64,000 bases of DNA from Microbacterium sp. cf046 (GTDB lineage Bacteria; Actinomycetota; Actinomycetes; Actinomycetales; Microbacteriaceae): contig NZ_FOZJ01000003.1 of assembly GCF_900114345.1 (NCBI RefSeq), positions 620,001 to 684,000 on the forward strand. The letters run 5' to 3'. The notes beneath the pieces were generated by a model. It had not been told where the DNA came from, made no database searches, and worked only from the letters and a program-made list of their open reading frames with translations. The position numbers and the translations under genes are program-made. This document shows, one piece after another, positions 1-64,000 of the stretch. Position 1 is the stretch's first letter, and each line of letters starts with the position of its first letter.

Positions 1-90
1 TCCCGCGGCGACCGTGAAGTCCAGGCCCGACAGCACCCGCTGTCGGCCGAACGACTTGCCGAGGCCGGTGACTTCGATGGCTGACTGCAT
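1..90 (-). CDS. ABC transporter ATP-binding protein, N-terminal 30 residues only
   Basis: The window cuts this gene; only the start is visible, reading leftward from an ATG at 90. The peptide runs MQSAIEVTGLGKSFG and then QRVLSGLDFTV, the standard opening of an ABC ATPase (first beta strands plus the 'L..LDF.V..G' stretch just before Walker A). An AGGAG-type ribosome binding site lies 5 nt before the ATG. It is divergent from a TetR regulator across a palindrome-rich gap, the usual arrangement of a repressed drug exporter. Substrate and partner permease lie outside the window. Confident as an ABC ATPase; subfamily (DrrA-like) is a guess. Confidence 0.8.
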   Translation of the reverse strand, partial: MQSAIEVTGLGKSFGRQRVLSGLDFTVAAG

Positions 91-116
91 GTCGACTCCT
101 GACTGTGTACGTGGAA

Positions 117-159
117 AACTGTTTATGACCGTAACAGACTGTTTACGTAATAAACAGTC
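117..159. promoter_or_regulatory. Tandem TetR-type operators in divergent promoter region
   Basis: Two inverted repeats abut. The right one has perfect 9-bp arms GACTGTTTA (137-145) and TAAACAGTC (151-159) around CGTAA. The left one is an imperfect CTGTT-N9-AACAG (119-137). Their centres are about 20 bp apart, two helical turns, which suits co-operative dimer binding on one face. A TAGGAT -10 (161-166) for the regulator follows directly, so binding would block both directions. Autorepression is inference. Confidence 0.7.
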
Positions 160-171
160 CTAGGATGGAGC

Positions 172-1116
172 ATGACGAGAGGCGACGCCATGAGCGAGGA
201 CGCGGATATCGAGCTGCCGCGAGGCGTCGCGCTGGCGTGGGGAGTGGCCGCCGACCCGCAGCGCGGCCCGAAGCGCGAGATGAGCGTGGAGAAGATCGTC
301 GAGGCCGCGGTCGAGCTCGCGGACGCGGAAGGGCTGGGCGCCGTTTCGATGGCGGCCGTCGCCGCCCGCCTCGGGTACACGCCGATGTCGCTCTATCGCT
401 ACGTCAGCGCCAAGGACGATCTCCTCCTGCTCATGCAGGAGGATGCGACTGGGCTTCCGCCCGAGCCGGTCCGCGACGACGGCTGGCGCGCGGGTCTCCA
501 GCTGCTCTTCCACGGCATGCTCGCTTCGTATCTGCGGCATCCGTGGGTGCTCGACATCCCGATCACCGGTTCGCCGATCACGCCGAACAGCTCGGCCTGG
601 ATCGAGGCGAGCCTGGTGGTCCTGGCCGAGACGCCGCTCACCCAGGAGGAGCGGGTGGCGGTGACGCTCCTGGTCACCGGACACGCGCGCTGGTACGGCA
701 CGGTGATGGCCGGCTACGCCACGCAGGGGCGGACCAGTGGGCTGACGCCGGAGCAGATCACCGCGCGAGAAGCGGCGCTCTTCGATGCGCTCATCTCGGC
801 GGAGGGGTACCCCGCGCTTCGGGCGGCGGTGGACGACGGGGTGTTCGTGTCCGACGCGGATCCCTTCGTGTTCGGCATCGACCGGATCCTGGACGGAGTC
901 GCCGCCTATCTGGACGCCCTCTCGGCGGGAGGAAGGCGCGTCACGCCGGCGCCCTGGACGGTGCTCGAGGACGCTGACGTGGTCGCGGACAAGAAGGTCC
1001 GCGAGGCGAAGAAGGCGGTGCGGGATGCCGACAGGGCGCTTCGCGACGCGCGCAAGCTCGAGCGCATCGCCGTCCGCGACGCGCGGGAGCGCAATGCGCG
1101 GCATCCGTCCGTCTGA
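172..1116 (+). CDS. TetR family transcriptional regulator
   Basis: This is a one-component repressor, likely of the divergent ABC exporter gene. The HTH covers about residues 38-80 with the recognition region GYTPMSLYRYVSAKDDL; the ligand-binding part resembles the TetR_C_1 type (W..G......A.....HPWV). After about residue 265 there is an unusual Lys/Arg/Asp-rich tail (VREAKKAVRDADRALRDARK) predicted to be helical. TAGGAT at 161-166 ends 5 nt before the ATG at 172, which favours a near-leaderless start. An ATG at 190 preceded by GAGAGG at 177-182 is an alternative start and would remove 6 residues. Target assignment comes from position and the palindromes. Confidence 0.88.
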   Translation: MTRGDAMSEDADIELPRGVALAWGVAADPQRGPKREMSVEKIVEAAVELADAEGLGAVSMAAVAARLGYTPMSLYRYVSAKDDLLLLMQEDATGLPPEPVRDDGWRAGLQLLFHGMLASYLRHPWVLDIPITGSPITPNSSAWIEASLVVLAETPLTQEERVAVTLLVTGHARWYGTVMAGYATQGRTSGLTPEQITAREAALFDALISAEGYPALRAAVDDGVFVSDADPFVFGIDRILDGVAAYLDALSAGGRRVTPAPWTVLEDADVVADKKVREAKKAVRDADRALRDARKLERIAVRDARERNARHPSV

Positions 1117-1146
1117 ATCATTGTGTTCCCCAGCAGTCACATGGGT

Positions 1147-1202
1147 TTACACGTGTCGCACCAACCCCATAGTCTGGACTGAGCACGATCCGGGAAGGGG
1201 AG
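1147..1202 (+). promoter_or_regulatory. Promoter and RBS of the small HTH gene
   Basis: A -10 TAGTCT sits at 1170-1175 with a weak -35 TTACAC at 1147-1152, 17 nt apart. An 8-bp palindrome ACACGTGT (1149-1156) overlaps the -35. A strong purine-rich RBS (GGGAAGGGGAG, 1192-1202) precedes the ATG at 1206, so this gene has a normal short leader. Confidence 0.5.
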
Positions 1203-1205
1203 ATC

Positions 1206-1397
1206 ATGGCGGAGTTGCCTGATGTGCGCTTCCTGACCGTCGCGGAGGTCGCCGACATCATGCGCGTATCGAAGATGACGGTGTATCGACTCGTGCACGC
1301 CGGCGAGCTGCCCGCGGTGCGATTCGGCCGCAGCTATCGCGTCCCCGAGTCGGCAGTCACCGAGGCCCTGCAGCGCCCGATCGCCGACGTGGGCTGA
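1206..1397 (+). CDS. Excisionase-type / BldC-like helix-turn-helix protein
   Basis: A 63-residue protein that is almost entirely one winged HTH of the MerR/excisionase class: LTVAEVADIMRVSKMTVYRLV (recognition region) then the wing VRFGRSYRVPESAV. Very short stand-alone proteins of this type are widespread in Actinobacteria; the best-known relative is the developmental regulator BldC. This one lies just upstream of the bS22 gene. No integrase or phage genes are nearby, so excision is unlikely and a housekeeping DNA-binding role is more plausible. Specific target unknown. Confidence 0.85.
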   Translation: MAELPDVRFLTVAEVADIMRVSKMTVYRLVHAGELPAVRFGRSYRVPESAVTEALQRPIADVG

Positions 1398-1420
1398 CGC
1401 CGACGCCGACCCAGCGGCCG

Positions 1421-1537
1421 TTCAAGCGCGGCGGCGCGCCTGATAGACTGCCCAGAGGCATTTTCCGTTCTTGCCGTTCCCGGGCATGACTGCACGCATG
1501 TGCAGGTAGCCCAGACCCCGACTTAGTGAGGTTTTCC
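1421..1537 (+). promoter_or_regulatory. Promoter and hairpin-containing leader of the bS22 gene
   Basis: TTCAAG (1421-1426), a 17-nt spacer and TAGACT (1444-1449) form a plausible vegetative promoter. The leader is then about 80 nt. It contains a perfect hairpin CTGCAC-GCAT-GTGCAG (1490-1505) upstream of the GTGAGG ribosome binding site (1526-1531). A structured leader in front of a ribosomal mini-protein suggests translational feedback, which is inference. Confidence 0.5.
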
Positions 1538-1636
1538 GTGGGTTCAGTCATCAAGAAGCGCCGCAAGCGCATGGCGAAGAAGAAGCACCGCAAGCTGCTT
1601 CGCAAGACTCGCCACCAGCGCCGCAACAAGAAGTAG
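1538..1636 (+). CDS. 30S ribosomal protein bS22 (AURKAIP1/COX24 domain), 32 aa
   Basis: A very short, extremely basic protein, MGSVIKKRRKRMAKKKHRK followed by LLRKTRHQRRNKK. It matches the mycobacterial small-subunit mini-protein bS22 almost residue for residue over its first half. In structures of mycobacterial ribosomes this protein sits near the decoding region of the 30S subunit. The start is a GTG with GTGAGG 6 nt upstream; the reading frame ends in TAG at 1634-1636 and is followed at once by a terminator, so this is a monocistronic unit. It falls below many gene-finder length cut-offs. Confidence 0.93.
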   Translation: MGSVIKKRRKRMAKKKHRKLLRKTRHQRRNKK

Positions 1637-1650
1637 CGGCACCGACACCG

Positions 1651-1675
1651 AGCGCCTGTCCGATGGACGGGCGCT
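1651..1675 (+). terminator. Rho-independent terminator after bS22
   Basis: An 11-bp stem, AGCGCCTGTCC / GGACGGGCGCT with one G-T wobble, closes a 3-nt loop (GAT) and is followed by TCGTGTTTG. It ends the bS22 unit before the rhodanese gene. Confidence 0.75.
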
Positions 1676-1738
1676 TCGTGTTTGCCCGCGCAGAACGCGC
1701 GGCGCCACCTGGGTGCGAAGTGCCGTCAGAATAGACGG

Positions 1739-2032
1739 ATGAGAACGATCACCGTCGAGCAGCTCCGTGCGCGTGAGGGAGTGCCCCTCATCGATGTGCG
1801 TGAGCCCGATGAATTCGCCGCGGGTCGCGTGCCCGGCGCTGTCAACCTGCCGATGTCGCACATCGGCGAGCGGCTGGACGAGCTGCCCGACGGCGAGTTC
1901 GACGTGATCTGCGCGATCGGCGGCCGGTCGGGCCGCGTGGTCGAGGCGCTCGAGGCGCGCGGCTACGACGCGATCAACGTCGAGGGCGGCACGAACGGCT
2001 GGATCGCGGCGGGCTTCCCCGTCGAGCGATGA
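1739..2032 (+). CDS. Rhodanese-like domain protein
   Basis: A single-domain rhodanese of 97 residues for sulfur-transfer or redox chemistry. The fold markers are all present: LIDVREPDEFAAGRVPGAVN, then the active-site loop CAIGGRS with the catalytic Cys at about residue 58, and the closing 'NVEGGTNGW' segment. The ATG at 1739 is chosen because CAGAAT (1727-1732) lies exactly 6 nt upstream, fitting a leaderless start; an upstream in-frame extension has no support. The stop overlaps the next ATG by 4 nt, so it is co-translated with a glutaredoxin-like protein. A joint role in thiol homeostasis is inferred. Confidence 0.9.
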   Translation: MRTITVEQLRAREGVPLIDVREPDEFAAGRVPGAVNLPMSHIGERLDELPDGEFDVICAIGGRSGRVVEALEARGYDAINVEGGTNGWIAAGFPVER

Positions 2033-2292
2033 CCGAGCTCACCCTGATCGGCAAGCCCGATTGCCACCTGTGCGATGTGGCGCACGACGTCGTCGAGAGT
2101 GTGCTCGCCGATCTGCCCGACGACATCGCGGACGCCGTCGACGTGCGCGAGGCGTCGATCGCCGACGATCCGGCGCTCTACGAGCTGTGGTGGGAGAAGA
2201 TCCCGGTCGTGCTCATCGACGGGCAGCTGCACGGACACTGGCGTGTGTCGCCGGACCGACTGCGCACCGCACTGCTCGACGCCGCGAGCTGA
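2029..2292 (+). CDS. Glutaredoxin-like (DUF836) thioredoxin-fold protein
   Basis: An 87-residue thioredoxin-fold protein. The N-terminal strand runs into the redox motif KPDCHLCD (Cys12 and Cys15), and the conserved cis-Pro region appears as KIPVVLIDG. This is the DUF836/glutaredoxin 2-like family of small dithiol proteins. It overlaps the rhodanese stop codon by 4 nt (ATGA), so the two are translationally coupled. The physiological partner is unknown. It converges with a DUF1508 gene only 1 nt away, leaving no room for a separate terminator. Confidence 0.87.
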   Translation: MTELTLIGKPDCHLCDVAHDVVESVLADLPDDIADAVDVREASIADDPALYELWWEKIPVVLIDGQLHGHWRVSPDRLRTALLDAAS

Positions 2293-2293
2293 C

Positions 2294-2476
2294 CTACTTC
2301 TCGATCTCGACGACCTCCGCGCCCGGAGCGTTGTTCTTGACCGAGTCGATGCCGTTCAGCGCGCTCGCCTTCGACGAATAGCCCTGACTCGTCGCGATGA
2401 CCTGACCGTTGGATGCCTTGAGATTGAAGCGCCAGTCGCCGCCCTTGTCGGTCCACAGCTCGAACTTGCCCGCCAT
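2294..2476 (-). CDS. DUF1508 (YegP-like) protein
   Basis: A 60-residue protein beginning MAGKFELWTDKGGDWRFNLK and containing NGQVIATSQGYSSKASALNGIDSV, the diagnostic DUF1508 pattern (F.....G...F.L.A.NG..I..S..Y.....A..GI.SV). E. coli YegP has two tandem copies; here there is one, as in many Actinobacteria. Start at the ATG at 2476 preceded by AAAGGGGTGG. Function unknown in the family; possibly stress-related. Expressed away from the neighbouring phosphatase with an 80-nt gap. Confidence 0.88.
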   Translation of the reverse strand: MAGKFELWTDKGGDWRFNLKASNGQVIATSQGYSSKASALNGIDSVKNNAPGAEVVEIEK

Positions 2477-2556
2477 CTTCCACCCCTTTGCGTCGAGCGG
2501 CGACCGCGCCGCTGCGCTCACGCTATCGGGCGAGGGCGTACGGGGAAAGAGGCGTG

Positions 2557-3378
2557 TCAGCCGGCCAGCCGGGCGCGCAGGGAGGTCAGCTCTGCGTCGC
2601 TGAGGCCCCCGCTCCGCAGGTAGGCGGCTGAGCCACCGTGCTCCTGATCGACCCACGCGAGCGCCTGTTCGATCGCCTCGGCCGGGGTGGAGGTCAGCAG
2701 CGCGTCGATCGCAGGCGTCAGGGGCACGCCCATCCCCGTGACCATCGAGCGCATCCGGTCGGCCCACGGGCCGGCGAGGTTCGCGCCCGACGCTGCATAG
2801 TCCGCGACGATCGCGGTGCGATCGACGCCGACTGCATCGAGGATCAGCGCGACCGCGACACCCGTGCGGTCCTTGCCCGCGGTGCAGTGCACGAGCACCG
2901 CCGTCGGCGGATCGGAGGTCGCGGCGCCGACGAGACGGGCCAGGTCGGCGAAGGACGCCGCGCCGTGCTCGAGCATCTCGACATAGAGCTCACCCAGCGC
3001 GGGCAGCTGCGACAGCGCGCTCTGGATCGCCGCGGCCGCAGCCTCAGCCGTCGTCGCGGACAGCGCCTGCTGCGCGAAGCCGGTCATCGCGCCTTCGAGC
3101 AGGGGCAGCTCGACGGTGCGGAAGGACCGCGTGCCCGGGAGACGGTCGGGCGAGAGCATCCGCTCGGTCGGCGTCCGGAAGTCCGCGATCACGCCGATGT
3201 CCGTCGCCGCGAGCTCGTCGATCCCGCGCGGCGTGAGCGTGCCGAGACCCTCGGCGCGATACAGCACTCCGGCTCGCGTGGTGCCGCCGTCGATGAGGGG
3301 CATCCCGCCGACGTCGCGGAAGTTCTGGAGGCCGTCGATCGAGATCGGCTGACGCTGAGCGGGCGTCGGGCGGCTCAC
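2557..3378 (-). CDS. Tyrosine-protein phosphatase (Y_phosphatase3 family)
   Basis: 273 residues. The family start 'GLQNFRDVGG' is followed by the catalytic P-loop VLVHCTAGKDRTG, matching CX5R with the nucleophile Cys and the Arg; the lid helix features sit upstream (DFRTPTERMLSPDRLPG). Relatives include the secreted mycobacterial PtpB, but no signal peptide is present here and a cytosolic location is expected. The ATG overlaps the aspS stop by 4 nt, so it is the second gene of an aspS operon. Substrate (phosphotyrosine, phosphoserine or phosphoinositide) cannot be read from sequence. Confidence 0.9.
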   Translation of the reverse strand: MSRPTPAQRQPISIDGLQNFRDVGGMPLIDGGTTRAGVLYRAEGLGTLTPRGIDELAATDIGVIADFRTPTERMLSPDRLPGTRSFRTVELPLLEGAMTGFAQQALSATTAEAAAAAIQSALSQLPALGELYVEMLEHGAASFADLARLVGAATSDPPTAVLVHCTAGKDRTGVAVALILDAVGVDRTAIVADYAASGANLAGPWADRMRSMVTGMGVPLTPAIDALLTSTPAEAIEQALAWVDQEHGGSAAYLRSGGLSDAELTSLRARLAG

Positions 3379-4718
3379 GGCGCCAGTCGGGTGGGGCCCC
3401 GGAACAGGTAGGTGACCTCTCGGATCGAGGACTCGCCCAGCATGAGCATCAGCACGCGCGCGAGGCCCATTCCGAACCCTCCGTGCGGCGGCACGCCGTA
3501 CCGGAAGAAGTCGAAGTAGAAGTCGAGGTGCTCGGGTTCGAGTCCCTTCTCCTTCGCCTGCTCGATCAGGATGTCGACGCGGTGCTCGCGCTGGGCGCCG
3601 GTCGTGATCTCGACGCCGTTGTAGAGGAGGTCGTAGCTCTTCGTCAGCCCGGTCTCGGCATCCCGCATGTGGTAGAACGCCCGGATCTCGTGCGGATAGT
3701 CGGTGATGAAGACGAAGTCGTGCCCGTACGTCTCCTTGACGTGCGCGGAGATCTGACGCTCGCCCTCGGGGTCGAGGTCGCCGTCGGTGCGGGGGATCTC
3801 ATACCCGCGCGCGGTGACGATCTCGTGCGCTTCGGCGAGCGGAATGCGCGGGAACGGGATCGTGGGCGCCGTGACGGTCACGCCGAACAGCTCCTCGATC
3901 TCGGCGCCGTGCTTGTCGGCCACCGCACCGATCGCGAAGGCCAGGAGCTCCTCCTGCATGCGGGCGACATCCTCGTGCGAATCGATCCAGCTGATCTCCG
4001 CGTCGATGCTCGTGAACTCCGTCGCGTGGCGCGAGGTGAACGAGGGGTCGGCGCGGTACACGTCGCCGATCTCGAAGATCTTGCCGAAGCCGGCCGACTG
4101 CGCCATCTGCTTGAAGAACTGCGGGCTCTGGGCGAGGTACGCGGTCTGCTCGCCGAAGTACTCCAGGGCGAACAGTTCGGCGTTGGACTCGGATGCCGAG
4201 GCCATGAGCTTCGGCGAGTGGATCTCGATGAAGTCGCGCTCGATCCACCACGTGCGCATCGCGTGCTCGAGGGTCGTCTGCACGCGGAAGATGAGGTTGT
4301 TGCGGCGCTGGCGCAGGTCGAGGAAACGCCAGTCCATCCGCTTGTCCTGGGCGCTGTCGGCGGCGATCGGGGTCTCGGGCAGCGCCGCGGCCGCGATGTC
4401 GAGATCGCCGACCTTGATCTCCACGCCGCCGAGCTTGACGCGCTCATCGTGCTTGAGTTCGCCGGTCACGGTGAGGAAGGTGCCGGTGGACAGCGCCGAG
4501 ATCGACTCGGTGAGGGCAAGCGCATCGCTGTTCTGCGGCTCCGCGGCATCGGGGTCGAGGCGGGTGGCCGGATTCACCAGCTGCACCGCGCCGGTCTCGT
4601 CGCGGAGGATGACGAACTGCACCTTCTTCTGATCGCGGACGGTCTCCACCCACCCGGACACCGAGACCGGACCGTCGGGAAGGGACTGCAGCTGCTTCAC
4701 AAGAACGCGTGTACTCAC
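3375..4718 (-). CDS. aspS: Aspartate--tRNA(Asp/Asn) ligase, archaeal-type
   Basis: A class IIb aminoacyl-tRNA synthetase of 447 residues: N-terminal OB-fold anticodon domain (VSVSGWVETVRDQKKVQFVI), then the catalytic core with motif 2 (FEIGDVYRADPSFTSRH) and motif 3 (GFGMGLARVLMLMLG). It lacks the roughly 100-residue GAD insertion of ordinary bacterial AspRS (about 590 aa) and matches the shorter archaeal/eukaryotic form, which is often non-discriminating. If so, it would also charge tRNA-Asn with Asp for amidation by GatCAB. Start is GTG at 4718; TACACT (complement of 4727-4732) lies 8 nt upstream. First gene of a two-gene operon. Confidence 0.93.
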   Translation of the reverse strand: MSTRVLVKQLQSLPDGPVSVSGWVETVRDQKKVQFVILRDETGAVQLVNPATRLDPDAAEPQNSDALALTESISALSTGTFLTVTGELKHDERVKLGGVEIKVGDLDIAAAALPETPIAADSAQDKRMDWRFLDLRQRRNNLIFRVQTTLEHAMRTWWIERDFIEIHSPKLMASASESNAELFALEYFGEQTAYLAQSPQFFKQMAQSAGFGKIFEIGDVYRADPSFTSRHATEFTSIDAEISWIDSHEDVARMQEELLAFAIGAVADKHGAEIEELFGVTVTAPTIPFPRIPLAEAHEIVTARGYEIPRTDGDLDPEGERQISAHVKETYGHDFVFITDYPHEIRAFYHMRDAETGLTKSYDLLYNGVEITTGAQREHRVDILIEQAKEKGLEPEHLDFYFDFFRYGVPPHGGFGMGLARVLMLMLGESSIREVTYLFRGPTRLAP

Positions 4719-4763
4719 GAGGATCCAGTGTATGTGGGTTCCCCCGGCCCCTAGGATGAGCGC

Positions 4764-5201
4764 GTGACGACCCCGCCTCCCGCCTACGAGCCTCCGCCGC
4801 CCGCATACGGGCCGCCTCCGGCCGCGTCGCCGTACGGCTACGCGGTGGCACCGCCTCCGGGCAAGCGACCGGTGCGGACGTGGGACCTCGTCGTCACGAT
4901 CATCCTGCTCGTGCTCGACGGCGTGCTCGCGGCGATCATGTCGTTCTTCGGATTCTTCCTCGCGATGGCGGGCGATTCGTGCGGCGCCCGCGACTGCAGC
5001 GCCGATTTGATCGCGGTCGGCCTGATGGTGGCGGTCGCTCTTCCGTGGCTTCTCCTGATCATCATCGCCGTCGTCTCGATCGTGCTGCTGGTCAAGCGCC
5101 GCATCGCGTTCTGGGTGCCGCTAGTCGGAGGTGTCCTCATCATCGGCTCGTGGTTCGTCGGCGCGGCCATCGCGTCGGCCGGGGTGCCGGGAGCCCTGTA
5201 G
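4764..5201 (+). CDS. Proline-rich small membrane protein
   Basis: 145 residues. A Pro/Tyr-rich cytosolic N-terminus (repeats of PPPAYEPPPPAYGPPP, residues 4-35) leads into three hydrophobic segments (about 42-68, 80-107 and 115-140). A pair of Cys (CGARDC) sits in the loop after the first helix. Architecture resembles actinobacterial DUF4190/DUF4870-type proteins, but I do not recognise a named family. GTG start; TAGGAT at 4752-4757 is exactly 6 nt upstream, supporting a leaderless mRNA. Divergent from aspS across a 45-nt gap. Function unknown. Confidence 0.75.
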   Translation: MTTPPPAYEPPPPAYGPPPAASPYGYAVAPPPGKRPVRTWDLVVTIILLVLDGVLAAIMSFFGFFLAMAGDSCGARDCSADLIAVGLMVAVALPWLLLIIIAVVSIVLLVKRRIAFWVPLVGGVLIIGSWFVGAAIASAGVPGAL

Positions 5202-5268
5202 GGCCCGGCGGGCGCCGCGTCAAGAACCTACAATCCATCGGGCTGCGACGTTCGCTAGCCTGCGACGC

Positions 5269-5814
5269 ATGGACGTGGATGCCGCAACTCAGACGATGAT
5301 CGACAACATGCCCGCCAAGACCGGCAGGAGTCTCGACGAGTGGTTCGTCGTGGTCGATGCGGCGGGGTTCGCCAAGCACGGCCAGATCATGACGCACCTG
5401 AAGTCGGAGTACCGCGTCTCGCACGGCTTCGCCAACCTGATCGCCGCGCGTGCGCTCTCGCGCGGGCTGAGTTCCACCGGCGACGATCTCGTCGAGGCGC
5501 AGTACGACGGACGCAAGGCCCCGCTGCGTCCCCTCTACGACCGCCTCGTCGCCGAAGTCTCCGCGTTCGGACCCGATGTGGAGATCGCTCCGAAGAAGAC
5601 GAGCGTGTCGCTGCGGCGAAGCAAGCAGTTCGCTCTGATCGAGGCGCCCAGCGCCAACCGCCTCCAGCTCGGGATCAATCTGCGCGGCACCGCCCCCACC
5701 GACCGCCTTCGTGCGGCGGGCGGCATGTGCACCCATCGGGTCGATGTCGCGTCGGACGCCGAGATCGACGCCGAGCTCATCGCGTGGCTGCACGAGGCCT
5801 ACGAACAGGCGTGA
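5269..5814 (+). CDS. DUF4287/DUF5655 domain protein
   Basis: 181 residues. The N-terminal half shows the DUF4287 pattern, MIDNMPAKTGRSLDEWF...HGQIMTHLKSEY..SHGFANLIA. The second half matches DUF5655: LYDRLVAEVSAFGPDVEIAPKKTSVSLRRSKQFALIE, often annotated as a predicted transport or DNA-interacting module. The start at 5269 is taken because TAGCCT (5256-5261) lies 7 nt before that ATG. Monocistronic and convergent with the following AraC-type gene, 4 nt apart. No biochemical function is established. Confidence 0.85.
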   Translation: MDVDAATQTMIDNMPAKTGRSLDEWFVVVDAAGFAKHGQIMTHLKSEYRVSHGFANLIAARALSRGLSSTGDDLVEAQYDGRKAPLRPLYDRLVAEVSAFGPDVEIAPKKTSVSLRRSKQFALIEAPSANRLQLGINLRGTAPTDRLRAAGGMCTHRVDVASDAEIDAELIAWLHEAYEQA

Positions 5815-5818
5815 GAGC

Positions 5819-6808
5819 TCAGTCCGTCGCGATCGGGAGGTCTTCCAGGGGGACGAAGCTCGCGGAGTCGGGTCCGAACTCCACCACCCGTCGGTAGTAC
5901 TCCGCGGGCGTCCAGCCGGTGAAGCGGCGGAATGCGCGGATGACGTGCGGCTGATCGGAGAACCCGGATGCCGCGGCGAGGGCGGCCCAGTCCGGCGCGC
6001 GCGATCCGTTCATCGCAGCAGTGACGAAGGTGTGGAACCGCCAGATCTGCGCGTACGCCTTCGGTGCGAGCCCGGTCGCCGCGCGGAATCGCGTGATCAG
6101 GGTGCGGTGCGAGACTCCCGTGCGGACTGCGAGGTCGCCGATCGCCTGAGCCGGATCGGCCTGGATGGCCGCGACCGCCACATCCACCACGGAGTCCGCA
6201 GGACGCGGGGTGCGCCGCGATTCCAGGAATGCGGTCAGGACGCCGAGCGCGTCGTCCGGGGATGCAGAGCGGCGAATGGCCGCTACCAGTTCGTCGATCC
6301 CGGTCCACACGGCACGGGCGTCCTGCACACGGCCGGCGAGCTGCGCGGGGTCGGCATCCGTGATCATCGGCAGGCGAGCCGGCAGGATCTCGGCTCCGAC
6401 GTGGTGGATCGTCGACGGCGACTCGATCACGAGGTACTCGGACTGGACGCCGGAGACGAAGGCATCGGAGACGACGGTGGCCTGCCCGTGCCGATCGAAG
6501 AGCCGGTAGGGCTCCGAGAGGTTGACGATCAGGTGGACGGACGGCTGCGGCAGGATCTTCTCGTAGGTGCGCAACCGAGCGGCCTCGAGCATCCACAGCC
6601 TCGAGACGATCCCCTCCAGTCCCGCGGGAGGCGGCGGAGCCCCGGGCGGGGCGTGCGTCAGCGAGCCGGGGGTCTGGGGCGGAGCCCCAGAGGGCGCGTG
6701 CGTCAGCGAGCCGGGGGTCTGGGGCGGAGCCCCAGAGGGCGCGTGCGTCAGCGAGCCGGGGGTCTGGGGCGGAGCCCCAGAGGGAATCAACCGTTCCACG
6801 TACCTCAC
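5819..6808 (-). CDS. AraC family transcriptional regulator with N-terminal repeat insertion
   Basis: 329 residues. The C-terminal third holds the double AraC HTH (AIGDLAVRTGVSHRTLITRFRAATG..., then WAALAAASGFSDQPHVIRAFRRFTGWTPAEYYRR). The N-terminal sensing domain begins with MRYVERLIP and resumes at LEGIVSRLWMLEA. Between these two segments about 45 residues are three near-identical copies of a 15-residue PSGAPPQTPGSLTHA unit, encoded by a 45-bp palindromic repeat. The rest of the protein looks intact, so the insertion seems tolerated. GTG start with TAGCGT (complement of 6815-6820) 6 nt upstream. Effector and targets unknown. Confidence 0.88.
   Translation of the reverse strand: MRYVERLIPSGAPPQTPGSLTHAPSGAPPQTPGSLTHAPSGAPPQTPGSLTHAPPGAPPPPAGLEGIVSRLWMLEAARLRTYEKILPQPSVHLIVNLSEPYRLFDRHGQATVVSDAFVSGVQSEYLVIESPSTIHHVGAEILPARLPMITDADPAQLAGRVQDARAVWTGIDELVAAIRRSASPDDALGVLTAFLESRRTPRPADSVVDVAVAAIQADPAQAIGDLAVRTGVSHRTLITRFRAATGLAPKAYAQIWRFHTFVTAAMNGSRAPDWAALAAASGFSDQPHVIRAFRRFTGWTPAEYYRRVVEFGPDSASFVPLEDLPIATD
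6651..6784. repeat. 45-bp tandem palindromic repeat, three copies, inside the AraC-type gene
   Basis: Units at 6651-6695, 6696-6740 and 6741-6784 (the last one base short) are identical as far as I can see. Each contains the perfect hairpin CTGGGGC-GGA-GCCCCAG (6674-6690, 6719-6735, 6764-6780). A diverged partial copy precedes them (about 6631-6650). The unit length is a multiple of three, so the host reading frame stays open. Confidence 0.95.
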
Positions 6809-6875
6809 ACGGTCACGCTAGCGCTCACGGCGGGCGCCCAGACTGGCCGACCGGCGGCCAACGTAGACTGGTGAG

Positions 6876-7505
6876 GTGCCCGCCGACCGCCTTCATCTCG
6901 TGCGCCACGGAGAGGTGGACAACCCCCGACGTGTGCTCTACGGAAGGCTCCCCGGCTACGGACTGAGCGCCGACGGGCGGCGGATGGCCCGGCAGTCCGC
7001 CCAATACGTGCACGGGCTCGGCCGTCCGATCGGCGCGCTCATCTCGTCGCCGCTTCAGCGCACCCGCGAGTCCGCGGAGCCGTTCACCGAGCTGCTGGGG
7101 ATCGAGCCGGTCATCGACGAGCGGGTCATCGAGCCGACGAACGTGTTCGAGGGCAAGCGGATGAGCCGCGCGCTCATGAACCCGATGAGCTGGCGTCACC
7201 TCTCGCGTCCCGAGATCCCGAGCTGGGGCGAGCCCTACGCCCAGGTCGTCGAGCGCATGCAGGCGGCGATGCTGGACGCGTGGAACGGCACGGAGTCGGG
7301 CGACGTCGTGATCGTCAGCCACCAGCTTCCGATCTGGGTCACCCACCTGGCCGTCGCGGGGCTCCCGACCCGGCACGATCCCCGTCGGCGCCGCTGCGCG
7401 CTCTCGAGCGTGACGAGCTTCGAGCTCGTGGGCGACGTGTGGCGTGAGACCGACTACGCGGAGCCGGCCTCGACCGCCGGTGCCGTCGACGTGGGGGCGG
7501 TCTGA
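6876..7505 (+). CDS. Histidine phosphatase family protein
   Basis: 209 residues of the phosphoglycerate-mutase-like fold. The catalytic signature LVRHGEVDNPRRVLYGR places the phosphorylated His at position 11; the second catalytic His is in VIVSHQLP, and the phosphate-binding Arg lies in SSPLQRTRESAEP. Substrate cannot be inferred. GTG start with TAGACT (6864-6869) exactly 6 nt upstream. The stop overlaps the ATG of the ResA-like gene by one base, and gene order HisPase-resA-ccdA-resB-ccsB recurs in Actinobacteria, so it belongs to the cytochrome c assembly operon. Confidence 0.9.
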   Translation: MPADRLHLVRHGEVDNPRRVLYGRLPGYGLSADGRRMARQSAQYVHGLGRPIGALISSPLQRTRESAEPFTELLGIEPVIDERVIEPTNVFEGKRMSRALMNPMSWRHLSRPEIPSWGEPYAQVVERMQAAMLDAWNGTESGDVVIVSHQLPIWVTHLAVAGLPTRHDPRRRRCALSSVTSFELVGDVWRETDYAEPASTAGAVDVGAV

Positions 7506-8119
7506 TGCTCGGCATCCGTCCCGCCTTCGTGAGACGCGCGGCCGTGGCTCTCCTGGCCGGCACGCTGGTCGCCGGTCTGGCGGCGTGCGCGAACGATCCG
7601 CTGGCCGACCAGTACCGCGCCGGTGACAACAAGGGATACATCGCGGGCGACTTCGCGGTCGTCGAGATCCCAGCCGATGAGCGCGGCGAGCCGGTGCAGT
7701 TCGCGGCGACCACCGAGTCCGGTGCAGATGTGTCGAGCGAGGACTATCTCGGCGACGTCCTCGTGGTGAACTTCTGGTACGCCGGATGCGGACCGTGCCG
7801 TGCCGAGGCCCCCGACCTCGAGAAGGCGTACGGCGAGTTCGAGGGCGACGACGTCGCCTTCCTCGGCATCAACACGATCGACTCGGCCGAGGCGGCAGCC
7901 GCGTTCGCCGAGACGTACGGGATCACCTATCCGAGCGCGATCGCGTCGGAGACGCCGGCGATCAAGCTCGCGTTCGCCGAGAAGACGCCCATCCAGGCCA
8001 CCCCGACGACGCTCGTCCTGGATGCCGACGGCCGGGTCGCCGCGCGCATCATCGGCCAGCTGCCGGACGCCTCGATCCTCACGTCGCTCGTACGCGACAC
8101 GCTCGCGGAGTCCTCGTGA
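7505..8119 (+). CDS. TlpA/ResA-like thiol-disulfide oxidoreductase lipoprotein
   Basis: 204 residues. A signal peptide ends in a lipobox LAAC (Cys28), so the protein should be anchored on the outer face of the membrane. The thioredoxin fold carries WYAGCGPCRAE with Cys95 and Cys98, and a cis-Pro region (IQATPTTLVLDADG). In System II cytochrome c biogenesis this protein reduces the apocytochrome CXXCH disulfide, using electrons passed by CcdA, which is encoded next with a 4-nt overlap. Confident for family; the resA role follows from context. Confidence 0.92.
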   Translation: MLGIRPAFVRRAAVALLAGTLVAGLAACANDPLADQYRAGDNKGYIAGDFAVVEIPADERGEPVQFAATTESGADVSSEDYLGDVLVVNFWYAGCGPCRAEAPDLEKAYGEFEGDDVAFLGINTIDSAEAAAAFAETYGITYPSAIASETPAIKLAFAEKTPIQATPTTLVLDADGRVAARIIGQLPDASILTSLVRDTLAESS

Positions 8120-8952
8120 ACCCGGGTGCGATCATCGCCGACGGCGCGCTGTGGGTCGCTCTCCCGATCGCGGTGCTCGCCGGCCTCGTCTCGTTCCTGT
8201 CCCCGTGCGTGCTGCCGCTCGTGCCGGGATATCTGGGCTTCATCGGCGGCTCGGTCGCGCCACGGCCGGCATCCGTCGGTGCGGGCGCATCGCTCGGCCC
8301 CGGCTCGACCACCGGCGCCCCGCTCGCTGACCGAGGAGCGCATCGACAGGACGGAACGCTCGATACAGAGCCGACCCGCGGTCGGCTGCTCGGCGGGGTG
8401 CTCCTGTTCATCGCGGGCTTCACCGTCGTGTTCATGGCGGTCAACATCCTGGGCGGCACCGTCGGGCGGTTCTTCATCGAGTACGCCGAGCCCATCACGC
8501 GGGTGATGGGCGTCGTCGTGATCCTCCTCGGTCTCGTGTTCATCGGACTGTTCGGGTTCGCGCAGCGGACGTTCAAGCCCCAGGTCCGCGGCAATCTCGG
8601 CCTCATCGGCGCGCCGCTGCTCGGCGTCGCGCTCGGGATCGGCTGGGCCCCGTGCATCGGCCCGACGCTCGGAGCGATCCTCGCGATGTCGTGGAACTTC
8701 GGCGACCCGGTGCGCGCCGGTTTGCTCGGCCTGGCCTACTCGCTCGGCCTCGGCATCCCGTTCGTGCTCATCACGCTGGGCTTCGGCTGGGCGACCCGCT
8801 CGGTGGGGTTCCTGCGTCGCCACATCCGCATCGTGAACATCATCGGCGGAGTGCTCCTGGTCGTCCTCGGCGTCCTCATGGTGTCGGGCGTCTGGACCGC
8901 GCTGATGGCGCAGTTGCAGGGGGTGTTCCTGAGTGTCCCGCTCCCGCTCTGA
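8116..8952 (+). CDS. ccdA: Cytochrome c biogenesis protein CcdA
   Basis: 278 residues, six or so membrane helices. Two conserved Cys-Pro motifs mark the DsbD/CcdA core: FLSPCVLPLVPGY near the N-terminus (Cys31) and GWAPCIGPTLGA in the second half. It carries reducing equivalents from cytoplasmic thioredoxin across the membrane to the ResA-like lipoprotein. A Gly/Pro/Thr-rich stretch of about 45 residues after helix 1 (SVAPRPASVGAGASLGPG onward) is longer than in typical CcdA and probably forms a flexible loop. GTG start overlaps the previous stop by 4 nt. Confidence 0.94.
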   Translation: MNPGAIIADGALWVALPIAVLAGLVSFLSPCVLPLVPGYLGFIGGSVAPRPASVGAGASLGPGSTTGAPLADRGAHRQDGTLDTEPTRGRLLGGVLLFIAGFTVVFMAVNILGGTVGRFFIEYAEPITRVMGVVVILLGLVFIGLFGFAQRTFKPQVRGNLGLIGAPLLGVALGIGWAPCIGPTLGAILAMSWNFGDPVRAGLLGLAYSLGLGIPFVLITLGFGWATRSVGFLRRHIRIVNIIGGVLLVVLGVLMVSGVWTALMAQLQGVFLSVPLPL

Positions 8953-10738
8953 GACCCCCGGCGCGCCCGAGCCGACCGAGGGAACACTGCGACCGGCCGA
9001 CCATGCCGACTCCACGACAGATGCGGGCGCGGGCGAGATCACGCAGCCCGCGCTCGGGCTGGTGGGCTGGCTCCGCTGGGGCTGGAGGCAGCTCACGAGC
9101 ATGCGCACGGCGCTGGTCCTCCTGCTGCTGCTGGCGATCGCGGCGGTGCCCGGCTCGATCGTGCCGCAGCGCAGCGCGGACCCGAACGGGGTCACGCAGT
9201 ACTACGTCGACAACCCCGACCTCGCGCCGGTGCTCGACGGCCTCCAACTGTTCGACGTCTACACGTCGATCTGGTTCTCGGCGATCTACATCCTGCTGTT
9301 CATCTCGCTCATCGGCTGCGTGATCCCGCGCACCAGGCACCACTGGAAGGCGCTGCGTGCACGGCCGCCTCGCACGCCGGCACGGCTCGAGCGCCTCGCC
9401 GACTTCCGTTCGTCGATCATCGAACTGCCTGCCGGCGCGGCACCCGACACCGCGGCCGCGACGGCGATCGAGGTGGCCGCCGACCAGCTCAAGCGCGGTG
9501 GGTACCGCGTCGAGCGCTACGACTCGCGCGGCACGCTGTCGGTCTCGGCCGAGCGCGGCTACGTGCGCGAGACGGGAAACCTCGTCTTCCACACGGCACT
9601 CATCGGCGTGCTGGTCGCGGTCGGCGTCGGCGGCGGATTCACCTACACCGGCCAGGGGGTGATCATCGAGGGCGGCACGTTCGTGAACACCCTGCTGGAC
9701 TACACCTCCTTCAATCCCGGCCGCTTCGTCGACGAGGAGACGCTGACGCCGTATTCGCTGACGCTCGACGACTTCAGCGTCACCTACCAGCCCTCCGGCA
9801 CGCAGGGTGCCGGGCAGGCGGGCGACTTCGTCGCGCATCTGACGACCCAGATCGCGGGGGAGAGCGCGCAACAGGGCGAGGTGCGGGTGAACCACCCGCT
9901 CGACATGGCCGGAGACCGCATCTACCTGATGGGCAACGGATACGCCCCGACGATCACGATCCGCAACTCGGACGGCATCGTGGTGTTCTCGGAGTCGGTG
10001 CCGTTCCTCGCGCAGGACACGAACATGACCTCGCTCGGGGTGATCAAGGTTCCGGACGGCATGCCCGAGCAGCTCGGGCTCGTCGGTTTCTTCTATCCGA
10101 CACAGGCGCCGCTGACCACGGGGGCATTCGCGTCGGCGTACCCGTCGCTGGTCAACCCGGTGATCACCCTCGACGTGTACGAAGGCGACCTCGGCATCGA
10201 CGACGGCACCCCCCGCTCGGTGTACGCGCTGGACACGACCGACATGACTCAGCTGACGGGCCGCAAGATCGATGTCGACTCGATCGAGCTCGCTCCGGGG
10301 GAGACCGCCGATCTTCCTGCGGGCCTCGGCACCATCACCTTCGAGAACGAGTCGCCTGCCGGCGCCGAAGGCTATGACGAGTCGGTCAAGCGGTTCGTGT
10401 CGCTCTCGATCCACCGGGATGCCGCCGCCACGTGGGTCCTTCTGTTCGCGGTGCTCGCCGTGCTGGGCCTGCTCGCGGCGCTGTTCATCCCGCGCCGGCG
10501 CCTGTGGGTCAAGGCGACCCCGGACGGTCGCACGGTCCGTCTCGAGTACGCGGGCCTGGCCAGAGGAGAGGACCCTGCCATCGCGGCCGCACTCGACCAG
10601 TTCGTGGAGCGACACGGTGACGCGGTCGCGCCGCTGCTGCGCGAGACGCTCACGACGCCGGGTCCGCCCACCGCGCCCGATCGCGACGATGTCGACGGAT
10701 CCGAGCCGGGTCGGGCCGATCCCCGCCCCGTAGACTGA
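8933..10738 (+). CDS. resB: Cytochrome c biogenesis protein ResB
   Basis: 601 residues. Large membrane component of the System II (CcsBA/ResBC) haem lyase. After a hydrophilic N-terminus come paired helices (LTSMRTALVLLLLLAIAAVPGSIVPQ and a second near SIWFSAIYILLFISLIGCVIPR), a third helix (NLVFHTALIGVLVAVGVG), a long extracytoplasmic domain, and a final helix near residue 500. The 'SMRTALVLLLLLAIAAVPG' opening is the ResB hallmark. GTG start lies inside ccdA (20-nt overlap), so expression is coupled. The C-terminal tail is acidic and variable. Confidence 0.94.
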   Translation: MSRSRSETPGAPEPTEGTLRPADHADSTTDAGAGEITQPALGLVGWLRWGWRQLTSMRTALVLLLLLAIAAVPGSIVPQRSADPNGVTQYYVDNPDLAPVLDGLQLFDVYTSIWFSAIYILLFISLIGCVIPRTRHHWKALRARPPRTPARLERLADFRSSIIELPAGAAPDTAAATAIEVAADQLKRGGYRVERYDSRGTLSVSAERGYVRETGNLVFHTALIGVLVAVGVGGGFTYTGQGVIIEGGTFVNTLLDYTSFNPGRFVDEETLTPYSLTLDDFSVTYQPSGTQGAGQAGDFVAHLTTQIAGESAQQGEVRVNHPLDMAGDRIYLMGNGYAPTITIRNSDGIVVFSESVPFLAQDTNMTSLGVIKVPDGMPEQLGLVGFFYPTQAPLTTGAFASAYPSLVNPVITLDVYEGDLGIDDGTPRSVYALDTTDMTQLTGRKIDVDSIELAPGETADLPAGLGTITFENESPAGAEGYDESVKRFVSLSIHRDAAATWVLLFAVLAVLGLLAALFIPRRRLWVKATPDGRTVRLEYAGLARGEDPAIAAALDQFVERHGDAVAPLLRETLTTPGPPTAPDRDDVDGSEPGRADPRPVD

Positions 10739-10742
10739 GCTC

Positions 10743-11828
10743 ATGCCCGGCACCCTCACGCTCGATTCGGTCTCCGTGCTGCTCGTGTGGACTGCGATCG
10801 CGATCTATGCGCTCGCATTCATCGCCTACGCGGTGGACCTCTCCCGGCGCGGCGCCCGCGCGGCCGACGCGCAGGATGCCGTCACCCGCGAGCGCGAGCT
10901 CGTGTCAGTCGGAGCGGCCGAAGCGACTGCCGAGGCCACCGGATCGACGGCCGCGGGCCGGGACGCCACCAGCCGCCTCCGCGCGCAGGAGCGCGAAGCC
11001 GAGGCGGCGTTCCAGGCTCCGCCGAGCGAGCGACCTCGCCTGATCTGGGCGCGGATCGGCACGTCCCTCACCGTCCTCGGCTTCCTCTTCCACCTCGGCG
11101 GCGACATCACCCGCGGCATCGCCGCCGGGCGCGTGCCGTGGTCGAACATGTACGAGTTCGCGCTGACCGGGACCTTGCTCATCGTGGCCGTGTACCTGGC
11201 ATCGCTCCTGCGGTACGACCTTCGCTTCCTCGGCTCGTTCATCACCGGGCTCGTCGTCCTGCTGCTGGGTGGCGCAGCCCTCGCGTTCTACGTCGAGATC
11301 TCACCTCTGATGGACCCGCTCAAGAGCGTCTGGCTCGTCATCCACGTCTTCGTCGCCTCCCTCGCGACCGCGATCTTCGCCCTCGCGTTCGGATTGTCGG
11401 TGCTCCAGCTCATGCAGGCGCGACGGGAGCAGAAGACGGCGGCTCTCGCAGACGCGTCGAGCGCGACGATCGCGGCGGCCAAGACCGGTCCGCGCTTCCT
11501 GCGCACCCTCCCCGGCAGCGATGCGCTCGAGTCGATCGCGTACCGCTTCGCGATCATCGGCTTCATCTTCTGGACGTTCACCCTGATCGCCGGGTCGATC
11601 TGGGCGAACGACGCGTGGGGCCGCTACTGGGGCTTCGACACGAAGGAAGTGTGGACGTTCGTCATCTGGGTCCTGTACGCGGGCTACATCCACGCGCGGG
11701 CCACCCGAGGCTGGCGCGGCTCGCGGTCCGCATGGCTCTCGATCATCGGCTTCACGGCCGTCATGTTCAACTTCACGATCGTCAACATGTTCTTCAAGGG
11801 TCTGCACGCCTACTCCGGCCTCAGCTGA
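10743..11828 (+). CDS. ccsB: c-type cytochrome biogenesis protein CcsB (ResC)
   Basis: 361 residues, eight predicted helices. The tryptophan-rich haem-handling motif is clear in WGRYWGFDTKEVWTFVIW, as are the conserved His residues (FHLGGDITRG, and LYAGYIHARATRGW). Together with ResB it exports haem and attaches it to reduced apocytochromes. Although only 4 nt follow resB, TAGACT (10731-10736) lies exactly 6 nt before the ATG, inside the resB 3' end, suggesting an extra leaderless promoter. A cytosolic segment of about 45 residues after helix 1 is Ala/Glu-rich. Confidence 0.94.
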   Translation: MPGTLTLDSVSVLLVWTAIAIYALAFIAYAVDLSRRGARAADAQDAVTRERELVSVGAAEATAEATGSTAAGRDATSRLRAQEREAEAAFQAPPSERPRLIWARIGTSLTVLGFLFHLGGDITRGIAAGRVPWSNMYEFALTGTLLIVAVYLASLLRYDLRFLGSFITGLVVLLLGGAALAFYVEISPLMDPLKSVWLVIHVFVASLATAIFALAFGLSVLQLMQARREQKTAALADASSATIAAAKTGPRFLRTLPGSDALESIAYRFAIIGFIFWTFTLIAGSIWANDAWGRYWGFDTKEVWTFVIWVLYAGYIHARATRGWRGSRSAWLSIIGFTAVMFNFTIVNMFFKGLHAYSGLS

Positions 11829-11854
11829 AGTCGCTCGACTGTTACGCCCTGACA

Positions 11855-11883
11855 TTGACACCGTGCAGGTGCGGGTCTAGCTT
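11855..11883 (+). promoter_or_regulatory. Near-consensus vegetative promoter with no obvious gene
   Basis: TTGACA (11855-11860), an exact 17-nt spacer, and TAGCTT (11878-11883). It is the best -35/-10 pair seen in this window, and it starts only 26 nt after the ccsB stop. Transcription should begin near 11890. Confidence 0.7.
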
Positions 11884-11892
11884 GTGTTCCGG

Positions 11893-12165
11893 ATGAACGC
11901 GTGGACTTGGGGGTCGCGCAGAGTAGGCCGGTTCGGGGGAGCCGCAACCGCGGTTGAGGGTGTGCCGGCGCTTTGTCAGAGGTTCGACTTCGGTGGCAGG
12001 CGCGTGATGATCAGGGCAGACGACGGTGAGCGCTCGATGAGTGCCGCGGCGCCGCGTCCGCTGCGCACACGCAGCCTCCGCTCGAGGCGGATCCGCATGC
12101 GCCGGAACGCTGGGGACACCCTCCGATACGCGGTGATCGTCGGCGTCGTCGACACTCCGGACTGA
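11893..12165 (+). CDS. Doubtful 90-aa ORF, or a non-coding RNA of about 310 nt
   Basis: The region between the strong promoter and the perfect terminator has one forward ORF from ATG 11893 (MNAWTWGSRRVGRFGGA...). It has no recognisable domain, is very Arg-rich, and its third-position G+C is lower than that of the neighbouring genes. The ATG sits about where transcription should start, so a leaderless peptide is possible. A structured small RNA (for example an Ms1/6S-like RNA, about 300 nt in mycobacteria) fits the promoter-terminator layout equally well. I see no RNase P, tmRNA or SRP signature. This entry covers the 389-nt gap between ccsB and the YhgE gene. Confidence 0.3.
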   Translation: MNAWTWGSRRVGRFGGAATAVEGVPALCQRFDFGGRRVMIRADDGERSMSAAAPRPLRTRSLRSRRIRMRRNAGDTLRYAVIVGVVDTPD

Positions 12166-12169
12166 GCCT

Positions 12170-12201
12170 GTTGTCGAGGGCGTTGGGGCGCCCTCGACAA
12201 C
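12170..12201. terminator. Perfect 13-bp stem terminator
   Basis: GTTGTCGAGGGCG (12170-12182) pairs with CGCCCTCGACAAC (12189-12201) around TTGGGG. It lies between the orphan unit and the converging YhgE gene (stop at 12218) and probably acts in both directions. Confidence 0.8.
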
Positions 12202-12217
12202 TGCTCCGGCTTCGGTG

Positions 12218-14212
12218 CTACGCGGGAACCGGCGACGCGGCCAGCAGATCCCGCGAGTGCGCGACGCGACGCCGCGCGACCGCGATCGTGGTGCCGATGA
12301 ACGCGAGCACCGACCAGATCAGCAGTCCGGCGATCCCCGCGCCGAGGCCGGCGGCATCCGTCAGCGCGGCCAGCATCCCGTTGTAGGCGGGTGCGGTCGG
12401 AAGCAGCGATGCGGCGTCCGACAGCACTCCGGGCACGGTCGAGACCACGCCGGTCGCGACGGCCAGCACCCCGACGAGGGCCGCGAGCCAGCGCCCCGCG
12501 CCGCCGAACACGGCGACGAGCGCCTGGTTCACGGCTGCGAAGGCGACCCCTGCCGTCACGCACACCGCGGCGAAGACCGACCACTGACCCCAGTCGTACG
12601 ATGCCGCGAGCTGCACGACACCTGCGACGAGCAGGCCCTGCACGGCACCGAGCGCAGCGGCCGGCGCGAGTCCCCGCAGGGCGAGCACCGCAGACGGGGC
12701 GCGCGAGGTCAGCGCGCGACGCGACGCGGCCTGCAGTGCGACGAAGGTGCCCAGTCCGCCGAACCAGAGGGCGAGGGTGGCCAGCAGGGGCACGGCCGAT
12801 GCGCCGAACAGCGAGGAGCCGATGCCATCCGTCGTCACCGGGTCGGCGACGACGGTCGCCAGGCTCGTCGCATCCTCATCGGAGTATGAGGGAACAGCGG
12901 CTGAGGCCTGGTCGAGTCCGTCCGCCAGGGTCGTCGTGCCGTCGGCGACCGACTGCACTCCGGTGGCCAGCGTGCCGGCGCCGTCCGCGAGCTGCGTGGC
13001 ACCGTCGCTGAGCTGAGCCGCTCCGGATTCCAGGCCCCGGGCGCCCGTCGCGGACTGCGTCGTGCCGGAGGAGAGCTGAGACAGTCCGGACGCGAGACCG
13101 CGCGTCTGGCCGGCCGCCTCGGTCAGCCCCGCACTGGTCTGCGAGGTGAGCTGCTGGATGCCGCTCGCCGTGGGCGCCGCGTAGCCGCTGGCGGTGCCTG
13201 CGCTGGTCGCCGCGGTCACGGCGTCACCTGCGGCGGCGCCGGCGCCGCCTGCGGCGGCGGCCAGATCCGCGCAGAAGGTCGGCGAACCGCCCTCCGCCGT
13301 GCACTGGGCGCTGAGTCCGCCGAGCGTCTGGGCGAGGCCCCCGACACTCTGGGCGAGGGCGGCCGTCTCCGAAGCGGCGGTCGCGGCGTATGTCGCGCTT
13401 GCCTGAGCGGCGCCGACGAGCTGCTGATTGTTCACCTGCGCGGCGGCGGTGTCGAGGCCGGCGGCGAGCTGGGTCGCCCCGTCGGCGGAAGCGGCGGTGC
13501 CGGCAGCGATCTGGTCGAGTCCGGAGGCGAGCGCGCCGGCGCCCGACGAGAGCTGCGAGGCGCCCGAGCCGAGCTGGGACGCACCGGCGGGCAGGGCGGC
13601 AGCGCCGTCCGCCGCCTGCTGCGCTCCGTCGGCGAGCTGGTGGGCGCCGTCCGCCGCTTCGCCCAGCTGGTCGCCGAGGGTCGTGAAGCCGAGGAACACG
13701 TTCTCCAGGTAGACCTGCGACAGCTGCTGCCCCATGATCGAGGCCGCCGCAGCGGTCACCTGCGCCGTGATGGCGTCGTCGACGACCTTCGAGTCGGGCG
13801 GGGTCGAGACCTCGATCGTCGCCTGCTCGGGCGTTCCGCCGGGCGCGGTCGAGGTGGCGGCCGCCGAGAAGTTCGCCGGAATCGTCACCACGGCCTGGTA
13901 CGTGCCGTCCGCGAGGCCCGCAGCGGCGTCGTCCGCGTTGGAGATCGTCCAGTCGAGGTTGCTCGCGATCTCATCGGAGCCTTCGACGAGACCGGCCGTC
14001 AGCTGGCGGCCGAGCGGCACGTACTGATCGTCGATCGTGACGGGCTCGTCCTCGTTCACGATCGCGGCGCTCATGTTGTCGAGGCGCTCGGCAGGGTTGT
14101 AGAGCGCCGCCACGAGGATGCCGCCGATCAGCACGGGCAGCAGGAGCACGCCCACGAGCGTGAGCCACGTGATGGGGCGCCGCGAGCGGGCGCGTTCGAT
14201 GTGGAGGGTCAT
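12218..14212 (-). CDS. YhgE/Pip domain membrane protein
   Basis: 664 residues. One N-terminal helix (ITWLTLVGVLLLPVLIGGIL) is followed by the extracytoplasmic YhgE/Pip domain (LYNPAERLDNMSAAIVNEDEPV). Then comes a very long Ala/Gly/Ser coiled region of degenerate 7- and 11-residue repeats (ASQLGSGASQLSSGAGALASG and similar), and a C-terminal group of about five helices resembling ABC-2 permeases. The family includes Lactococcus Pip (phage receptor) and ESX-associated secretion proteins. The start is the ATG overlapping the MMPL stop by 4 nt. Co-transcription with an MMPL transporter suggests a joint envelope or export role; the substrate is unknown. Confidence 0.9.
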   Translation of the reverse strand: MTLHIERARSRRPITWLTLVGVLLLPVLIGGILVAALYNPAERLDNMSAAIVNEDEPVTIDDQYVPLGRQLTAGLVEGSDEIASNLDWTISNADDAAAGLADGTYQAVVTIPANFSAAATSTAPGGTPEQATIEVSTPPDSKVVDDAITAQVTAAAASIMGQQLSQVYLENVFLGFTTLGDQLGEAADGAHQLADGAQQAADGAAALPAGASQLGSGASQLSSGAGALASGLDQIAAGTAASADGATQLAAGLDTAAAQVNNQQLVGAAQASATYAATAASETAALAQSVGGLAQTLGGLSAQCTAEGGSPTFCADLAAAAGGAGAAAGDAVTAATSAGTASGYAAPTASGIQQLTSQTSAGLTEAAGQTRGLASGLSQLSSGTTQSATGARGLESGAAQLSDGATQLADGAGTLATGVQSVADGTTTLADGLDQASAAVPSYSDEDATSLATVVADPVTTDGIGSSLFGASAVPLLATLALWFGGLGTFVALQAASRRALTSRAPSAVLALRGLAPAAALGAVQGLLVAGVVQLAASYDWGQWSVFAAVCVTAGVAFAAVNQALVAVFGGAGRWLAALVGVLAVATGVVSTVPGVLSDAASLLPTAPAYNGMLAALTDAAGLGAGIAGLLIWSVLAFIGTTIAVARRRVAHSRDLLAASPVPA

Positions 14213-17121
14213 GCGTCGACTCCTTCGGGGTCGCTCTGCATCAGGTCTGAGAGGTCCGTCGCGGGCGCGGCGGCTGGACGCGAAGGACCGGACTCGACGG
14301 CACCCCTGCGAACGGAGACATCGAGGATCGGGGAGTCCGGCCATCCGGCATCCGCGATCAGGCTGCGCGCGGCTTCGGGGTGCGTCGACGCGACGATCAG
14401 GGTGAGTCCGGGCATCGCGGACGCGGCATCCCGCAGCAGCGCCGCCGCCTGATCGTGGACTGAGCCGGACACGAGTGCGTCGAGTGCATCGACCATGACG
14501 ATGCGCGGACGGCCGGCCAGGGCGCGGCGCAGGTCGCCGACGGGCTGGGCGGAGCCGTCGAGCAGCGCGACGCCGACATGCGCGCGGACCCAGGCCTCGC
14601 GACCCGGAAGGAGGTGTCCGCCCACGCGTGCACGCCCCTCCAGCGCCGCGCGGCCCGCCAGCGCGAGCAGCAGCGCGCGCGGCCCGCGCGCATCCTTCGC
14701 GGTGAGGATCAACGCCCGGCTCGGTTCGACGCGGAATGCGATGTCTTCGACGAGTCGCACCTCGCCGGCATCCACGTTCACTCCCTCCGCGACGACTGCG
14801 GCCGTCGTGTCAGGTTCCGGCCAGTCGGTGAGGGCGAGCTCTCGCTGCACCGCCTCGCCTTCGATGTCGAAGTGGGGCAGCGTGCGCTCGAGCCACTTCG
14901 GCAGCCACCAGGCCCGGTCGCCGAGCAGCGCCATCACCGCCGGAGTCAGCGTCATCCGCACGAGGAACGCGTCGATCACGATGCCCACCGCCAGACCGAG
15001 GGCGATCGGCTTGAGCGAGGCGTCGCCTTCGGGGACGAAGGCCGCGAACACGGCGAACATGATCAGCGCCGCGGCGGTCACGACGCGCGCCGACGAGGTG
15101 AACCCCGACCTGATGGCGGCGAGCGCGATGGCCCGAGCCTCCGCCCGCGTGGCGCCGCTCCTGCGGGAGTGGACGTAGTCCTCGCGCATCCGGGAAACCA
15201 GGAACACCTCGTAGTCCATCGCGAGCCCGAACAGCACGCCCATCAGCACGATCGGCATGAAGCTGATGATCGGCCCGGTGCGGGTGACGTGGAGGAGCTC
15301 GGCGAGCCATCCCCACTCGAACACCGCCGCGACGACGCCGAACGCGGCTGCGACCGACAGCAGGTACCCGAGCGCCGCCTTGATCGGCACGGCGATCGAG
15401 CGGAAGACGATCGTCAGGAGCACGAGCGAGAGGCCGACCACGAAGATGCCGAAGGGGATGAGCGCCGCGCCGAGCTGATCGGAGATGTCGATCGCGACCG
15501 CCGTGAAGCCGGTGACCTTGACGTCGATGCCGTACTCGTCGAGCCAGCGGTCGTGCTGCGCGCGCAGCTCGCGCACGAGTTCGGCCGTGGCGGGGTCATC
15601 CGGCGCTGTCGTGGGGACGAGCTGGACGATTCCGGTGTCTGCCGTCTGGTTCGGCGTCGCCAGCGCGACCAGCTCGACACCGGGGAGGCTCTCGACGTCG
15701 TCGGAGAGGTCGCTCATGAGCCCCACGGGGTCGTTCGAGGTCACGATCGTGCCGGTGAGGATGATGGGGCCGTTGAATCCGGGACCGAATTCCTCCGCGA
15801 CGAGGTCGTAGCTCTGGCGCGCCTCGTTCTCCTCGGGGAGCATGCCGGCGTTCGGCAGAGCGAGGGCGAGGCTCGCGGCCGGGATCGCCATGACGAGGAG
15901 GGTCACCACCACCGCGACCGTCGTGACGATCCGATGCTTCGTGACGAGTCCGACCCAGCGCGTCGCGAACCCGCGCGTGGTGGGGGGAGCCGCGTCCGCA
16001 GCGACGGATCCGGCCGCCGACACGCCGCTCGCGGCATCCGTGCTCCCCGCGGTGCGCCGGAGACCCCCTCGGGTGGGCGCGCGCTTCGCTCGCCTGGGCC
16101 GCCCGGCCACCCGGCCCTTGAGGAAGCCGAGCATCGCGGGGGTGAGCGTGAGGGCGACGAGCACGGCGATCGCGACGGCGACCGCCGCGGCGATGCCCAT
16201 CGTCGTCAGGAACGGGATGCCGGCGAACGAGAGTCCGATGAGGGCGATGAGCACCGTCACGCCGGCGAACACGACGGCGGATCCGGCCGTGCCGGTGGCG
16301 CGCGCGGCGGACTCCTCGGGGTCCACTCCCGATCGGACCTGGTCCTGATGTCGGGCGACGATGAACAGCGCGTAGTCGATGCCGACGGCGAGGCCGAGCA
16401 TCAGGGCGAGCAGCGGCGTGGTCGAGGAGATGCTCGCGAACGCGGTCGAGAGGAAGATCAGCGCGATCGACAGGCCGACGCCGATGATGGCGGTCAGGAG
16501 CGGCAGCCCGGCCACGACGAACGAGCGGAACGTCACGATCAGCACGAGCAGCGCGATGATGAGGCCGACTGCCTCGGTCAGGGTGACCCCCGGGACCGAC
16601 AGCGCGAACAGGTCGCCGCCCAGGGCGACCTCCGAACCGGCAGGCAGCTCATCGCGCAGTTCGGCGGCGACATCCTGCAGGGCGGTCTTGGTGCCCGGCG
16701 GCACATCCGTCGCCTGTCCGTCGAACTGCATGCGCACGATCGCGGCATCGCCCGCGTCGGAGACCTGGCCGTTGACGATCTCGCTGAACGGATCGGTGAC
16801 GGCGAGGATGCCGTCGAGGTCTTCGAGTTCGGAGATCGTGTCTGCGATCGCCGAGGAGTACGGTTCGTCTTCGATCTGCGCGCCGTCGGCGGCGACGACG
16901 ATCATCTGCGCGCTCGTGCCGCTCGCCTGCGGGAATGTCCGGTTCAGCTGCTCGATGCCCGCCTGCGACTCGGTGCCGGGGATCGAGAAGGAGTTGTCGG
17001 TGCCCTGCCCGAGCGTGACCGCCCCGACCCCCGCGATGCCGAGCAGCAGCAGCCACGCCACGAGGACGCGCCAGGAGTGTCGGTACGACCAGCGCCCGAG
17101 GGCATACAGGAGAGTGGACAC
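14209..17121 (-). CDS. MMPL family RND transporter with degenerate ABC-like C-terminal domain
   Basis: 970 residues against roughly 700-770 for ordinary MMPL proteins. The transporter part has two repeats, each with a helix, a large external loop and five more helices; the RND motif appears as GLAVGIDYALFIVARHQDQV in repeat 1 and GLAMDYEVFLVSRMREDY in repeat 2. Residues about 776-970 (14212-14796) add a domain that reads like a decayed ABC ATPase: VVAEGVNVDAGEVRLVEDIAF, a Walker-A position with LTAKDARGPRAL, and a Walker-B-like RIVMVDALDAL. The Lys/Ser of Walker A is missing. The GTG start at 17121 is preceded by GGAGG; longer readings upstream run through the operators and are rejected. Confidence 0.9.
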   Translation of the reverse strand: MSTLLYALGRWSYRHSWRVLVAWLLLLGIAGVGAVTLGQGTDNSFSIPGTESQAGIEQLNRTFPQASGTSAQMIVVAADGAQIEDEPYSSAIADTISELEDLDGILAVTDPFSEIVNGQVSDAGDAAIVRMQFDGQATDVPPGTKTALQDVAAELRDELPAGSEVALGGDLFALSVPGVTLTEAVGLIIALLVLIVTFRSFVVAGLPLLTAIIGVGLSIALIFLSTAFASISSTTPLLALMLGLAVGIDYALFIVARHQDQVRSGVDPEESAARATGTAGSAVVFAGVTVLIALIGLSFAGIPFLTTMGIAAAVAVAIAVLVALTLTPAMLGFLKGRVAGRPRRAKRAPTRGGLRRTAGSTDAASGVSAAGSVAADAAPPTTRGFATRWVGLVTKHRIVTTVAVVVTLLVMAIPAASLALALPNAGMLPEENEARQSYDLVAEEFGPGFNGPIILTGTIVTSNDPVGLMSDLSDDVESLPGVELVALATPNQTADTGIVQLVPTTAPDDPATAELVRELRAQHDRWLDEYGIDVKVTGFTAVAIDISDQLGAALIPFGIFVVGLSLVLLTIVFRSIAVPIKAALGYLLSVAAAFGVVAAVFEWGWLAELLHVTRTGPIISFMPIVLMGVLFGLAMDYEVFLVSRMREDYVHSRRSGATRAEARAIALAAIRSGFTSSARVVTAAALIMFAVFAAFVPEGDASLKPIALGLAVGIVIDAFLVRMTLTPAVMALLGDRAWWLPKWLERTLPHFDIEGEAVQRELALTDWPEPDTTAAVVAEGVNVDAGEVRLVEDIAFRVEPSRALILTAKDARGPRALLLALAGRAALEGRARVGGHLLPGREAWVRAHVGVALLDGSAQPVGDLRRALAGRPRIVMVDALDALVSGSVHDQAAALLRDAASAMPGLTLIVASTHPEAARSLIADAGWPDSPILDVSVRRGAVESGPSRPAAAPATDLSDLMQSDPEGVDA

Positions 17122-17155
17122 AGCGCCTCCGCGTTGACAGGATTCAGACAGGATG

Positions 17156-17188
17156 GATACAGCGCTGTATCGGATACATGAGTGTATC
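17156..17188. promoter_or_regulatory. Two adjacent TetR operators between MMPL and TetR genes
   Basis: GATACAGCGCTGTATC (17156-17171) is a perfect 16-bp palindrome. GATACATGAGTGTATC (17173-17188) repeats the GATACA-N4-TGTATC arms 17 bp further on. They lie 35-67 nt upstream of the MMPL GTG and upstream of the TetR gene, so the neighbouring repressor probably controls both operons. Confidence 0.8.
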
Positions 17189-17268
17189 GTAGAGCGCGAG
17201 GGAGCACTCAACCTGAGTACTGCGTGTGTGTTTGGACACGTGAGACGGCCGATTCGAAGGGAGCGTCG

Positions 17269-17952
17269 ATGACCGACACCATCAAGGCGCCTTCGAGCGG
17301 CGCGACCACCAGCGCCGTGACGACGCGGCGCCGGGAGGCGACGCGTCAGAAGCTGCTGGATGCCGCGGCGCTCGTGTTCGCCGAAGAGGGTCTGGACGCG
17401 GCATCCGTCGAAGCGATCTGCGAGCGTGCGGGGTTCACGCGCGGCGCGTTCTATTCGAACTTCGACTCGAAGGACGAGCTGTTCCTCGAGCTCGCCGGCC
17501 GGGTCGCACGGGCGCGGGTCGAATCCGTCCGCGAGCGGGTCGCGACGCTCGAGCGGGACGGCGGCCTGCATGTCGATGAGATCGACGCTCTGGCGGTCGT
17601 GCAGGAAGTGCTGGATGTCTCGGGCGATGACCGACTGGCGATCCTGCTCATGAGCGAGATCCGCATCCATGCGATGCGGGACGCCCGGCTGGGTGCCGCC
17701 TACCTCGCGCAAGATGCCGAGATGCGCTCGAGTGTCGCGCAGATCATCACCGACATCAGCGTCGCGAAGTCGCTGCGGTTCCGGCTCCCCGCCGACGAGG
17801 TCGCCCGTCTGATGCTCACGGTGTGGGAGAGCGAGTCGGTGCGCGCGACGATGGCCGGACTCGACTACGAGGCGGCGTGCCGTCGTACCAGCGAGGAGCT
17901 CGCCCGCGTGGCGCTCCTCGTGATCGACCAGTCCGAGGTCGACCCGGTCTGA
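17269..17952 (+). CDS. TetR family regulator of the MMPL/YhgE operon
   Basis: 227 residues. The HTH occupies about residues 20-65: TRQKLLDAAALVFAEEGLDAASVEAICERAGFTRGAFYSNFDSKDELF, a textbook TetR N-terminus with the 'AFYSNF.SK..LF' recognition block. The effector domain is divergent. The ATG at 17269 follows GAAGGGAG at a good distance; a longer in-frame reading from 17182 would overlap the operator region and is disfavoured. Divergent from the MMPL-YhgE operon with paired palindromes between them, so repression of an envelope exporter is the likely job. Confidence 0.9.
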   Translation: MTDTIKAPSSGATTSAVTTRRREATRQKLLDAAALVFAEEGLDAASVEAICERAGFTRGAFYSNFDSKDELFLELAGRVARARVESVRERVATLERDGGLHVDEIDALAVVQEVLDVSGDDRLAILLMSEIRIHAMRDARLGAAYLAQDAEMRSSVAQIITDISVAKSLRFRLPADEVARLMLTVWESESVRATMAGLDYEAACRRTSEELARVALLVIDQSEVDPV

Positions 17953-17982
17953 GGCCGAGCACAGCCTCGGCGGCCGAACGGA

Positions 17983-18993
17983 TCAGCGCTCGCCGCGCGC
18001 GAGCTCGGAGTGACAGCGCGCGATGCGGGCATACCACCACTCGCGTCGGTCCTCGGATGCCGCATGCGCGTCCACCAGCGTCGAATCCGGCGTCACGCGG
18101 CCGACGGGCAGCATCCCGCCTCTCGGCGTCAGCGACGGCTCGACCACGTCTGCGGCGAGCAGCGAGGCCGTGCCGAGGCCGCAGTCGTAGTCGAGCTGGG
18201 GGAGCGCGGCGGCCAGCGCCACGCCCATCGCCAATCCCACCGAGGTCTCCAGTGCGCTTGAGGCGACGGCAGGCAGTCCGGTCTCTGCCACGATCTCGAG
18301 CGCCCGCCGCACACCGCCCAGTGGCTGCGCCTTGACGACGATGAGGTCGGCAGCACCGGCTCGGGCGACCGCGATCGGGTCGTCCGCCTTGCGCACGCTC
18401 TCGTCGGCTGCGATCGGGATGCCGAGATAGTTGACCCGTCGCCGCAGTTCGGCGAGCTCGTCTACCGACGCGCATGGCTGCTCGATGTACTCGAGATCGA
18501 ACTCGGCCATCGCGTGGATCGCGTGCTCCGCCTCGTCGAGGTTCCATGCGCCGTTCGCGTCCACGCGGATGCGCCCCTCGGGACCCATCGCCTCACGGAC
18601 CGCTCGGACGCGTTCCACGTCGTCCTGAAGCCGCTGACCCGCCTCGGCGACCTTGACCTTCGCCGTGCGACAGCCGTCGAACCGGGCAAGCACCGCCGCC
18701 ACTGATGCCGCGGCGACGGCCGGAACTGTCGCATTCACCGGGATCGCATCGCGATGCGGCGCGGGAAGCGGACTCCAGCCGAAGTCGATCGCAGCCGCCA
18801 GCCATGCGGATGCCTCGGCGTCGTCGTACTCCAGGAACGGCGAGAACTCGGTCCAGCCTTCGGGGCCCTCCAGAAGCACGGCTTCGCGGAGGTCGATACC
18901 GCGGAAGCGCGTCACGAGGGGAATCGAGACGACGCGCGCCGTCGCGAGCAGTTCGGCGAGGGGCGGGAGGGATGCTGCGGCGTCGGTGCTCAC
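17983..18993 (-). CDS. menC: o-Succinylbenzoate synthase
   Basis: 336 residues, enolase superfamily. Converts SHCHC to o-succinylbenzoate in menaquinone synthesis. The active-site series is present in order: the base Lys in TAKVKVAE, metal ligands in RVDANGAWN, YIEQP and IAADES, and the second Lys in VVKAQPLGG. The GTG at 18993 is preferred because CATGAT (complement of 19000-19005) lies exactly 6 nt upstream; longer readings run through the divergent PadR promoter. It is separated from the other men genes by two PadR-module genes and an LLM oxidoreductase. Confidence 0.92.
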   Translation of the reverse strand: MSTDAAASLPPLAELLATARVVSIPLVTRFRGIDLREAVLLEGPEGWTEFSPFLEYDDAEASAWLAAAIDFGWSPLPAPHRDAIPVNATVPAVAAASVAAVLARFDGCRTAKVKVAEAGQRLQDDVERVRAVREAMGPEGRIRVDANGAWNLDEAEHAIHAMAEFDLEYIEQPCASVDELAELRRRVNYLGIPIAADESVRKADDPIAVARAGAADLIVVKAQPLGGVRRALEIVAETGLPAVASSALETSVGLAMGVALAAALPQLDYDCGLGTASLLAADVVEPSLTPRGGMLPVGRVTPDSTLVDAHAASEDRREWWYARIARCHSELARGER

Positions 18994-19041
18994 GGGTCCA
19001 TCATGCCCCGTCGCCCGACTGCCGCAGGATCGATGCGGTGC

Positions 19042-19089
19042 ACACACTTCGATGTGTGGTTGACTATAGTGTGTGAGACACAGTACAGT
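19042..19089 (+). promoter_or_regulatory. PadR promoter with candidate operators
   Basis: TTGACT (19060-19065), an 18-nt spacer and TACAGT (19084-19089) end 7 nt before the ATG at 19097, so the mRNA is probably leaderless. Two dyads overlap it: ACACA-N6-TGTGT (19042-19057) and TGTGT-GAG-ACACA (19070-19082), the latter between -35 and -10. Autoregulation by PadR is likely. Confidence 0.6.
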
Positions 19090-19096
19090 GTGATCC

Positions 19097-19447
19097 ATGA
19101 GCGAGACTGAAGCACTCGAAACCCATCTGCAGGAGCTGCGACGCGGCACGGCCGTGCTCGCCTGCCTGCGGCTGCTCGAGAACCCCGGGTACGGCTACGG
19201 CCTGCTCGAAGAGCTCAGCGCGCGGGGGTTCGAGACCGATGCGAACACGCTCTACCCGCTTCTGCGCCGACTCGAGAAGCAGGGGCACCTCACGAGCGAG
19301 TGGAATACCGACGAGGCTCGGCCGCGCAAGTTCTACCGCACGAGCACGGCGGGCTCCCGCCTCGCCGCCGCACTCACCCACGACTTCCACGCGATCGCCG
19401 CGGCGATCGACGCACTCCCCGGTGCCACCCAAGAGCAGGAGGACTGA
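19097..19447 (+). CDS. PadR family transcriptional regulator
   Basis: 116 residues. Winged-helix PadR signature: LRRGTAVLACLRLLENPGYGYGLLEELS, then TLYPLLRRLEKQGHLTSEW and the wing PRKFYRTSTAGSRLA. Start ATG 19097 is fixed by the -10 spacing. The following membrane protein begins 2 nt after its stop and carries a HAAS domain, the usual PadR partner, so the pair forms a regulatory module that may respond to membrane or antibiotic stress. Effector unknown. Confidence 0.9.
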   Translation: MSETEALETHLQELRRGTAVLACLRLLENPGYGYGLLEELSARGFETDANTLYPLLRRLEKQGHLTSEWNTDEARPRKFYRTSTAGSRLAAALTHDFHAIAAAIDALPGATQEQED

Positions 19448-19448
19448 C

Positions 19449-20417
19449 ATGACCACCACCACCCTCACCGAGCGCTATGTGAGCGCCGCGATGCGAACCG
19501 TCCCCGAGAAGCAGCGCGACGACCTCGCTGCAGAGCTGCGCGCCTCCATCGACGATCAGATCGACGCGCGCGTCGACGACGGTGAGCCGCATGACGCCGC
19601 CGAGCGCGCGGTGCTCACCGAGCTGGGCGACCCCGACAAGCTCGCCGCGGGCTACACCGATCGACCGCTGTACCTCATCGGCCCGCGCTATTTCCTCGAC
19701 TGGTGGCGCCTGCTGAAGCTGCTCCTGTGGATCGTGCTGCCCGCTGCCGCATTCGGCATCGCGCTCGCGCAGACGCTCGACGGGCAGTCCCTCGGCCCGA
19801 TCATCGGCAACGTGGTCACCACGCTGATCGCGGTGGCGGTGCACCTGTGCTTCTGGACCACCCTGGTCTTCGTGATCGTCGAGCGCACCGGCGCCGGCAT
19901 GGGCAAGGGGTTCACGGAGTGGACCGTCGACCAGCTGCCCGAGCCGCGCCCGCGCGGGGTCGGGTTCTCCGACATGATCGGAACGCTCGTCTTCCTCGCC
20001 GTCGCGGCCGGAGCGATCATCTGGGACCTGACGATCGGCTTCGTGCCGGGCTTCGTCACCGGCGCGGATGCGCCGCTGTCGTTCCTCGACCCCGCACTGT
20101 GGCCGTGGTGGATCGCCGGCCTATTCATCGTGATGGCGCTCGAGGCGACGCTCGCGATCGTCGTGTACCTCATCGGGCGGTGGACGCCGCTGCTGGCCGT
20201 CGTGAACGCGGTGCTGGCGCTCGCGGTCGCGATCCCGGCGCTCATCCTGCTCGCACAGGGGATGCTGCTGAACCCGGCTTACTTCCCGACGATCATCCCC
20301 GACGACGGAGCGCAGGTCGCGTCGATCGTCACGGTCGTCACCGGTTTCGGCATCGCCGCGATCGCGATCTGGGACATCGTGGATGTGACCCTGAAGACCG
20401 TCCGGGCTCGGCGCTGA
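19449..20417 (+). CDS. HAAS (permease prefix domain 1) membrane protein
   Basis: 322 residues. The N-terminal about 80 residues form the HAAS domain: RYVSAAMRTVPEKQRDDLAAELRASIDDQIDAR, then AERAVLTELGDPDKLAAGYTDRP. Six or more helices follow (from about residue 92). HAAS proteins are typically encoded beside PadR regulators and are thought to link the regulator to the membrane; no transport activity has been shown for this type. It is translated directly after padR (2-nt gap). A second PadR/HAAS pair occurs at 28.8-30.1 kb. Confidence 0.85.
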   Translation: MTTTTLTERYVSAAMRTVPEKQRDDLAAELRASIDDQIDARVDDGEPHDAAERAVLTELGDPDKLAAGYTDRPLYLIGPRYFLDWWRLLKLLLWIVLPAAAFGIALAQTLDGQSLGPIIGNVVTTLIAVAVHLCFWTTLVFVIVERTGAGMGKGFTEWTVDQLPEPRPRGVGFSDMIGTLVFLAVAAGAIIWDLTIGFVPGFVTGADAPLSFLDPALWPWWIAGLFIVMALEATLAIVVYLIGRWTPLLAVVNAVLALAVAIPALILLAQGMLLNPAYFPTIIPDDGAQVASIVTVVTGFGIAAIAIWDIVDVTLKTVRARR

Positions 20418-20433
20418 CGCCTAGGCTTGAAGG

Positions 20434-21231
20434 ATGCTCACCGATATCCCCGTCCGGCTGGGCGTCCAGCTCCAGCCCCAGCACGTGTCGTATTCGGATA
20501 TGAGGGACGCGGTGCGGCGCCTCGAGGACATGGGCGTGGACATCCTCTTCAACTGGGATCATTTCTTCCCCCTCTCGGGCGATCCGGACGGCCGTCACTA
20601 CGAATCGTGGACGATGCTCGGCGCGTGGGCGGAGCAGACCGAGCGCGTCGAGTTCGGCGCCCTCGTCAACTGCAACAGCTACCGCAATCCCGACCTGCAG
20701 GCCGACATGGCCCGCACGATCGACCATATGAGCGCGAAGGGCGGCGGCGAGGGCCGATTCATCTTCGGCACCGGCGCTGGCTGGTTCGAGAAGGACTACG
20801 ACGAATACGGCTACGAGTTCGGAACGCCCGGCACCCGCTTGAACGACCTGGCCGAGGGGCTCGCCCGCATCCACGCGCGCTGGGACGTGCTCAATCCGGC
20901 TCCGACCCGCAAGATCCCGGTCATGATCGGAGGAAAGGGCGAGCAGAAGACGCTGCGCCTCGTCGCCCGATATGCCGACTACTGGCACAGCTTCGTCAGG
21001 CCGGAGGAGCTGCCCCACAAGCTCGAGGTGATCCAGAAGTGGGCGGACCGCGAAGAGCGCGACACGTCGACGCTCATCCTGTCGAACGAGCTCCAGCGCC
21101 GCGGCGAGGACGTGGCGGACGAGCTGTTCGAAGGCGGCGTGCGGCTGTTCACCCTCGGGTTCCCCGGGCCCGAGTACGACTACGACCGCGTGCGCTCGTG
21201 GCTCGCGTGGCGGGACGCCAAGAACGGCTGA
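20434..21231 (+). CDS. LLM-class F420-dependent oxidoreductase
   Basis: 265 residues of the luciferase-like TIM barrel. Recognisable blocks: GVQLQPQHVSYSDMRDAVRRLEDMGVDILFNWDHF at the N-terminus, FGALVNCNSYRNPDLQADMARTIDHMSAK, GTGAGWFEKDYDEYGYEFG, and IPVMIGGKGEQKTLRLVARYAD. The F420 assignment follows the actinobacterial subfamily (TIGR03560-like) and is not proven. ATG start with TAGGCT (20422-20427) exactly 6 nt upstream. Monocistronic, before menB; a role in menaquinone metabolism is not indicated. Confidence 0.88.
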   Translation: MLTDIPVRLGVQLQPQHVSYSDMRDAVRRLEDMGVDILFNWDHFFPLSGDPDGRHYESWTMLGAWAEQTERVEFGALVNCNSYRNPDLQADMARTIDHMSAKGGGEGRFIFGTGAGWFEKDYDEYGYEFGTPGTRLNDLAEGLARIHARWDVLNPAPTRKIPVMIGGKGEQKTLRLVARYADYWHSFVRPEELPHKLEVIQKWADREERDTSTLILSNELQRRGEDVADELFEGGVRLFTLGFPGPEYDYDRVRSWLAWRDAKNG

Positions 21232-21273
21232 GGTCTGCCCTGAGAGGGCGCGCCCTCGCCGTAGGCTGTGCGG

Positions 21274-22233
21274 GTGAGCGTTTCCGAGCTGTTCGATGAG
21301 AACGAGTGGATGCCGGCCCCCGGCGCCGAGGCCTATTCCGACATCACCGCCCACGTCTCGACGGACGGACGCATCTCACGGATCGCGTTCCATCGACCCG
21401 AGGTGCGGAACGCATTCCGGCCCCACACCGTCGACGAGCTCTACCGAGCCCTCGACATCGCGCGTCAGAACCCCCGCATCGGCGTCGTCCTGCTCACCGG
21501 CAACGGGCCGAGTCCGAAGGACGGCGGCTGGGCGTTCTGCTCGGGCGGCGACCAGCGCATCCGGGGACGCTCGGGCTATCAGTACGACAAGGCGGCGGCG
21601 GAGCCAGGCGAGGCGTCGTCGGAGTCCGCTCCCGAAAGCGGCTTCGGTCCGCGCCACGACGAGCTCATCGGATCTGCCATGGGCCGACTGCACATCCTCG
21701 AGGTCCAGCGGCTCATCCGGTTCATGCCCAAGGTCGTCATCGCGGTGATCCCGGGGTGGGCGGCGGGCGGCGGCCACTCCCTGCACGTCGTGTGCGATCT
21801 GAGCATCGCCAGCGCCGAGCACGGTCGGTTCAAGCAGACCGATGCAGATGTCGGCTCCTTCGACGCCGGATACGGGTCGGCCTACTTCGCCCGGCAGATC
21901 GGGCAGAAGTTCGCACGCGAGGTGTTCTTCCTCGCCGAGGAGTACTCCGCGCAGCGCGCGTACGAGATGGGCGCCGTAAATCGCGTCGTGCCGCATGCCG
22001 ACCTGGAGCGCGAGGCGATCTCGATGGCGCGCACCATCCTCACCAAGTCGCCGACCGCGATCCGCATGCTCAAGTTCGCCTTCAACGCCGTCGACGACGG
22101 CATGGTGGGCCAGCAGGTGTTCGCCGGCGAGGCCACGCGCCTCGCCTACGGCACCGACGAGGCGGTCGAGGGACGCGACTCGTTCCTCGAGAAGCGCGAC
22201 CCGGATTGGTCGCCGTACCCGTGGCACTTCTGA
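21274..22233 (+). CDS. menB: 1,4-Dihydroxy-2-naphthoyl-CoA synthase
   Basis: 319 residues, crotonase superfamily. Cyclises o-succinylbenzoyl-CoA. The MenB-specific features are visible: CSGGDQRIRGRSGYQY (mobile active-site loop), GWAAGGGHSLHVVCDLSIAS (oxyanion hole) and DVGSFDAGYGSAYFARQIGQ with the catalytic Asp/Tyr. It contains the roughly 40-residue insertion after the loop seen in actinobacterial MenB. The GTG at 21274 is favoured because TAGGCT (21262-21267) is exactly 6 nt upstream; the GTG two codons earlier would leave no spacer. menE follows 58 nt downstream. Confidence 0.96.
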   Translation: MSVSELFDENEWMPAPGAEAYSDITAHVSTDGRISRIAFHRPEVRNAFRPHTVDELYRALDIARQNPRIGVVLLTGNGPSPKDGGWAFCSGGDQRIRGRSGYQYDKAAAEPGEASSESAPESGFGPRHDELIGSAMGRLHILEVQRLIRFMPKVVIAVIPGWAAGGGHSLHVVCDLSIASAEHGRFKQTDADVGSFDAGYGSAYFARQIGQKFAREVFFLAEEYSAQRAYEMGAVNRVVPHADLEREAISMARTILTKSPTAIRMLKFAFNAVDDGMVGQQVFAGEATRLAYGTDEAVEGRDSFLEKRDPDWSPYPWHF

Positions 22234-22291
22234 TGCGCGCATCGACATCGAGCGGATCGCGCGCCGCGCAGCGAGTCGAAATGCAGAAGCG

Positions 22292-23446
22292 GTGAGGCTC
22301 GAACCGGTCATCGGCGACGATCCGCGCGAGATCCTGCGGGGGCTGCGCGGTGCACTGCACGGCGCTGGTCCCGCGCTCGGGCTCGGGCTCGTGAACGACC
22401 TCCCAGCCGAGGTTCGGGCAGGCACCGCCGTCGTCGTGACGACGTCGGGGTCGACGGGCGTGCCCAAGAGCGTGATCCTCAGTCGCGACGCCCTCACCGC
22501 GAGCGCACTCGCGACCTCCGCCCGCATCGGCGACGGCACGTGGCTCCTGGCCCTGCCGGCGACCTACGTGGCCGGGATGCAGGTGCTCGTGCGGTCCATC
22601 GTCGCCGATCGCGAGCCGGCCTGGCTCACCGGCGCCTTCACCCCCCAGGCGTTCTCAGCGGCCGCCCTCACGATGGTCTCGACCGATCGGGGCGAGCGCG
22701 TTCCGACCTACACCTCGCTCGTGCCCGCGCAGCTGGCGAAGCTGCTGGATGCCGCATCCAACGATTCGACCGTGCTGGCCGCGCTGCGATCGTTCGAGAC
22801 GATCCTCGTCGGCGGTCAGGCGATCGCGGCTGCGACCCTCGAACAGGCGCTGGATGCGGGCGTCCACGTCGTGCGAACGTACGGTGCGACCGAGACGAGC
22901 GGCGGCTGCGTCTACGACGGGCGGCCCCTGGGCGGCGTCGCGGTGCGGATCACCGACGGCGAGGTCCGTGTCTCGGGTCCGACGCTGGCGGAGGGCTACC
23001 TCGGCGACACCGCTGCGACGGACGCGGCATTCGTCCGCGATGAAGACGGAAGCAGGTGGTACCGCACCGGCGACGCCGGCATCATCGAGGACGACCTGCT
23101 CCGTGTGCGTGGCCGGATCGACCATGTCATCGTCTCGGGCGGCATCAACGTGTCGCTGGACCGCGTGGAGCGGATCGTGCGGACCATCCCGGGACTCGAG
23201 TCCGCGGTGATCGTCGGCATTCCCGACGAGCGCTGGGGGGAGGCATCCGTCGTGGTCGTCGCGCGCGGCGAAGCCCTCCGGCGCAGCGAATCCGTCCAGC
23301 TCGAAGAGGCGCGGGCCGCAGTCGCCGAGCAGATCGGCGCGCATGCCCGTCCGACGCGGCTCGTGCTCGTCGACGATCTCGCGACGCTTCCGAGCGGCAA
23401 GCCCGACCGCGAGACGATCCGCGCGGCCGTCGCCGCGCTGCACTGA
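22292..23446 (+). CDS. menE: o-Succinylbenzoate--CoA ligase
   Basis: 384 residues, ANL superfamily. Activates o-succinylbenzoate as its CoA thioester for MenB. Core motifs: the P-loop TTSGSTGVPKS (residues 50-60), RTYGATETSGG (A5), the YRTGDAG motif (A7), hinge LRVRGRIDHVIVSGGINVS, and the catalytic Lys in LPSGKPDRE (A10). Shorter than E. coli MenE (451 aa) because the N-terminal subdomain is trimmed, as in other Actinobacteria. The GTG start has only a weak purine stretch (AGAAGCG) before it, so the start is less certain. Transcribed with menB. Confidence 0.94.
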   Translation: MRLEPVIGDDPREILRGLRGALHGAGPALGLGLVNDLPAEVRAGTAVVVTTSGSTGVPKSVILSRDALTASALATSARIGDGTWLLALPATYVAGMQVLVRSIVADREPAWLTGAFTPQAFSAAALTMVSTDRGERVPTYTSLVPAQLAKLLDAASNDSTVLAALRSFETILVGGQAIAAATLEQALDAGVHVVRTYGATETSGGCVYDGRPLGGVAVRITDGEVRVSGPTLAEGYLGDTAATDAAFVRDEDGSRWYRTGDAGIIEDDLLRVRGRIDHVIVSGGINVSLDRVERIVRTIPGLESAVIVGIPDERWGEASVVVVARGEALRRSESVQLEEARAAVAEQIGAHARPTRLVLVDDLATLPSGKPDRETIRAAVAALH

Positions 23447-23469
23447 AGCCGCTTCGCGAGCGCGCCGGC

Positions 23470-23853
23470 TCAGCCCGAGGTCTGCGGACCGGTGTCCACG
23501 ACGCAGAACCGGTTGCCCTCGGTGTCCTCGAGCACGACCCAGTCGGCGCCCTCGGGGTAGCCGTCCCAGTCGACATCGTGGGCGCCCAGGGACTTGAGCC
23601 GTGCGATCTCGGCGGCCTGGTCAGACGCATAGAGGTCGAGATGGATGCGGGGCGGATAGCTCTGCGGATAGCCGGTCACCGACAGCGCGATGCTCGCACC
23701 CGGTGCGTCCCAGTTCTCCTTCTCGGGAGGATCGAGGATCACCCAGTCCTCCGACGGCGGACGCCGGTTGACGTATCCAAGGGCCGCTCGCCAGAAGTCG
23801 CCCGCCCGCGTGATGTCTTCCACCGTCAGCACAGTGGATCCGATGCTCAACAT
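23470..23853 (-). CDS. VOC family (glyoxalase-like) protein
   Basis: 127 residues, one vicinal-oxygen-chelate domain made of two beta-alpha-beta-beta-beta units. Typical elements: STVLTVEDITRAGDFWRAALGY, RIHLDLYASDQAAEIARLKSLGA and DWVVLEDTEGNRFCVVD. Enzymatic class cannot be told from sequence; many actinobacterial members are resistance or ligand-binding proteins. I choose the ATG at 23853 because GAGAAT (complement of 23860-23865) lies 6 nt upstream; a GTG one codon earlier is possible. Divergent from menA. Confidence 0.85.
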   Translation of the reverse strand: MLSIGSTVLTVEDITRAGDFWRAALGYVNRRPPSEDWVILDPPEKENWDAPGASIALSVTGYPQSYPPRIHLDLYASDQAAEIARLKSLGAHDVDWDGYPEGADWVVLEDTEGNRFCVVDTGPQTSG

Positions 23854-23939
23854 CACGTCATTCTCGGCTCATCGCAGGATGTCGGCCAGGGGGTTGCGCG
23901 GCGCGGGCGAACGCTGCTCACGCCGTAGGATGTGTCCTC

Positions 23940-24920
23940 GTGGCAGGCACCCCCAGCAAGAAGCGCAAGCACCCCGGTCCTCGCAAGCAGCCCCCGCGCG
24001 GCAATCCGCAGAAGGTGCGCGAGTCGCGCGACCCCCGGCACGTCGACAAGGCGACGGCGCGAGACTGGATCGGTGCCGCCCGGCTGCGGACCCTGCCCCT
24101 CGCCCTGACGCCGATCCTGATCGGCACGGGCGCGGCGATGATCGTGGACGGGCTGTTCCACTGGGTCATCGCGCTGTTCTGCCTGATCGTCTCGGTGAGC
24201 CTGCAGATCGGCGTCAACTTCGCGAACGACTACAGCGACGGCATCCGGGGCACGGACGATCACCGGGTCGGCCCTGCGCGCCTCACCGCCTCGCGGAAGG
24301 CGTCCCCGCGGGCGGTGCTCACCGCCGCGCTCCTGTTCTTCGGGATCGCCGCGGTCGCGGGCCTGGCCCTTGTGATCCGGAGCGGGCAGTGGTGGCTGCT
24401 GATCGTGGGCGCGGTGTGCATCCTCGCCGCATGGTTCTACACCGGCGGCAAGCGCCCCTACGGCTACTACGGGCTGGGCGAGCTCTTCGTGTTCGTGTTC
24501 TTCGGGCTCGTGGCCACCGCCGGCACGACATTCGTGATGGTGCTCGCCGTGCCGCAGGAGGCGTGGTTCGGCGCCGTCGGAGCCGGGCTCCTGGCGTGCG
24601 CCGTGCTGCTGGCGAACAACCTCCGCGACATCGATCAGGACCGCGCCGCGCACAAGCGCACGCTCACGGTGCTGATCGGCCGCCGCGGCACCCGGATCCT
24701 GTTCACCGTGTTCGTGCTCGCACCGTTCCTCATCGCGGCGTACCTGGCGCTGTTCTACCCGATCGCGTGGCTCACGCTGCTGGCGCTGCTGGCCGCGCTG
24801 CCGGCGATCCTGATCGTGTGGACCTACCGTGTGCCCAAGGAGCTCATCGTCGCCCTCAGTCTCACGTCGCTGACGTCGGTCGCGTTCGGCGCCTTCCTGC
24901 TGTGGGCGTTCATCGGCTGA
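23940..24920 (+). CDS. menA: 1,4-Dihydroxy-2-naphthoate polyprenyltransferase
   Basis: 326 residues, UbiA superfamily, nine membrane helices after a basic N-terminal extension of about 40 residues (KKRKHPGPRKQPPRG). Attaches the polyprenyl tail to DHNA, giving demethylmenaquinone. The two Asp-rich motifs are present as NFANDYSDGIRGTDDHRVGPARL and NNLRDIDQDRAAHKRTL. Start is a GTG at 23940 with TAGGAT (23926-23931) 8 nt upstream. It lies between the VOC gene and a DUF4229 gene rather than directly beside menE. Confidence 0.95.
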   Translation: MAGTPSKKRKHPGPRKQPPRGNPQKVRESRDPRHVDKATARDWIGAARLRTLPLALTPILIGTGAAMIVDGLFHWVIALFCLIVSVSLQIGVNFANDYSDGIRGTDDHRVGPARLTASRKASPRAVLTAALLFFGIAAVAGLALVIRSGQWWLLIVGAVCILAAWFYTGGKRPYGYYGLGELFVFVFFGLVATAGTTFVMVLAVPQEAWFGAVGAGLLACAVLLANNLRDIDQDRAAHKRTLTVLIGRRGTRILFTVFVLAPFLIAAYLALFYPIAWLTLLALLAALPAILIVWTYRVPKELIVALSLTSLTSVAFGAFLLWAFIG

Positions 24921-24932
24921 AGCCCCCGTCGT

Positions 24933-25229
24933 TCAGGAGGGGTCGCTGGACCGCTTCTCCTCGGCGATCGCGGTGGCCGCGGCATCCTCCACGTCCTCGT
25001 CGCTGGTCGTCGCCTTGGCGTCGGCGCGACGCTGTGCGAGCCCGTTCGTGACCTCGGTCAGGGGCCGGCGCAGGAACAGCAGCGACAGGCTGAGGCCGAT
25101 GAGCGCCGCGAAGATCGCGGCGAGCCAGTAGAGCTCGCGGAAGATCGGGAACAGCATCAGGATGCCGAACGGCACGAGGAATGCGAGCAGCCTCAGCACC
25201 GTGTAGACGAGGGCGGAGCGGGCTTTCAC
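24933..25229 (-). CDS. DUF4229 membrane protein
   Basis: 98 residues. Two helices (about residues 8-28 and 34-54) followed by a hydrophilic Ala/Glu/Asp-rich tail, with the LFLRRPL block characteristic of DUF4229; the family is nearly confined to Actinobacteria and often lies beside menaquinone genes. GTG start with TACCAT (complement of 25236-25241) exactly 6 nt upstream. Convergent with menA, 12 nt apart. No known function. Confidence 0.85.
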   Translation of the reverse strand: MKARSALVYTVLRLLAFLVPFGILMLFPIFRELYWLAAIFAALIGLSLSLLFLRRPLTEVTNGLAQRRADAKATTSDEDVEDAAATAIAEEKRSSDPS

Positions 25230-25308
25230 TCCTCAATGGTAGATCGCCGGGCGTCTCGGTCCGGTCACAGGCGGGACCGGGCGCGCAATGCGCGCCTAGG
25301 ATGGAACC

Positions 25309-25803
25309 GTGACGCGAGTGCTGCTTATTCTGGCGCTGGTCCTGACCGCTTTCTGGGTCTACACCATCGTCGACTGCAGCGTGCAGCCGGCCACCCGCCA
25401 TCGCGGTGTCAGCAAGCCGATCTGGATCCTCATCGTGATCCTGCTGCCCGTCCTCGGCGGTCTGCTCTGGCTGACCGTCGGTCGCGTGCGCCGATCGAGC
25501 ATCATCGCCCGCCGCGCCCCTGACGACGATCCGGAGTTCCTCGAGAAGATCGGCACGCTGAGCGACCAGGACGAACGCATCCGTCGTCTGGAAGAAGAGC
25601 TCGCCCTCCTCGATGCCGAGGACGAGGACCCGCGCTGGACCGCTCCCGGTGGGGCCGCAGTGGCCGGCACGCCCGCCGCGGGCGCGCCCGCCACCGGAGC
25701 CCCTTCTGCCGGAGGGCCCGCCTCGGATGCACCCGCTCGAGGCACGGACCGTCCCGCTGACGGCGATGACGACACGCGCGGTCAGCGCGGCGCCGTCGGC
25801 TAA
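25309..25803 (+). CDS. PLDc_N domain membrane protein
   Basis: 164 residues. The N-terminal two-helix PLDc_N module (phospholipase D nuclease N-terminal region) is clear: FWVYTIVDCSVQPATRHRGVSKPIWILIVILLPVLGGLLWLTVGR. The nuclease domain itself is absent. The C-terminus is coiled (RIRRLEEELALLDAE) and then low-complexity Ala/Gly/Pro. Similar short proteins usually neighbour menD or menE in Actinobacteria. GTG start with TAGGAT (25297-25302) exactly 6 nt upstream; menD starts 2 nt after its stop, so the two are coupled. Function unknown. Confidence 0.85.
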   Translation: MTRVLLILALVLTAFWVYTIVDCSVQPATRHRGVSKPIWILIVILLPVLGGLLWLTVGRVRRSSIIARRAPDDDPEFLEKIGTLSDQDERIRRLEEELALLDAEDEDPRWTAPGGAAVAGTPAAGAPATGAPSAGGPASDAPARGTDRPADGDDDTRGQRGAVG

Positions 25804-25805
25804 TC

Positions 25806-27692
25806 GTGGGCGACGAGGACGACTCCTTCGGCGCGCTCGGCGATGACCGACCGGCGCTCAGCGCCGCAGACCCCGCGCGCGCGGCGGTCGATCCTCGCGC
25901 CGCGGCGTCCCCGGCGATGGACGCGGCGGGCGCCCTCCTCGGTGCGCTCGTCGATCTCGGCATCCGGCACATCGTCCTCAGTCCCGGGTCGCGCTCGCAG
26001 GCGCTCGCGCTCGTGACGGCAGAGCTCGAGCGCCGTGGCGCGGTGCGGTTGCACGTGCGCATCGATGAGCGGGTGGCGGGCTTCACCGCGCTCGGGATCG
26101 GACGCGAGACGCGCACGCCTGCCGTCGTGATCTGCACATCCGGAACGGCGGCGGCGAATCTGCTGCCGGCGGCACTCGAGGCGCACCACGCCGGAGTCCC
26201 TCTGCTGCTGCTCACGGCCGACCGTCCGCCCGAGCTGCGCGGCGTCGGCGCGAACCAGACCACCCGTCAGCTGGGCATGTTCACCCCGAGCACTCGCCTG
26301 GAGGCAGACCTGCCGGTCCCGGAGACGACGGACCCGGAAGGCGACGGCGAGCAGAGCCTGATGCTGCGACAGGTGGCCGCCGACTCGTTCGCCGCCGCGC
26401 TCGGCGAGGGCACCCGCGCCCCCGGACCGGTGCATCTGAACCTCCCGTTCCGCGAGCCGCTCGGCGGTGACCTGCCGAACTGGCTGGGCATGCCGACCGC
26501 GGAGCTCTCCGCGGTCGCCGATGTCGATCCGGATGCGGCTCCGGTCGAAGAGAGCGTCGAGGACGAGGTGTCCGGTGCGCTCTACCAGGGCGGCGGTGGC
26601 ATCGGGGAAGCGGACCTGCCGATCGAGCCCGATGAGCTGCCGCACGTCCTCGCCCGAGGACCACGCACCGTCGTGATCGCCGGTGCCGACGCAGGCCCGG
26701 ATGCCGAGACGCTGGCGCACCTCGGCGGCTGGCCTCTGATCGCCGAGATCGTGAGCGGCGCCCGATTCGGCCGCAACCTGGTCCACGGCTACCGCGGTCT
26801 GCTGGCCGATGCGGAGCTCGGCGGCCGGGTCGAGCGCGCCGTCGTGCTCGGGCATCCCACGCTGAGCCGGGAGTCAGCCGCGCTGCTGACGGATCCCGAC
26901 GTCGAGGTGCTCGCCGTGCGCGGACCGGGGGAGCCGCTCAACCTCAACGGCGTCACGACCGCCCTCGATGCCGTGGCCGTGGATACCGGAGAGATCGATC
27001 GCGAGTGGCTCGGAGCGTGGATGCAGGCCTCGCGCGCGGCATCCGTCGACCTCGCTCCACCTGCGCCGGACGCCGACGGCCTCGCCTCAGCGGTTCCCGC
27101 GGAGCGCCTGGGGGCGATCCAGGCCGAACTCGCCGCGATCCGCGCGCCGCTCGATCGCGCTGCGCTCGTGGACGCCGTGTGGCGGGCCACCTGGCCCCAC
27201 GATCGCCTGATGTTCGGCTCGTCGCGGCTCGTGCGCGTCGCCGATGCGCTGCTGGGCGGCAAGAAGGTGCCGGTGCACTCGAACCGAGGGCTTGCCGGCA
27301 TCGACGGCACCGTCGCGACCGCGACCGGGATCGCTCTCGCGTCTCAGACGGGCGACCGGCCCGGCGTGACGAGGGTCGTGCTCGGCGACCTCGCCCTGCT
27401 GCACGACGTCGGCGCAATGCTCATCCCGCCGACCGAGGACGAACCGCGGATCCAGGTGATCGTCGGAAATGACGGCGGTGGCACGATCTTCGACGACCTC
27501 GAAGTCTCCCAGGTCGCGACCCCCGAGGCGATGGACCGCGTGCTCTTCACGCCGCACACGACCCGGTTCGAGCATCTCGCGCTCGCCTATGGGTGGGAGT
27601 ACACGCGCGTGACCACTCGCGCCGCCCTCGATCAGGTGCTCACGGCCCCGGTCGGCGGCCGACAGCTCATCGAGGTTCCTCTGCCACGCTGA
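25806..27692 (+). CDS. menD: SEPHCHC synthase
   Basis: 628 residues, thiamine-diphosphate enzyme. Joins isochorismate and 2-oxoglutarate, the committed step of menaquinone synthesis. Visible motifs: HIVLSPGSRSQALAL and VICTSGTAAANLLPA (N-terminal domain with the catalytic Glu in HVRIDERVAGF nearby), the ThDP region VHSNRGLAGIDGT, and the metal-binding loop NDGGGTIFDDLE. The first 37 residues are an acidic, Ala-rich extension; an ATG at 25917 matches the usual family start, but the GTG 2 nt after the PLDc_N stop favours coupled translation. Start uncertain, function not. Confidence 0.95.
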   Translation: MGDEDDSFGALGDDRPALSAADPARAAVDPRAAASPAMDAAGALLGALVDLGIRHIVLSPGSRSQALALVTAELERRGAVRLHVRIDERVAGFTALGIGRETRTPAVVICTSGTAAANLLPAALEAHHAGVPLLLLTADRPPELRGVGANQTTRQLGMFTPSTRLEADLPVPETTDPEGDGEQSLMLRQVAADSFAAALGEGTRAPGPVHLNLPFREPLGGDLPNWLGMPTAELSAVADVDPDAAPVEESVEDEVSGALYQGGGGIGEADLPIEPDELPHVLARGPRTVVIAGADAGPDAETLAHLGGWPLIAEIVSGARFGRNLVHGYRGLLADAELGGRVERAVVLGHPTLSRESAALLTDPDVEVLAVRGPGEPLNLNGVTTALDAVAVDTGEIDREWLGAWMQASRAASVDLAPPAPDADGLASAVPAERLGAIQAELAAIRAPLDRAALVDAVWRATWPHDRLMFGSSRLVRVADALLGGKKVPVHSNRGLAGIDGTVATATGIALASQTGDRPGVTRVVLGDLALLHDVGAMLIPPTEDEPRIQVIVGNDGGGTIFDDLEVSQVATPEAMDRVLFTPHTTRFEHLALAYGWEYTRVTTRAALDQVLTAPVGGRQLIEVPLPR

Positions 27693-27718
27693 GTTCGGCA
27701 TCCGCCATGATGGGCACC

Positions 27719-28582
27719 ATGACCCAGAACAGCGAGAAGAACTGGACCGGCGAGGTCGCCGAGCTGCTGCGTGCGCGCGGGGACTTCGTGCTCTCCGGCG
27801 TGGATCCGGACTCGACCCCCGGGTACGACGCGGGCAAGGATGCCGGGGTCGAAGACCTCGCCGCTGGGGCCGGCGACCTGGACGAACTGCAGGAACGCCT
27901 GTTCGCGCAGAGTCGCAACGCGGCGTCGAACGCGTCGGTGCTGCTCGTGCTGCAGGCGATGGACTCCGCCGGCAAGGGCGGGGTCATCCGCCACGTCGTC
28001 GGGTCCGTCGACCCGCAGGGGATCATGCTCACGGCGTTCAAGAAGCCCACCGACGAGGAACTCGCCCACGACTTCCTGTGGCGGGTCGAGAAGCGCGTGC
28101 CGCAGCCCGGCTTCATCGGCGTGTTCGACAGGTCGCAGTACGAGGACGTGCTGATCGGAAAGGTGCGCTCGCTCGCTCCGACCGCGGAGATCGAGCGGCG
28201 CTACGGCGCGATCAACGACTTCGAGAAGCGACTGACGGATGCCGGGACGCGCATCGTCAAAGTCATGCTGCACATCTCGTACGACGAGCAGCGCGCCCGG
28301 CTCATGGAACGGCTCGAGCGCCCTGACAAGCACTGGAAGTACAACCCCGGCGACGTCGACGAGCGCGCTCGCTGGCCGCACTACATGGATGCCTACCAGA
28401 CCGTTTTCGAGCGCACCTCGACCGAGGACGCGCCGTGGTTCGTGGTTCCCGCCAACCGCAAGTGGTACGCGCGGCTGGCCGTCCAGCATCTGCTGCTGGG
28501 CGCCCTGCGCGAGATCGACCCGCAGTGGCCGATCGCGACGTTCGACGTCGAGGCCGAGAAGAAGCGCCTCGCCGCGACCTAG
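27719..28582 (+). CDS. Polyphosphate kinase 2 (PPK2) family protein
   Basis: 287 residues. Transfers phosphate between polyphosphate and nucleotides. Walker A is LQAMDSAGKGG (about residues 78-88), Walker B region GVFDRSQYEDVL, and the lid RLERPDKHWKYNPGDVDERA. The single-domain class I/III form, annotated as PPK2 or polyphosphate:AMP phosphotransferase. Three in-frame ATGs occur at 27707, 27710 and 27719; I take the last because CATGAT (27706-27711) sits 7 nt before it, as in the leaderless pattern. Its last codons lie in the first copy of a 52-bp tandem repeat. Confidence 0.9.
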   Translation: MTQNSEKNWTGEVAELLRARGDFVLSGVDPDSTPGYDAGKDAGVEDLAAGAGDLDELQERLFAQSRNAASNASVLLVLQAMDSAGKGGVIRHVVGSVDPQGIMLTAFKKPTDEELAHDFLWRVEKRVPQPGFIGVFDRSQYEDVLIGKVRSLAPTAEIERRYGAINDFEKRLTDAGTRIVKVMLHISYDEQRARLMERLERPDKHWKYNPGDVDERARWPHYMDAYQTVFERTSTEDAPWFVVPANRKWYARLAVQHLLLGALREIDPQWPIATFDVEAEKKRLAAT

Positions 28583-28735
28583 GCCCGGCGACCGTCCACT
28601 GCGCTCGCGAACCATCACATTCCTCGCGACCTAGGCCCGGCATCCCCCTCCTCCGCTCGCGAACCCATGCTCTCCGCGCGACCTAGGCCCGGCATCCCCC
28701 CTCCGCTCGCGAACCCTCACCTTGCTCGCGACCCC
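28573..28735. repeat. 52-bp imperfect tandem repeat, three copies plus a fragment
   Basis: Copies begin with CGCGACCTAGGCCCGGC at 28573, 28625 and 28677 and each includes GCTCGCGAACC; a truncated fourth starts at 28727. The first copy contains the ppk2 stop codon, so the array looks like repeated duplication of the gene's tail and its 3' flank. No hairpin with a T-run is seen. This describes most of the 262-nt gap before the PadR gene. Confidence 0.85.
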
Positions 28736-28815
28736 ATACGCTCCGGGGCCATTGAGCGCATGGGCTCGCGGGGAAGGTATGGGCTCGGCGACGGGAGCCC
28801 CGTTTCTTGTGTGAG

Positions 28816-28841
28816 CAAGTACTTGATGTGATACAGTACTT
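28816..28841 (+). promoter_or_regulatory. Promoter and repeat of the second PadR gene
   Basis: TACAGT (28832-28837) lies 7 nt before the ATG at 28845, the same -10 and spacing as the first PadR gene. A 10-bp palindrome CAAGTACTTG (28816-28825) is echoed by AGTACTT at 28835-28841, 17 nt downstream and overlapping the -10; probably PadR operators. Confidence 0.6.
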
Positions 28842-28844
28842 GGC

Positions 28845-29204
28845 ATGACACAGGACGACGCGTTCGCAGCCGATCTGCTGCGGGGGCACACCGACACGAT
28901 CGTGCTCGGGGTGCTGCGCCGCGGCGACCGCTACGGCTTCGAGATCTACAAGTCGATCCGCGACGCAACGGGCGGGGATCACGAGATCAAGGAAGCCACG
29001 CTCTATGCCACCTACCGCCGCCTCGAGAAGGACGGCCTCGTCGAGTCCTACTGGGGCGACGAGACGCAGGGCGGCAGGCGCAAGTACTACCGCATCACCG
29101 ACGCAGGTCGAGCCGTCTACAGCGGCAACGTGTCCGCGTGGATCGCCACCAAGCGCATCATCGACTCGCTTCTCGACGTGAAGGACCAGACCAATGAGCA
29201 CTGA
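28845..29204 (+). CDS. PadR family transcriptional regulator
   Basis: 119 residues. PadR winged helix: DTIVLGVLRRGDRYGFEIYKSIRDATGG, TLYATYRRLEKDGLVESYWG and the wing GGRRKYYRITDAGRA. It heads a four-gene run (PadR, HAAS protein, DrrA-like ATPase, ABC-2 permease). Its stop overlaps the HAAS gene by 11 nt. Likely a ligand-relieved repressor of the exporter, by analogy with LmrR and similar PadR proteins; the inducer is unknown. Confidence 0.9.
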   Translation: MTQDDAFAADLLRGHTDTIVLGVLRRGDRYGFEIYKSIRDATGGDHEIKEATLYATYRRLEKDGLVESYWGDETQGGRRKYYRITDAGRAVYSGNVSAWIATKRIIDSLLDVKDQTNEH

Positions 29205-30084
29205 CATCCACCGCCTCCTGGACGAGGCGTTCGCGGGCGTCGAGATGACGCCCGACGCGCAGGACCTGAAGGAGGAGATCCGCGCGAACCTGGTGGCTCG
29301 GGTCGCCGAGCTGGAGACCTCCGGTCGATCGTCGACGGATGCCGCCCAGCAGGCCATCGCCGAACTCGGCGACGTGCGCGAACTGCTCGACGGACCCGCA
29401 ACGACGGCAGAAAGGACCCCCGACTCCTACGCCGCGATGCAGTTGCGTCACCGCGTGCGCCCCAAGGTCGGCTTCGTGGTGCGTGTGGTCGTGTGGTCGC
29501 TCGCGTTCATCGTGGGGATGACGCTCGCGATCCTCGGAGCGACTGGCGTGCTGCCCCTGCCCATCGGAGCGATCATCGGGCTGATGGGCTTCGCGTCGAC
29601 CGGGCTGGGCCTGGTGGTCGGTGACGCTCTCTCGCAGGAGACCACGACGAATCATCCGATGCCGCCCAACCGGGCGGGCGGCTATTTCCTCGCCACCTTG
29701 CTCGCTTCGTATGGACTCGGATTCGCTGGCATGGTGGCGCTGGGCGCCCTGCCGTTGTGGTGCGTCGTCTTCGCGGCGCTGGGCGTTATCGCCTCGATCA
29801 TCCTCTTCGCGTTCCTCGCCGCGTCGCAGACCAATCGTCACAAGGCTTGGGTGCGTCAGGCGCAGCATGACGCATTGCACACGAGCAACCGCTTCGAGGA
29901 CGAGCCCGAGACCGCGGCGCGCTTCGGCATCTACACCGCGGTGATCTGGACGGTGACCTTCGCCGTGATCGTCGTGCTCGTCTTCACGGTCGGATGGTGG
30001 TGGGCCCCGCTCGCCTTCGTGGGCGGCTTCGCGCTCATGATGCTCGTGCTGGCGCGCATGATGTTCGGCTCCCGCAAGACCTGA
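29194..30084 (+). CDS. HAAS (permease prefix domain 1) membrane protein
   Basis: 296 residues. N-terminal HAAS domain (LDEAFAGVEMTPDAQDLKEEIRANLVARVAEL, then AIAELGDVRELLDG) followed by two pairs of helices (about residues 90-150 and 165-210) and two more at the C-terminus. It starts 11 nt inside the PadR gene, so translation is coupled. It is only distantly similar to the first HAAS protein at 19.4 kb, which suggests separate acquisition or old duplication. A membrane partner for PadR or for the exporter downstream is the likely role. Confidence 0.83.
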   Translation: MSTDIHRLLDEAFAGVEMTPDAQDLKEEIRANLVARVAELETSGRSSTDAAQQAIAELGDVRELLDGPATTAERTPDSYAAMQLRHRVRPKVGFVVRVVVWSLAFIVGMTLAILGATGVLPLPIGAIIGLMGFASTGLGLVVGDALSQETTTNHPMPPNRAGGYFLATLLASYGLGFAGMVALGALPLWCVVFAALGVIASIILFAFLAASQTNRHKAWVRQAQHDALHTSNRFEDEPETAARFGIYTAVIWTVTFAVIVVLVFTVGWWWAPLAFVGGFALMMLVLARMMFGSRKT

Positions 30085-30158
30085 TCGCTCGCGGCGGCGC
30101 CCGCCGCCGACCGGCCTCCCCGCACGTACACATCGATTCAACAGAAGGGACGTTCGCC

Positions 30159-31192
<1,034 letters not shown>

Positions 31193-31196
<4 letters not shown>

Positions 31197-32008
31197 CCAC
31201 GATCGCCCATCCGCGCGCGGTGGCCGCGCCGACCCGCTCCGGCTGGTTCACGCAGGCGGGCCAGGTGCTCCGTCGCTGGATGATCTCGAGCATGCGGCAG
31301 GCCTGGGGGCCGGTGATGTCGCTGATCCAGCCGATCATCTGGATCCTGCTGTTCGGCCAGGTCTTCGCGTCCCTCGGCGCGCTCCCGCAGGTCGGCGGCG
31401 ACGGCTACATCGACTACCTGGTGCCCGGCATCCTCATGATGACCGTCCTGTATTCGGGTGCGTGGGCCGGCACCGGGTACATCGACGACATCAACTCCGG
31501 GGTGATGGACCAGTACCTGACCTCGCCGATCTCGCGATCGGCGATCATCTCGGGTCAGCTCGCACAGCAGCTCATCATCAGCCTCGCCCAGTCCCTCGTG
31601 GTGCTGGGCATCGGGTGGCTCGGCGGCGCGCGCTATCCGGGCGGAATCGGCGGGATGCTGGTCGCGCTCGGCGTCGCGACGCTTCTCGCTGCGATCTTCT
31701 GCTGCGCATCCAGCGCCGTTGCGCTGGTCACGCGCAGCCAGATCGCGCTGATCAGCCTGTCGCAGCTGATCGTGCTGCCGGCGACATTCCTCTCGACCGC
31801 GATGATGCCGGCGGCGCTGATGCCCGAGTGGGTCCAGAACGTCGCGCGCTGGAACCCCATGACGTGGGCGGTGGAGCTCGGCCGCGGTGGACTGACCGGC
31901 GTGTACCCCGAGTACGGCTGGTGGCAGGCCGGCGGCCTCGCGGTGCTCACGGCGCTCGCGTTCGTCTGGGCCGTGCGGTCGATCCGGGCCTACCAGCGCT
32001 CGGTCTGA
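31193..32008 (+). CDS. ABC-2 type permease (DrrB family)
   Basis: 271 residues with six helices: MRQAWGPVMSLIQPIIWILLFGQVFASL, VPGILMMTVLYSGAWAG, SLAQSLVVLGIGWLGG, LGVATLLAAIFCCASSAVAL, the ABC-2 signature region LSQLIVLPATFLSTAMMPAALMPEWVQNVARWNPMTW, and a final helix. It pairs with the ATPase encoded just upstream (4-nt overlap). Last gene of the PadR operon; the next gene has its own promoter 31 nt later. Confidence 0.92.
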
Positions 32009-32038
32009 GCGGCAGGGCGGCGTGCGTAGGCTGGGTCG

Positions 32039-33715
32039 GTGATCCGCACCACCGACCCCGTCCGCCGCATCGCGGATCTGTACGTCGCAGAGTTCGCCGC
32101 TCACGAGCCGGAGGCGGCGCAGGCCGCCGGCCTCCCGTCGCCCGGTCCGCTCGCCGACATCGGCCCGGAATGGCTGCAGCGGAAGTACGCCCTGCAGGGG
32201 GAGGCGCTCTCGGCCCTCGATGCACTTCCGCCCGAGGCCGGTGACCCGACCCTGCGGGCGGCGCTGCGCGAGCGGCTCGAGCGGGAGCGGCTGCTGTTCG
32301 ACACCGGCTTCACGCCCCGTCTCGTGGCCGGTCTCGCAACGCCGGTGCATCTGATCCGCTACGCGATCGAGGGCCTCACCGTGACCGCCGACGCCGCCGG
32401 GGACGAGCTCGTCGCGCGGCTGGAGGCAGTTCCGAGCGGGGTGGCACAGTACATCGACGCGCTGCGGTGGTCGCGGGATGCCGCGGATCGCTTCAGCGGC
32501 ACGGGCGTCGCGCCGGTGCGCCAGCTCGACACCCTCGCCGACCAGGTGCAGGTGTGGGTGGACGCGGACTGGTTCGGCTCGGTCCCGATCGCCGGGGCCG
32601 TGGACGCGCAGACCCGGGCACGCGTGCGCCGCGCCGCGGATGCCGCCAACGTCGCACTCGCGGACCTGATCGGGGTCCTGCGCGACGAGCTCAGACCGGT
32701 CGCGCCCACCGTCGACGGGGTCGGCGCCGAGGTGTATGCCGATCTCGCGGCGGCCATGCTCGGCGCGCGCATCGATCTGATGGACACCTACGCGTACGGC
32801 TGGGCCGAGCTCGAGCGCCTTGTGACGGAGGCGCGCAATCTGGCCGCGGGCCTCGGCGGCGGCACTGACGGTGATCCGGTCCGGGCGGCCGCGAGACTGC
32901 TCGACGAGGATGCGCGCTACCGGCTGGACGGGGTCGATGCGATCCGCGCGTGGCTCGAGCGGCGCGTCGACGAGACGACCGAGGCCCTGCACGCAGCCTT
33001 CGACCTCCCTGCCGGCATCCGCAACGTCGACTGCGTCGTCGCCGAGGCGTCCACCGGCGTCGTCTACTACACCCCGGCTCCGCCCGACGGCTCGGTGCCG
33101 AGCCGCATCGTGTGGACGATTCCGAGCGGCGTACCGGTGGCGGCGACCTGGCAGGAGGTGACCAGCGTCCACCACGAGGGGCTGCCCGGCCACCATCTGC
33201 AGTTCGTCGTGACCGCCTCCTCCCCCGACCTCCATCCGTGGCAGCGCCATCTGTGCCACATCCACGGATACGCCGAGGGATGGGCGCATTACGCCGAGCA
33301 GCTCGCCGACGAGCTCGGACTGATCCGCGACCCGGCCGAGCGCCTCGGACTCGTGCTCGGCCAGATCTGGCGGTCGGTGCGCATCGTCGCCGACATCGGG
33401 CTGCACACCGACTGGCCGATCCCTCCGAACCCGCTCGTCTCCGAGGCGACGTGGTCACCGGAACTCGCGCAGCGCATGCTCGTCGATCTCGCCCTCGTGG
33501 AGCCGCACCTCGCGGGGTTCGAGGTCGACCGCTACCTTGGCTGGCCCGGTCAGGCGCTCGCGTTCAAGGTCGGCGCCCGGCTGTGGAACGACGCGCGGGC
33601 CGCGCGGGCGGCCGCGGACGGCGAGAAATTCTCGCTCCGCGAGTTCCACCGCGACGCGCTCGCGCTGGGGCCGATGGGGCTCGAGCCGTTGCGCGCACAG
33701 CTGCTCGGCGGCTGA
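32039..33715 (+). CDS. DUF885 family protein (predicted metallopeptidase)
   Basis: 558 residues. DUF885 proteins resemble M3/M32-like zinc peptidases; here the metal motif appears as HHEGLPGHHLQ (HExxPGHH) near residue 380, with the downstream YAEGWAHYAEQLADELG supplying the third ligand. The N-terminal half is all-alpha. No signal peptide, so cytosolic. GTG start with TAGGCT (32027-32032) exactly 6 nt upstream. Monocistronic and convergent with the LLM gene, 1 nt apart. Proteolytic activity in the family is inferred, not shown for most members. Confidence 0.88.
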   Translation: MIRTTDPVRRIADLYVAEFAAHEPEAAQAAGLPSPGPLADIGPEWLQRKYALQGEALSALDALPPEAGDPTLRAALRERLERERLLFDTGFTPRLVAGLATPVHLIRYAIEGLTVTADAAGDELVARLEAVPSGVAQYIDALRWSRDAADRFSGTGVAPVRQLDTLADQVQVWVDADWFGSVPIAGAVDAQTRARVRRAADAANVALADLIGVLRDELRPVAPTVDGVGAEVYADLAAAMLGARIDLMDTYAYGWAELERLVTEARNLAAGLGGGTDGDPVRAAARLLDEDARYRLDGVDAIRAWLERRVDETTEALHAAFDLPAGIRNVDCVVAEASTGVVYYTPAPPDGSVPSRIVWTIPSGVPVAATWQEVTSVHHEGLPGHHLQFVVTASSPDLHPWQRHLCHIHGYAEGWAHYAEQLADELGLIRDPAERLGLVLGQIWRSVRIVADIGLHTDWPIPPNPLVSEATWSPELAQRMLVDLALVEPHLAGFEVDRYLGWPGQALAFKVGARLWNDARAARAAADGEKFSLREFHRDALALGPMGLEPLRAQLLGG

Positions 33716-33716
33716 C

Positions 33717-34721
33717 TCAGCGCTCGAGCCCGGGGAGCACCTCACGGCCGAGCAGCTCGATGCCTTCGCCGGAGTCGATGCCGTGCGGCGTTCCGAACTC
33801 GATCCGGTCTGCGCCGGCTTCGATCAGACGGTTCGCCTGCGCCGCGACATCCGCCGGCGTGCCCGAGAACGCGAACAGATCGAGCACGTCGCGCGGCACG
33901 AGCCGCCCGGCGGCATCTGAGTCGCCGTCGGCGAGGCGGGCGCGGATGCCGGGAAGCAGGTCATCGGGAAGCACGACGGTCGGGTCCAGGGCGGCCACCA
34001 CGTCCAGGTACATCGCAACCTCGCGACGCGCATGAGCGCGGGCCAGGTCGCCGTCCCGATCGACCACCGTCACGGCTCCGAGCACCACGCCCACGGCGTC
34101 CGCCGGACGGCCCGCGCGCTCGAGGCCCCGCTTCACTCGCGCGCGGACGACGGCGACCATCGCCGGGTTGGCGCTGCCGCCGATCTTCACCTCGTCGGCG
34201 AGTTCGCCGGCCAGCGCCATCCCGAGCGGTCCCCACGATCCGATCAGGATCGGCACCTGCGAGCGCCGCACGGGATAGCGCAACCGCGTGCCGGGTTCGA
34301 CGCGGAACACGGAGCCGTCGTACCCGCGGCCCTCGCCGTCGAGCAGGGTCCGGATCACGCCGATGGCGTCGCGCAGGTGCGCGATCGGCTTCGGCGCCTC
34401 GAGGCCGATCGCCTCGAGCCAGGACCCCTTGGCGAGACCGAGATACGCCCGCCCTCCGGATGCGGCATCCACCGTTGCGAACTGGCCTGCGATCTCGTAC
34501 GGATGCAGGGTGTAGGGGTTCCAGCACGCACAGCCCAGGGTGATGCGCGAGGTGGCACCCGCCATCTCCAGAAGCGCCGCGACGGGCGGCTGATAGAGCA
34601 GGTCGGAGAAGACGCTCACCCCGTCGAAGCCGAGCCCTTCGGCCAGTGCCGCCAGACGTGCGTACTCCCCGACGGACTTGTCGGTCTGCAGCCCGAGCGA
34701 GATCCGGACCGGGTTGCTCAC
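33717..34721 (-). CDS. LLM-class F420-dependent oxidoreductase
   Basis: 334 residues of the luciferase-like barrel: ARLAALAEGLGFDGVSVFSDLLYQPP, then RITLGCACWNPYTLHPYEIAGQFATVDAASGGRAYLGLAKGSW and VPILIGSWGPLGMALAGELADEVKIGGSANP. The last block resembles F420-dependent methylenetetrahydromethanopterin reductase-like enzymes. GTG start overlaps the stop of the TIGR04076 gene by 4 nt; it is the last gene of a four-gene operon led by menF. A catabolic redox step linked to the upstream amidohydrolase is plausible. Confidence 0.88.
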   Translation of the reverse strand: MSNPVRISLGLQTDKSVGEYARLAALAEGLGFDGVSVFSDLLYQPPVAALLEMAGATSRITLGCACWNPYTLHPYEIAGQFATVDAASGGRAYLGLAKGSWLEAIGLEAPKPIAHLRDAIGVIRTLLDGEGRGYDGSVFRVEPGTRLRYPVRRSQVPILIGSWGPLGMALAGELADEVKIGGSANPAMVAVVRARVKRGLERAGRPADAVGVVLGAVTVVDRDGDLARAHARREVAMYLDVVAALDPTVVLPDDLLPGIRARLADGDSDAAGRLVPRDVLDLFAFSGTPADVAAQANRLIEAGADRIEFGTPHGIDSGEGIELLGREVLPGLER

Positions 34722-35092
34722 GTGAGCTCGTCGGTGGCGATGGATCGGGAGCCGGTGCGCACGATGCGCATGATGAGCCGCTCGTCGGGGTCGGGGCAGG
34801 CGACGAGGTCGTCCCGCTCGAGCCAGTCCCCGGGCGGCAGCCGACGCTGCTTCGCGGGCAGGAGCGGCATCACGGCCTGGAGGGCGTACATGCAGAAGTG
34901 ACCGCCGTCGGGCAGGCACAGTCTGCTGCTCTCGACCAGATCGATGTGATCGCCGACCTTCATCCCGCACACCGACCTGCCCTCGATGCGCTCGACGATC
35001 ACGCGGAGGTCGTAGAGCTCGGTGCGGGCCCCGTCGGCGGTCGCCGCCGCATCCGCCGGGGAAGCACCGCTGTCGTCCGGTTGTCGGTTCAT
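34718..35092 (-). CDS. TIGR04076 family protein
   Basis: 124 residues. After a hydrophilic N-terminus of about 25 residues: YDLRVIVERIEGRSVCGMKVGDHIDLVESSRLCLPDGGHFCMYALQAVMPLLPAKQR and then VACPDPDERLIMRIVRTG. This is the TIGR04076 pattern with the conserved G-K-G-D and three or four Cys residues that could bind metal. The family lacks an assigned function. Both ends overlap neighbours by 4 nt (amidohydrolase upstream, LLM oxidoreductase downstream), so it is made in fixed ratio with them. Confidence 0.82.
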   Translation of the reverse strand: MNRQPDDSGASPADAAATADGARTELYDLRVIVERIEGRSVCGMKVGDHIDLVESSRLCLPDGGHFCMYALQAVMPLLPAKQRRLPPGDWLERDDLVACPDPDERLIMRIVRTGSRSIATDELT

Positions 35093-36336
35093 CGGGCGCG
35101 CCCCTCGTCGTCGCGCACCACAACCCCGCCCTTCATGACGAAGTCGATGCCGCGCAGTGCATCGACGCCGGCGGTCGGATCGCCCGGCATCGCGATGAGA
35201 TCGGCGAACCGACCGGTCTGGACCGTGCCGACGCGGTCGTCGGCGTCGAGCCATCGAGCAGGCGCCGCGGTCGCCGCACGCACGACGTCGGGCGCTGCGA
35301 GTCCCCCTGCCTGCATGTGCTCGAGCTCGCGCACGACGGCACTCGTGCCCTCGAAGTCCCAGAACGGCGGCATGTCGCTGCCGAGGAGGACGTCCACGCC
35401 CGCCTCCAGGGCGTACCGGTACGACTCCATATGCCGTGGTCCGGCGCCGAGCGACCGCTCCTGCATCCAGGCCGGCACGCCGAGATCATCGAAGAACGCG
35501 CCGGCCCGGGTCACGACCAGCGTCGGGACGAGCGACACCCCGCGCTCGGCCATCGATCGGGCGACGTCGGGGGTCAGTTCGTACCCGTGCTCGACGCAGT
35601 CCAGCCCGAGCTCGACGGCCTCGGCGATGATCGCGGCGGGTCCTGCGTGCGCCGTCACCTTGCGACCCCAGGAGTGGGCGGTCGAGATGGCCGCGGCCAT
35701 CTCGTCGCGGGTGAGCTGCGGGGTCGTGATCTGCTCGTGCTCCCCGGCGATGCCGCCGGAGATCATGATCTTGATGAGGTCGGCGCCCGCTCTGATCTGG
35801 CTGCGCACGCCGCGCGCGAACGCATCCGCCCCATCGCACTCCAGGGTGTCGTCGGTGTCGTGCCCGTGGCCACCCGTGCAGCACAGGCCCCGGCCTGCCG
35901 TGAAGATGCGCGGTCCCGGCACGCGTCCGGCCTCGATCGCGCGACGCAGCGCGAAGTCCGCCCCGCCCTTCTCCGCCACGCACCGCACCGTCGTCGCGCC
36001 CGACAGGAGCGTGCGGCGCGCACCATCGGCCATGTAGAGCGCGAGCTCGTGCGGGTCGAGCGCGCTGACGGCATCGCCGCCCGCCCCGGGAAGTGACAGC
36101 GAGAAATGCGTGTGCATGTTGATCAGCCCCGGCATGACGTGGGCGCCACCGAGATCGATCACCCCGCCCACCCCATCGGTCGGCGCGTCGTGGGCGGCGA
36201 CGATGTCTGCGATCACCCCGTCACGCACCACGACCGCGAGACCGTCCTGCGGTGTCGGGTCGACTCCATCGACGAGTCGCAGGTTCGTGAGCACGGCATC
36301 GCCGCGGGTCGGGAGCACAGGAATCGGACCTGTCAT
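35089..36336 (-). CDS. Amidohydrolase family protein (imidazolonepropionase/prolidase type)
   Basis: 415 residues. Metal-dependent TIM-barrel hydrolase: NMHTHFSLSLPG (HxH ligands), the bridging-Lys region DLIKIMISGGIAGEHE, TAHAGPAA and CVEHGYELT (His ligands) and GSDMPPFWDF (catalytic Asp). The arrangement with an active-site Lys fits the Sgx9260-like Xaa-Pro/amide hydrolase group annotated as imidazolonepropionase-like. Overlaps menF by 4 nt and the next gene by 4 nt. Substrate probably a cyclic or peptide amide; no relation to menaquinone is known. Confidence 0.9.
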   Translation of the reverse strand: MTGPIPVLPTRGDAVLTNLRLVDGVDPTPQDGLAVVVRDGVIADIVAAHDAPTDGVGGVIDLGGAHVMPGLINMHTHFSLSLPGAGGDAVSALDPHELALYMADGARRTLLSGATTVRCVAEKGGADFALRRAIEAGRVPGPRIFTAGRGLCCTGGHGHDTDDTLECDGADAFARGVRSQIRAGADLIKIMISGGIAGEHEQITTPQLTRDEMAAAISTAHSWGRKVTAHAGPAAIIAEAVELGLDCVEHGYELTPDVARSMAERGVSLVPTLVVTRAGAFFDDLGVPAWMQERSLGAGPRHMESYRYALEAGVDVLLGSDMPPFWDFEGTSAVVRELEHMQAGGLAAPDVVRAATAAPARWLDADDRVGTVQTGRFADLIAMPGDPTAGVDALRGIDFVMKGGVVVRDDEGRAR

Positions 36337-37610
36337 GCGAGGGCATCCACGATGGGGCGGAACTTGACACGGGTCTCGAGCAGCTCGGCTTCCGGGTCAC
36401 TCCCGGCGACGATGCCGGCTCCGGCATGCGCCCGCAGCGGGATCCGACTCGAGGAGCCCGATCCGTCCAGATCGAACTGGGCGCAGCGCAGCGCGATCGC
36501 CCATTCGCCGTCGCCGTGAGCGTCGACCCAGCCGACCGGACCGGCGTATCGTCCGCGGTCGAACGGCTCGAGACGGCGGATGACCTCCAGCGCGGCATCT
36601 GTCGGCGTTCCGGCGACCGCCGCCGTCGGATGGAGCGCTGCGATGAGATCGAGGGCGGACGATCCGTCGCTCAACTCGCCCTCGACGTCGGTCGCGAGGT
36701 GGAACACGTTCGGCAGCTTCAGGGTGAAGGGCTGCTCGCTCGCGGCCAGCGCGCTGGTGTGCGGACGAAGGGAGGCGAGCACGCTCTGCACGGCGTAGAG
36801 GTGCTCGTCCTGGTCCTTCGCGCTCGTGGCCAGGCCGAGGGATGCGGCCGTGTCGGCATCCGCGTCGGCGCCACGCGGCGCGGTCCCGGCCAGCACGCGA
36901 GCCGTGACCGTGCCTCCCGAGACCGTGACCAGCGTCTCGGGGCTCGCGCCGATCAGGCCGTCGACGGCGAAGGTCCAGCAGTCCGGGTACCCCGATGCCA
37001 GCGCACGCGCCAGTCGGCGCAGATCCGATCCCGCGGGGACCGAACCGGCGAGCTCACGCGAGAGCACCACCTTGCTCACCTCGCCCGCGGCGATCGCCGC
37101 GAGGCCGCCGCGGACCGCGGCCTGATAGGCGCTGGGATCGAGTGCGCCCGGGCCGAGCGTCGCCGACCAGTACGGTCCGTACTCCGTGCGCGCCGGCCGG
37201 GTGTCGGGCGCATCGCCGGGTGCATCGATGCGGGAGATGCGGGTGACCCAGGAACGCCTGCCGCGCCGCCCGACGATGACCGAGGGAACGCGGAGGATGC
37301 TGCGCGCCTGCGAGCCCGCATCGAATGCGAACGCGCCGAACGCGACCAGGCCGGTGCCGGGCAGCCCGACCGGATCGTCGATCTCGGCGGCGGCCGCGAG
37401 GGCCCGCCAGCGCGGACCGAATCCGAGCCCGGCGATGCCGCCGGTGCCGGCGAAGGCACTGGCTTCTCCGAACGCGGCGATCGCATCGCCGCGACGGCTC
37501 CAGTACAGCGGCTGCGATGCAGTCGCATACGTGAGCACATCGTCGATGGCGTCGACCTCGCGTGTCACGGCCCGCAGGCGCGGCGTCGGCAGTCCCTGCG
37601 GGTCGGTCAC
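36333..37610 (-). CDS. menF: Isochorismate synthase
   Basis: 425 residues, chorismate-utilising fold. Converts chorismate to isochorismate, substrate of MenD. Active-site features: KVVLSRELA (catalytic Lys region), IGASPETLVTVSGGTVTARVLAGTAPRG, SAKDQDEHLYAVQSV (metal Glu), VFHLATDVEGEL and YAGPVGWVDAHGDGEWAIALRCA near the C-terminus. The GTG at 37610 has TAGGCT (complement of 37617-37622) exactly 6 nt upstream, so it seems leaderless. It is the first gene of an operon whose other three genes are not menaquinone genes, which is odd. Confidence 0.94.
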   Translation of the reverse strand: MTDPQGLPTPRLRAVTREVDAIDDVLTYATASQPLYWSRRGDAIAAFGEASAFAGTGGIAGLGFGPRWRALAAAAEIDDPVGLPGTGLVAFGAFAFDAGSQARSILRVPSVIVGRRGRRSWVTRISRIDAPGDAPDTRPARTEYGPYWSATLGPGALDPSAYQAAVRGGLAAIAAGEVSKVVLSRELAGSVPAGSDLRRLARALASGYPDCWTFAVDGLIGASPETLVTVSGGTVTARVLAGTAPRGADADADTAASLGLATSAKDQDEHLYAVQSVLASLRPHTSALAASEQPFTLKLPNVFHLATDVEGELSDGSSALDLIAALHPTAAVAGTPTDAALEVIRRLEPFDRGRYAGPVGWVDAHGDGEWAIALRCAQFDLDGSGSSSRIPLRAHAGAGIVAGSDPEAELLETRVKFRPIVDALA

Positions 37611-37663
37611 CCATCCAGCCTAGAGTCGAGCCGGGTCGATGCGGGCGCGACATAAACTGAGCC

Positions 37664-38257
37664 GTGATGAGCGATCCCCTCGATACACCGCCGATCCGAC
37701 CCGAACCCGGGACGCGGATGCTGTTCCGGTGGCGCAAGTGGGATGGCAGTCCGCATTGGATGCACGAGTGCGTATACCTCGGCAGCGATGAATGGGGCGA
37801 CTGGTTCGGCCAGCGTGCGGGCTGGCGCAGCACGAGACCCGAACGCGACTATCTGGTCGACGGGCCGAATGTGACCCTCATGCCGCCCAGCGGCCTGTAC
37901 GCCATGACTGTGAACGTCGCACCGCCCGCGACCTACCGCGTCTACATCGACCTCGGCTGGGATGTGCGGTGGGGCGAGAGCGATGGCGGCCTCGAGCCGA
38001 CGGGCATCGACATGGACCTCGATGTCGTGCACGCCGTCGACGGTCGCGGAATCTGGATCGACGACCGCGATGAGTGGGACGAGCATCGGGTCGCATACGG
38101 CTACCCGCTCGAGATCGTCGACCGGCTCGAATCGCTCGCGATCGACCTCGAGCGGCGTGTTCGCGGCGGCATCGCACCGTTCGACGACGCGACGCCGGAT
38201 GCCTGGCTGGAGCGACTGGCGGCACTCGAACCGCCCGAGCCTAGACTCGACGAGTGA
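37664..38257 (+). CDS. DUF402 domain protein
   Basis: 197 residues. DUF402 core: WDGSPHWMHECVYLGSDEWGDWFGQ, then the conserved acidic cluster YIDLGWDVRW...GIDMDLDVVHAVDGRGIWIDDRDEWDEH that binds divalent metal in relatives such as the nucleoside phosphatase FomD. It may therefore be a phosphohydrolase. GTG 37664 and ATG 37667 are both possible; TAAACT (37653-37658) is 5 and 8 nt upstream. Its end carries the menG promoter and overlaps menG by 4 nt. Confidence 0.85.
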   Translation: MMSDPLDTPPIRPEPGTRMLFRWRKWDGSPHWMHECVYLGSDEWGDWFGQRAGWRSTRPERDYLVDGPNVTLMPPSGLYAMTVNVAPPATYRVYIDLGWDVRWGESDGGLEPTGIDMDLDVVHAVDGRGIWIDDRDEWDEHRVAYGYPLEIVDRLESLAIDLERRVRGGIAPFDDATPDAWLERLAALEPPEPRLDE

Positions 38258-39048
38258 ACGCAGACCACGAGCACAACCGCGCCGACCTGCACAAGGACCC
38301 GGCTCGGGTCAGCGGCATGTTCGATCAGGTCGCGAAGAACTACGACCGCACGAACACTGTGCTGAGCATGGGCAACGACCGCATGTGGCGGGCTGCGACG
38401 ACGCGCGCCGTCGCGCCCCGCAGCGGCCAGCGCATCCTCGACCTGGCTGCGGGAACAGGTGCCAGTTCGGTCGCGCTCGCCAGGAGCGGCGCGCAGGTGG
38501 TCGCCGCGGACTTCTCACCCGGGATGATCGCGGAGGGCCGGCGCCGTCACGGCTCCGGCTCACCGGACGGCGGCATCCCGAATCTGACGTTCGTGCAGGC
38601 GGACGCGACCGCGCTGCCGTTCGAGGACGCCGAGTTCGACACCGTGACGATGTCGTTCGGCCTGCGCAACGTGAACGACCCGAAGAAGGCTCTGCGAGAG
38701 CTGCTCCGAGTGACCAAGCCGGGTGGTCGTCTCGTGGTGTGCGAGTTCTCGCATCCGCCGTCGCGGTCGTTCAACGGCCTGTACCGCTTCTACAACGACC
38801 GGATCCTGCCGGTGGTCGCCAAGACCGTGAGTTCCAACGCCGACGCGTACGACTACCTGAACGAGTCGATCCGGGACTGGCCGGGTCAGCGCACGCTCTC
38901 GGCTTGGATCCGCGAGGCCGGATGGACCGACGTCGCGTACCGCAACCTCTCGATGGGTATCGTCGCACTCCACCGGGCGACCAAGCCCGAGGATGCGCCG
39001 AGCACGAAGTCCGCCGCACGGCGACCCGCGCGCACCCCGAAGGGGTGA
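38254..39048 (+). CDS. menG: Demethylmenaquinone methyltransferase
   Basis: 264 residues, UbiE/MenG family, last step of menaquinone synthesis. SAM-binding motif I is ILDLAAGTGASSVALA; family blocks include MFDQVAKNYDRTNTVLSMGNDRMWR, FQ-type motif FVQADATALPFEDAEFDTVTMSFGLRNV and KPGGRLVVCEFSHPPS. The GTG overlaps the DUF402 stop, yet TAGACT (38242-38247) inside the DUF402 coding sequence stands exactly 6 nt upstream, so both coupled and leaderless expression are possible. A basic tail (KSAARRPARTPKG) is extra. The polyprenyl synthase gene follows. Confidence 0.95.
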   Translation: MNADHEHNRADLHKDPARVSGMFDQVAKNYDRTNTVLSMGNDRMWRAATTRAVAPRSGQRILDLAAGTGASSVALARSGAQVVAADFSPGMIAEGRRRHGSGSPDGGIPNLTFVQADATALPFEDAEFDTVTMSFGLRNVNDPKKALRELLRVTKPGGRLVVCEFSHPPSRSFNGLYRFYNDRILPVVAKTVSSNADAYDYLNESIRDWPGQRTLSAWIREAGWTDVAYRNLSMGIVALHRATKPEDAPSTKSAARRPARTPKG

Positions 39049-39076
39049 GGGGTCCCGACCCCGGTAGGCTGGTCGG

Positions 39077-40132
39077 GTGACTCCCTCAGCGTCGGGCTCG
39101 CGGGTCGCGGGCAAGCTGGGCCTCACCGACCGCACATTCGCGGGGCCGCGGTCCCGCAGACTCCAATCGGCGGTCAAAGCCGGCCTCGCCGAGGTCGACA
39201 GCGCGCTGGAGCGGGAGCTCCGCGTGGCCGATCAGGTCGCCGATGCGGCGAGCCGCTACCTATACGACGCGGGCGGCAAGCGGGTGCGGCCGATGCTCGC
39301 CCTCATCACCGCTCAGCTCGGCGACGGTGCGAACGAAAGCGTCATCCAGGGCGCGACCGCGCTGGAGATGACCCACCTCGGCACGCTCTACCACGACGAT
39401 GTGATGGATGCTGCCGACAAGCGCCGCGGGATCCCCAGCGCGCATGCCGTGTGGGGCAACAGCGTCGCGATCCTCACCGGAGACCTGCTGTTCTCGCGCG
39501 CGAGCCAGATCATGGCCCGCCAGGGCGATCGCGCGATCCGCCTGCAGGCCGACACGTTCGAGCGCCTCGTCCTCGGCCAGATGCACGAGACCGTGGGCCC
39601 TGCCGACGGGGAGGATCGCGTCGCGTTCTACCTCAAGGTGCTCGCGGACAAGACCGGCTCGCTCATCGCCGCGGCGGCACAGTCCGGCATCATCTTCTCC
39701 AACGGCCCGGCAGAGTACGAAGAGCCGCTCGTCACGTTCGGCGAGAAGGTCGGGGTGGCCTTCCAGCTGCTCGACGACGTGATCGACCTCTCGGACGACC
39801 CCGATGAGACCGGCAAGGTTCCGGGTACGGATCTGCGCGCCGGCGTGCCGACGATGCCGTACCTCGTCCTCGGACAGCGCGAGGACGCGGCATCCGTGGC
39901 CCTTCGCGCGCGAATCGACGACGGCGTGGAGCGCATCTCCGAGGGCGCCGATCCGGCGATCCTGGATGCCGAGCTCGCCGAGCTGCGCGAGCACGAGGCG
40001 ACCAAGGCGACTCTCGACCTCGCGCACGCGTGGTCGAACGAGGCCGTCGAGGCGCTCGCGCCCCTCCCCGACGGCGCGGTCCGCGAAGCGCTGACGCGGT
40101 TCGCCCAGGCCGTCGCGGACCGATCCAGCTGA
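39077..40132 (+). CDS. Polyprenyl diphosphate synthase (menaquinone side chain)
   Basis: 351 residues, all-alpha isoprenyl synthase. First Asp-rich motif LYHDDVMDAADKRRG and second LLDDVIDLSDDPDETGK; KRVRPMLALI precedes them. It makes the long-chain diphosphate (probably hepta- to decaprenyl) used by MenA. Chain length is set by residues just before the first motif (ALEMTHLGTLYHDD), with small residues allowing long products. GTG start with TAGGCT (39065-39070) exactly 6 nt upstream. Directly downstream of menG, matching the menG-hepT order of other Gram-positive bacteria. Confidence 0.93.
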   Translation: MTPSASGSRVAGKLGLTDRTFAGPRSRRLQSAVKAGLAEVDSALERELRVADQVADAASRYLYDAGGKRVRPMLALITAQLGDGANESVIQGATALEMTHLGTLYHDDVMDAADKRRGIPSAHAVWGNSVAILTGDLLFSRASQIMARQGDRAIRLQADTFERLVLGQMHETVGPADGEDRVAFYLKVLADKTGSLIAAAAQSGIIFSNGPAEYEEPLVTFGEKVGVAFQLLDDVIDLSDDPDETGKVPGTDLRAGVPTMPYLVLGQREDAASVALRARIDDGVERISEGADPAILDAELAELREHEATKATLDLAHAWSNEAVEALAPLPDGAVREALTRFAQAVADRSS

Positions 40133-40206
40133 CATCTCACGGGTCGCAGCCCTCCGACTGACTCTGGGACCGGCTCGGCACGTTCGCAATTCCCGAAAGG
40201 ACCCTC

Positions 40207-41580
40207 ATGACCAAGCTCAGGCTGGCCATCGTCGGTGCAGGCCCGGCGGGCATCTACGCTGCCGACATCCTGCTCAAAGCGGAGCGGAAGTTCGATGTGT
40301 CGATCGACCTGTTCGAGCAGCTTCCGGCACCCTACGGCCTTGTCCGGTACGGCGTCGCGCCTGACCACCCGCGCATCAAGGGCATCATCACCGCACTGCG
40401 GGAGGTGCTCGATCGCGGCGACATCCGTCTGTTCGGCAACGTCCGATTCGGTGAGGACATCACGCTCGAGGACCTCAAGCGCCACTACAACGCCGTGATC
40501 TTCGCAACCGGCGCCGTGCGCGACGCGGGCCTGGACATCCCGGGCATCGACGCCATCGGCTCGTACGGCGCCGCGGACTTCGTCAGCTGGTTCGACGGAC
40601 ACCCCGACGTTCCGCGCGAGTGGCCGCTCGACGCGGAATCCGTCGCCGTGATCGGCAACGGCAACGTCGCGCTCGATGTGTCGCGCATGCTCGCCAAGCA
40701 TGCCGAGGACCTGCTCTCGACCGAGGTGCCCGACAACGTCTACGTCGGCCTCCAGGCCAGTGCCGTGACGGATGTGCACGTGTTCGGCCGCCGTGGTCCG
40801 GCGCAGGTCAAGTTCACGCCGCTCGAGCTGCGCGAACTGGGCGAGCTCCGTGACGTCGACATGGTCGTGTACGACGAGGACTTCGACTACGACGACGCCT
40901 CGAAAGCCGCGATCGCCAGCAACAAGCAGGTCATGGTGATCGACCGCGTGCTGCAGTCCTGGCGCAAGCGGCCGTCCATCAACAACGCCGGGGGAGAGGC
41001 ATCCCGTCGCCTGCACCTGCACTTCTACGCGAAGCCGCTCGGCGTGGTCGCCGGCGACGACGGGCGAGTGGCCGGATTCCGGTGGGAGCGCACGCGCCCG
41101 GACGGCGAAGGCGGCGTGGTCGGGACCGGGGAGATCCGAGAGGTCCCGATCCAGGCGATCTACCGGGCGGTGGGGTACTTCGGATCGCCGCTCCCGGGTG
41201 TGCCGTTCGACAAGCGTCACGGTGTGATCCCGAACCACGAGGGGCAGGCGCTCCGCAAGGACTCGAACGACCGCGTTCCCGGCGTGTACGCGACCGGATG
41301 GATCAAGCGCGGGCCTGTCGGCCTGATCGGCCACACCAAATCCGACGCGATGGAGACCGTGCGTCACATCATCAACGACCAGGGCTCGTGGTGGCAGCCG
41401 ATCGACCCGTCGGAGGATGCGATCCCCGCGCTGCTCGAGTCGCGCGGGGTCCGCTGGACGGACCTGACCGGCTGGCATCGGCTCGACGAGCACGAGATCG
41501 GCCTCGGGTCTCCGCACGGGCGCGCACGCATCAAGGTCGTGCCACGGCACGAGATGATCGACGTCTCGCGGGGCGAATAG
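40207..41580 (+). CDS. fprA: Ferredoxin--NADP+ reductase, FprA type
   Basis: 457 residues, adrenodoxin-reductase-like flavoprotein. FAD-binding VGAGPAGIYAADILL at the N-terminus, the typical FEQLPAPYGLVRYGVAPDHPRIKG block, NADP-binding VIGNGNVALDVSRML and VFGRRGPAQVKFTPLELRELG, and the C-terminal YATGWIKRGPVGLIGHTKSDA. Transfers electrons between NADPH and ferredoxin. Strong RBS GAAAGGA (40194-40200), so it belongs to the leadered class. No ferredoxin or P450 gene lies in the window. Converges with the MFS gene, 4 nt apart. Confidence 0.95.
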   Translation: MTKLRLAIVGAGPAGIYAADILLKAERKFDVSIDLFEQLPAPYGLVRYGVAPDHPRIKGIITALREVLDRGDIRLFGNVRFGEDITLEDLKRHYNAVIFATGAVRDAGLDIPGIDAIGSYGAADFVSWFDGHPDVPREWPLDAESVAVIGNGNVALDVSRMLAKHAEDLLSTEVPDNVYVGLQASAVTDVHVFGRRGPAQVKFTPLELRELGELRDVDMVVYDEDFDYDDASKAAIASNKQVMVIDRVLQSWRKRPSINNAGGEASRRLHLHFYAKPLGVVAGDDGRVAGFRWERTRPDGEGGVVGTGEIREVPIQAIYRAVGYFGSPLPGVPFDKRHGVIPNHEGQALRKDSNDRVPGVYATGWIKRGPVGLIGHTKSDAMETVRHIINDQGSWWQPIDPSEDAIPALLESRGVRWTDLTGWHRLDEHEIGLGSPHGRARIKVVPRHEMIDVSRGE

Positions 41581-41584
41581 CCGG

Positions 41585-42886
41585 TCAGCCCTGCGTCGAC
41601 GGCTCCGACTCGTCGGTCGCCTCGTCCTCGTTGACATCGTGCGCGGTGTCGGCGGGCGAGTGCTGCGCCCGGCTCAGCAGCACGAACGGGATGGCGACCG
41701 CCGAGATGACGCCGCTCCAGATGAGCGACGCGCCGTACCCGCCGACGTCCGCGACGCGTCCGAGCACCGGCTGGAACACCACGCCCCCGCCCGAGCCCAT
41801 CAGCGAGTCGAATGAGAGCACGGTGGCGCGCTGCTTCGAGGGGATCATGTCGTTGAGGTACGCCCGGTGCACCGGGTCGTCGATGGCGGAAGCGATGCCC
41901 CACACCGCGACGAGGACGATCGCGACCCAGAAGTTGCGGACCAGGCCGAGTCCGAGCAGGACGATGGCGCTCGAGATCGTGGCCAGCAGGATCGACGACG
42001 TGCGGTGGCGGAAGAGCTTGCGCACCCAGGGTGCCAGCGCCCCGCCGAGGATCGCAGCGCCCGACAGCAGGGCCGCCGCGAGCCCGGCGACCGTGTACGC
42101 CTCCTCGTCGCCCCACAGCTCGAGCAGGTAGGGCTGCAGCGCGTAGAAGACGTAGATCCCGACGCCCGCGGTGAACGGACTGGCGAGCATCAGCCAGCGC
42201 ACGGGCGGATTGCCGAGGCCGTACTTGACGGACGCGCGGAACACCGTGCGCGTGGCTTTGATCGGGTTCTCACCGCGCTCGGGTGTGAACCCGATGTCGT
42301 GCATCAGCAGCGCGGCCACGACGAACATGACCACGAGCACGACCGCGCGGATCACGAACGGAACACCGAGGTTGGTCGCCTGCGCGATCACGCCCCCGAG
42401 CACCGAGCCCGACAGCATCGCGACGCCTCCCACGATCTGGGCGCGTCCGAAGACCGCCTCCAGGCTGCCCTGGTAGCCGGTGGCTTTGAGCGCATCGACG
42501 AGCCAGGCGTCGACGGCTCCCGAGAAGAAGGTGAACCCGAGTCCGAGCAGCACGGACACGATCGCCCACGCCCAGAACGGCGAATGCCAGACCCACAGCA
42601 GCCAGTACATCGCTGTCGTGACGGCCAGCGTGACGGTGCCGATGAGGTACGAGGCGCGGCGCCCGACGGTGTCAGCGACGACTCCGGTGGGAATCTCGAA
42701 GATCAGCATCCCGGCGGTGAAGAACGCGTTGGCCGCGAACGCCTCCAGATTCGACAGACCGGCATCGAGCAGGAACAGCGTGTTGATGCCCCAGATGAAG
42801 GACGCGGCCAGCGTGTTGCCCAGCATCAGCGTGTAGTAGGTGCCCTGCACCCTGCGCGGACTCGGCAACGATGTCGCGGTGCTCAT
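41585..42886 (-). CDS. MFS transporter
   Basis: 433 residues, twelve helices, with acidic C-terminal tail (DVNEDEATDESEPS). Signature-like loops include GVVADTVGRRASYLIG (A-motif between helices 2 and 3) and the repeat-related RVADVGGYGASL. Short N-terminal PRRVQGTYYTLMLGNTLAASFIWGINTLFLLDAGLSN. Resembles tetracycline/MdfA-class or unassigned MFS exporters. ATG with TACTGT (complement of 42894-42899) 7 nt upstream. Divergent from the alpha/beta hydrolase gene. Substrate unknown. Confidence 0.9.
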   Translation of the reverse strand: MSTATSLPSPRRVQGTYYTLMLGNTLAASFIWGINTLFLLDAGLSNLEAFAANAFFTAGMLIFEIPTGVVADTVGRRASYLIGTVTLAVTTAMYWLLWVWHSPFWAWAIVSVLLGLGFTFFSGAVDAWLVDALKATGYQGSLEAVFGRAQIVGGVAMLSGSVLGGVIAQATNLGVPFVIRAVVLVVMFVVAALLMHDIGFTPERGENPIKATRTVFRASVKYGLGNPPVRWLMLASPFTAGVGIYVFYALQPYLLELWGDEEAYTVAGLAAALLSGAAILGGALAPWVRKLFRHRTSSILLATISSAIVLLGLGLVRNFWVAIVLVAVWGIASAIDDPVHRAYLNDMIPSKQRATVLSFDSLMGSGGGVVFQPVLGRVADVGGYGASLIWSGVISAVAIPFVLLSRAQHSPADTAHDVNEDEATDESEPSTQG

Positions 42887-42963
42887 CGAGGCGACAGTAT
42901 CCCCGGCCGCCGACGCCGTCTACGGCACCCGGTGCTGGCCGGCCCGCTGGCTAGGCTGAGCGC

Positions 42964-43998
42964 ATGGCTGAGCTGTGGCAACCCGACGTGCTGGGGGAGC
43001 CCTTCGAGCAGCAGACGCTCCCGCTCGGCGACGACGATGAGGGGCCCGTCGTCGCGACGATCGTCCGCTCGCTCGCACATCGTTCGGTGCTGTCGGACCT
43101 GCTCGGCGACCGGCGGCCGCTGCACGACGTGGACGTGCTGTACATCCACGGGTGGTCGGACTATTTCTTCCAGCGCAGCCTCGCGAAGTACTGGACCGAT
43201 CGGGGCGCGGACTTCTACGCGCTCGATCTGCGCAAGTACGGCCGCAGCCTGCGCCCCGGTCAGACGCCCGGCTACATCACGGATCTGACGACGTACGACG
43301 AAGACATCGCGGCGGCGCTCGGTGCGATGGGGAGGCCGCTGGACGGCCCGCCTCCCGCGCGCCGGCTCGTCCTGGTCGGCCACTCCACGGGCGGACTGAT
43401 CCTCAGCCTGTGGGCCTCGGACCACCCGGGCGCCGCGGTGGCGGTCGTGCTGAACAGCCCGTGGCTCGAGTTCCAGCTGAGCGCGATGACACGGACTGCG
43501 GTCGCGCCGATGGTCGGACTGCGGGCGCGCCTGCGCCCCATGGACACTCTCCCGCAGGTCGATATGGGCTTCTACACGCGAGCGCAGCGGGAAGTGCGCG
43601 ATGCACCGCTCGAGGTGAATCTGGAGTGGCGGCCCGAGCAGACAATGGCGGTGCACAGCGGGTGGCTGTACGCGATCCTCGCAGGGCACACCCGCGTGGC
43701 GAGCGGGCTGCACATCGAGGCCCCGGTCTGCGTGCTGCTCTCCGAGAAGTCCGCGGTGCCGACGCGCTGGTCGGACGAGCTCACCCGGGCCGACACCGTC
43801 CTGGTCGTCGACGACATCGCGCGTGCGGCGCTGAACCTCGGCGCCTCGGTCACCGTCGAGCGGATCCCCGGCGCTCTGCACGACATCTTCCTGTCGCGTG
43901 CGGACGCGAGAGACATCGCCTACGAGCGGCTCGACCGCTGGGTGATGGGGAGCCTCGGCACGAAACGGCTGCCGCTCGCGCCGGGAACCTACCCGTGA
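42964..43998 (+). CDS. Alpha/beta hydrolase (serine aminopeptidase/lysophospholipase-like)
   Basis: 344 residues. The nucleophile elbow is LVGHSTGG with the Ser; oxyanion-side VLYIHGWSDYFFQRSLAKYWTDRGADFYALDLRKYGRSLRPGQ fits the monoacylglycerol-lipase/Hydrolase_4 group, and a C-terminal IPGALHDIFLSRADAR gives the His. Cytosolic, no signal peptide. ATG start with TAGGCT (42952-42957) exactly 6 nt upstream. I considered MenH (SHCHC synthase), absent elsewhere in the window, but the protein is about 90 residues longer than MenH and its core does not look like it. Confidence 0.88.
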   Translation: MAELWQPDVLGEPFEQQTLPLGDDDEGPVVATIVRSLAHRSVLSDLLGDRRPLHDVDVLYIHGWSDYFFQRSLAKYWTDRGADFYALDLRKYGRSLRPGQTPGYITDLTTYDEDIAAALGAMGRPLDGPPPARRLVLVGHSTGGLILSLWASDHPGAAVAVVLNSPWLEFQLSAMTRTAVAPMVGLRARLRPMDTLPQVDMGFYTRAQREVRDAPLEVNLEWRPEQTMAVHSGWLYAILAGHTRVASGLHIEAPVCVLLSEKSAVPTRWSDELTRADTVLVVDDIARAALNLGASVTVERIPGALHDIFLSRADARDIAYERLDRWVMGSLGTKRLPLAPGTYP

Positions 43999-44002
43999 GC
44001 GA

Positions 44003-44695
44003 TCACTGCCGCCGGAACGGCGGGGGACCGGGCGGCGACAGCCGCCTCGGCTCATACCTCTGCCACGTGCCTCGGTAGCTCAAGCCCGTGTAGAGGAACA
44101 GGCTCGTGATGAGGGCTATCCCCACCAGCGCCCCCGTCGCGATCGCCCACCCGATCGCTCCGCCCGAGGAGACCACGATCGCGCCTGCGGAGAGCCCGAA
44201 CACGCACCCGTTCACCACGAACAGCAGCAGGGCGGAGCTCCCCAGCAGGATGCTGACACTGCGCGTGCGCAGGAACGAATACGTCAGCTTCATCCCGTCC
44301 TGGTCGTCGTTCGCGGAGGCGAGGAAGTAGGGCTCGATCCCCGGATCCAGATCGACATACGCGCCCCGCAGCCGGTTCATCGCGACGACGTACATCATGT
44401 CCTCCTCCGACACGTTCATCACCCGGACCACGGTCATGAATCCGATCAGGCAGAGGAAACCGAGGATCGCGAGCATCGCCGGCGTGAACCAGTCGGAGAA
44501 GTCGGATGCCTGACCGAGCAGTCCGATGGTGATGAGTCCCGCCGAGACGAGGGTGAGGAAGATCGTGATGCGCGTGAGCACCTCGCTCTGGGCGGTGCTC
44601 CTGGCGGCGAGCAGACCCCAGTGCTCGGTCGCGAGGATCTGCGCGCGACGCCCGAGGACGGCATCCGATTCCGGCACAGGCGAGGGCTCGCTCAT
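44003..44695 (-). CDS. Membrane protein with two helical hairpins, unknown function
   Basis: 230 residues, four predicted helices in two pairs (about residues 43-62, 72-92, 147-168 and 178-202) with cytosolic ends; the C-terminus is Pro/Arg-rich. The first third, ILATEHWGLLAARSTAQSEVLTRITIFLTLVSAGLITIGL, recalls small actinobacterial four-helix proteins seen beside regulators, but I do not recognise a family. ATG with CAGGAT (complement of 44703-44708) 7 nt upstream. Convergent with the hydrolase gene, 4 nt apart. Confidence 0.75.
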   Translation of the reverse strand: MSEPSPVPESDAVLGRRAQILATEHWGLLAARSTAQSEVLTRITIFLTLVSAGLITIGLLGQASDFSDWFTPAMLAILGFLCLIGFMTVVRVMNVSEEDMMYVVAMNRLRGAYVDLDPGIEPYFLASANDDQDGMKLTYSFLRTRSVSILLGSSALLLFVVNGCVFGLSAGAIVVSSGGAIGWAIATGALVGIALITSLFLYTGLSYRGTWQRYEPRRLSPPGPPPFRRQ

Positions 44696-44804
44696 GCGTC
44701 ACATCCTGCACCCGAGCGCGCGAGCGCGCGAGCCCTCGGACTCAGTCCTCCGTTTGCAGCGCCATGGCCCATTCGACGAATCGCTGCGCCGCATTCAGGG
44801 GTGA

Positions 44805-46022
44805 TCAGTAGATGTGAAGCTTCTCCAGAAGCGCGAAGGTGTCGTCGAGGGTCTCGAAGAGGTCCTTGTTGTGCTTGATCATCTTGCTGCGCATGTAAAC
44901 GCGCAGCCACTGCTTGTACATGAAGTTCTCGTACCGGTCGAAGCGCTCCTGCAGCGGCAGGTCCTGCTGCCCGAGGAGTCCGGCGAGGAACATCGCGCAC
45001 TCGAACCCCAGTGAGATCGACTGGAAGTACGGTGAGCCGATGGCCGAGTCGCCCGCCAGGAACGCGGGTGCGTTCACGAACGGATGCTCCGCGCCGTCCA
45101 GCCCACGCCACTTCCGGCTGGTGACGTTGCGGGCGTGATACAGGTCCAGCGGAATGCGGACGATCTCGGTCTCGCCGAGGATCTCCCCACCGGTCTCGTG
45201 CTTGATCCTCTCGATGAACCTGTCCATCGAGAGGGTCACCCCGGGAAGGTTGTCGCGCAGCCACTGGCTGTCGAAACGGGACGGAATGGCCCGGAACTCC
45301 TCCTCCGTGATGTTCACGATCCCGGTCACGTGGCTCACGCCCTGGTCGTAGAAGGTCCGGTGGACGGCGGGGATGAACTTGTAGTGGTCGTTCTCGGCGT
45401 TCTTGTAGTACTTGCAGTACTCGTCGCAGACGTAGGTCTGGCTGTACAGGAACGTGATCACCAGCGCGTACTCGAGACGCACCTTGAAGAGGTTGGGCTG
45501 GGCACTGCTGAACGTGGGCGAGATGTGATCGCGCAGAAGGGAGCGACTGCCCGTGCAATCGATCACGATGTCGTCCAGTCCGACCATCGCCAGAGCGTCC
45601 TCGGCGGTCAGTTCGCCCACGATGCGCTCGACGGAGCCGGTGCCGCGTGAGTCGATCAGGTCGCTGAGGGCCTGCTCGATGGCGTTGAGCGGACAGAAGC
45701 CCAGCGTCCAATCCAGCAGAAGCAGCCTGAGGTCGGCCGGAATCGACTGCCGCGACGCGACGCCTTCGTCGAGGTCGGTGCGATCGAATACCGCCTCGAC
45801 ATTCTCGCCGTCGATGTAGTCGATGCAGTAGTCCTCCACCGAATCGGCGATCAGGTACGTGTCGAGCTTCACCATCCGGGTGCGCGTGTATGTGGATCGC
45901 TTCTCGTACAGCCGGATCGAGTAGTCACCCATCGTCTGCAGCAGCGCCGTCAGGATCAGGCCGACCGGACCTCCGCCGATCACGTGGACCTGACGCTTCG
46001 GATTCGACGTTTCGGGAGGCAT
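44805..46022 (-). CDS. FAD-dependent oxidoreductase, PHBH-like fold, substrate unknown
   Basis: 405 residues. N-terminal Rossmann motif VHVIGGGPVGLILTALL; the C-terminal FAD-contact block FLAGDSAIGSPYFQSISLGFECAMF resembles the GD motif of aromatic-hydroxylase-like flavoproteins. The middle is atypically rich in Tyr, Asp and Asn (YVCDEYCKYYKNAENDHYKF), unlike neighbouring proteins. Start at the ATG with GAGGAGAG directly upstream. Divergent from an orphan 163-residue gene through overlapping -10 hexamers. Function not assignable; a biosynthetic or tailoring oxidation is possible. Confidence 0.82.
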   Translation of the reverse strand: MPPETSNPKRQVHVIGGGPVGLILTALLQTMGDYSIRLYEKRSTYTRTRMVKLDTYLIADSVEDYCIDYIDGENVEAVFDRTDLDEGVASRQSIPADLRLLLLDWTLGFCPLNAIEQALSDLIDSRGTGSVERIVGELTAEDALAMVGLDDIVIDCTGSRSLLRDHISPTFSSAQPNLFKVRLEYALVITFLYSQTYVCDEYCKYYKNAENDHYKFIPAVHRTFYDQGVSHVTGIVNITEEEFRAIPSRFDSQWLRDNLPGVTLSMDRFIERIKHETGGEILGETEIVRIPLDLYHARNVTSRKWRGLDGAEHPFVNAPAFLAGDSAIGSPYFQSISLGFECAMFLAGLLGQQDLPLQERFDRYENFMYKQWLRVYMRSKMIKHNKDLFETLDDTFALLEKLHIY

Positions 46023-46116
46023 CCGATCTCTCCTCACGCAGAGTGCGCGGCACGATCGGGTGGGCCGGCCACCCGGAACCGCGAAGCAGCGCACCCCCCT
46101 CGGTGCGCGCCGCGGC

Positions 46117-46125
46117 CTACACTAG
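46117..46125. promoter_or_regulatory. Overlapping divergent -10 elements
   Basis: CTACACTAG carries TACACT on the plus strand (46118-46123) and TAGTGT on the minus strand (complement of 46119-46124), so the two divergent genes appear to share one promoter core. Leaders are about 90-95 nt on both sides, and both genes have strong RBSs. Confidence 0.5.
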
Positions 46126-46224
46126 CACCGCGAAGATCCGCCCAGACGGAGCCGACCGCGGCCGATGAGGCGGTTCGGCGGCCGGCGGTGGCTACGCGAG
46201 CCGGCGTTCCCGGAGGAGTGCACG

Positions 46225-46716
46225 ATGACAGGCCTCGACGCGGTGGACGACCGGTTTCCGATCTTCGAGCTCGGGTACGGCGACAGCGAGGGACAGGACG
46301 CGACCTACGTCCGGTCGCGGAACGGGATCCTGGTCGCGCGTGCGGGCAACGGCGGCTCCTTCCGCTGGATCTCGCTGAGTCTCATCTCCTCCGGGGTGCC
46401 GCTGCGACTGGGCTACACCTGTCGATATTCACGCCCCGGCGACGATGGCGTGTTCACGGCGGAGGCCACCGCGGGAGAGCGTTGCCCACCGGAGGATGCC
46501 GGTGCCATCACTCAGCTCGCATTCCGGTCGAAGATCTATTACCGGTGCCGGGTCGCCCGGACGGGCCGCCCCGGGGAGGAGACCAGCGATCCCGCCAGCA
46601 GTTTCTGGTACCCCAGCGGCCAGTTCTGCGGGACCACCGAGCCGGGCGCCTGGATCACCGCCCTCGAGATCAAGATGCCGCCGATCTTCGAGGCGTGGCG
46701 CACCGCGGCCATCTGA
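46225..46716 (+). CDS. Orphan protein, 163 aa, beta-rich
   Basis: No family recognised. The sequence is rich in beta-forming and aromatic residues with scattered Cys (TCRYSRP, ERCPPED, YYRCRVAR, FCGTTEP), no signal peptide and no helix long enough to span a membrane; a compact beta-sandwich or jelly-roll is likely. ATG 46225 is preceded by GGAGGAG (46212-46218); an in-frame ATG at 46165 lacks a good RBS. It is divergent from the flavoprotein and convergent with an amidohydrolase 24 nt away. Confidence 0.65.
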   Translation: MTGLDAVDDRFPIFELGYGDSEGQDATYVRSRNGILVARAGNGGSFRWISLSLISSGVPLRLGYTCRYSRPGDDGVFTAEATAGERCPPEDAGAITQLAFRSKIYYRCRVARTGRPGEETSDPASSFWYPSGQFCGTTEPGAWITALEIKMPPIFEAWRTAAI

Positions 46717-46740
46717 TCGCGCGCAGAGACCCCTCCGGCG

Positions 46741-48135
46741 TCACGATTCTGCGGCGACGCGCAGACCCGCGCGTATGTCGTCCTCGGTGACGCCGTAGCG
46801 CTCCAGCAGATGGCTCCGCGACGCCTCGCCGCTGCGGGCCAGTGCGTCGTAGTCGACGCCGACGAGTTCGCCGCCCCACTTCCTGATCTTCCCGTCGATG
46901 ATCACGGTGTCAACGACCGCGGGGCTGCCGCAGTTGACGACCGCGCCGATGTCCGATCCGAACATCCTGGTCGTCACCTGGTCGAGGGCGATCACCACCA
47001 GGTCGGCCTTCTTGCCGACTTCGATCGTTCCGATCTCGGCCTGGCGGCCCGTGTTGAGGGCGCCGCCCACCGTGGCGGCGCGCAGGACGTCTTCGACTCC
47101 GTATCGGGGTGGGACGTCGGCTTCGCCGCCGTACTCGGCCGCGAACGAGAGGCCGCGCTGGACGGTCAGGAGGGTGCGCATCTCCGCGAACATGTCGTGC
47201 GCGTAGCTGAGCTCATTGTCGGAGCTGATGCCGATCTGGATGCCGTGCCGGTCGGCCTGAAGCACGGGGGAGAACCCGCCGAGCCCGTACTGCGAGTCCG
47301 AACGGGGAACGAGGTTCACTGCGGCCCCGCTGTCGGCGATCGCGCCCCACATCGCGTCGCTGAAACCCGAGCAGTGGTTGTAGGTGTGACCGGGTCGCAT
47401 CAGCCCGCTCTCGCCGAGCTTCTCGACGTCCGGCACCCAGAAGCCCATCTCCGCGCACAGGTCGAAGCCGTGCTCGTCCGCGAATCGCCACTGCTCGACC
47501 GAGGGCATGACGTTGAACATCCTCAGAGTGACCAGATCCTGCCCGCTGGAGAAATACTCTTCGCGCAGGCGGAGCAGGTCGGCGGGGAGCTGGCCCTCGT
47601 GGTCGCCGACCTGCGCGCTGCCCGCCGCGTAGACCGCCCGGATGCCGGTGCTCAGCAGCGCCTCGATGGCGGCATCCGAATGCCCGCGCGAGCGCGAGTT
47701 GTGACTGTTGTCGATGAAGGTCGTCGTGCCCGCGTTGATCGCCTGCGCCGCCGAGAGGAGCTCCGCGATCGCAATGTCTTCGGGGCGGTAGTGCAGCGCG
47801 AGGCCGCCGTGCGTGATCGACATGTATTCGCCGAAGTCGGCATCCGGTGCCACTCCGCGCAGTTGCCCCTCCCACGCGTGGAGGTGTGAGTCGATGAGCC
47901 CCGGCACGATGATCGTGCCGCTCGCGTCGATCACGATCGCGTCCTGGCCGACCTGATCCGCAAGCCCCGGGCCGATGGCCTCGATGGTGCTGCTCCTCAG
48001 CAGGAGGTCGCCCCGCACCACTCCGGGCGGACCCATCGTGACGATCGTCGCGCCGGTCAGCAGCATCCGTCGGCTGGCGTCGCCCTGGCTGCCGACGGCT
48101 CTGTCTCGCTCTGCAAGCTGATCGCGAAGGCTCAT
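46741..48135 (-). CDS. Amidohydrolase family protein (AtzA/TrzN-SAH deaminase type)
   Basis: 464 residues. Cyclic-amidine hydrolase layout: LLTGATIVTMGPPGVVRGDLLLRSSTIEAIGP, metal ligands DSHLHAWEGQLRG, the GHTYNHCSGF segment and the catalytic Asp in GISSDNELSYAHDMF. The C-terminal beta domain (GTIEVGKKADLVVIALDQV...VDTVIIDGKI) closes the fold. Most relatives deaminate adenosine-type or triazine substrates; the second ligand H is replaced in a way typical of the non-deaminase subgroup, so the substrate is open. Only about 25% identity-level blocks with the other amidohydrolase at 35 kb are apparent. Confidence 0.88.
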   Translation of the reverse strand: MSLRDQLAERDRAVGSQGDASRRMLLTGATIVTMGPPGVVRGDLLLRSSTIEAIGPGLADQVGQDAIVIDASGTIIVPGLIDSHLHAWEGQLRGVAPDADFGEYMSITHGGLALHYRPEDIAIAELLSAAQAINAGTTTFIDNSHNSRSRGHSDAAIEALLSTGIRAVYAAGSAQVGDHEGQLPADLLRLREEYFSSGQDLVTLRMFNVMPSVEQWRFADEHGFDLCAEMGFWVPDVEKLGESGLMRPGHTYNHCSGFSDAMWGAIADSGAAVNLVPRSDSQYGLGGFSPVLQADRHGIQIGISSDNELSYAHDMFAEMRTLLTVQRGLSFAAEYGGEADVPPRYGVEDVLRAATVGGALNTGRQAEIGTIEVGKKADLVVIALDQVTTRMFGSDIGAVVNCGSPAVVDTVIIDGKIRKWGGELVGVDYDALARSGEASRSHLLERYGVTEDDIRAGLRVAAES

Positions 48136-48163
48136 CGGTCGGCCCGGCAGGTCAGTAGCGGCG

Positions 48164-48652
48164 TTACCGGTAGTTGATGAACTGCAGGTCGACGTCGAGG
48201 TCCGCAGCCTTCAGCAGCCGCTGCACTTCCTGCAGATCGTCGCGGCTCTTGGACTGCACGCGAAGCTCGTCACCCTGGATCTGCGACTTCACGCCCTTGG
48301 GCCCCTCGTCGCGGATGATCTTGCCGATCTTCTTCGCGTTCTCCTGCGAGATGCCGTCCTTGATCGTCGAAGTGATGCGGTACTCCTTGCTCCCCGCGAC
48401 CGGTTCACCGGATTCCAGACTCTTCAGCGAGATACCGCGCTTGACGAGCTTGGACTGGAAGACATCCAAGACCGCCTTCGCCCGCTCCTCCGTGCTCGCC
48501 TTGATCAGTACGGCTTCGCCGCTCCACTCGATCGAGGCGCCCGTCCCCTTGAAGTCGTAGCGCTGCTCGACCTCCTTGCGGGCCTGCTGCAACGCGTTGT
48601 CAGCCTCCTGGTGGTCGACCTTGCTCACGATGTCGAAGGATGAATCAGCCAT
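48164..48652 (-). CDS. YajQ family nucleotide-binding protein
   Basis: 162 residues with two ferredoxin-like halves. Family blocks: [96 protein letters not shown], and LQFINYR at the end. Members bind RNA or cyclic di-GMP (Xanthomonas). The ATG at 48652 is fixed by TAGACT (complement of 48660-48665), 7 nt upstream. Divergent from the mal operon. Confidence 0.93.
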
Positions 48653-48702
48653 GCGCGGAAGTCTAGCCGGGCGTCGAAGTGCGGACTCGGAATGGCCAAT
48701 GA

Positions 48703-48716
48703 TGCAAGCGCTTGCA
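48703..48716. promoter_or_regulatory. LacI-family operator (distal)
   Basis: TGCAAGCGCTTGCA, a perfect 14-bp palindrome with the CG centre typical of LacI/CcpA-like sites. It lies 206 nt upstream of malE. Confidence 0.75.
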
Positions 48717-48731
48717 CAACCGTTCTCCACT

Positions 48732-48743
48732 GTTACCGGTAAC
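48732..48743. promoter_or_regulatory. Palindrome GTTACCGGTAAC
   Basis: A perfect 12-bp palindrome between the two LacI-type sites. Different arms imply a second regulator or a second binding mode. Role unknown. Confidence 0.4.
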
Positions 48744-48790
48744 GACCTGCCGTGAAGTCACGAACCCGTATCGATCAGTGATCCCAGAGG

Positions 48791-48832
48791 TTGCGGAGAC
48801 GGGCGATCGTGGTAACAATGTAAGCGCTTGCA
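48791..48832 (+). promoter_or_regulatory. malE promoter with proximal LacI-family operator
   Basis: TTGCGG (48791-48796), 17 nt, AACAAT (48814-48819). The second operator TGTAAGCGCTTGCA (48819-48832) begins on the last base of the -10, so a bound repressor would block initiation. The malE leader is then about 95 nt. Confidence 0.6.
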
Positions 48833-48921
48833 GTTTTGCGAGCGGAAGAACGGCCTTCAACGGTGCCCAGCGCCGGCCCGGGCCGGTCATACCCCCTATT
48901 GCACTTGAGAGAGGCACACCG

Positions 48922-50172
48922 ATGAAGGTGAACAGGAAGAGCGCGATCGGAGTCGGCGCGCTCATCGCCGGAAGCATGATCCTGCTCGGCGGCTGCGCTG
49001 CCGGCGGCAGCGGAGACAGCGGAGACAGCGGTGACAGCGGTGACACGACGCCCATCACCATATGGGTCGACATCGAGCGCAAGCCCGCGCTTGAGCCGGT
49101 TGCGAAGTCCTTCACGGAGGACACCGGCATCGAGGTCAAGCTCGTGACCAAGGACTTCGCGACCGTCGACCAGGACTTCATCAGCCAGGTTCCGACCGGC
49201 AAGGGCCCCGACATCATCGTCAGCCCCCACGACAAGCTCGGCGCGTACGTGGCCGCGGGTGTCGTGGCACCCCTCGAACTGGGCGATGTCGCCGACGGCT
49301 TCGCTGAGGCGTCGATCCAGGCCATGACATACGACGGCCAGACGTACGGCGTGCCGTACTCGATCGAGAACGTGGCGCTCGTGCGCAACACCGATCTGGT
49401 CGCAGAGCCGGCAACGACGTTCGACGAGGTCATCGCGAACGGCACCGCCGCCGGCACCGAGTACCCGTTCCTCGTCGGCCTGTCGCCGGAGCAGGGTGAC
49501 CCGTACCACCTGTACCCGCTGCAGACCTCGTTCGGCTCGCAGGTGTTCGCGCAGAACGCCGACGGCAGCTACGACGCCTCCCAGCTCGTCCTGGGCGACG
49601 CGGCCGGCCAAGCGTTCGCCACCTGGCTCGCCACGCAGGGTGCCACCGGCACGGGCGTCATCAATGCGAACATCGACGGTGACAAGGCGCGCGAGTTCTT
49701 CCTCGCCGGGCAGTCCCCGTACTACCTGACCGGACCGTGGAACATCCCCGCGATCTCCGAGGCCGGCATCAACTACGCCGTCGACCCGCTCCCGAGCGCC
49801 GGCGGCCAGGAAGCGCGTCCGTTCGTGGGCGTCAACGGCTTCTTCCTCTCGAGCAAGTCGACCAACGCGCTGGCGGCGACGAACTTCATCGTCAACTACC
49901 TCAGCACTGAGGACGCTCAGCTCGCGCTGTACGAAGTCGGCGGTCGTCCGCCGGCGCTGATCGCGGCGTACGAGACGGCTGCTGAGTCCGACCCCGATGT
50001 TCTTGCCTTCGGTGCGATCGGCCAGAAGGGCGCTCCGATGCCCTCCATCCCCGAGATGGGCGCGGTGTGGTCCGACTGGGGCAACGCCGAGCTCCAGATC
50101 ATCAAGGGCGAGGGCGGCGACCCGGTGACCGTTTGGGATACCGCCGCGACCAACATTCAGGGCAAGATCTGA
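48922..50172 (+). CDS. malE: Maltose/maltodextrin ABC transporter substrate-binding lipoprotein
   Basis: 416 residues. Signal peptide with lipobox LLGGC, then a flexible linker of four SGD repeats (codons 49009-49044), then a family-1 solute-binding fold: TPITIWVDIERKPALEPVAKSFTEDTGIEVKLV, GPDIIVSPHDKLGAYVAAGVVAPLE, YGVPYSIENVALVRNTDLV and SPYYLTGPWNIPAISEAG. This matches MalE-type maltodextrin binders. RBS GAGAGAGG (48907-48914) before the ATG at 48922. A strong terminator follows the gene, so it is expected to be made in excess over the permeases, usual for binding proteins. Confidence 0.93.
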   Translation: MKVNRKSAIGVGALIAGSMILLGGCAAGGSGDSGDSGDSGDTTPITIWVDIERKPALEPVAKSFTEDTGIEVKLVTKDFATVDQDFISQVPTGKGPDIIVSPHDKLGAYVAAGVVAPLELGDVADGFAEASIQAMTYDGQTYGVPYSIENVALVRNTDLVAEPATTFDEVIANGTAAGTEYPFLVGLSPEQGDPYHLYPLQTSFGSQVFAQNADGSYDASQLVLGDAAGQAFATWLATQGATGTGVINANIDGDKAREFFLAGQSPYYLTGPWNIPAISEAGINYAVDPLPSAGGQEARPFVGVNGFFLSSKSTNALAATNFIVNYLSTEDAQLALYEVGGRPPALIAAYETAAESDPDVLAFGAIGQKGAPMPSIPEMGAVWSDWGNAELQIIKGEGGDPVTVWDTAATNIQGKI

Positions 50173-50187
50173 GGCCCAGTAGTACAT

Positions 50188-50223
50188 CAGGTGGGTGGGG
50201 CTGTCCGCGGCCCCACCCACCTG
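50188..50223 (+). terminator. Strong hairpin between malE and malF
   Basis: CAGGTGGGTGGGGC (50188-50201) pairs perfectly over 14 bp with GCCCCACCCACCTG (50210-50223), loop TGTCCGCG, then TCTAAT. Likely a partial terminator or a 3'-end stabiliser that raises malE over malF/malG. Confidence 0.75.
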
Positions 50224-50265
50224 TCTAATCTGTAGCCAGACACTGCGATGAAGGAGCGTCCCTCG

Positions 50266-51864
50266 ATGGCCGACGTGAAGCAGAACGCGCCCAAGACAGC
50301 GGCGAAAACGTCCACCTGGGGCGACGATCCGTTCCACAAGCCGAGCAAGCGACTGACCTCCGGGGGTCTGCTCGCGCTCATCGTGAAGGTCGTCCTTCTC
50401 GCCATCATCGACGCGCTCGCCGTGTTCGGCGTATGGGTGCTGATCGGCAAGGGCGACTGGGTCGCCGCCATCATCCTGGCGGTCGTCGTGGCCGGAGTGA
50501 ACTACGTCTACCTCCGCCCGGGCCTCCTGCCCGGGAAATACCTGACGCCCGGCCTGGCATTCCTGGCCGTCTTCCAGGTCTTCGTGATCATCTACACGGG
50601 CTTCATCGCGTTCACGAATGCGGGAGACGCGCACAACAGCACCAAAGAAGACGCGATCGCCCAGATCATCCGCACGTCGCAGGACCGCGTCCCGGATTCG
50701 CCGGAGTACACCGTGCAGGTCCTCAAGCAGGGCGACCAGTTCGGCCTGCTCGTGGCCGAGCCCGGCGGCGATCTGTCGTTCGGCACCAGTGAGCAGCCCC
50801 TCGAAGCGGTCGACGGCCCGCCGGACGGGTGGAACGAGCTCAATCTCAGCCAGGTCATCCGCTTCCAGGATGAGGTGCTGGCGGTCAACGTCCCGATCTC
50901 GGACGACATCAACGACGGAACGCTGCGCACGTCGGACGGCCAGAAGGCCTACGTGTACGTGTCGAGCCTCGTCTATGACGAGTCGGCCGACACCTTCACC
51001 GACGCGGAATCCGGACAGGTGTACGTCGACGACGGCGAGGGCAACTTCCGAGCGGAGGACGGAACGACGTTGACGCCCGGCTGGCGCGTCGCGATCGGGT
51101 GGGACAACTTCGCGTTCGCCTTCACGAACGAGCAGATCCGCGATCCGCTCATCCGCGTGACCATCTGGACGTTCGTCTTCGCGGCCCTGTCGACTCTGGT
51201 CTGCTTCGCCCTGGGTCTGTTCCTCGCGATCGTGTTGAACCATCCGACGCTTCGCGGCAAGAAGATCTACCGCATCCTGGTCATCCTCCCGTATGCATTC
51301 CCCGCGTACCTGACCGGCCTCGTCTGGGCGGGCATGCTGAATCAGGAGTTCGGATTCATCAACCAGGTGCTCCTCGGTGGAGCGCAGATACCTTGGCTGG
51401 CCGATCCGTGGCTCGCGAGACTCAGCGTGATCTTCGTGAACATGTGGCTCGGCTACGGGTACATGTTCCTGGTCTGCACCGGCGCGCTCCAATCGCTGCC
51501 CGATGACATCATCGAGGCGGGAAAGATGGATGGCGCGGGAGCATGGCGCATCTTCCGATCCGTCAAGCTGCCACTCCTGTTCGTGGCCGTCGCGCCGTTG
51601 CTGATCGCGACGTTCGCGTACAACTTCAACAACTTCGGCGTGATCTACATGCTCACGCGAGGCAATCCGCGGTTCACCGACACGACACTCGACATCGGCG
51701 CCACCGACATCATGATCACGATGGTGTACAAGGTCGCCTTCGGCGGCGGGGGCGGTCGAGACCTGGGTCTCGCGTCGGCACTGTCGATCCTGATCTTCAT
51801 CATCGTGACGATCGTCGCGGTGGTCAGCTTCCGGCAGACCAAGGCACTGGAGGATCTGAACTGA
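50266..51864 (+). CDS. malF: Maltodextrin ABC transporter permease MalF
   Basis: 532 residues. Two N-terminal helix pairs (about residues 35-75 and 88-115), then a long extracytoplasmic P2-like domain (about 118-290; NSTKEDAIAQIIRTSQDRVPDS...GQVYVDDGEGNF) as in E. coli MalF, and six core helices with the EAA loop EAGKMDGAGAWRIFRSVKLPLL that contacts the ATPase. Start at ATG 50266, preceded by AAGGAG (50251-50256); an ATG at 50248 overlaps that RBS and is rejected. One base overlaps malG. Confidence 0.94.
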   Translation: MADVKQNAPKTAAKTSTWGDDPFHKPSKRLTSGGLLALIVKVVLLAIIDALAVFGVWVLIGKGDWVAAIILAVVVAGVNYVYLRPGLLPGKYLTPGLAFLAVFQVFVIIYTGFIAFTNAGDAHNSTKEDAIAQIIRTSQDRVPDSPEYTVQVLKQGDQFGLLVAEPGGDLSFGTSEQPLEAVDGPPDGWNELNLSQVIRFQDEVLAVNVPISDDINDGTLRTSDGQKAYVYVSSLVYDESADTFTDAESGQVYVDDGEGNFRAEDGTTLTPGWRVAIGWDNFAFAFTNEQIRDPLIRVTIWTFVFAALSTLVCFALGLFLAIVLNHPTLRGKKIYRILVILPYAFPAYLTGLVWAGMLNQEFGFINQVLLGGAQIPWLADPWLARLSVIFVNMWLGYGYMFLVCTGALQSLPDDIIEAGKMDGAGAWRIFRSVKLPLLFVAVAPLLIATFAYNFNNFGVIYMLTRGNPRFTDTTLDIGATDIMITMVYKVAFGGGGGRDLGLASALSILIFIIVTIVAVVSFRQTKALEDLN

Positions 51865-52877
51865 TGACCGAGAACGAGACCGGCTCCGCCGGCACACGCA
51901 GGGATCGCAGCTCCAGCTCTCGTGGGCCAGTCGCGCCTGTGGGCCTGGTCGGAATCGAGGAGGGCGAGATCTTCGGACAGGCCCTCGATGAGCCCCGATC
52001 GGTCATCCCGCCCCGCCGGCGACAGTCCTTCAGGCACTGGTTCGTCGATAAGGGCTGGCGCCACATCGTGGCGTGGGCGGCCATCGTGTTCGCAGTGTTC
52101 CCCCTGCTGTACGTCCTGTCGGTGTCGTTCAACCCGATCGGAACGCTCACCGGATCGAACCAGCTGTTCCGTGCCTTCTCCCTCGACAACTACACGAACC
52201 TGCTCACGAATCCCGACGTGCCCTACCCGCGCTGGTACGCGAACTCGCTGCTGATCGCGATCGTGACGAGTGTGTTCACCGTGCTGCTGTGCGCGATGGG
52301 CGCTTACGCGTTCTCGCGGATGCGATTCAAGGGCCGTCGTTTCGGGCTCATGTCGTTGCTCGTGCTGCAGATGTTCCCGCAGCTCCTGGCGATCACCGCC
52401 ATCTTCCTGCTCATGATCCAGATCAGCGACGTGTTCCCGGCGATCGGCCTCGGCACCCACGCCGGTCTGATCATGATCTACCTCGGCGGCGCGCTCGGCG
52501 TGCAGACGTTCCTCATGTACGGGTTCTTCAACACCGTGCCGACGGCTATCGACGAGGCCGCCAAGATCGATGGGGCGGGTCACGCGCGTGTGTTCTTCAC
52601 GATCATGCTGCCGCTGGTCGTGCCGATCCTGGTCGTCATCGGCCTGTTGACCTTCATCGGAATCATCGGCGAGTTCGCGATCGCAAGCGTGATCCTGACT
52701 GACCCGAACCAGCAGACGGTCGCCGTTGGACTGTTCCAGCTGGTGTCGGGCTTCCAGTCGCAGAACTGGGGCATCTTCTGCGCCGGTGCGGTGCTGGCCG
52801 CCCTTCCGGTGATGGTCTTCTTCCTGGTGTCGCAGCGCTACATCTCAGGTGGCCTGGTCTCGGGCAGCGTCAAGTAG
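51864..52877 (+). CDS. malG: Maltodextrin ABC transporter permease MalG
   Basis: 337 residues. A hydrophilic, Ser/Arg-rich N-terminus of about 65 residues precedes six helices. The EAA motif reads DEAAKIDGAGHARVFFTIMLPLVVP, and the MalG-type ending SQRYISGGLVSGSVK is exact. Pairs with MalF. No MalK-type ATPase is encoded here; a shared ATPase (MsiK-like) elsewhere is normal in Actinobacteria. ATG overlaps the malF stop by one base. Confidence 0.94.
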   Translation: MTENETGSAGTRRDRSSSSRGPVAPVGLVGIEEGEIFGQALDEPRSVIPPRRRQSFRHWFVDKGWRHIVAWAAIVFAVFPLLYVLSVSFNPIGTLTGSNQLFRAFSLDNYTNLLTNPDVPYPRWYANSLLIAIVTSVFTVLLCAMGAYAFSRMRFKGRRFGLMSLLVLQMFPQLLAITAIFLLMIQISDVFPAIGLGTHAGLIMIYLGGALGVQTFLMYGFFNTVPTAIDEAAKIDGAGHARVFFTIMLPLVVPILVVIGLLTFIGIIGEFAIASVILTDPNQQTVAVGLFQLVSGFQSQNWGIFCAGAVLAALPVMVFFLVSQRYISGGLVSGSVK

Positions 52878-52902
52878 AACGGCTGCCGGGGCGGCATCCG
52901 TT
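52878..52902 (+). terminator. Weak hairpin after malG
   Basis: AACGGCTGCC (52878-52887) pairs with GGCATCCGTT (52893-52902) with one mismatch, loop GGGGC. It directly follows the malG stop; no clear T-run. Confidence 0.45.
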
Positions 52903-52936
52903 CTGCACAACTGAACAACAATCCGAGGGCTCTGCC

Positions 52937-52996
52937 ATGGCGACCGGCCGTGCAACCACGTCGATTCTTCGGCGGCGTTGCCGCCTGCCCGCATGA
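52937..52996 (+). CDS. Possible 19-aa leader peptide before the GH13 gene
   Basis: ATG at 52937, GAGGG 7 nt upstream, 19 codons (MATGRATTSILRRRCRLPA), TGA at 52994-52996, 12 nt before the amylase ATG. It could act by translational coupling. Short ORFs like this arise easily by chance. Confidence 0.25.
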   Translation: MATGRATTSILRRRCRLPA

Positions 52997-53008
52997 AAGG
53001 CCCATCGT

Positions 53009-54892
53009 ATGGAACTCCCGATCCCGCACCACGACGGTTCGCCGCTGCACGTCGACAACCTCAGTCCGACGCTCGGGGAGACGGTCCGGGTACGGGTCCG
53101 CGTGCCCGCGGACTACGGTCCCCTTGTCGCAGTGCGGACGCGCTCGAACCCCGACCATGAGCCCGCCTGGACGGATGCCGCCCTCATCGGCTCCGCCGAC
53201 GGGTGGGACTGGTGGGAGGCGGATGTCGTCGTCGGCAATCCGCGTCACGGCTACCGGTGGCTGTTCCAGCACGAGGACGGCCGGGTGCATTGGCTGAACC
53301 AGTCGGGGCTGCACACCCTCGAGACGCTGGATGCCGAGGACTTCGCGCTGGTCGCCTCTCCGCCGCCCCCCGAGTGGATGTACGACGCGGTCATGTACCA
53401 GGTGTTCCCCGACCGATTCGCGAGGTCGGCTCAGGCTGACGAGCACGAGACACCCGACTGGGCGATCCCGGCGGCGTGGGATGACCCGGTCGACACGGTC
53501 GCGCCCGGGCGATCGCAGCAGTTCTACGGGGGAGACCTGGACGGGCTCACCGGCAAGCTCGACCACCTGGTCGAGCTCGGGGTCAATCTGCTGTACCTGA
53601 CTCCGGTGTTCCCTGCCGCCTCGAACCATCGCTACGACGCCTCCAGCTTCCTGTCGGTCGATCCGCTTCTGGGCGGCGATGAGGCGTACATCCGGCTCAT
53701 CGAGGCGGCGCATGAGCGCGGCATCCGCATCATCGGCGATCTGACGAGCAACCATTCGGGGGATCGCCACGAGTGGTTCCTGTCCGCACTGGGCAACCCC
53801 GCTGCGCCGGCGGAGGAGTTCTACTACTTCACGGACGAGGGCAACACCGAGTACGTCTCGTGGCTCGGCTACCCGACGCTGCCGAAGTTCAACTGGGCAT
53901 CGGAGAAGCTGCGTGAGCGCTTCATCGACGGGCCCGACTCCGTCGTCGCGAAGTGGCTGAAACCGCCCTACAGCACGGACGGGTGGCGCATCGATGTGGC
54001 GAACATGACCGGGCGCCTCGGCGAGGTCGACCTGAACGCCGAGGTGCGTCAGCTGCTGCGCCGGACCATGATCGACATCAATCCCGAGACGATCCTGCTC
54101 GGCGAGTCGACGAACGATGCGGTGAGCGACCTGCAGGGGGACGGCTGGCACGGCGCGATGACCTACCCGTCGTTCACCCGCCCGTTGTGGGGATGGCTGA
54201 GCGAGCCCGTCGCCACCCGCTACGTGAGCGCGGAGGGCGAGGAGGTGACCGATCCCTGGTTCTTCGGCCAGCCGATCGGCGGCATCCCTCGCTACACGGC
54301 GGCCCAGTTCGTAGCGGCGGTCACGCGGTTCACGGCCGGCATCCCCTGGCGCGTCCGGCTCGGCAACATGCAGCCGCTTGACACGCACGACACGGCCCGC
54401 TTCGCAACGCATGCCGCACCCGGCAGCATCCCGCTGGCGGTCGGGCTCTCGATGACCCTCCCGGGACTGCCGGTCGTCTTTGCGGGCGACGAGTACGGCG
54501 TCATCGGCGTGGACGGCGAGGCGAGTCGCACACCCATGCCGTGGGGGAGTGAGAGCGAGCCCGAGGTCGCCGCCCGCCTTGCGCTGTACCGCGACCTCAT
54601 CCGGCTGCGGCGCGACCACCCGGTGCTCGGCACCGGCGGTCTGCGATGGGTGCACGTCGACGACGACACGGTGATCTTCGTCCGCGAATCGGCGGAGGAA
54701 TCGATCCTCGTGCTCGCGTCGAGCGGCGACGTCGATGTCGAGCTCGCATCGATCAGCGTGCCGCGCGCCGCGGACGCGGTCGACCTGTACGGGGATGCGA
54801 CCCTGGCGACGGCATCCGATGGGTCCGTCCTGATCACGGCGGACGGCCCGGTGTTCGCAGCGTGGGCGCTGCCCGGCGTCGTCCTGCCGTGA
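53009..54892 (+). CDS. Glycoside hydrolase family 13 (neopullulanase/maltogenic amylase type)
   Basis: 627 residues. An N-terminal beta domain (1-115, typical of cyclomaltodextrinase/neopullulanase) precedes the (beta/alpha)8 barrel. Catalytic residues: nucleophile Asp329 in DGWRIDVANM, acid Glu366 in ILLGESTND, stabiliser Asp461 in LDTHDTARF; conserved region I is GDLTSNHSGD. A C-terminal beta domain ends the protein. No signal peptide, so it works on maltodextrins imported by MalEFG. RBS AAAGG before the ATG. The stop overlaps the next gene by 4 nt. Confidence 0.93.
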   Translation: MELPIPHHDGSPLHVDNLSPTLGETVRVRVRVPADYGPLVAVRTRSNPDHEPAWTDAALIGSADGWDWWEADVVVGNPRHGYRWLFQHEDGRVHWLNQSGLHTLETLDAEDFALVASPPPPEWMYDAVMYQVFPDRFARSAQADEHETPDWAIPAAWDDPVDTVAPGRSQQFYGGDLDGLTGKLDHLVELGVNLLYLTPVFPAASNHRYDASSFLSVDPLLGGDEAYIRLIEAAHERGIRIIGDLTSNHSGDRHEWFLSALGNPAAPAEEFYYFTDEGNTEYVSWLGYPTLPKFNWASEKLRERFIDGPDSVVAKWLKPPYSTDGWRIDVANMTGRLGEVDLNAEVRQLLRRTMIDINPETILLGESTNDAVSDLQGDGWHGAMTYPSFTRPLWGWLSEPVATRYVSAEGEEVTDPWFFGQPIGGIPRYTAAQFVAAVTRFTAGIPWRVRLGNMQPLDTHDTARFATHAAPGSIPLAVGLSMTLPGLPVVFAGDEYGVIGVDGEASRTPMPWGSESEPEVAARLALYRDLIRLRRDHPVLGTGGLRWVHVDDDTVIFVRESAEESILVLASSGDVDVELASISVPRAADAVDLYGDATLATASDGSVLITADGPVFAAWALPGVVLP

Positions 54893-55680
54893 GCGCGGAA
54901 CGGTTCGAGGCGCTCACCGCAGGTCTCGCGAACGGGGTGCGTGCGCGGGATGGCGTGTTCGGGCTCGTACTGCTCGGTTCGGCATCCGACAGCGGCGCAC
55001 TGCGACGAGACGAGTGGTCGGATCACGACTTCTTCGCGCTGATCGATCCCGGCCGGGGTGTGGGCGTGCGCCCCGACCTGTCGTGGCTGCCGGATCAGGA
55101 TCGGCTCGTGCTGACCGCACGCGAGGGGGAGATCGGCTTCGTCGCGGTGTACGACGACGGGCACGTCTTCGAGTTCGCGTTCTCCGAGGTGGACGAACTG
55201 GCCGGTGCGATGGCGGGCGATGCCACCGTGGTGCTGGACGATTCGGTCGGCTCGGTGGCGGCGCTCATCGCGAATGCCCACGCCACCGCCGCGGCATCCG
55301 ACCGCTTCGATCCCGCGAACGACGTGCGTCTCGTCCTCGTCAAGCTGCTGATCGGGGTCGGGCGGGTACGGCGCGGCGAGCGGCTCAACGGCGGGCAGTT
55401 CATCCGCACCTGGGCGGTGCAGCACCTCGTGCGGGCGATCCGCGGTCGCTACGCGGATCGGTCCACGACCTTGCGCGACGTGATCGACCCGATGCGTCGG
55501 TTCGAGACGGACTTCCCGGAGTGGGGTGCGCGGATCGCGGAGCTGCTGGAGCGTCCCGCGGAGGACGCCGCGTGCGGACTCCTGCAGCTCACGCGCGAAG
55601 TGTTCGAGCCGGGCTGGAGCGATTTCCCGTCGCGTGCCGCGGACGCCGTCGCGGCAAGGCTGGGCTGGCGTTGCGGCTGA
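54889..55680 (+). CDS. Nucleotidyltransferase-fold protein
   Basis: 263 residues. The pol-beta/aminoglycoside-adenylyltransferase signature is LVLLGSASDSGALRRDEWSDHDFFALID (GS...SD.D). The remainder is helical (VKLLIGVGRVRRGERLNGGQFIRTWAVQHLVRAI), as in the AadE/ANT(6) and YehU-like groups. GTG overlaps the amylase stop by 4 nt, so it is the last gene of the mal unit although no sugar role is evident. Could modify a small molecule or be an antitoxin-like enzyme; no toxin partner adjoins. Confidence 0.82.
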   Translation: MSAERFEALTAGLANGVRARDGVFGLVLLGSASDSGALRRDEWSDHDFFALIDPGRGVGVRPDLSWLPDQDRLVLTAREGEIGFVAVYDDGHVFEFAFSEVDELAGAMAGDATVVLDDSVGSVAALIANAHATAAASDRFDPANDVRLVLVKLLIGVGRVRRGERLNGGQFIRTWAVQHLVRAIRGRYADRSTTLRDVIDPMRRFETDFPEWGARIAELLERPAEDAACGLLQLTREVFEPGWSDFPSRAADAVAARLGWRCG

Positions 55681-55807
55681 TTCTCCACAGGTGGTGACAC
55701 CGGGTTGCGGCATCCCTCCGCGATCCGCTCGGGCTGCAGGAGCCGTCGAGCGCTGCGTCGTGATCCGCGGCCGACGCGCCGAGGGTCCGCAGGAGTCGGG
55801 TTCTTCG

Positions 55808-55833
55808 TAGACTGAGCGAAGACGCGAGGAGGT
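55808..55833 (+). promoter_or_regulatory. Promoter and RBS of the FBP-domain gene
   Basis: TAGACT at 55808-55813 and a strong GAGGAGGT (55826-55833) before the ATG at 55837; the leader is only about 17 nt. Confidence 0.6.
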
Positions 55834-55836
55834 CCG

Positions 55837-56337
55837 ATGCGCCAGCTGTCCGAAGACGACATCCGCGGGGCGTTCGCCAACGCGAGCGACGACGAGCTGC
55901 GGCTCCTGACATTCCCACCGGATCTGGTCCTGACCGACTGGGATCATCTGGATTTCCTGGCGTGGCGTGATCAGCACTCGAAGGGCCGTGGCTATCTCGT
56001 CGCAGAGCTGGGCAACCGGCCCATCGGCGTCGTGCTGCGCTCGTCGGAGGGCAGCTCGCGGGCGAGCTCGGCGCTGTGCAATGTCTGTCACACGATGCAG
56101 CCGGCCGATCAGGTCTCGCTGTTCTCCGCCCGCAAGGCGGGGGATGCCGGTCTTCGCGGCGACACCGTGGGCACGTACCTGTGCACCGACCTGTCATGTC
56201 ACGAGAACGTGCGCCTCGCCGCACCGCTCGCCCCGAACGAGGTCCGCGCGAGCGTGGACGCGCGGATCGACGGAACACGGCAGAGGGCAGAGGCCTTCAT
56301 CGAGAGAGTGCTCGAATCAGCGAGGGCGGAAGCATGA
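55837..56337 (+). CDS. FBP domain protein (EF-G-binding-protein-type zinc finger)
   Basis: 166 residues. The C-terminal treble-clef zinc site of fusidic-acid-resistance FusB-like proteins is seen as LCNVCHTMQPADQVSLF and the pair YLCTDLSCHENVRLA (four Cys/His ligands). In Staphylococcus FusB this element grips EF-G; actinobacterial FBP proteins lack the N-terminal half, and their target is presumed to be the ribosome or EF-G. Stop overlaps the PfkB gene by 4 nt, an unexpected pairing. Confidence 0.87.
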   Translation: MRQLSEDDIRGAFANASDDELRLLTFPPDLVLTDWDHLDFLAWRDQHSKGRGYLVAELGNRPIGVVLRSSEGSSRASSALCNVCHTMQPADQVSLFSARKAGDAGLRGDTVGTYLCTDLSCHENVRLAAPLAPNEVRASVDARIDGTRQRAEAFIERVLESARAEA

Positions 56338-57251
56338 GCGGTCGGATTGTGGTCATCGGCGATGCGCTGATCGACGAGTTGCGCGACGACACCGGGGTCC
56401 GCGAATTCGTGGGCGGTGCGGCGCTGAACGTGGCGGTGGGTCTCACGCGCCTGGGCGTTCCGACCACGCTGATCGCGATGGTCGGCGACGACGAGGCGGG
56501 GGCGCACATCAGGTCCTACCTCGCGGACTACGGCGTGGATCTGATCGCCACGCCGTCGGCGCTGGGCTCTTCGAGGGCCGTGAGCACCCGGAGCGCCGCG
56601 GGCGAACCGGTCTACGAGTTCAACGCCGCCGCGCAGGCGCGCGGGATCGTCTTCGGCGACGACGTGCGCGACGCGATCGCGGATGCCGACATCGTCGCGG
56701 TCAGCTGCTATCCGTTCGACAACGCCGAGCAGACCGAGCTGCTGGCGGCCGCACTCGAGGGGACGCCCGGCACCCTGGCGATCGATCCGAACCCGCGTTC
56801 CGGCATGATGTCGGACCTCGACGGATTCGTGCGAGGTTTCGAGACGCTCGCCGCCTGGGCGACGCTCGTCAAAGTCGGCGAGGACGACGCCGCCCTGCTG
56901 TACGGCGAGCCGCTCGACGCGCTGCGGGCGCGGCTTGTGGAGCTCGGGGTCGATGTGGTGCTCGCGACCCAGGGGTCGTCGGGCGCCACGATCGAGGCGG
57001 GCGACATCGTCGTGACCCGGCCGATCTCGAATCTGCCCGGTCGCATCGTCGACACGATGGGTGCCGGCGACGCGGCCTTCGCTGCGGCGGTCGCATCGCT
57101 GATGGACGGCGCAGAGAAGGACGAGGACGCCTGGGGTGAGGCGCTCGAGCGGGCGATGGACGTCGCCGCCGCGACCTGCCGCTTCGAGGGTGCGCTGCTG
57201 CGGCTGCCCGAGTCGCTCGCCGACCTCGACCTGGACCGCATCGGCACCTGA
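56334..57251 (+). CDS. PfkB family carbohydrate kinase
   Basis: 305 residues, ribokinase fold. Motif 1 GGAALNVAVGLTRLG and motif 2 DTMGAGDAAFAAAVAS (anion hole and catalytic Asp) are clear; the substrate lid YEFNAAAQARGIVF fits fructokinase/2-keto-3-deoxygluconate-type enzymes. Phosphorylates a sugar of unknown identity. Translated with the FBP protein (ATGA overlap). A tRNA-Tyr gene follows after 122 nt. Confidence 0.9.
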   Translation: MSGRIVVIGDALIDELRDDTGVREFVGGAALNVAVGLTRLGVPTTLIAMVGDDEAGAHIRSYLADYGVDLIATPSALGSSRAVSTRSAAGEPVYEFNAAAQARGIVFGDDVRDAIADADIVAVSCYPFDNAEQTELLAAALEGTPGTLAIDPNPRSGMMSDLDGFVRGFETLAAWATLVKVGEDDAALLYGEPLDALRARLVELGVDVVLATQGSSGATIEAGDIVVTRPISNLPGRIVDTMGAGDAAFAAAVASLMDGAEKDEDAWGEALERAMDVAAATCRFEGALLRLPESLADLDLDRIGT

Positions 57252-57318
57252 TCGGGGCATGCCCAGATCGACGATTCCCGGCATGCTGGCCGGATTTTCG
57301 TGGTGCGCGCCGGACGCG

Positions 57319-57324
57319 TAAGAT
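57319..57324 (+). promoter_or_regulatory. -10 box of the tRNA-Tyr gene
   Basis: TAAGAT, with a weak TTTCGT 17 nt upstream. It gives a 5' leader of about 45 nt before the mature tRNA. Confidence 0.5.
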
Positions 57325-57373
57325 GGGTGATCGCGCCTCCGCTCGACTGTACAAGCCGGTCGGGTGCGCGTCT

Positions 57374-57455
57374 GGCGAGTTACCCAAGCGGCCAAAGGGA
57401 TCTGACTGTAAATCAGCCGGCGTAGCCTTCGGGGGTTCGAATCCCTCACTCGCCA
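57374..57455 (+). tRNA. tRNA-Tyr (GTA anticodon)
   Basis: Acceptor GGCGAGT (57374-57380) pairs with ACTCGCC (57448-57454), discriminator A at 57455. Anticodon GTA at 57408-57410 within TGACTGTAAATCA. The long variable arm (CCGGCGTAGCCTTCGG) marks a class II tRNA, and GGGTTCGAATCCC is a standard T-arm. No CCA is encoded, so it is added after transcription. Monocistronic with a terminator right behind. Confidence 0.96.
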
Positions 57456-57460
57456 CGAAA

Positions 57461-57495
57461 CGACAGAAGCGCCCCCTCGTGGGGCGCTTCTGTCG
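57461..57495 (+). terminator. Terminator of the tRNA-Tyr gene
   Basis: CGACAGAAGCGCCCC (57461-57475) and GGGGCGCTTCTGTCG (57481-57495) form a perfect 15-bp stem around CTCGT, then TTCAT. It starts 6 nt after the tRNA. Confidence 0.85.
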
Positions 57496-57659
57496 TTCAT
57501 CGGCCCAGGGGATTCGAACAGCCGCGCGCAGCACGGCGCGTTGATCTGCCCAGCCGCTAGCACTCGCCTGGCGGGCTGGCAACCCCGCGCCCGATTCCAG
57601 CGCCCTCCACGACCGCGAGCGTACGATGGCCCGATTCGCACCGACGAAGGGACAGGACG

Positions 57660-58157
57660 ATGACCGGAACACAGGGTGACATCGACGCCGCGACGAAGGC
57701 CGCACGTGATGCAGCCGCCAAGGTGCGCGCGACCGCAGACGATGCAGGAGCATCGCTCGGGGCCACTGCTGAGGAGATCGCAGATCAGGTCGCTTCAGCT
57801 GGGACTACTGCCAAGTCCGATCTCTCAGGCGCCGTCGGCGACATGGCCGACAAGGTCAGCGAGAAGGTCGGCGACGTCGCCGCGGGAGCGAAGAGCGCAG
57901 CATCCGACGCCCAGGCCGCGGTCGGAAAGGCAGCCGATGCGGCGACGGATGCTGCCAGGGCGGCCGGCGCCAAGATCAAGAGCGCCGCGGGCGACGTCGA
58001 CTTCGACGAGATCATCGCGCAGGGCCGCACCGTCGCAGGTCAGTGGACCGACCGGCTCAAGCAGGCATACCGGGAGCGGCCCGCTGTCGTGATCGCCGCC
58101 GCGGCCGGTGCCGTCGTCGTCGCCACGGCGATCGTGCGCGGCCTGGCGCGACGCTGA
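57660..58157 (+). CDS. Ala-rich amphipathic protein with C-terminal membrane anchor
   Basis: 165 residues. Residues 1-115 are a long amphipathic helix of Ala/Asp/Lys heptads (AATKAARDAAAKVRATADDAG...KSAASDAQAAVGKAADAATDAARAAGAKIKSAAGDV), like LEA or apolipoprotein-type proteins. A short linker (YRERPAVV) leads to one helix (IAAAAGAVVVATAIV) ending in RGLARR. The layout recalls DUF883 ribosome-membrane anchors of stationary phase. RBS GAAGGGA; TACGAT (57622-57627) may be its -10. A strong terminator follows. Confidence 0.75.
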   Translation: MTGTQGDIDAATKAARDAAAKVRATADDAGASLGATAEEIADQVASAGTTAKSDLSGAVGDMADKVSEKVGDVAAGAKSAASDAQAAVGKAADAATDAARAAGAKIKSAAGDVDFDEIIAQGRTVAGQWTDRLKQAYRERPAVVIAAAAGAVVVATAIVRGLARR

Positions 58158-58165
58158 CCGTTCGC

Positions 58166-58203
58166 TCCGGCCCGCGCTCCTGTCTCGCGGCGCGCGGGCC
58201 GGA
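58166..58203 (+). terminator. Terminator after the Ala-rich protein gene
   Basis: TCCGGCCCGCGC (58166-58177) pairs with GCGCGGGCCGGA (58192-58203), a perfect 12-bp stem with a 14-nt loop. Confidence 0.7.
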
Positions 58204-58230
58204 ACGACGCACCGCCAATAGGCTCCCTCC

Positions 58231-58788
58231 ATGGAGTGGCACGCAACCGGATCCCTGACCGCACAGCCCGCAATCGAGCATCCTGAGCTGCTCGCGCCGT
58301 CGGTGCGCCGGACCCTCGATGAGCTCGGCGGCGAGTGGGCCGGCCGAGTCGGAGTGGCGTCGATCGATCCCGCACTCGCCGACACCGCGGAGTTCTGCGC
58401 GCGGTACGGCGTGGCCATGGACGCATCAGCGAACTGCGTCGTGATCAGAGGAAAGCGCGGCGGCGAAACCCGCTTCGCCGCCTGCATGGTGCTCGCGACC
58501 ACGCGCGCAGATGTGAACGGGGCGGTGCGCCGCCGACTCGACGCGCGCACGGCATCGTTCGCGCCGATGGATGAGGCGGTCGCGCTGTCCGGGATGGAGT
58601 ACGGCGGCATCACGCCGATCGGACTGCCGGTCGAGTGGCCCATTCTGATCGACGCTGCGGTCGCGCGCGCCGAGGAGGTCGTGATCGGCAGCGGCATCCG
58701 CGGGAGCAAGCTGTTCCTGCCCGGTTCCGCACTCGGGTCGTTGCCGAACGCCGAGGTGATCGAGGGTCTCGCCCGACCGGTGGAGTGA
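58231..58788 (+). CDS. YbaK/aminoacyl-tRNA deacylase family protein
   Basis: 185 residues, single ProX/YbaK domain. Conserved parts: ANCVVIRGKRGGETRFAACMV, ADVNGAVRRRLDARTASFAPMDEAVALSGMEYGGITPIGLP and VVIGSGIRGSKLFLPG. These proteins hydrolyse mischarged tRNAs (Cys- or Ala-tRNAPro in ProX/YbaK). ATG start with TAGGCT (58219-58224) exactly 6 nt upstream. Monocistronic. Confidence 0.9.
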   Translation: MEWHATGSLTAQPAIEHPELLAPSVRRTLDELGGEWAGRVGVASIDPALADTAEFCARYGVAMDASANCVVIRGKRGGETRFAACMVLATTRADVNGAVRRRLDARTASFAPMDEAVALSGMEYGGITPIGLPVEWPILIDAAVARAEEVVIGSGIRGSKLFLPGSALGSLPNAEVIEGLARPVE

Positions 58789-58918
58789 GCACGCCGCAGC
58801 GCCCCGAAGGCACCGCGCCGGCCGCTTTGCACAGCTCGCGAACACGGCCCCGCCGTCCTCCCCGCTGCATGTCAGGATGGGCGTGTGCAGGCGCGCCCTG
58901 CCGACGAGAGGACTGCCC

Positions 58919-59839
58919 ATGACCGATCCCCACGCCGAACCGGCCCTCGCTGATTCGTCGAGTTCCTCGCTCGTGCGCGCGGCGATCTGGGTCGCGATCG
59001 GTGCGCTGATCGCCGCGGCGATCGTCTGCGTCGTCTGGGTTCTGATCGGCACGCAGAACGGCATCATCGGGCGGGCCTTCCTCACGATCCTCCTGCTCGC
59101 CGCATTCGCCGGTGTGGCGATCATCGATGCGCACCTCGCATCGCGTCGCCCGGCCTGGTTCGCGCTCGCGAGCATGCTCACGTGGGTGGTGACCCTGCTG
59201 ATCGGCGCAGTCATGATCTGGCTTCCGGAGCGCTACTCGTGGGGCGGGTTCAACCGGTTCGTGCAGTTCCTGCTGATCGTGCTGATCCTCCAGCTCGCGC
59301 TGCTCCACATCCGGCTGTACACGAAAGCCCTGCAGCGCCACGTCACGACGTTCACGCAGATCGTCGGAATCGTCACCATCACGCTCGTCATCGGACTGGC
59401 GGTCATGCTCGTCCTGCCGCTCATGCTCAGCGAATGGGTCGAGTTCGCCGATCTGTACTGGCGGTTCGTGGTGGCGGTGACGATCCTGGCGGCCGTCGGC
59501 ACGGCCCTGATCCCGCTCGTCAACGCGCTCTTCGCTCCGAGGAAGCCGCGCCCCGCGTACCTGAACCCGCCGCCGATCGGTCCGGTGCTGCAGCCGTGGC
59601 CGACGTTCGCCGACGGGGTCACGCCCCTGCCGATGATGCCCGATGGTCAGCCCGACTGGAACGCCTACTACACGGGGTATCCGTCTCAGGTGTCCCAGGC
59701 GATCGCCCCGGTCGCGCCGATGGCCGCGCCGCCACAGCAGTGGCCCGATCAGGCGCAGGCGCCGAGTGCATCGCCGGCACCGCAGCGCAGCGGCTACGAG
59801 GGCTACCCGCCGCCGCCACCTCTGCCGCCGCGACCGTAG
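58919..59839 (+). CDS. Multi-pass membrane protein with Pro-rich tail
   Basis: 306 residues. Six or more hydrophobic helices between about residues 20 and 215; then a soluble tail rich in Pro, Gln and Ala (APPQQWPDQAQAPSASPAPQ..., ending PPPPPLPPRP). No recognised family. GAGAGGA (58905-58911) precedes the ATG at 58919; CAGGAT (58873-58878) is a possible -10, giving a leader of about 34 nt. Function unknown. Confidence 0.75.
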   Translation: MTDPHAEPALADSSSSSLVRAAIWVAIGALIAAAIVCVVWVLIGTQNGIIGRAFLTILLLAAFAGVAIIDAHLASRRPAWFALASMLTWVVTLLIGAVMIWLPERYSWGGFNRFVQFLLIVLILQLALLHIRLYTKALQRHVTTFTQIVGIVTITLVIGLAVMLVLPLMLSEWVEFADLYWRFVVAVTILAAVGTALIPLVNALFAPRKPRPAYLNPPPIGPVLQPWPTFADGVTPLPMMPDGQPDWNAYYTGYPSQVSQAIAPVAPMAAPPQQWPDQAQAPSASPAPQRSGYEGYPPPPPLPPRP

Positions 59840-59863
59840 GCCGGGCGGCGGGCTCGCCAGGCC

Positions 59864-61444
59864 TCAGCCGCGCAGGAGCTCGAGGGCGGCCATCGCCGCG
59901 TTGTGCCCGCCGAGCCCGCTGACGGCGCCGCCTCGGCGAGCGCCCGATCCGCACATGAGCACTCGAGGATGCGCCGTCTCCACGCCCCAGCGCGCAGCGG
60001 GGGAGTCGAGCACCTCGTCGTCCTCGGCCCACGGCCACGACAGCGGGCCGTGGAAGATGTCGCCGCCGACCATCCCCAGTGACTCCTCGAGGTCGGCGGT
60101 GGTCCGCGCCTCGACGCAGGGCGATCCGTCCGGCGCCACGTACACGCAGTCCGATATCGGCTCAGCGAGCACGGAGTCGAGCGAACGCTGCGCCGCGTCC
60201 AGAAGCGCGGTGCGGGCGGCATCCTGATCCATGCCCGCCACGAGGCGGTGCGGCAGCTGCAGCCCGAAGAGCGTCAGCGTCTGAGCACCCTCCGCCTGCA
60301 GTCGCGGACCGAGGATCGACGGATCGGTCAGAGAGTGGCAATAGATCTCGGCGGGAAGGGGATCCGGGATGCCGCCGCCCGCGGCGACCGCGTAGGCGTC
60401 ATCGAGCTGCGACATCGCCTCGTTGATGTGGAAGGTCCCGGCGAACGCGGCCTCCGCCGCGACGCTCTCGTCTCGCAGCCGCGGCAGGCGCCGCAGGAGC
60501 ATGTTGACCTTGACCTGCGCCCCTTCCGGTGGTCCCGCCGTCGCGGTTCCGTCCGCGAGCAGACGATCCAGCACCGCCGGACCGACCCCGCTCAGCACCA
60601 GCCGGCCGCGCAGCGACTCCGGTCGCTCACCGCCCAGCTCGACATCGCCGTCGGGACCGATCGCGACCACCTCAGCGCGGGTGCGCAGTTCCGCTCCAGC
60701 ATCCCGTGCGGCGCGTTCGAGCTCGGCGCTGACGCGGCCCATCCCGCCCACGGGGACATCCCAGTCGCCGGTGCCGCCGCCGATCACGTGGTACAGGAAG
60801 CACCGGTTCTGCCGCAGGCTCTCGTCGCCCGACGACGAGAATGTGCCGATGAGGCCGTCGGTCAGAGCGATCCCGCGCGCCAGGTCGGTCTCGAACGACT
60901 CCCGCAGAACCCCGCCGAGCGGGCGTTCGATGAGCTCGTCCCACAGGACGTCGTCGCCGATGCTCGCGCGAACCTGCGCGCGAGAGCGCAACGGCTCGGT
61001 CACCGTCGGGAAGAGCTCACGCGCCAGCGGCGAGATCCGCTCGTAGAACCGGGCGAACCGCTCGGCCTCCCGGGCGTCGCCGGTTGTGCGAAGGAACGAC
61101 GCGGCCGTTGCGTCGTGGTCCCCGGTGTCGACGAGGATGCCGCGCGACGGATCGGCCGGATCGGGCGTATAGGACGAATAGCGGCGACGCCGCAGGTCGA
61201 TCCTGAGACCCAGGTCGTCGATGATCCGCCGCGGCAGCAGGCTGACGAGGTACGAGTATCGCGACAGTCGGGCAGCGACGCCGTCCCACGGGCTCTCTGA
61301 TACCGCGGCGCCGCCGAGGTGGCCGAGTCGCTCGAGCACGACGACCGTGAGCCCGGCGCGAGCGAGGTATGCGGCGGCGACGAGCGCGTTGTGCCCGCCT
61401 CCGACGATCACGACATCGTGAGTGGCGTCGTCAGTGCGGGGCAT
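59864..61444 (-). CDS. NAD(P)/FAD-dependent oxidoreductase (PYROXD2/phytoene-desaturase-like)
   Basis: 526 residues. Begins HDVVIVGGGHNALVAAAYLARAGLTVVVLERLGHLGGAA, the amine-oxidase/phytoene-desaturase dinucleotide fold; the C-terminal FAD motif is LMCGSGARRGGAVSGLGGHNAAMAALE. The central part matches PYROXD2-type proteins rather than CrtI. Substrate unknown. ATG with TAGCGT (complement of 61451-61456) exactly 6 nt upstream. It is divergent from the inositol-phosphatase gene, whose own TAGCGT lies 47 nt further on. Confidence 0.9.
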   Translation of the reverse strand: MPRTDDATHDVVIVGGGHNALVAAAYLARAGLTVVVLERLGHLGGAAVSESPWDGVAARLSRYSYLVSLLPRRIIDDLGLRIDLRRRRYSSYTPDPADPSRGILVDTGDHDATAASFLRTTGDAREAERFARFYERISPLARELFPTVTEPLRSRAQVRASIGDDVLWDELIERPLGGVLRESFETDLARGIALTDGLIGTFSSSGDESLRQNRCFLYHVIGGGTGDWDVPVGGMGRVSAELERAARDAGAELRTRAEVVAIGPDGDVELGGERPESLRGRLVLSGVGPAVLDRLLADGTATAGPPEGAQVKVNMLLRRLPRLRDESVAAEAAFAGTFHINEAMSQLDDAYAVAAGGGIPDPLPAEIYCHSLTDPSILGPRLQAEGAQTLTLFGLQLPHRLVAGMDQDAARTALLDAAQRSLDSVLAEPISDCVYVAPDGSPCVEARTTADLEESLGMVGGDIFHGPLSWPWAEDDEVLDSPAARWGVETAHPRVLMCGSGARRGGAVSGLGGHNAAMAALELLRG

Positions 61445-61514
61445 CCCTCCACGCTAATGCGCGTACCTGTCCACGCGGTGCGGGCTGTGGATGCCGCGAC
61501 GATAGCGTGGACGC

Positions 61515-62315
61515 ATGGCAACCGAACAGCCGCTCGAAGCGCTCGCGATCGAGATCGCTCGCGAGGCCGGCGCGCTCGCGCAGCAGCGGCGGACGGAGGG
61601 CGTCGCAATCGCGGCGACCAAGTCGTCGATCGCCGACATCGTCACCGAAGCCGACCGCGAGGTCGAGAGGCTGATCCGTGCGCGACTGGCCGACGAACGA
61701 CCGGGCGACGGGTTCCTCGGCGAGGAATCGGGCGCCGAGCGCGGCACGACCGACATCACCTGGGTCGTCGACCCTATCGACGGGACGGTCAACTACGCCT
61801 ACGGGATCCCGGCGTACGCCGTCAGCATCGCGGCAGTGCGTGGGGAGCCGAATCCCGACGCGTGGGAGGCGCTGGCCGGAGCCGTCTTCAGTCCGTCGAC
61901 CGGTGAGCAGTTCCACGCGTCGCGGGGCGGGGGCGCATGGCTGGACGGCCACCGGCTGTCGGTCAACGAGGAGCCCTCGACTGCCGGCGCACTGCTCGCG
62001 ACCGGGTTCGGCTACGACCCGGCGACCCACGCGAGCGACCTCGCCCGCGTCGGCCGCGTGATGCCGATGGCGAGGGATCTCCGCCGCATCGGCGCAGCAT
62101 CCCTCGATCTGGCATTCGTGGCGGCCGGACGCTTCGACGGTTACTTCGAACGCGGCCTGCAACCGTGGGATCACGCCGCCGGCGCGCTCCTGGTGGAAGA
62201 GGCCGGGGGTCGGTTCGCGAAGATCCAACTCGACGACATCCCCGGCCGCCCGCTGTTCGTGGCGTCGGGCCCCGGGGTTTTCGACAGGCTGCTCGCGGCC
62301 GCGGTCGGTCCGTGA
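61515..62315 (+). CDS. Inositol monophosphatase family protein
   Basis: 266 residues, Li+-sensitive phosphatase fold. Metal motif 1 FLGEESG, motif 2 WVVDPIDGTVNYAYG and motif 3 LQPWDHAAGALLVEEAGG. In Actinobacteria such enzymes supply inositol for phosphatidylinositol and mycothiol, or act as histidinol phosphatases. ATG with TAGCGT (61503-61508) exactly 6 nt upstream. Monocistronic. Confidence 0.93.
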   Translation: MATEQPLEALAIEIAREAGALAQQRRTEGVAIAATKSSIADIVTEADREVERLIRARLADERPGDGFLGEESGAERGTTDITWVVDPIDGTVNYAYGIPAYAVSIAAVRGEPNPDAWEALAGAVFSPSTGEQFHASRGGGAWLDGHRLSVNEEPSTAGALLATGFGYDPATHASDLARVGRVMPMARDLRRIGAASLDLAFVAAGRFDGYFERGLQPWDHAAGALLVEEAGGRFAKIQLDDIPGRPLFVASGPGVFDRLLAAAVGP

Positions 62316-62450
62316 AAGTATTGCGTGTAACCTTCCGGCGCGTCGCAGTCTGTCGCACACGACATTCCCAGGCGTGAACGGATAGTCTTTACCTGATCGT
62401 TACCTTTGCCGCCCGAACGGTGAGGTGATCAGAAGCCCGAAGTCCGACCG
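62316..62450 (+). promoter_or_regulatory. Upstream region of the M23 peptidase gene
   Basis: It contains TGTAACC (62331-62337) and CGTTACC (62399-62405), a spaced GTTACC-like pair resembling MtrA-type sites that control cell-wall hydrolases in other Actinobacteria. GGATAGTCT (about 62381) may be a -10. I looked for a c-di-AMP (ydaO) riboswitch, common ahead of such genes, and saw no convincing signature. Confidence 0.3.
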
Positions 62451-63986
62451 TTGCCCCCCGAGCGACACGATCCGAAAGTCCCCTGCGCTTTGCCTTTCGA
62501 CGCCCCTCAGGCTGCGTCTGCGCCCACGCGACGTTCCAGCCGGTCATCCGCCACGCCGCCCTCGGCGACCGCGGAGACTCCAGGGGCATCGCGCGCAGAG
62601 CTTCGCCGGCGGAGTGCCGAATCGATCGCCGACCGGCCGATGCCGGTGTGGGGCCGCCCGGCGCCCGTGAGCGCGCCGTCGTCGGATGCTGCCGCCGACG
62701 TGTCCGCGCCGATCGAGGCGCCCGTTGCGCTGACTGCCCCCGAGGCGCACGCCGTCCCGGACGAAGTCGAATCAACGGACGTGCCGGAGCGCTCCTCGAG
62801 CCCCTCGCTTGCCGACGCCACGCCGTTGGCAGCGGTGGTCACGGCGCTGGTCGCCGCAGCCGATGCGCCGAGCACCGCGCCGCTGCGCCGCAGGCGCCGA
62901 CGCCCCGCCACCGAGCCCGCCGCCGACGCCCCGACGATCGACTCCGAGCCGACGGCTGCGCCGATGCTCGACACCGTCCTCGTGGCCGCCGAGCCGTTCG
63001 AGCTGCTCGAGCCGGTCATCGACGAGGCCCCCACCGCGACCGAGGATGAGGTCGTCGAGCCCGCGTCCACGGAGCCTGCCGTCGATGCTCAGGACGCGGC
63101 ATCTGCGCTTCCCGAAGAGCACATCGATGCGTTCGAGGCGGCCGCACGACTCTTCTCCTTCACCGCGGAGACCCCGATCCAATCGGCACCCGAGCCGGAG
63201 AACGCCGCAGGCGCCGAGCAGCCGACGACCGAGCACGTCGCGACGCGTCGCAGCCGGGGCGCGGCCTTCAAGCGTGTGAGTGCCGCGTCGTTCTCGGTCG
63301 GCGTGATGGGCATCGTGGGGCTGCTCACCGTCGGGCTGACCACGCCCGCCGATGCGGTCGCCGCCGCGAACGGCACGGACATCACCAGCGCGGCGGTCGC
63401 ATCCGCGAACGGAGACGTCGCACCCGGTTCCGACGAGATCCAGGCCTACGTGACCCCCGCCGAGATGCAGAGCGCCGCGATCGATCGCAACGAAACGTAC
63501 TCGACCCTCACGATGGCGCAGCTCGCATCCGAGTCGGGCATCTCCAACTACTCGAACTTCTTCATCAACAACCCCAATTCGCCGATCCAGTGGCCGTTCG
63601 CGGTCGGTGTTCCGATCAGCTACGGCTTCGGCATGCGCGACGGAACAATGCACGAGGGCGTCGACTTCACTCCGGGCGAGGGTTCACCGATCCAGGCGAT
63701 CGCCGACGGCGTCGTCCGCGAGTCGACCGACTCGGGCGGTGCGTTCGGTGTTCACATCGTGATCGACCACATCATCGACGGGGTGCTCGTCTCCAGCAGC
63801 TACTCGCACATGCTCTACGGGTCGCGTCAGGTCGAGGTCGGCGATCACGTCACGGTCGGAACGATCGTCGGCCACACCGGCAACACCGGACGCTCCTACG
63901 GCGCCCACACGCACTTCGAGATCCTGCAGAACGGCACCACGCCGATCGACCCGATCCCGTGGCTGCGCGAGCACGCCGGCGGCTGA
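62451..63986 (+). CDS. M23 family metallopeptidase, membrane-anchored
   Basis: 511 residues from a TTG at 62451; the frame closes just upstream (TGA at 62421) with no ATG or GTG before residue 65, so TTG 62451 or TTG 62490 must be the start. Residues 1-275 are a disordered Ala/Glu/Pro region with a basic patch; one helix (SFSVGVMGIVGLLTVGLTTPADAVA, about 285-310) anchors or is cleaved. The C-terminal lysostaphin-type domain has its zinc ligands in MHEGVDF and GAHTHFEI. It should cut peptidoglycan stem peptides during growth. Confidence 0.88.
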   Translation: MPPERHDPKVPCALPFDAPQAASAPTRRSSRSSATPPSATAETPGASRAELRRRSAESIADRPMPVWGRPAPVSAPSSDAAADVSAPIEAPVALTAPEAHAVPDEVESTDVPERSSSPSLADATPLAAVVTALVAAADAPSTAPLRRRRRRPATEPAADAPTIDSEPTAAPMLDTVLVAAEPFELLEPVIDEAPTATEDEVVEPASTEPAVDAQDAASALPEEHIDAFEAAARLFSFTAETPIQSAPEPENAAGAEQPTTEHVATRRSRGAAFKRVSAASFSVGVMGIVGLLTVGLTTPADAVAAANGTDITSAAVASANGDVAPGSDEIQAYVTPAEMQSAAIDRNETYSTLTMAQLASESGISNYSNFFINNPNSPIQWPFAVGVPISYGFGMRDGTMHEGVDFTPGEGSPIQAIADGVVRESTDSGGAFGVHIVIDHIIDGVLVSSSYSHMLYGSRQVEVGDHVTVGTIVGHTGNTGRSYGAHTHFEILQNGTTPIDPIPWLREHAGG

Positions 63987-64000
63987 CCCAGGATTCAAGA

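Follow-up and report, generated by a model that had tools for sequence, protein, structure and literature searches.

An MMPL transporter of Microbacterium with a C-terminal domain of predicted ABC ATPase fold and eroded catalytic motifs, encoded directly upstream of YhgE

Introduction

Why should a transporter of the MMPL (RND) type carry, behind its last membrane helix, what looks like the worn remains of an ABC ATPase, and what does that domain have to do with the gene that follows? The question is raised by a stretch of 64,000 nucleotides of Microbacterium sp. cf046 (contig NZ_FOZJ01000003.1, positions 620,001–684,000), hereafter the window, in which an MMPL gene with such an extension is followed by a gene of the YhgE/Pip family. 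YhgE/Pip proteins are widespread, and we know of no function assigned to them. The accessible part of one study places homologues of the PIP family among ABC-2-type transport proteins (PMC3924187). The features of the locus are collected in Table 1.

Table 1. Features of the MMPL–YhgE locus, in window coordinates.
Feature	Position	Strand	Remarks
YhgE/Pip family protein	12218..14212	minus	664 aa, ABC-2-like membrane parts
Gene of the MMPL (RND) transporter, ABC-derived domain at the C-terminus	14209-17121	minus	970 aa, GTG start
Pseudo-NBD core, predicted ABC ATPase fold without helical subdomain	14308..14808	minus	domain residues 21-187 (~167 residues)
Walker-B-like IVMVDALD	14479..14502	minus	without catalytic Glu
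Most conserved core stretch VGGHLLPGREAWVRAHV	14575..14625	minus	directly before the Q-loop position
Degenerate Walker A position AKDARGPR	14677..14700	minus	pattern D-x-R-x-x-R kept there in the 79-sequence set
Conserved linker DIEGEAVQRELALTDWP..., from last MMPL helix to NBD-like core	14797..14868	minus	residues 752-775
Two adjacent palindromes GATACAGCGCTGTATC and GATACATGAGTGTATC, operator-like	17156..17188		TetR–MMPL intergenic region
Divergent TetR-family regulator	17269..17952	plus	PF00440, E 3.1e-16

Materials and Methods

The comparison covers 168 domain-bearing loci, i.e., the window, 80 named loci, 60 loci of the family sample (one of them the paralogue in the window's own genome) and 27 loci from order and phylum searches. 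The named loci were found through the domain and not through YhgE. For L105, whose contig does not include the MMPL part, only the domain and YhgE are visible. Residue conservation in the domain refers to 79 sequences (alignment A5), namely the window and 78 of the 80 named loci, leaving out L062, which holds an N, and L076, whose frame continues into YhgE; conservation in the full-length MMPL protein refers to 45 sequences (A6), the window plus 44 named loci out of 74 full-length candidates. Alignment A1 left out L010, L012, L020, L025, L028, L031 and the paralogue L002, A2 left out L183 and L200, and the profile of stand-alone ABC-like proteins (A7) left out L297, L298, L302 and L303. The profile of canonical ABC ATPases (A8) was built from 30 of the 119 PF00005 places of the window's genome. 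Domain-less MMPLs (48) and YhgE loci without an adjoining MMPL (20, phylum-wide) were picked from the match lists of profile searches.

Results

The C-Terminal Domain and its Predicted Fold

The MMPL protein matches PF03176 in two stretches (E 5.8e-80), and the Asp-Tyr pairs D249-Y250 and D636-Y637 of its membrane core are invariant in 45 sequences. In a model of the full-length protein (pLDDT 76.6, pTM 0.68), which served as a basis for the domain borders only, the last long membrane helix stops at residue 747 and is followed by a linker helix (753–765) and, from 776 on, by strands, which fits the border at residue 776 proposed in the first-pass annotation of this DNA. The linker is itself well conserved, with D1, E3, G4, E5, A6, E10, W16 and P17 invariant in the 79 sequences (pattern DxEGEA...E...WP).

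Sequence searches with the domain alone (P0003, 219 aa) gave no Pfam family at E <= 1, hence no PF00005 assignment, weak matches to ABC ATPases in NCBIfam (UrtE 0.05, DevA 0.2), and no significant match among solved structures, the best one (E 0.039) being to a non-ABC protein. Its AlphaFold model, made from the 79 sequences, has a mean pLDDT of 89.5 and a pTM of 0.81, and a Foldseek comparison with the PDB returned 906 matches at E <= 0.001, of which the best 50 (E 3.9e-9 to 2.6e-7) are nearly all named ABC proteins. A second look at Foldseek's matches with VIA-align placed 4yer_B on top (Z 16.5, 159 residues aligned, rmsd 2.5), and the 50 rows listed all belong to ABC protein entries (Z 14.5–16.5, 152–170 residues, model residues about 21–187). 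In most of these rows the solved chain is about 40–60 residues longer across the equal span, which fits a helical subdomain missing from the domain. As modelled, the C-terminal domain has the fold of an ABC nucleotide-binding domain (NBD), and the idea of an ABC-like module, for which the absence of a P-loop NTPase fold had been named as the decisive objection, has survived the prediction.

Catalytic Motifs Lost and Non-Catalytic Residues Kept

The P-loop position reads AKDARGPR, as had been noted, without the Walker A pattern GxxGxGK[S/T], and the profile alignment pairs these residues with GPxGSG[R/K]T in related stand-alone proteins. The position is nevertheless conserved in its own way: D59 is found in 76, R61 in 65 and R64 in 77 of the 79 sequences. 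A P-loop with Lys or Arg is absent from all 81 named and window loci and present in 6 of the 60 family loci and 2 of the 27 order and phylum loci, as counted by pattern and then cleared of false matches by reading; the matches to G-x4-G-R-[S/T] in L065, L085, L102 and L103 (GHLLPGRS in each) and in L111, L122 and L149 were rejected in this way.

The Walker-B-like strand IVMVDALDAL was likewise found where it had been proposed. Its Asp (D127) is Asp in 68/79 sequences and the residue that follows is Ala in the window, Gly in 76 and Ala in 3 of the 79, and never Glu. Across the 168 fused domains, hhhhD occurs somewhere past residue 80 in 154 and hhhhD-E in a single one (L081), where it is sited at the Q-loop position, and the signature LSGG[Q/E/M] was found by pattern in none. 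About 50 profile columns, corresponding to the helical subdomain, are missing from the short form of the domain. The Gln of the Q-loop is absent, the window having Leu and the 79 sequences Leu (62), Val (13), Phe (3) or Ala (1). The proposed later His region fared less well: the window does have STHPEA at a place assigned to the H-loop by eye, but this His is present in only 5/79 sequences.

Directly before the Q-loop position lies the stretch VGGHLLPGREAWVRAHV, in which V82, G84, H85, L86, P88, R90, W93 and R95 are invariant in the 79 sequences (V-x-G-H-L-x-P-x-R-x-x-W-x-R), as are R73 and G78. In ABC transporters in general, NBDs take the coupling helix of the permease on the side where this conserved face lies.

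YhgE Follows the Domain

The window YhgE scores 120.5 bits with the N-terminal model TIGR03061 (cut-off 96.15) and 49.8 bits with the C-terminal model TIGR03062 (E 3.2e-13), the latter under the cut-off of 102.2, and it matches PF12698 at E 8.3e-13. The gene had been described as starting 4 nt downstream; instead the two genes overlap by 4 nt, the ATG of YhgE (14210-14212) lying across the TGA of the MMPL gene (14209-14211). With an N-terminal YhgE profile, YhgE was found directly downstream on the same strand in 167 of 167 evaluable domain-bearing loci (in L264 the contig stops 88 nt past the MMPL stop) and behind none of the 48 domain-less MMPLs. The sequence available downstream of these 48 is at least 3 kb in 46 cases and 1355 and 1627 nt in the remaining two. 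Relative to the MMPL stop, the profile match begins at -58 to 512 nt, with a median of 27 (167 loci). The same profile detects YhgE in 20/20 unlinked YhgE loci and is therefore not blind outside the clade. The linked loci do not count as independent events, because they all belong to one MMPL clade.

Two further observations concern individual genomes. In the window's genome each of the two fused MMPLs is followed by a YhgE locus, and there is no third YhgE locus. L283, which is nested in the domain-bearing clade, has neither the domain nor a YhgE gene downstream; its protein keeps the linker as DVEGEGL and ends 45 residues after the linker start. The genome of L283 (G466, completeness 100) gave no YhgE match at E <= 0.001, and domain and YhgE are both present in three congeneric genomes (G346, G439 and G453), so that the simplest reading is a joint loss of the two.

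Stand-Alone ABC-Like Genes Beside YhgE and the Origin of the Domain

A survey for stand-alone ATPase genes in the equivalent position had been suggested, and its outcome is mostly positive: in 15 of the 20 YhgE loci without an adjoining MMPL, an ABC-like gene lies directly upstream of YhgE. At Walker A, four of the 15 encoded proteins have Lys, six have Arg instead and five have neither, and by pattern none has LSGG or a Glu after the Walker-B-like strand. P-loop loss thus occurs in stand-alone and fused members alike. Eight of ten stand-alone proteins scanned pass the PF00005 cut-off (27.4–54.4 bits), and those of L298 and L307 have no Pfam match. The most divergent ones are assigned with less certainty: the profile finds the stand-alone protein of L303 at E 1.4e-6 but also a canonical ABC ATPase, encoded nearby in L312, at 1.2e-7, so that for L303 the position beside YhgE weighs as much as the score. 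The remaining five loci (L301, L311 and the tandem YhgE pairs L314–L316) have no detected ABC-like neighbour, and YhgE hence need not have an ABC-like partner everywhere.

In profile comparisons the stand-alone proteins beside YhgE match both the short (E 1.6e-20) and the long (E 4.5e-28) form of the fused domain on one side and the canonical ABC ATPases of the window's genome (E 2.9e-29) on the other, and the direct comparison with canonical ABC ATPases gives 8e-11 for the short and 5.5e-12 for the long form. At the level of sequence profiles, the domain is thereby shown to descend from ABC ATPases. A chance ABC-like pattern is rejected by the fold and the profile comparisons.

Distribution, Long and Short Forms

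Within the genus, the domain profile (E <= 0.001) matches 143 of 149 genomes, and 134/135 of those of good quality; among the 143, G046 has a weak match in a 369-aa frame. Of the 150 genomes sampled from the family, 127 have a match, many in short frames that resemble ordinary ABC ATPases. Fused relatives were found in ten family groups (f1, f3, f7, f8, f9, f12, f14, f16, f19 and f24) of one bacterial phylum. They come in a long form of 237–294 aa (L172–L201, and L287 with 258 aa), in which the length of the helical subdomain is kept, and a short form of 180–250 aa among the remaining family loci, which includes the window. Of ten fused relatives scanned with Pfam, six carry a P-loop or its Arg variant; four of these pass the PF00005 cut-off of 25 bits (L142 25.6, L143 26.1, L154 28.4, L163 30.4) and two stay below it (L146 21.7, L155 17.9). 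The other four, all long forms, have no PF00005 match.

A quick tree of the MMPL part was made from the window, the 60 family and 27 order and phylum loci, 6 of the 80 named loci and 12 of the 48 domain-less rows. The 94 domain-bearing rows fall into a single group (SH-aLRT 99), and L283 is the one domain-less row within it. The eight P-loop carriers, L163 and L287 among them, are scattered on this tree with 8 state changes, although many forks are weak; provided that P-loops do not return once lost, this implies repeated loss. Judged from their motif, some of the eight may bind ATP.

Selection and Coevolution

For pairs with an MMPL dS of 0.05–0.8 and a domain dS under 1.5, dN/dS of the domain is below 1 in all 2738 pairs, which are not independent of one another; the median over the same non-independent pairs is 0.48 for the domain vs 0.25 for the MMPL part, and the nine closest pairs printed have values of 0.06–0.21. 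By this measure the domain is under purifying selection that is looser than that on the MMPL part. No frame ends early among the 168 domains, the shortest being 178 aa, and pseudogene decay is rejected on both counts. The first-pass annotation had called the domain decayed, which holds for its catalytic motifs but not for its open frame, kept under purifying if looser selection.

Distance matrices of 163 of the 168 loci gave partial r values between domain and YhgE, beyond MMPL, of 0.44 (N-terminal part of YhgE) and 0.32 (C-terminal part). The corresponding values between MMPL and YhgE beyond the domain are higher (0.56 and 0.44), and this coupling therefore does not single out the domain.

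Discussion

An ATPase-Like Partner Captured on the Tail of a Pump

With moderate confidence we propose that the MMPL protein captured an ATPase-like protein, the partner of YhgE, at its tail, and that this was kept as a non-hydrolysing dock that joins pump and YhgE. A cytoplasmic, NBD-derived partner of the ABC-2-like YhgE/Pip protein would have been fused to the MMPL tail in an early actinobacterial lineage, and in the lineage leading to the window the fused domain would have lost its helical subdomain and its P-loop; we infer this order of fusion and loss events. The YhgE-associated ABC-like family, which has neither signature nor catalytic Glu, probably made little or no use of ATP even before, so that the erosion of the P-loop would have cost little, while fold and docking face would have remained under selection. 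As judged from its motifs, the best explanation of the window domain is that it is no longer an ABC ATPase. Most probably it would serve instead as a rigid cytoplasmic dock for YhgE, holding it against the MMPL pump.

The strict linkage to YhgE in the loci compared also bears on the reading that makes the domain a regulator or sensor of MMPL alone, responding to a non-ATP ligand or a cytosolic protein, with YhgE a separate product of the operon. Regulation had been proposed before, and the D-x-R-x-x-R kept at the former P-loop in the 79-sequence set would suit a binding site of another kind; the contrast of 167/167 with 0/48 and the joint absence in G466, however, tie the domain to YhgE and not to MMPL transport itself, which makes a sensor of this sort unlikely. 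That the domain is a functionless remnant drifting since its ATPase role was lost is very improbable. The loss of the catalytic motifs, the diverse lengths and a dN/dS above that of the MMPL part would agree with drift, but 168 uninterrupted frames, dN/dS values below 1 throughout and of 0.06–0.21 in the nine closest pairs printed, and the many invariant non-catalytic residues all speak against it.

It might also be argued that ATP still powers YhgE through an asymmetric dimer formed on it by the pseudo-NBD and an intact NBD encoded at another locus. The window's genome offers 119 PF00005 matches from which such a partner could come, and exporters with one degenerate site are well known, as stated in the accessible part of PMC7756269. 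We nevertheless consider such a dimer quite improbable. A profile search of the genome found no further ATPase of the YhgE-associated family, everything ranked above the two fused domains being a strong PF00005 match, and there is no third YhgE locus. The signature-bearing helical subdomain that is required to complete the partner's site is missing from the window domain, and none of the 15 stand-alone partners has the LSGG or the Glu after Walker B. The dock on the MMPL tail is the reading that we retain. A bolder version of it is a hybrid transporter, in which the dead ATPase on the RND/MMPL pump transmits proton-driven movements to YhgE and thereby replaces ATP; this is possible, and we regard it as rather doubtful.

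Relation to Known Systems

The domain resembles ABC NBDs (PF00005) in its predicted fold, its order of strands and helices and its Walker-B-like Asp, and four fused relatives pass the Pfam cut-off. It differs from them in lacking Walker A, the helical subdomain with LSGGQ, the Gln of the Q-loop and the catalytic Glu, and in being borne by an RND pump. The membrane part is like that of MMPL/HAE2 transporters such as MmpL3 in its two PF03176 stretches and its Asp-Tyr pairs. To our knowledge MmpL3 has neither a C-terminal ABC-derived domain nor a YhgE partner, and orthology with MmpL3 is rejected by the score of 200.3 against the MmpL3 model NF052608, whose cut-off is 1400. The downstream protein belongs to the YhgE/Pip family by the N-terminal model TIGR03061 and is unlike other members in being tied to an MMPL-borne pseudo-NBD, the 20 other loci of the phylum having a stand-alone ABC-like partner (15) or none (5).

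Exporters with a degenerate site of the TAP, TmrAB and CFTR type, as described in the accessible part of PMC7756269, likewise keep an NBD despite an impaired site; in these one site stays active, whereas no active family partner was found in the window's genome. A literature search covering titles and the starts of abstracts, with most subscription papers outside it, gave no description of an MMPL–ABC fusion or of such a YhgE partner, and in the accessible part of PMC12584985, which a search for MMPL and YhgE returned, the fusion is not the topic. While degenerate NBDs in ABC exporters are already known (PMC7756269, accessible part), a pseudo-NBD on an RND-type pump, as read here from sequence and predicted structure, appears to be new.

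The locus is a concrete handle on the role of YhgE. It suggests that many actinobacterial YhgE proteins resemble ABC membrane proteins and have an NBD-derived partner of their own, which is kept after the loss of its ATPase motifs. If the domain is a dock, its relatives, some with a P-loop and others dead, would provide a natural series for separating the coupling of NBD and permease from ATP hydrolysis, and an ABC-type permease might be driven by an RND pump. If movements are indeed passed on to YhgE in place of ATP, two great classes of exporters would be joined in one machine.

Energy Source and Control

The Asp-Tyr pairs of the MMPL membrane core correspond to the proton relay of MmpL3, and since they are kept the pump can be proton-powered. 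Held together by the dock, MMPL and YhgE would most probably work as a single exporter under TetR control that draws on the proton motive force via MMPL, with the proton gradient as the probable energy source of both proteins and a presumably toxic or lipidic substrate. The divergent TetR gene and the two palindromes, a putative operator, point to an inducible exporter. A similar TetR gene lies upstream in 68 of the 79 named and window loci with enough upstream sequence.

Stand-alone ABC-like proteins and YhgE

The ABC-like proteins encoded as separate genes next to YhgE constitute an atypical ABC family that seems worth a separate model. The Walker A lysine is replaced by arginine in 6 of the 15 proteins and the P-loop is absent in 5; LSGG was looked for in all 15 and found in none. 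In three loci (L314, L315, and L316) the YhgE genes are arranged as tandem pairs, and no ABC-like neighbor of these pairs was detected. In Microbacterium elymi the domain frame has no stop codon and continues into the start of YhgE before being disrupted. This is a genuine read-through fusion or else a frameshift introduced during sequencing.

Location of the features discussed
Feature	Location	Strand	Remark
Two adjacent frames	window 8933-11828	+	
Two adjacent palindromes	window 17156-17188		between the divergent TetR and MMPL genes; common half-sites GATACA...TGTATC
Stand-alone ABC-like proteins	L297-L300, L302-L310, L312, L313		directly upstream of YhgE
Second MMPL, own genome	G000:C3:1202780-1203358 (L002, L162)		degenerate C-terminal ABC-like domain
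Third MMPL, own genome	L353:3-2163 (G000:C3, about 723.9-726 kb)		domain-less
Domain-YhgE frame, M. elymi	L076:7001-8059 (also L006)		

Other MMPL loci and features of the window

The second MMPL of the genome is followed by a YhgE gene of its own, and its ABC-like domain is 29% identical to that of the window. The third MMPL represents a further MMPL-ABC neighborhood, in which an ABC ATPase frame of ordinary look (GPNGAGKT, LTGEQ, and LLVLDEP) follows after 71 nt. Microbacterium-like MMPL-YhgE loci were also found on contigs titled Stenotrophomonas maltophilia, Planococcus, and Frigoribacterium (loci L069, L072, and L080), possibly as a result of contamination or misnaming.

Within the window, the two palindromes are possible operators. 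By sequence, the two adjacent frames are putative genes for ResB and CcsB, two proteins of cytochrome c biogenesis.
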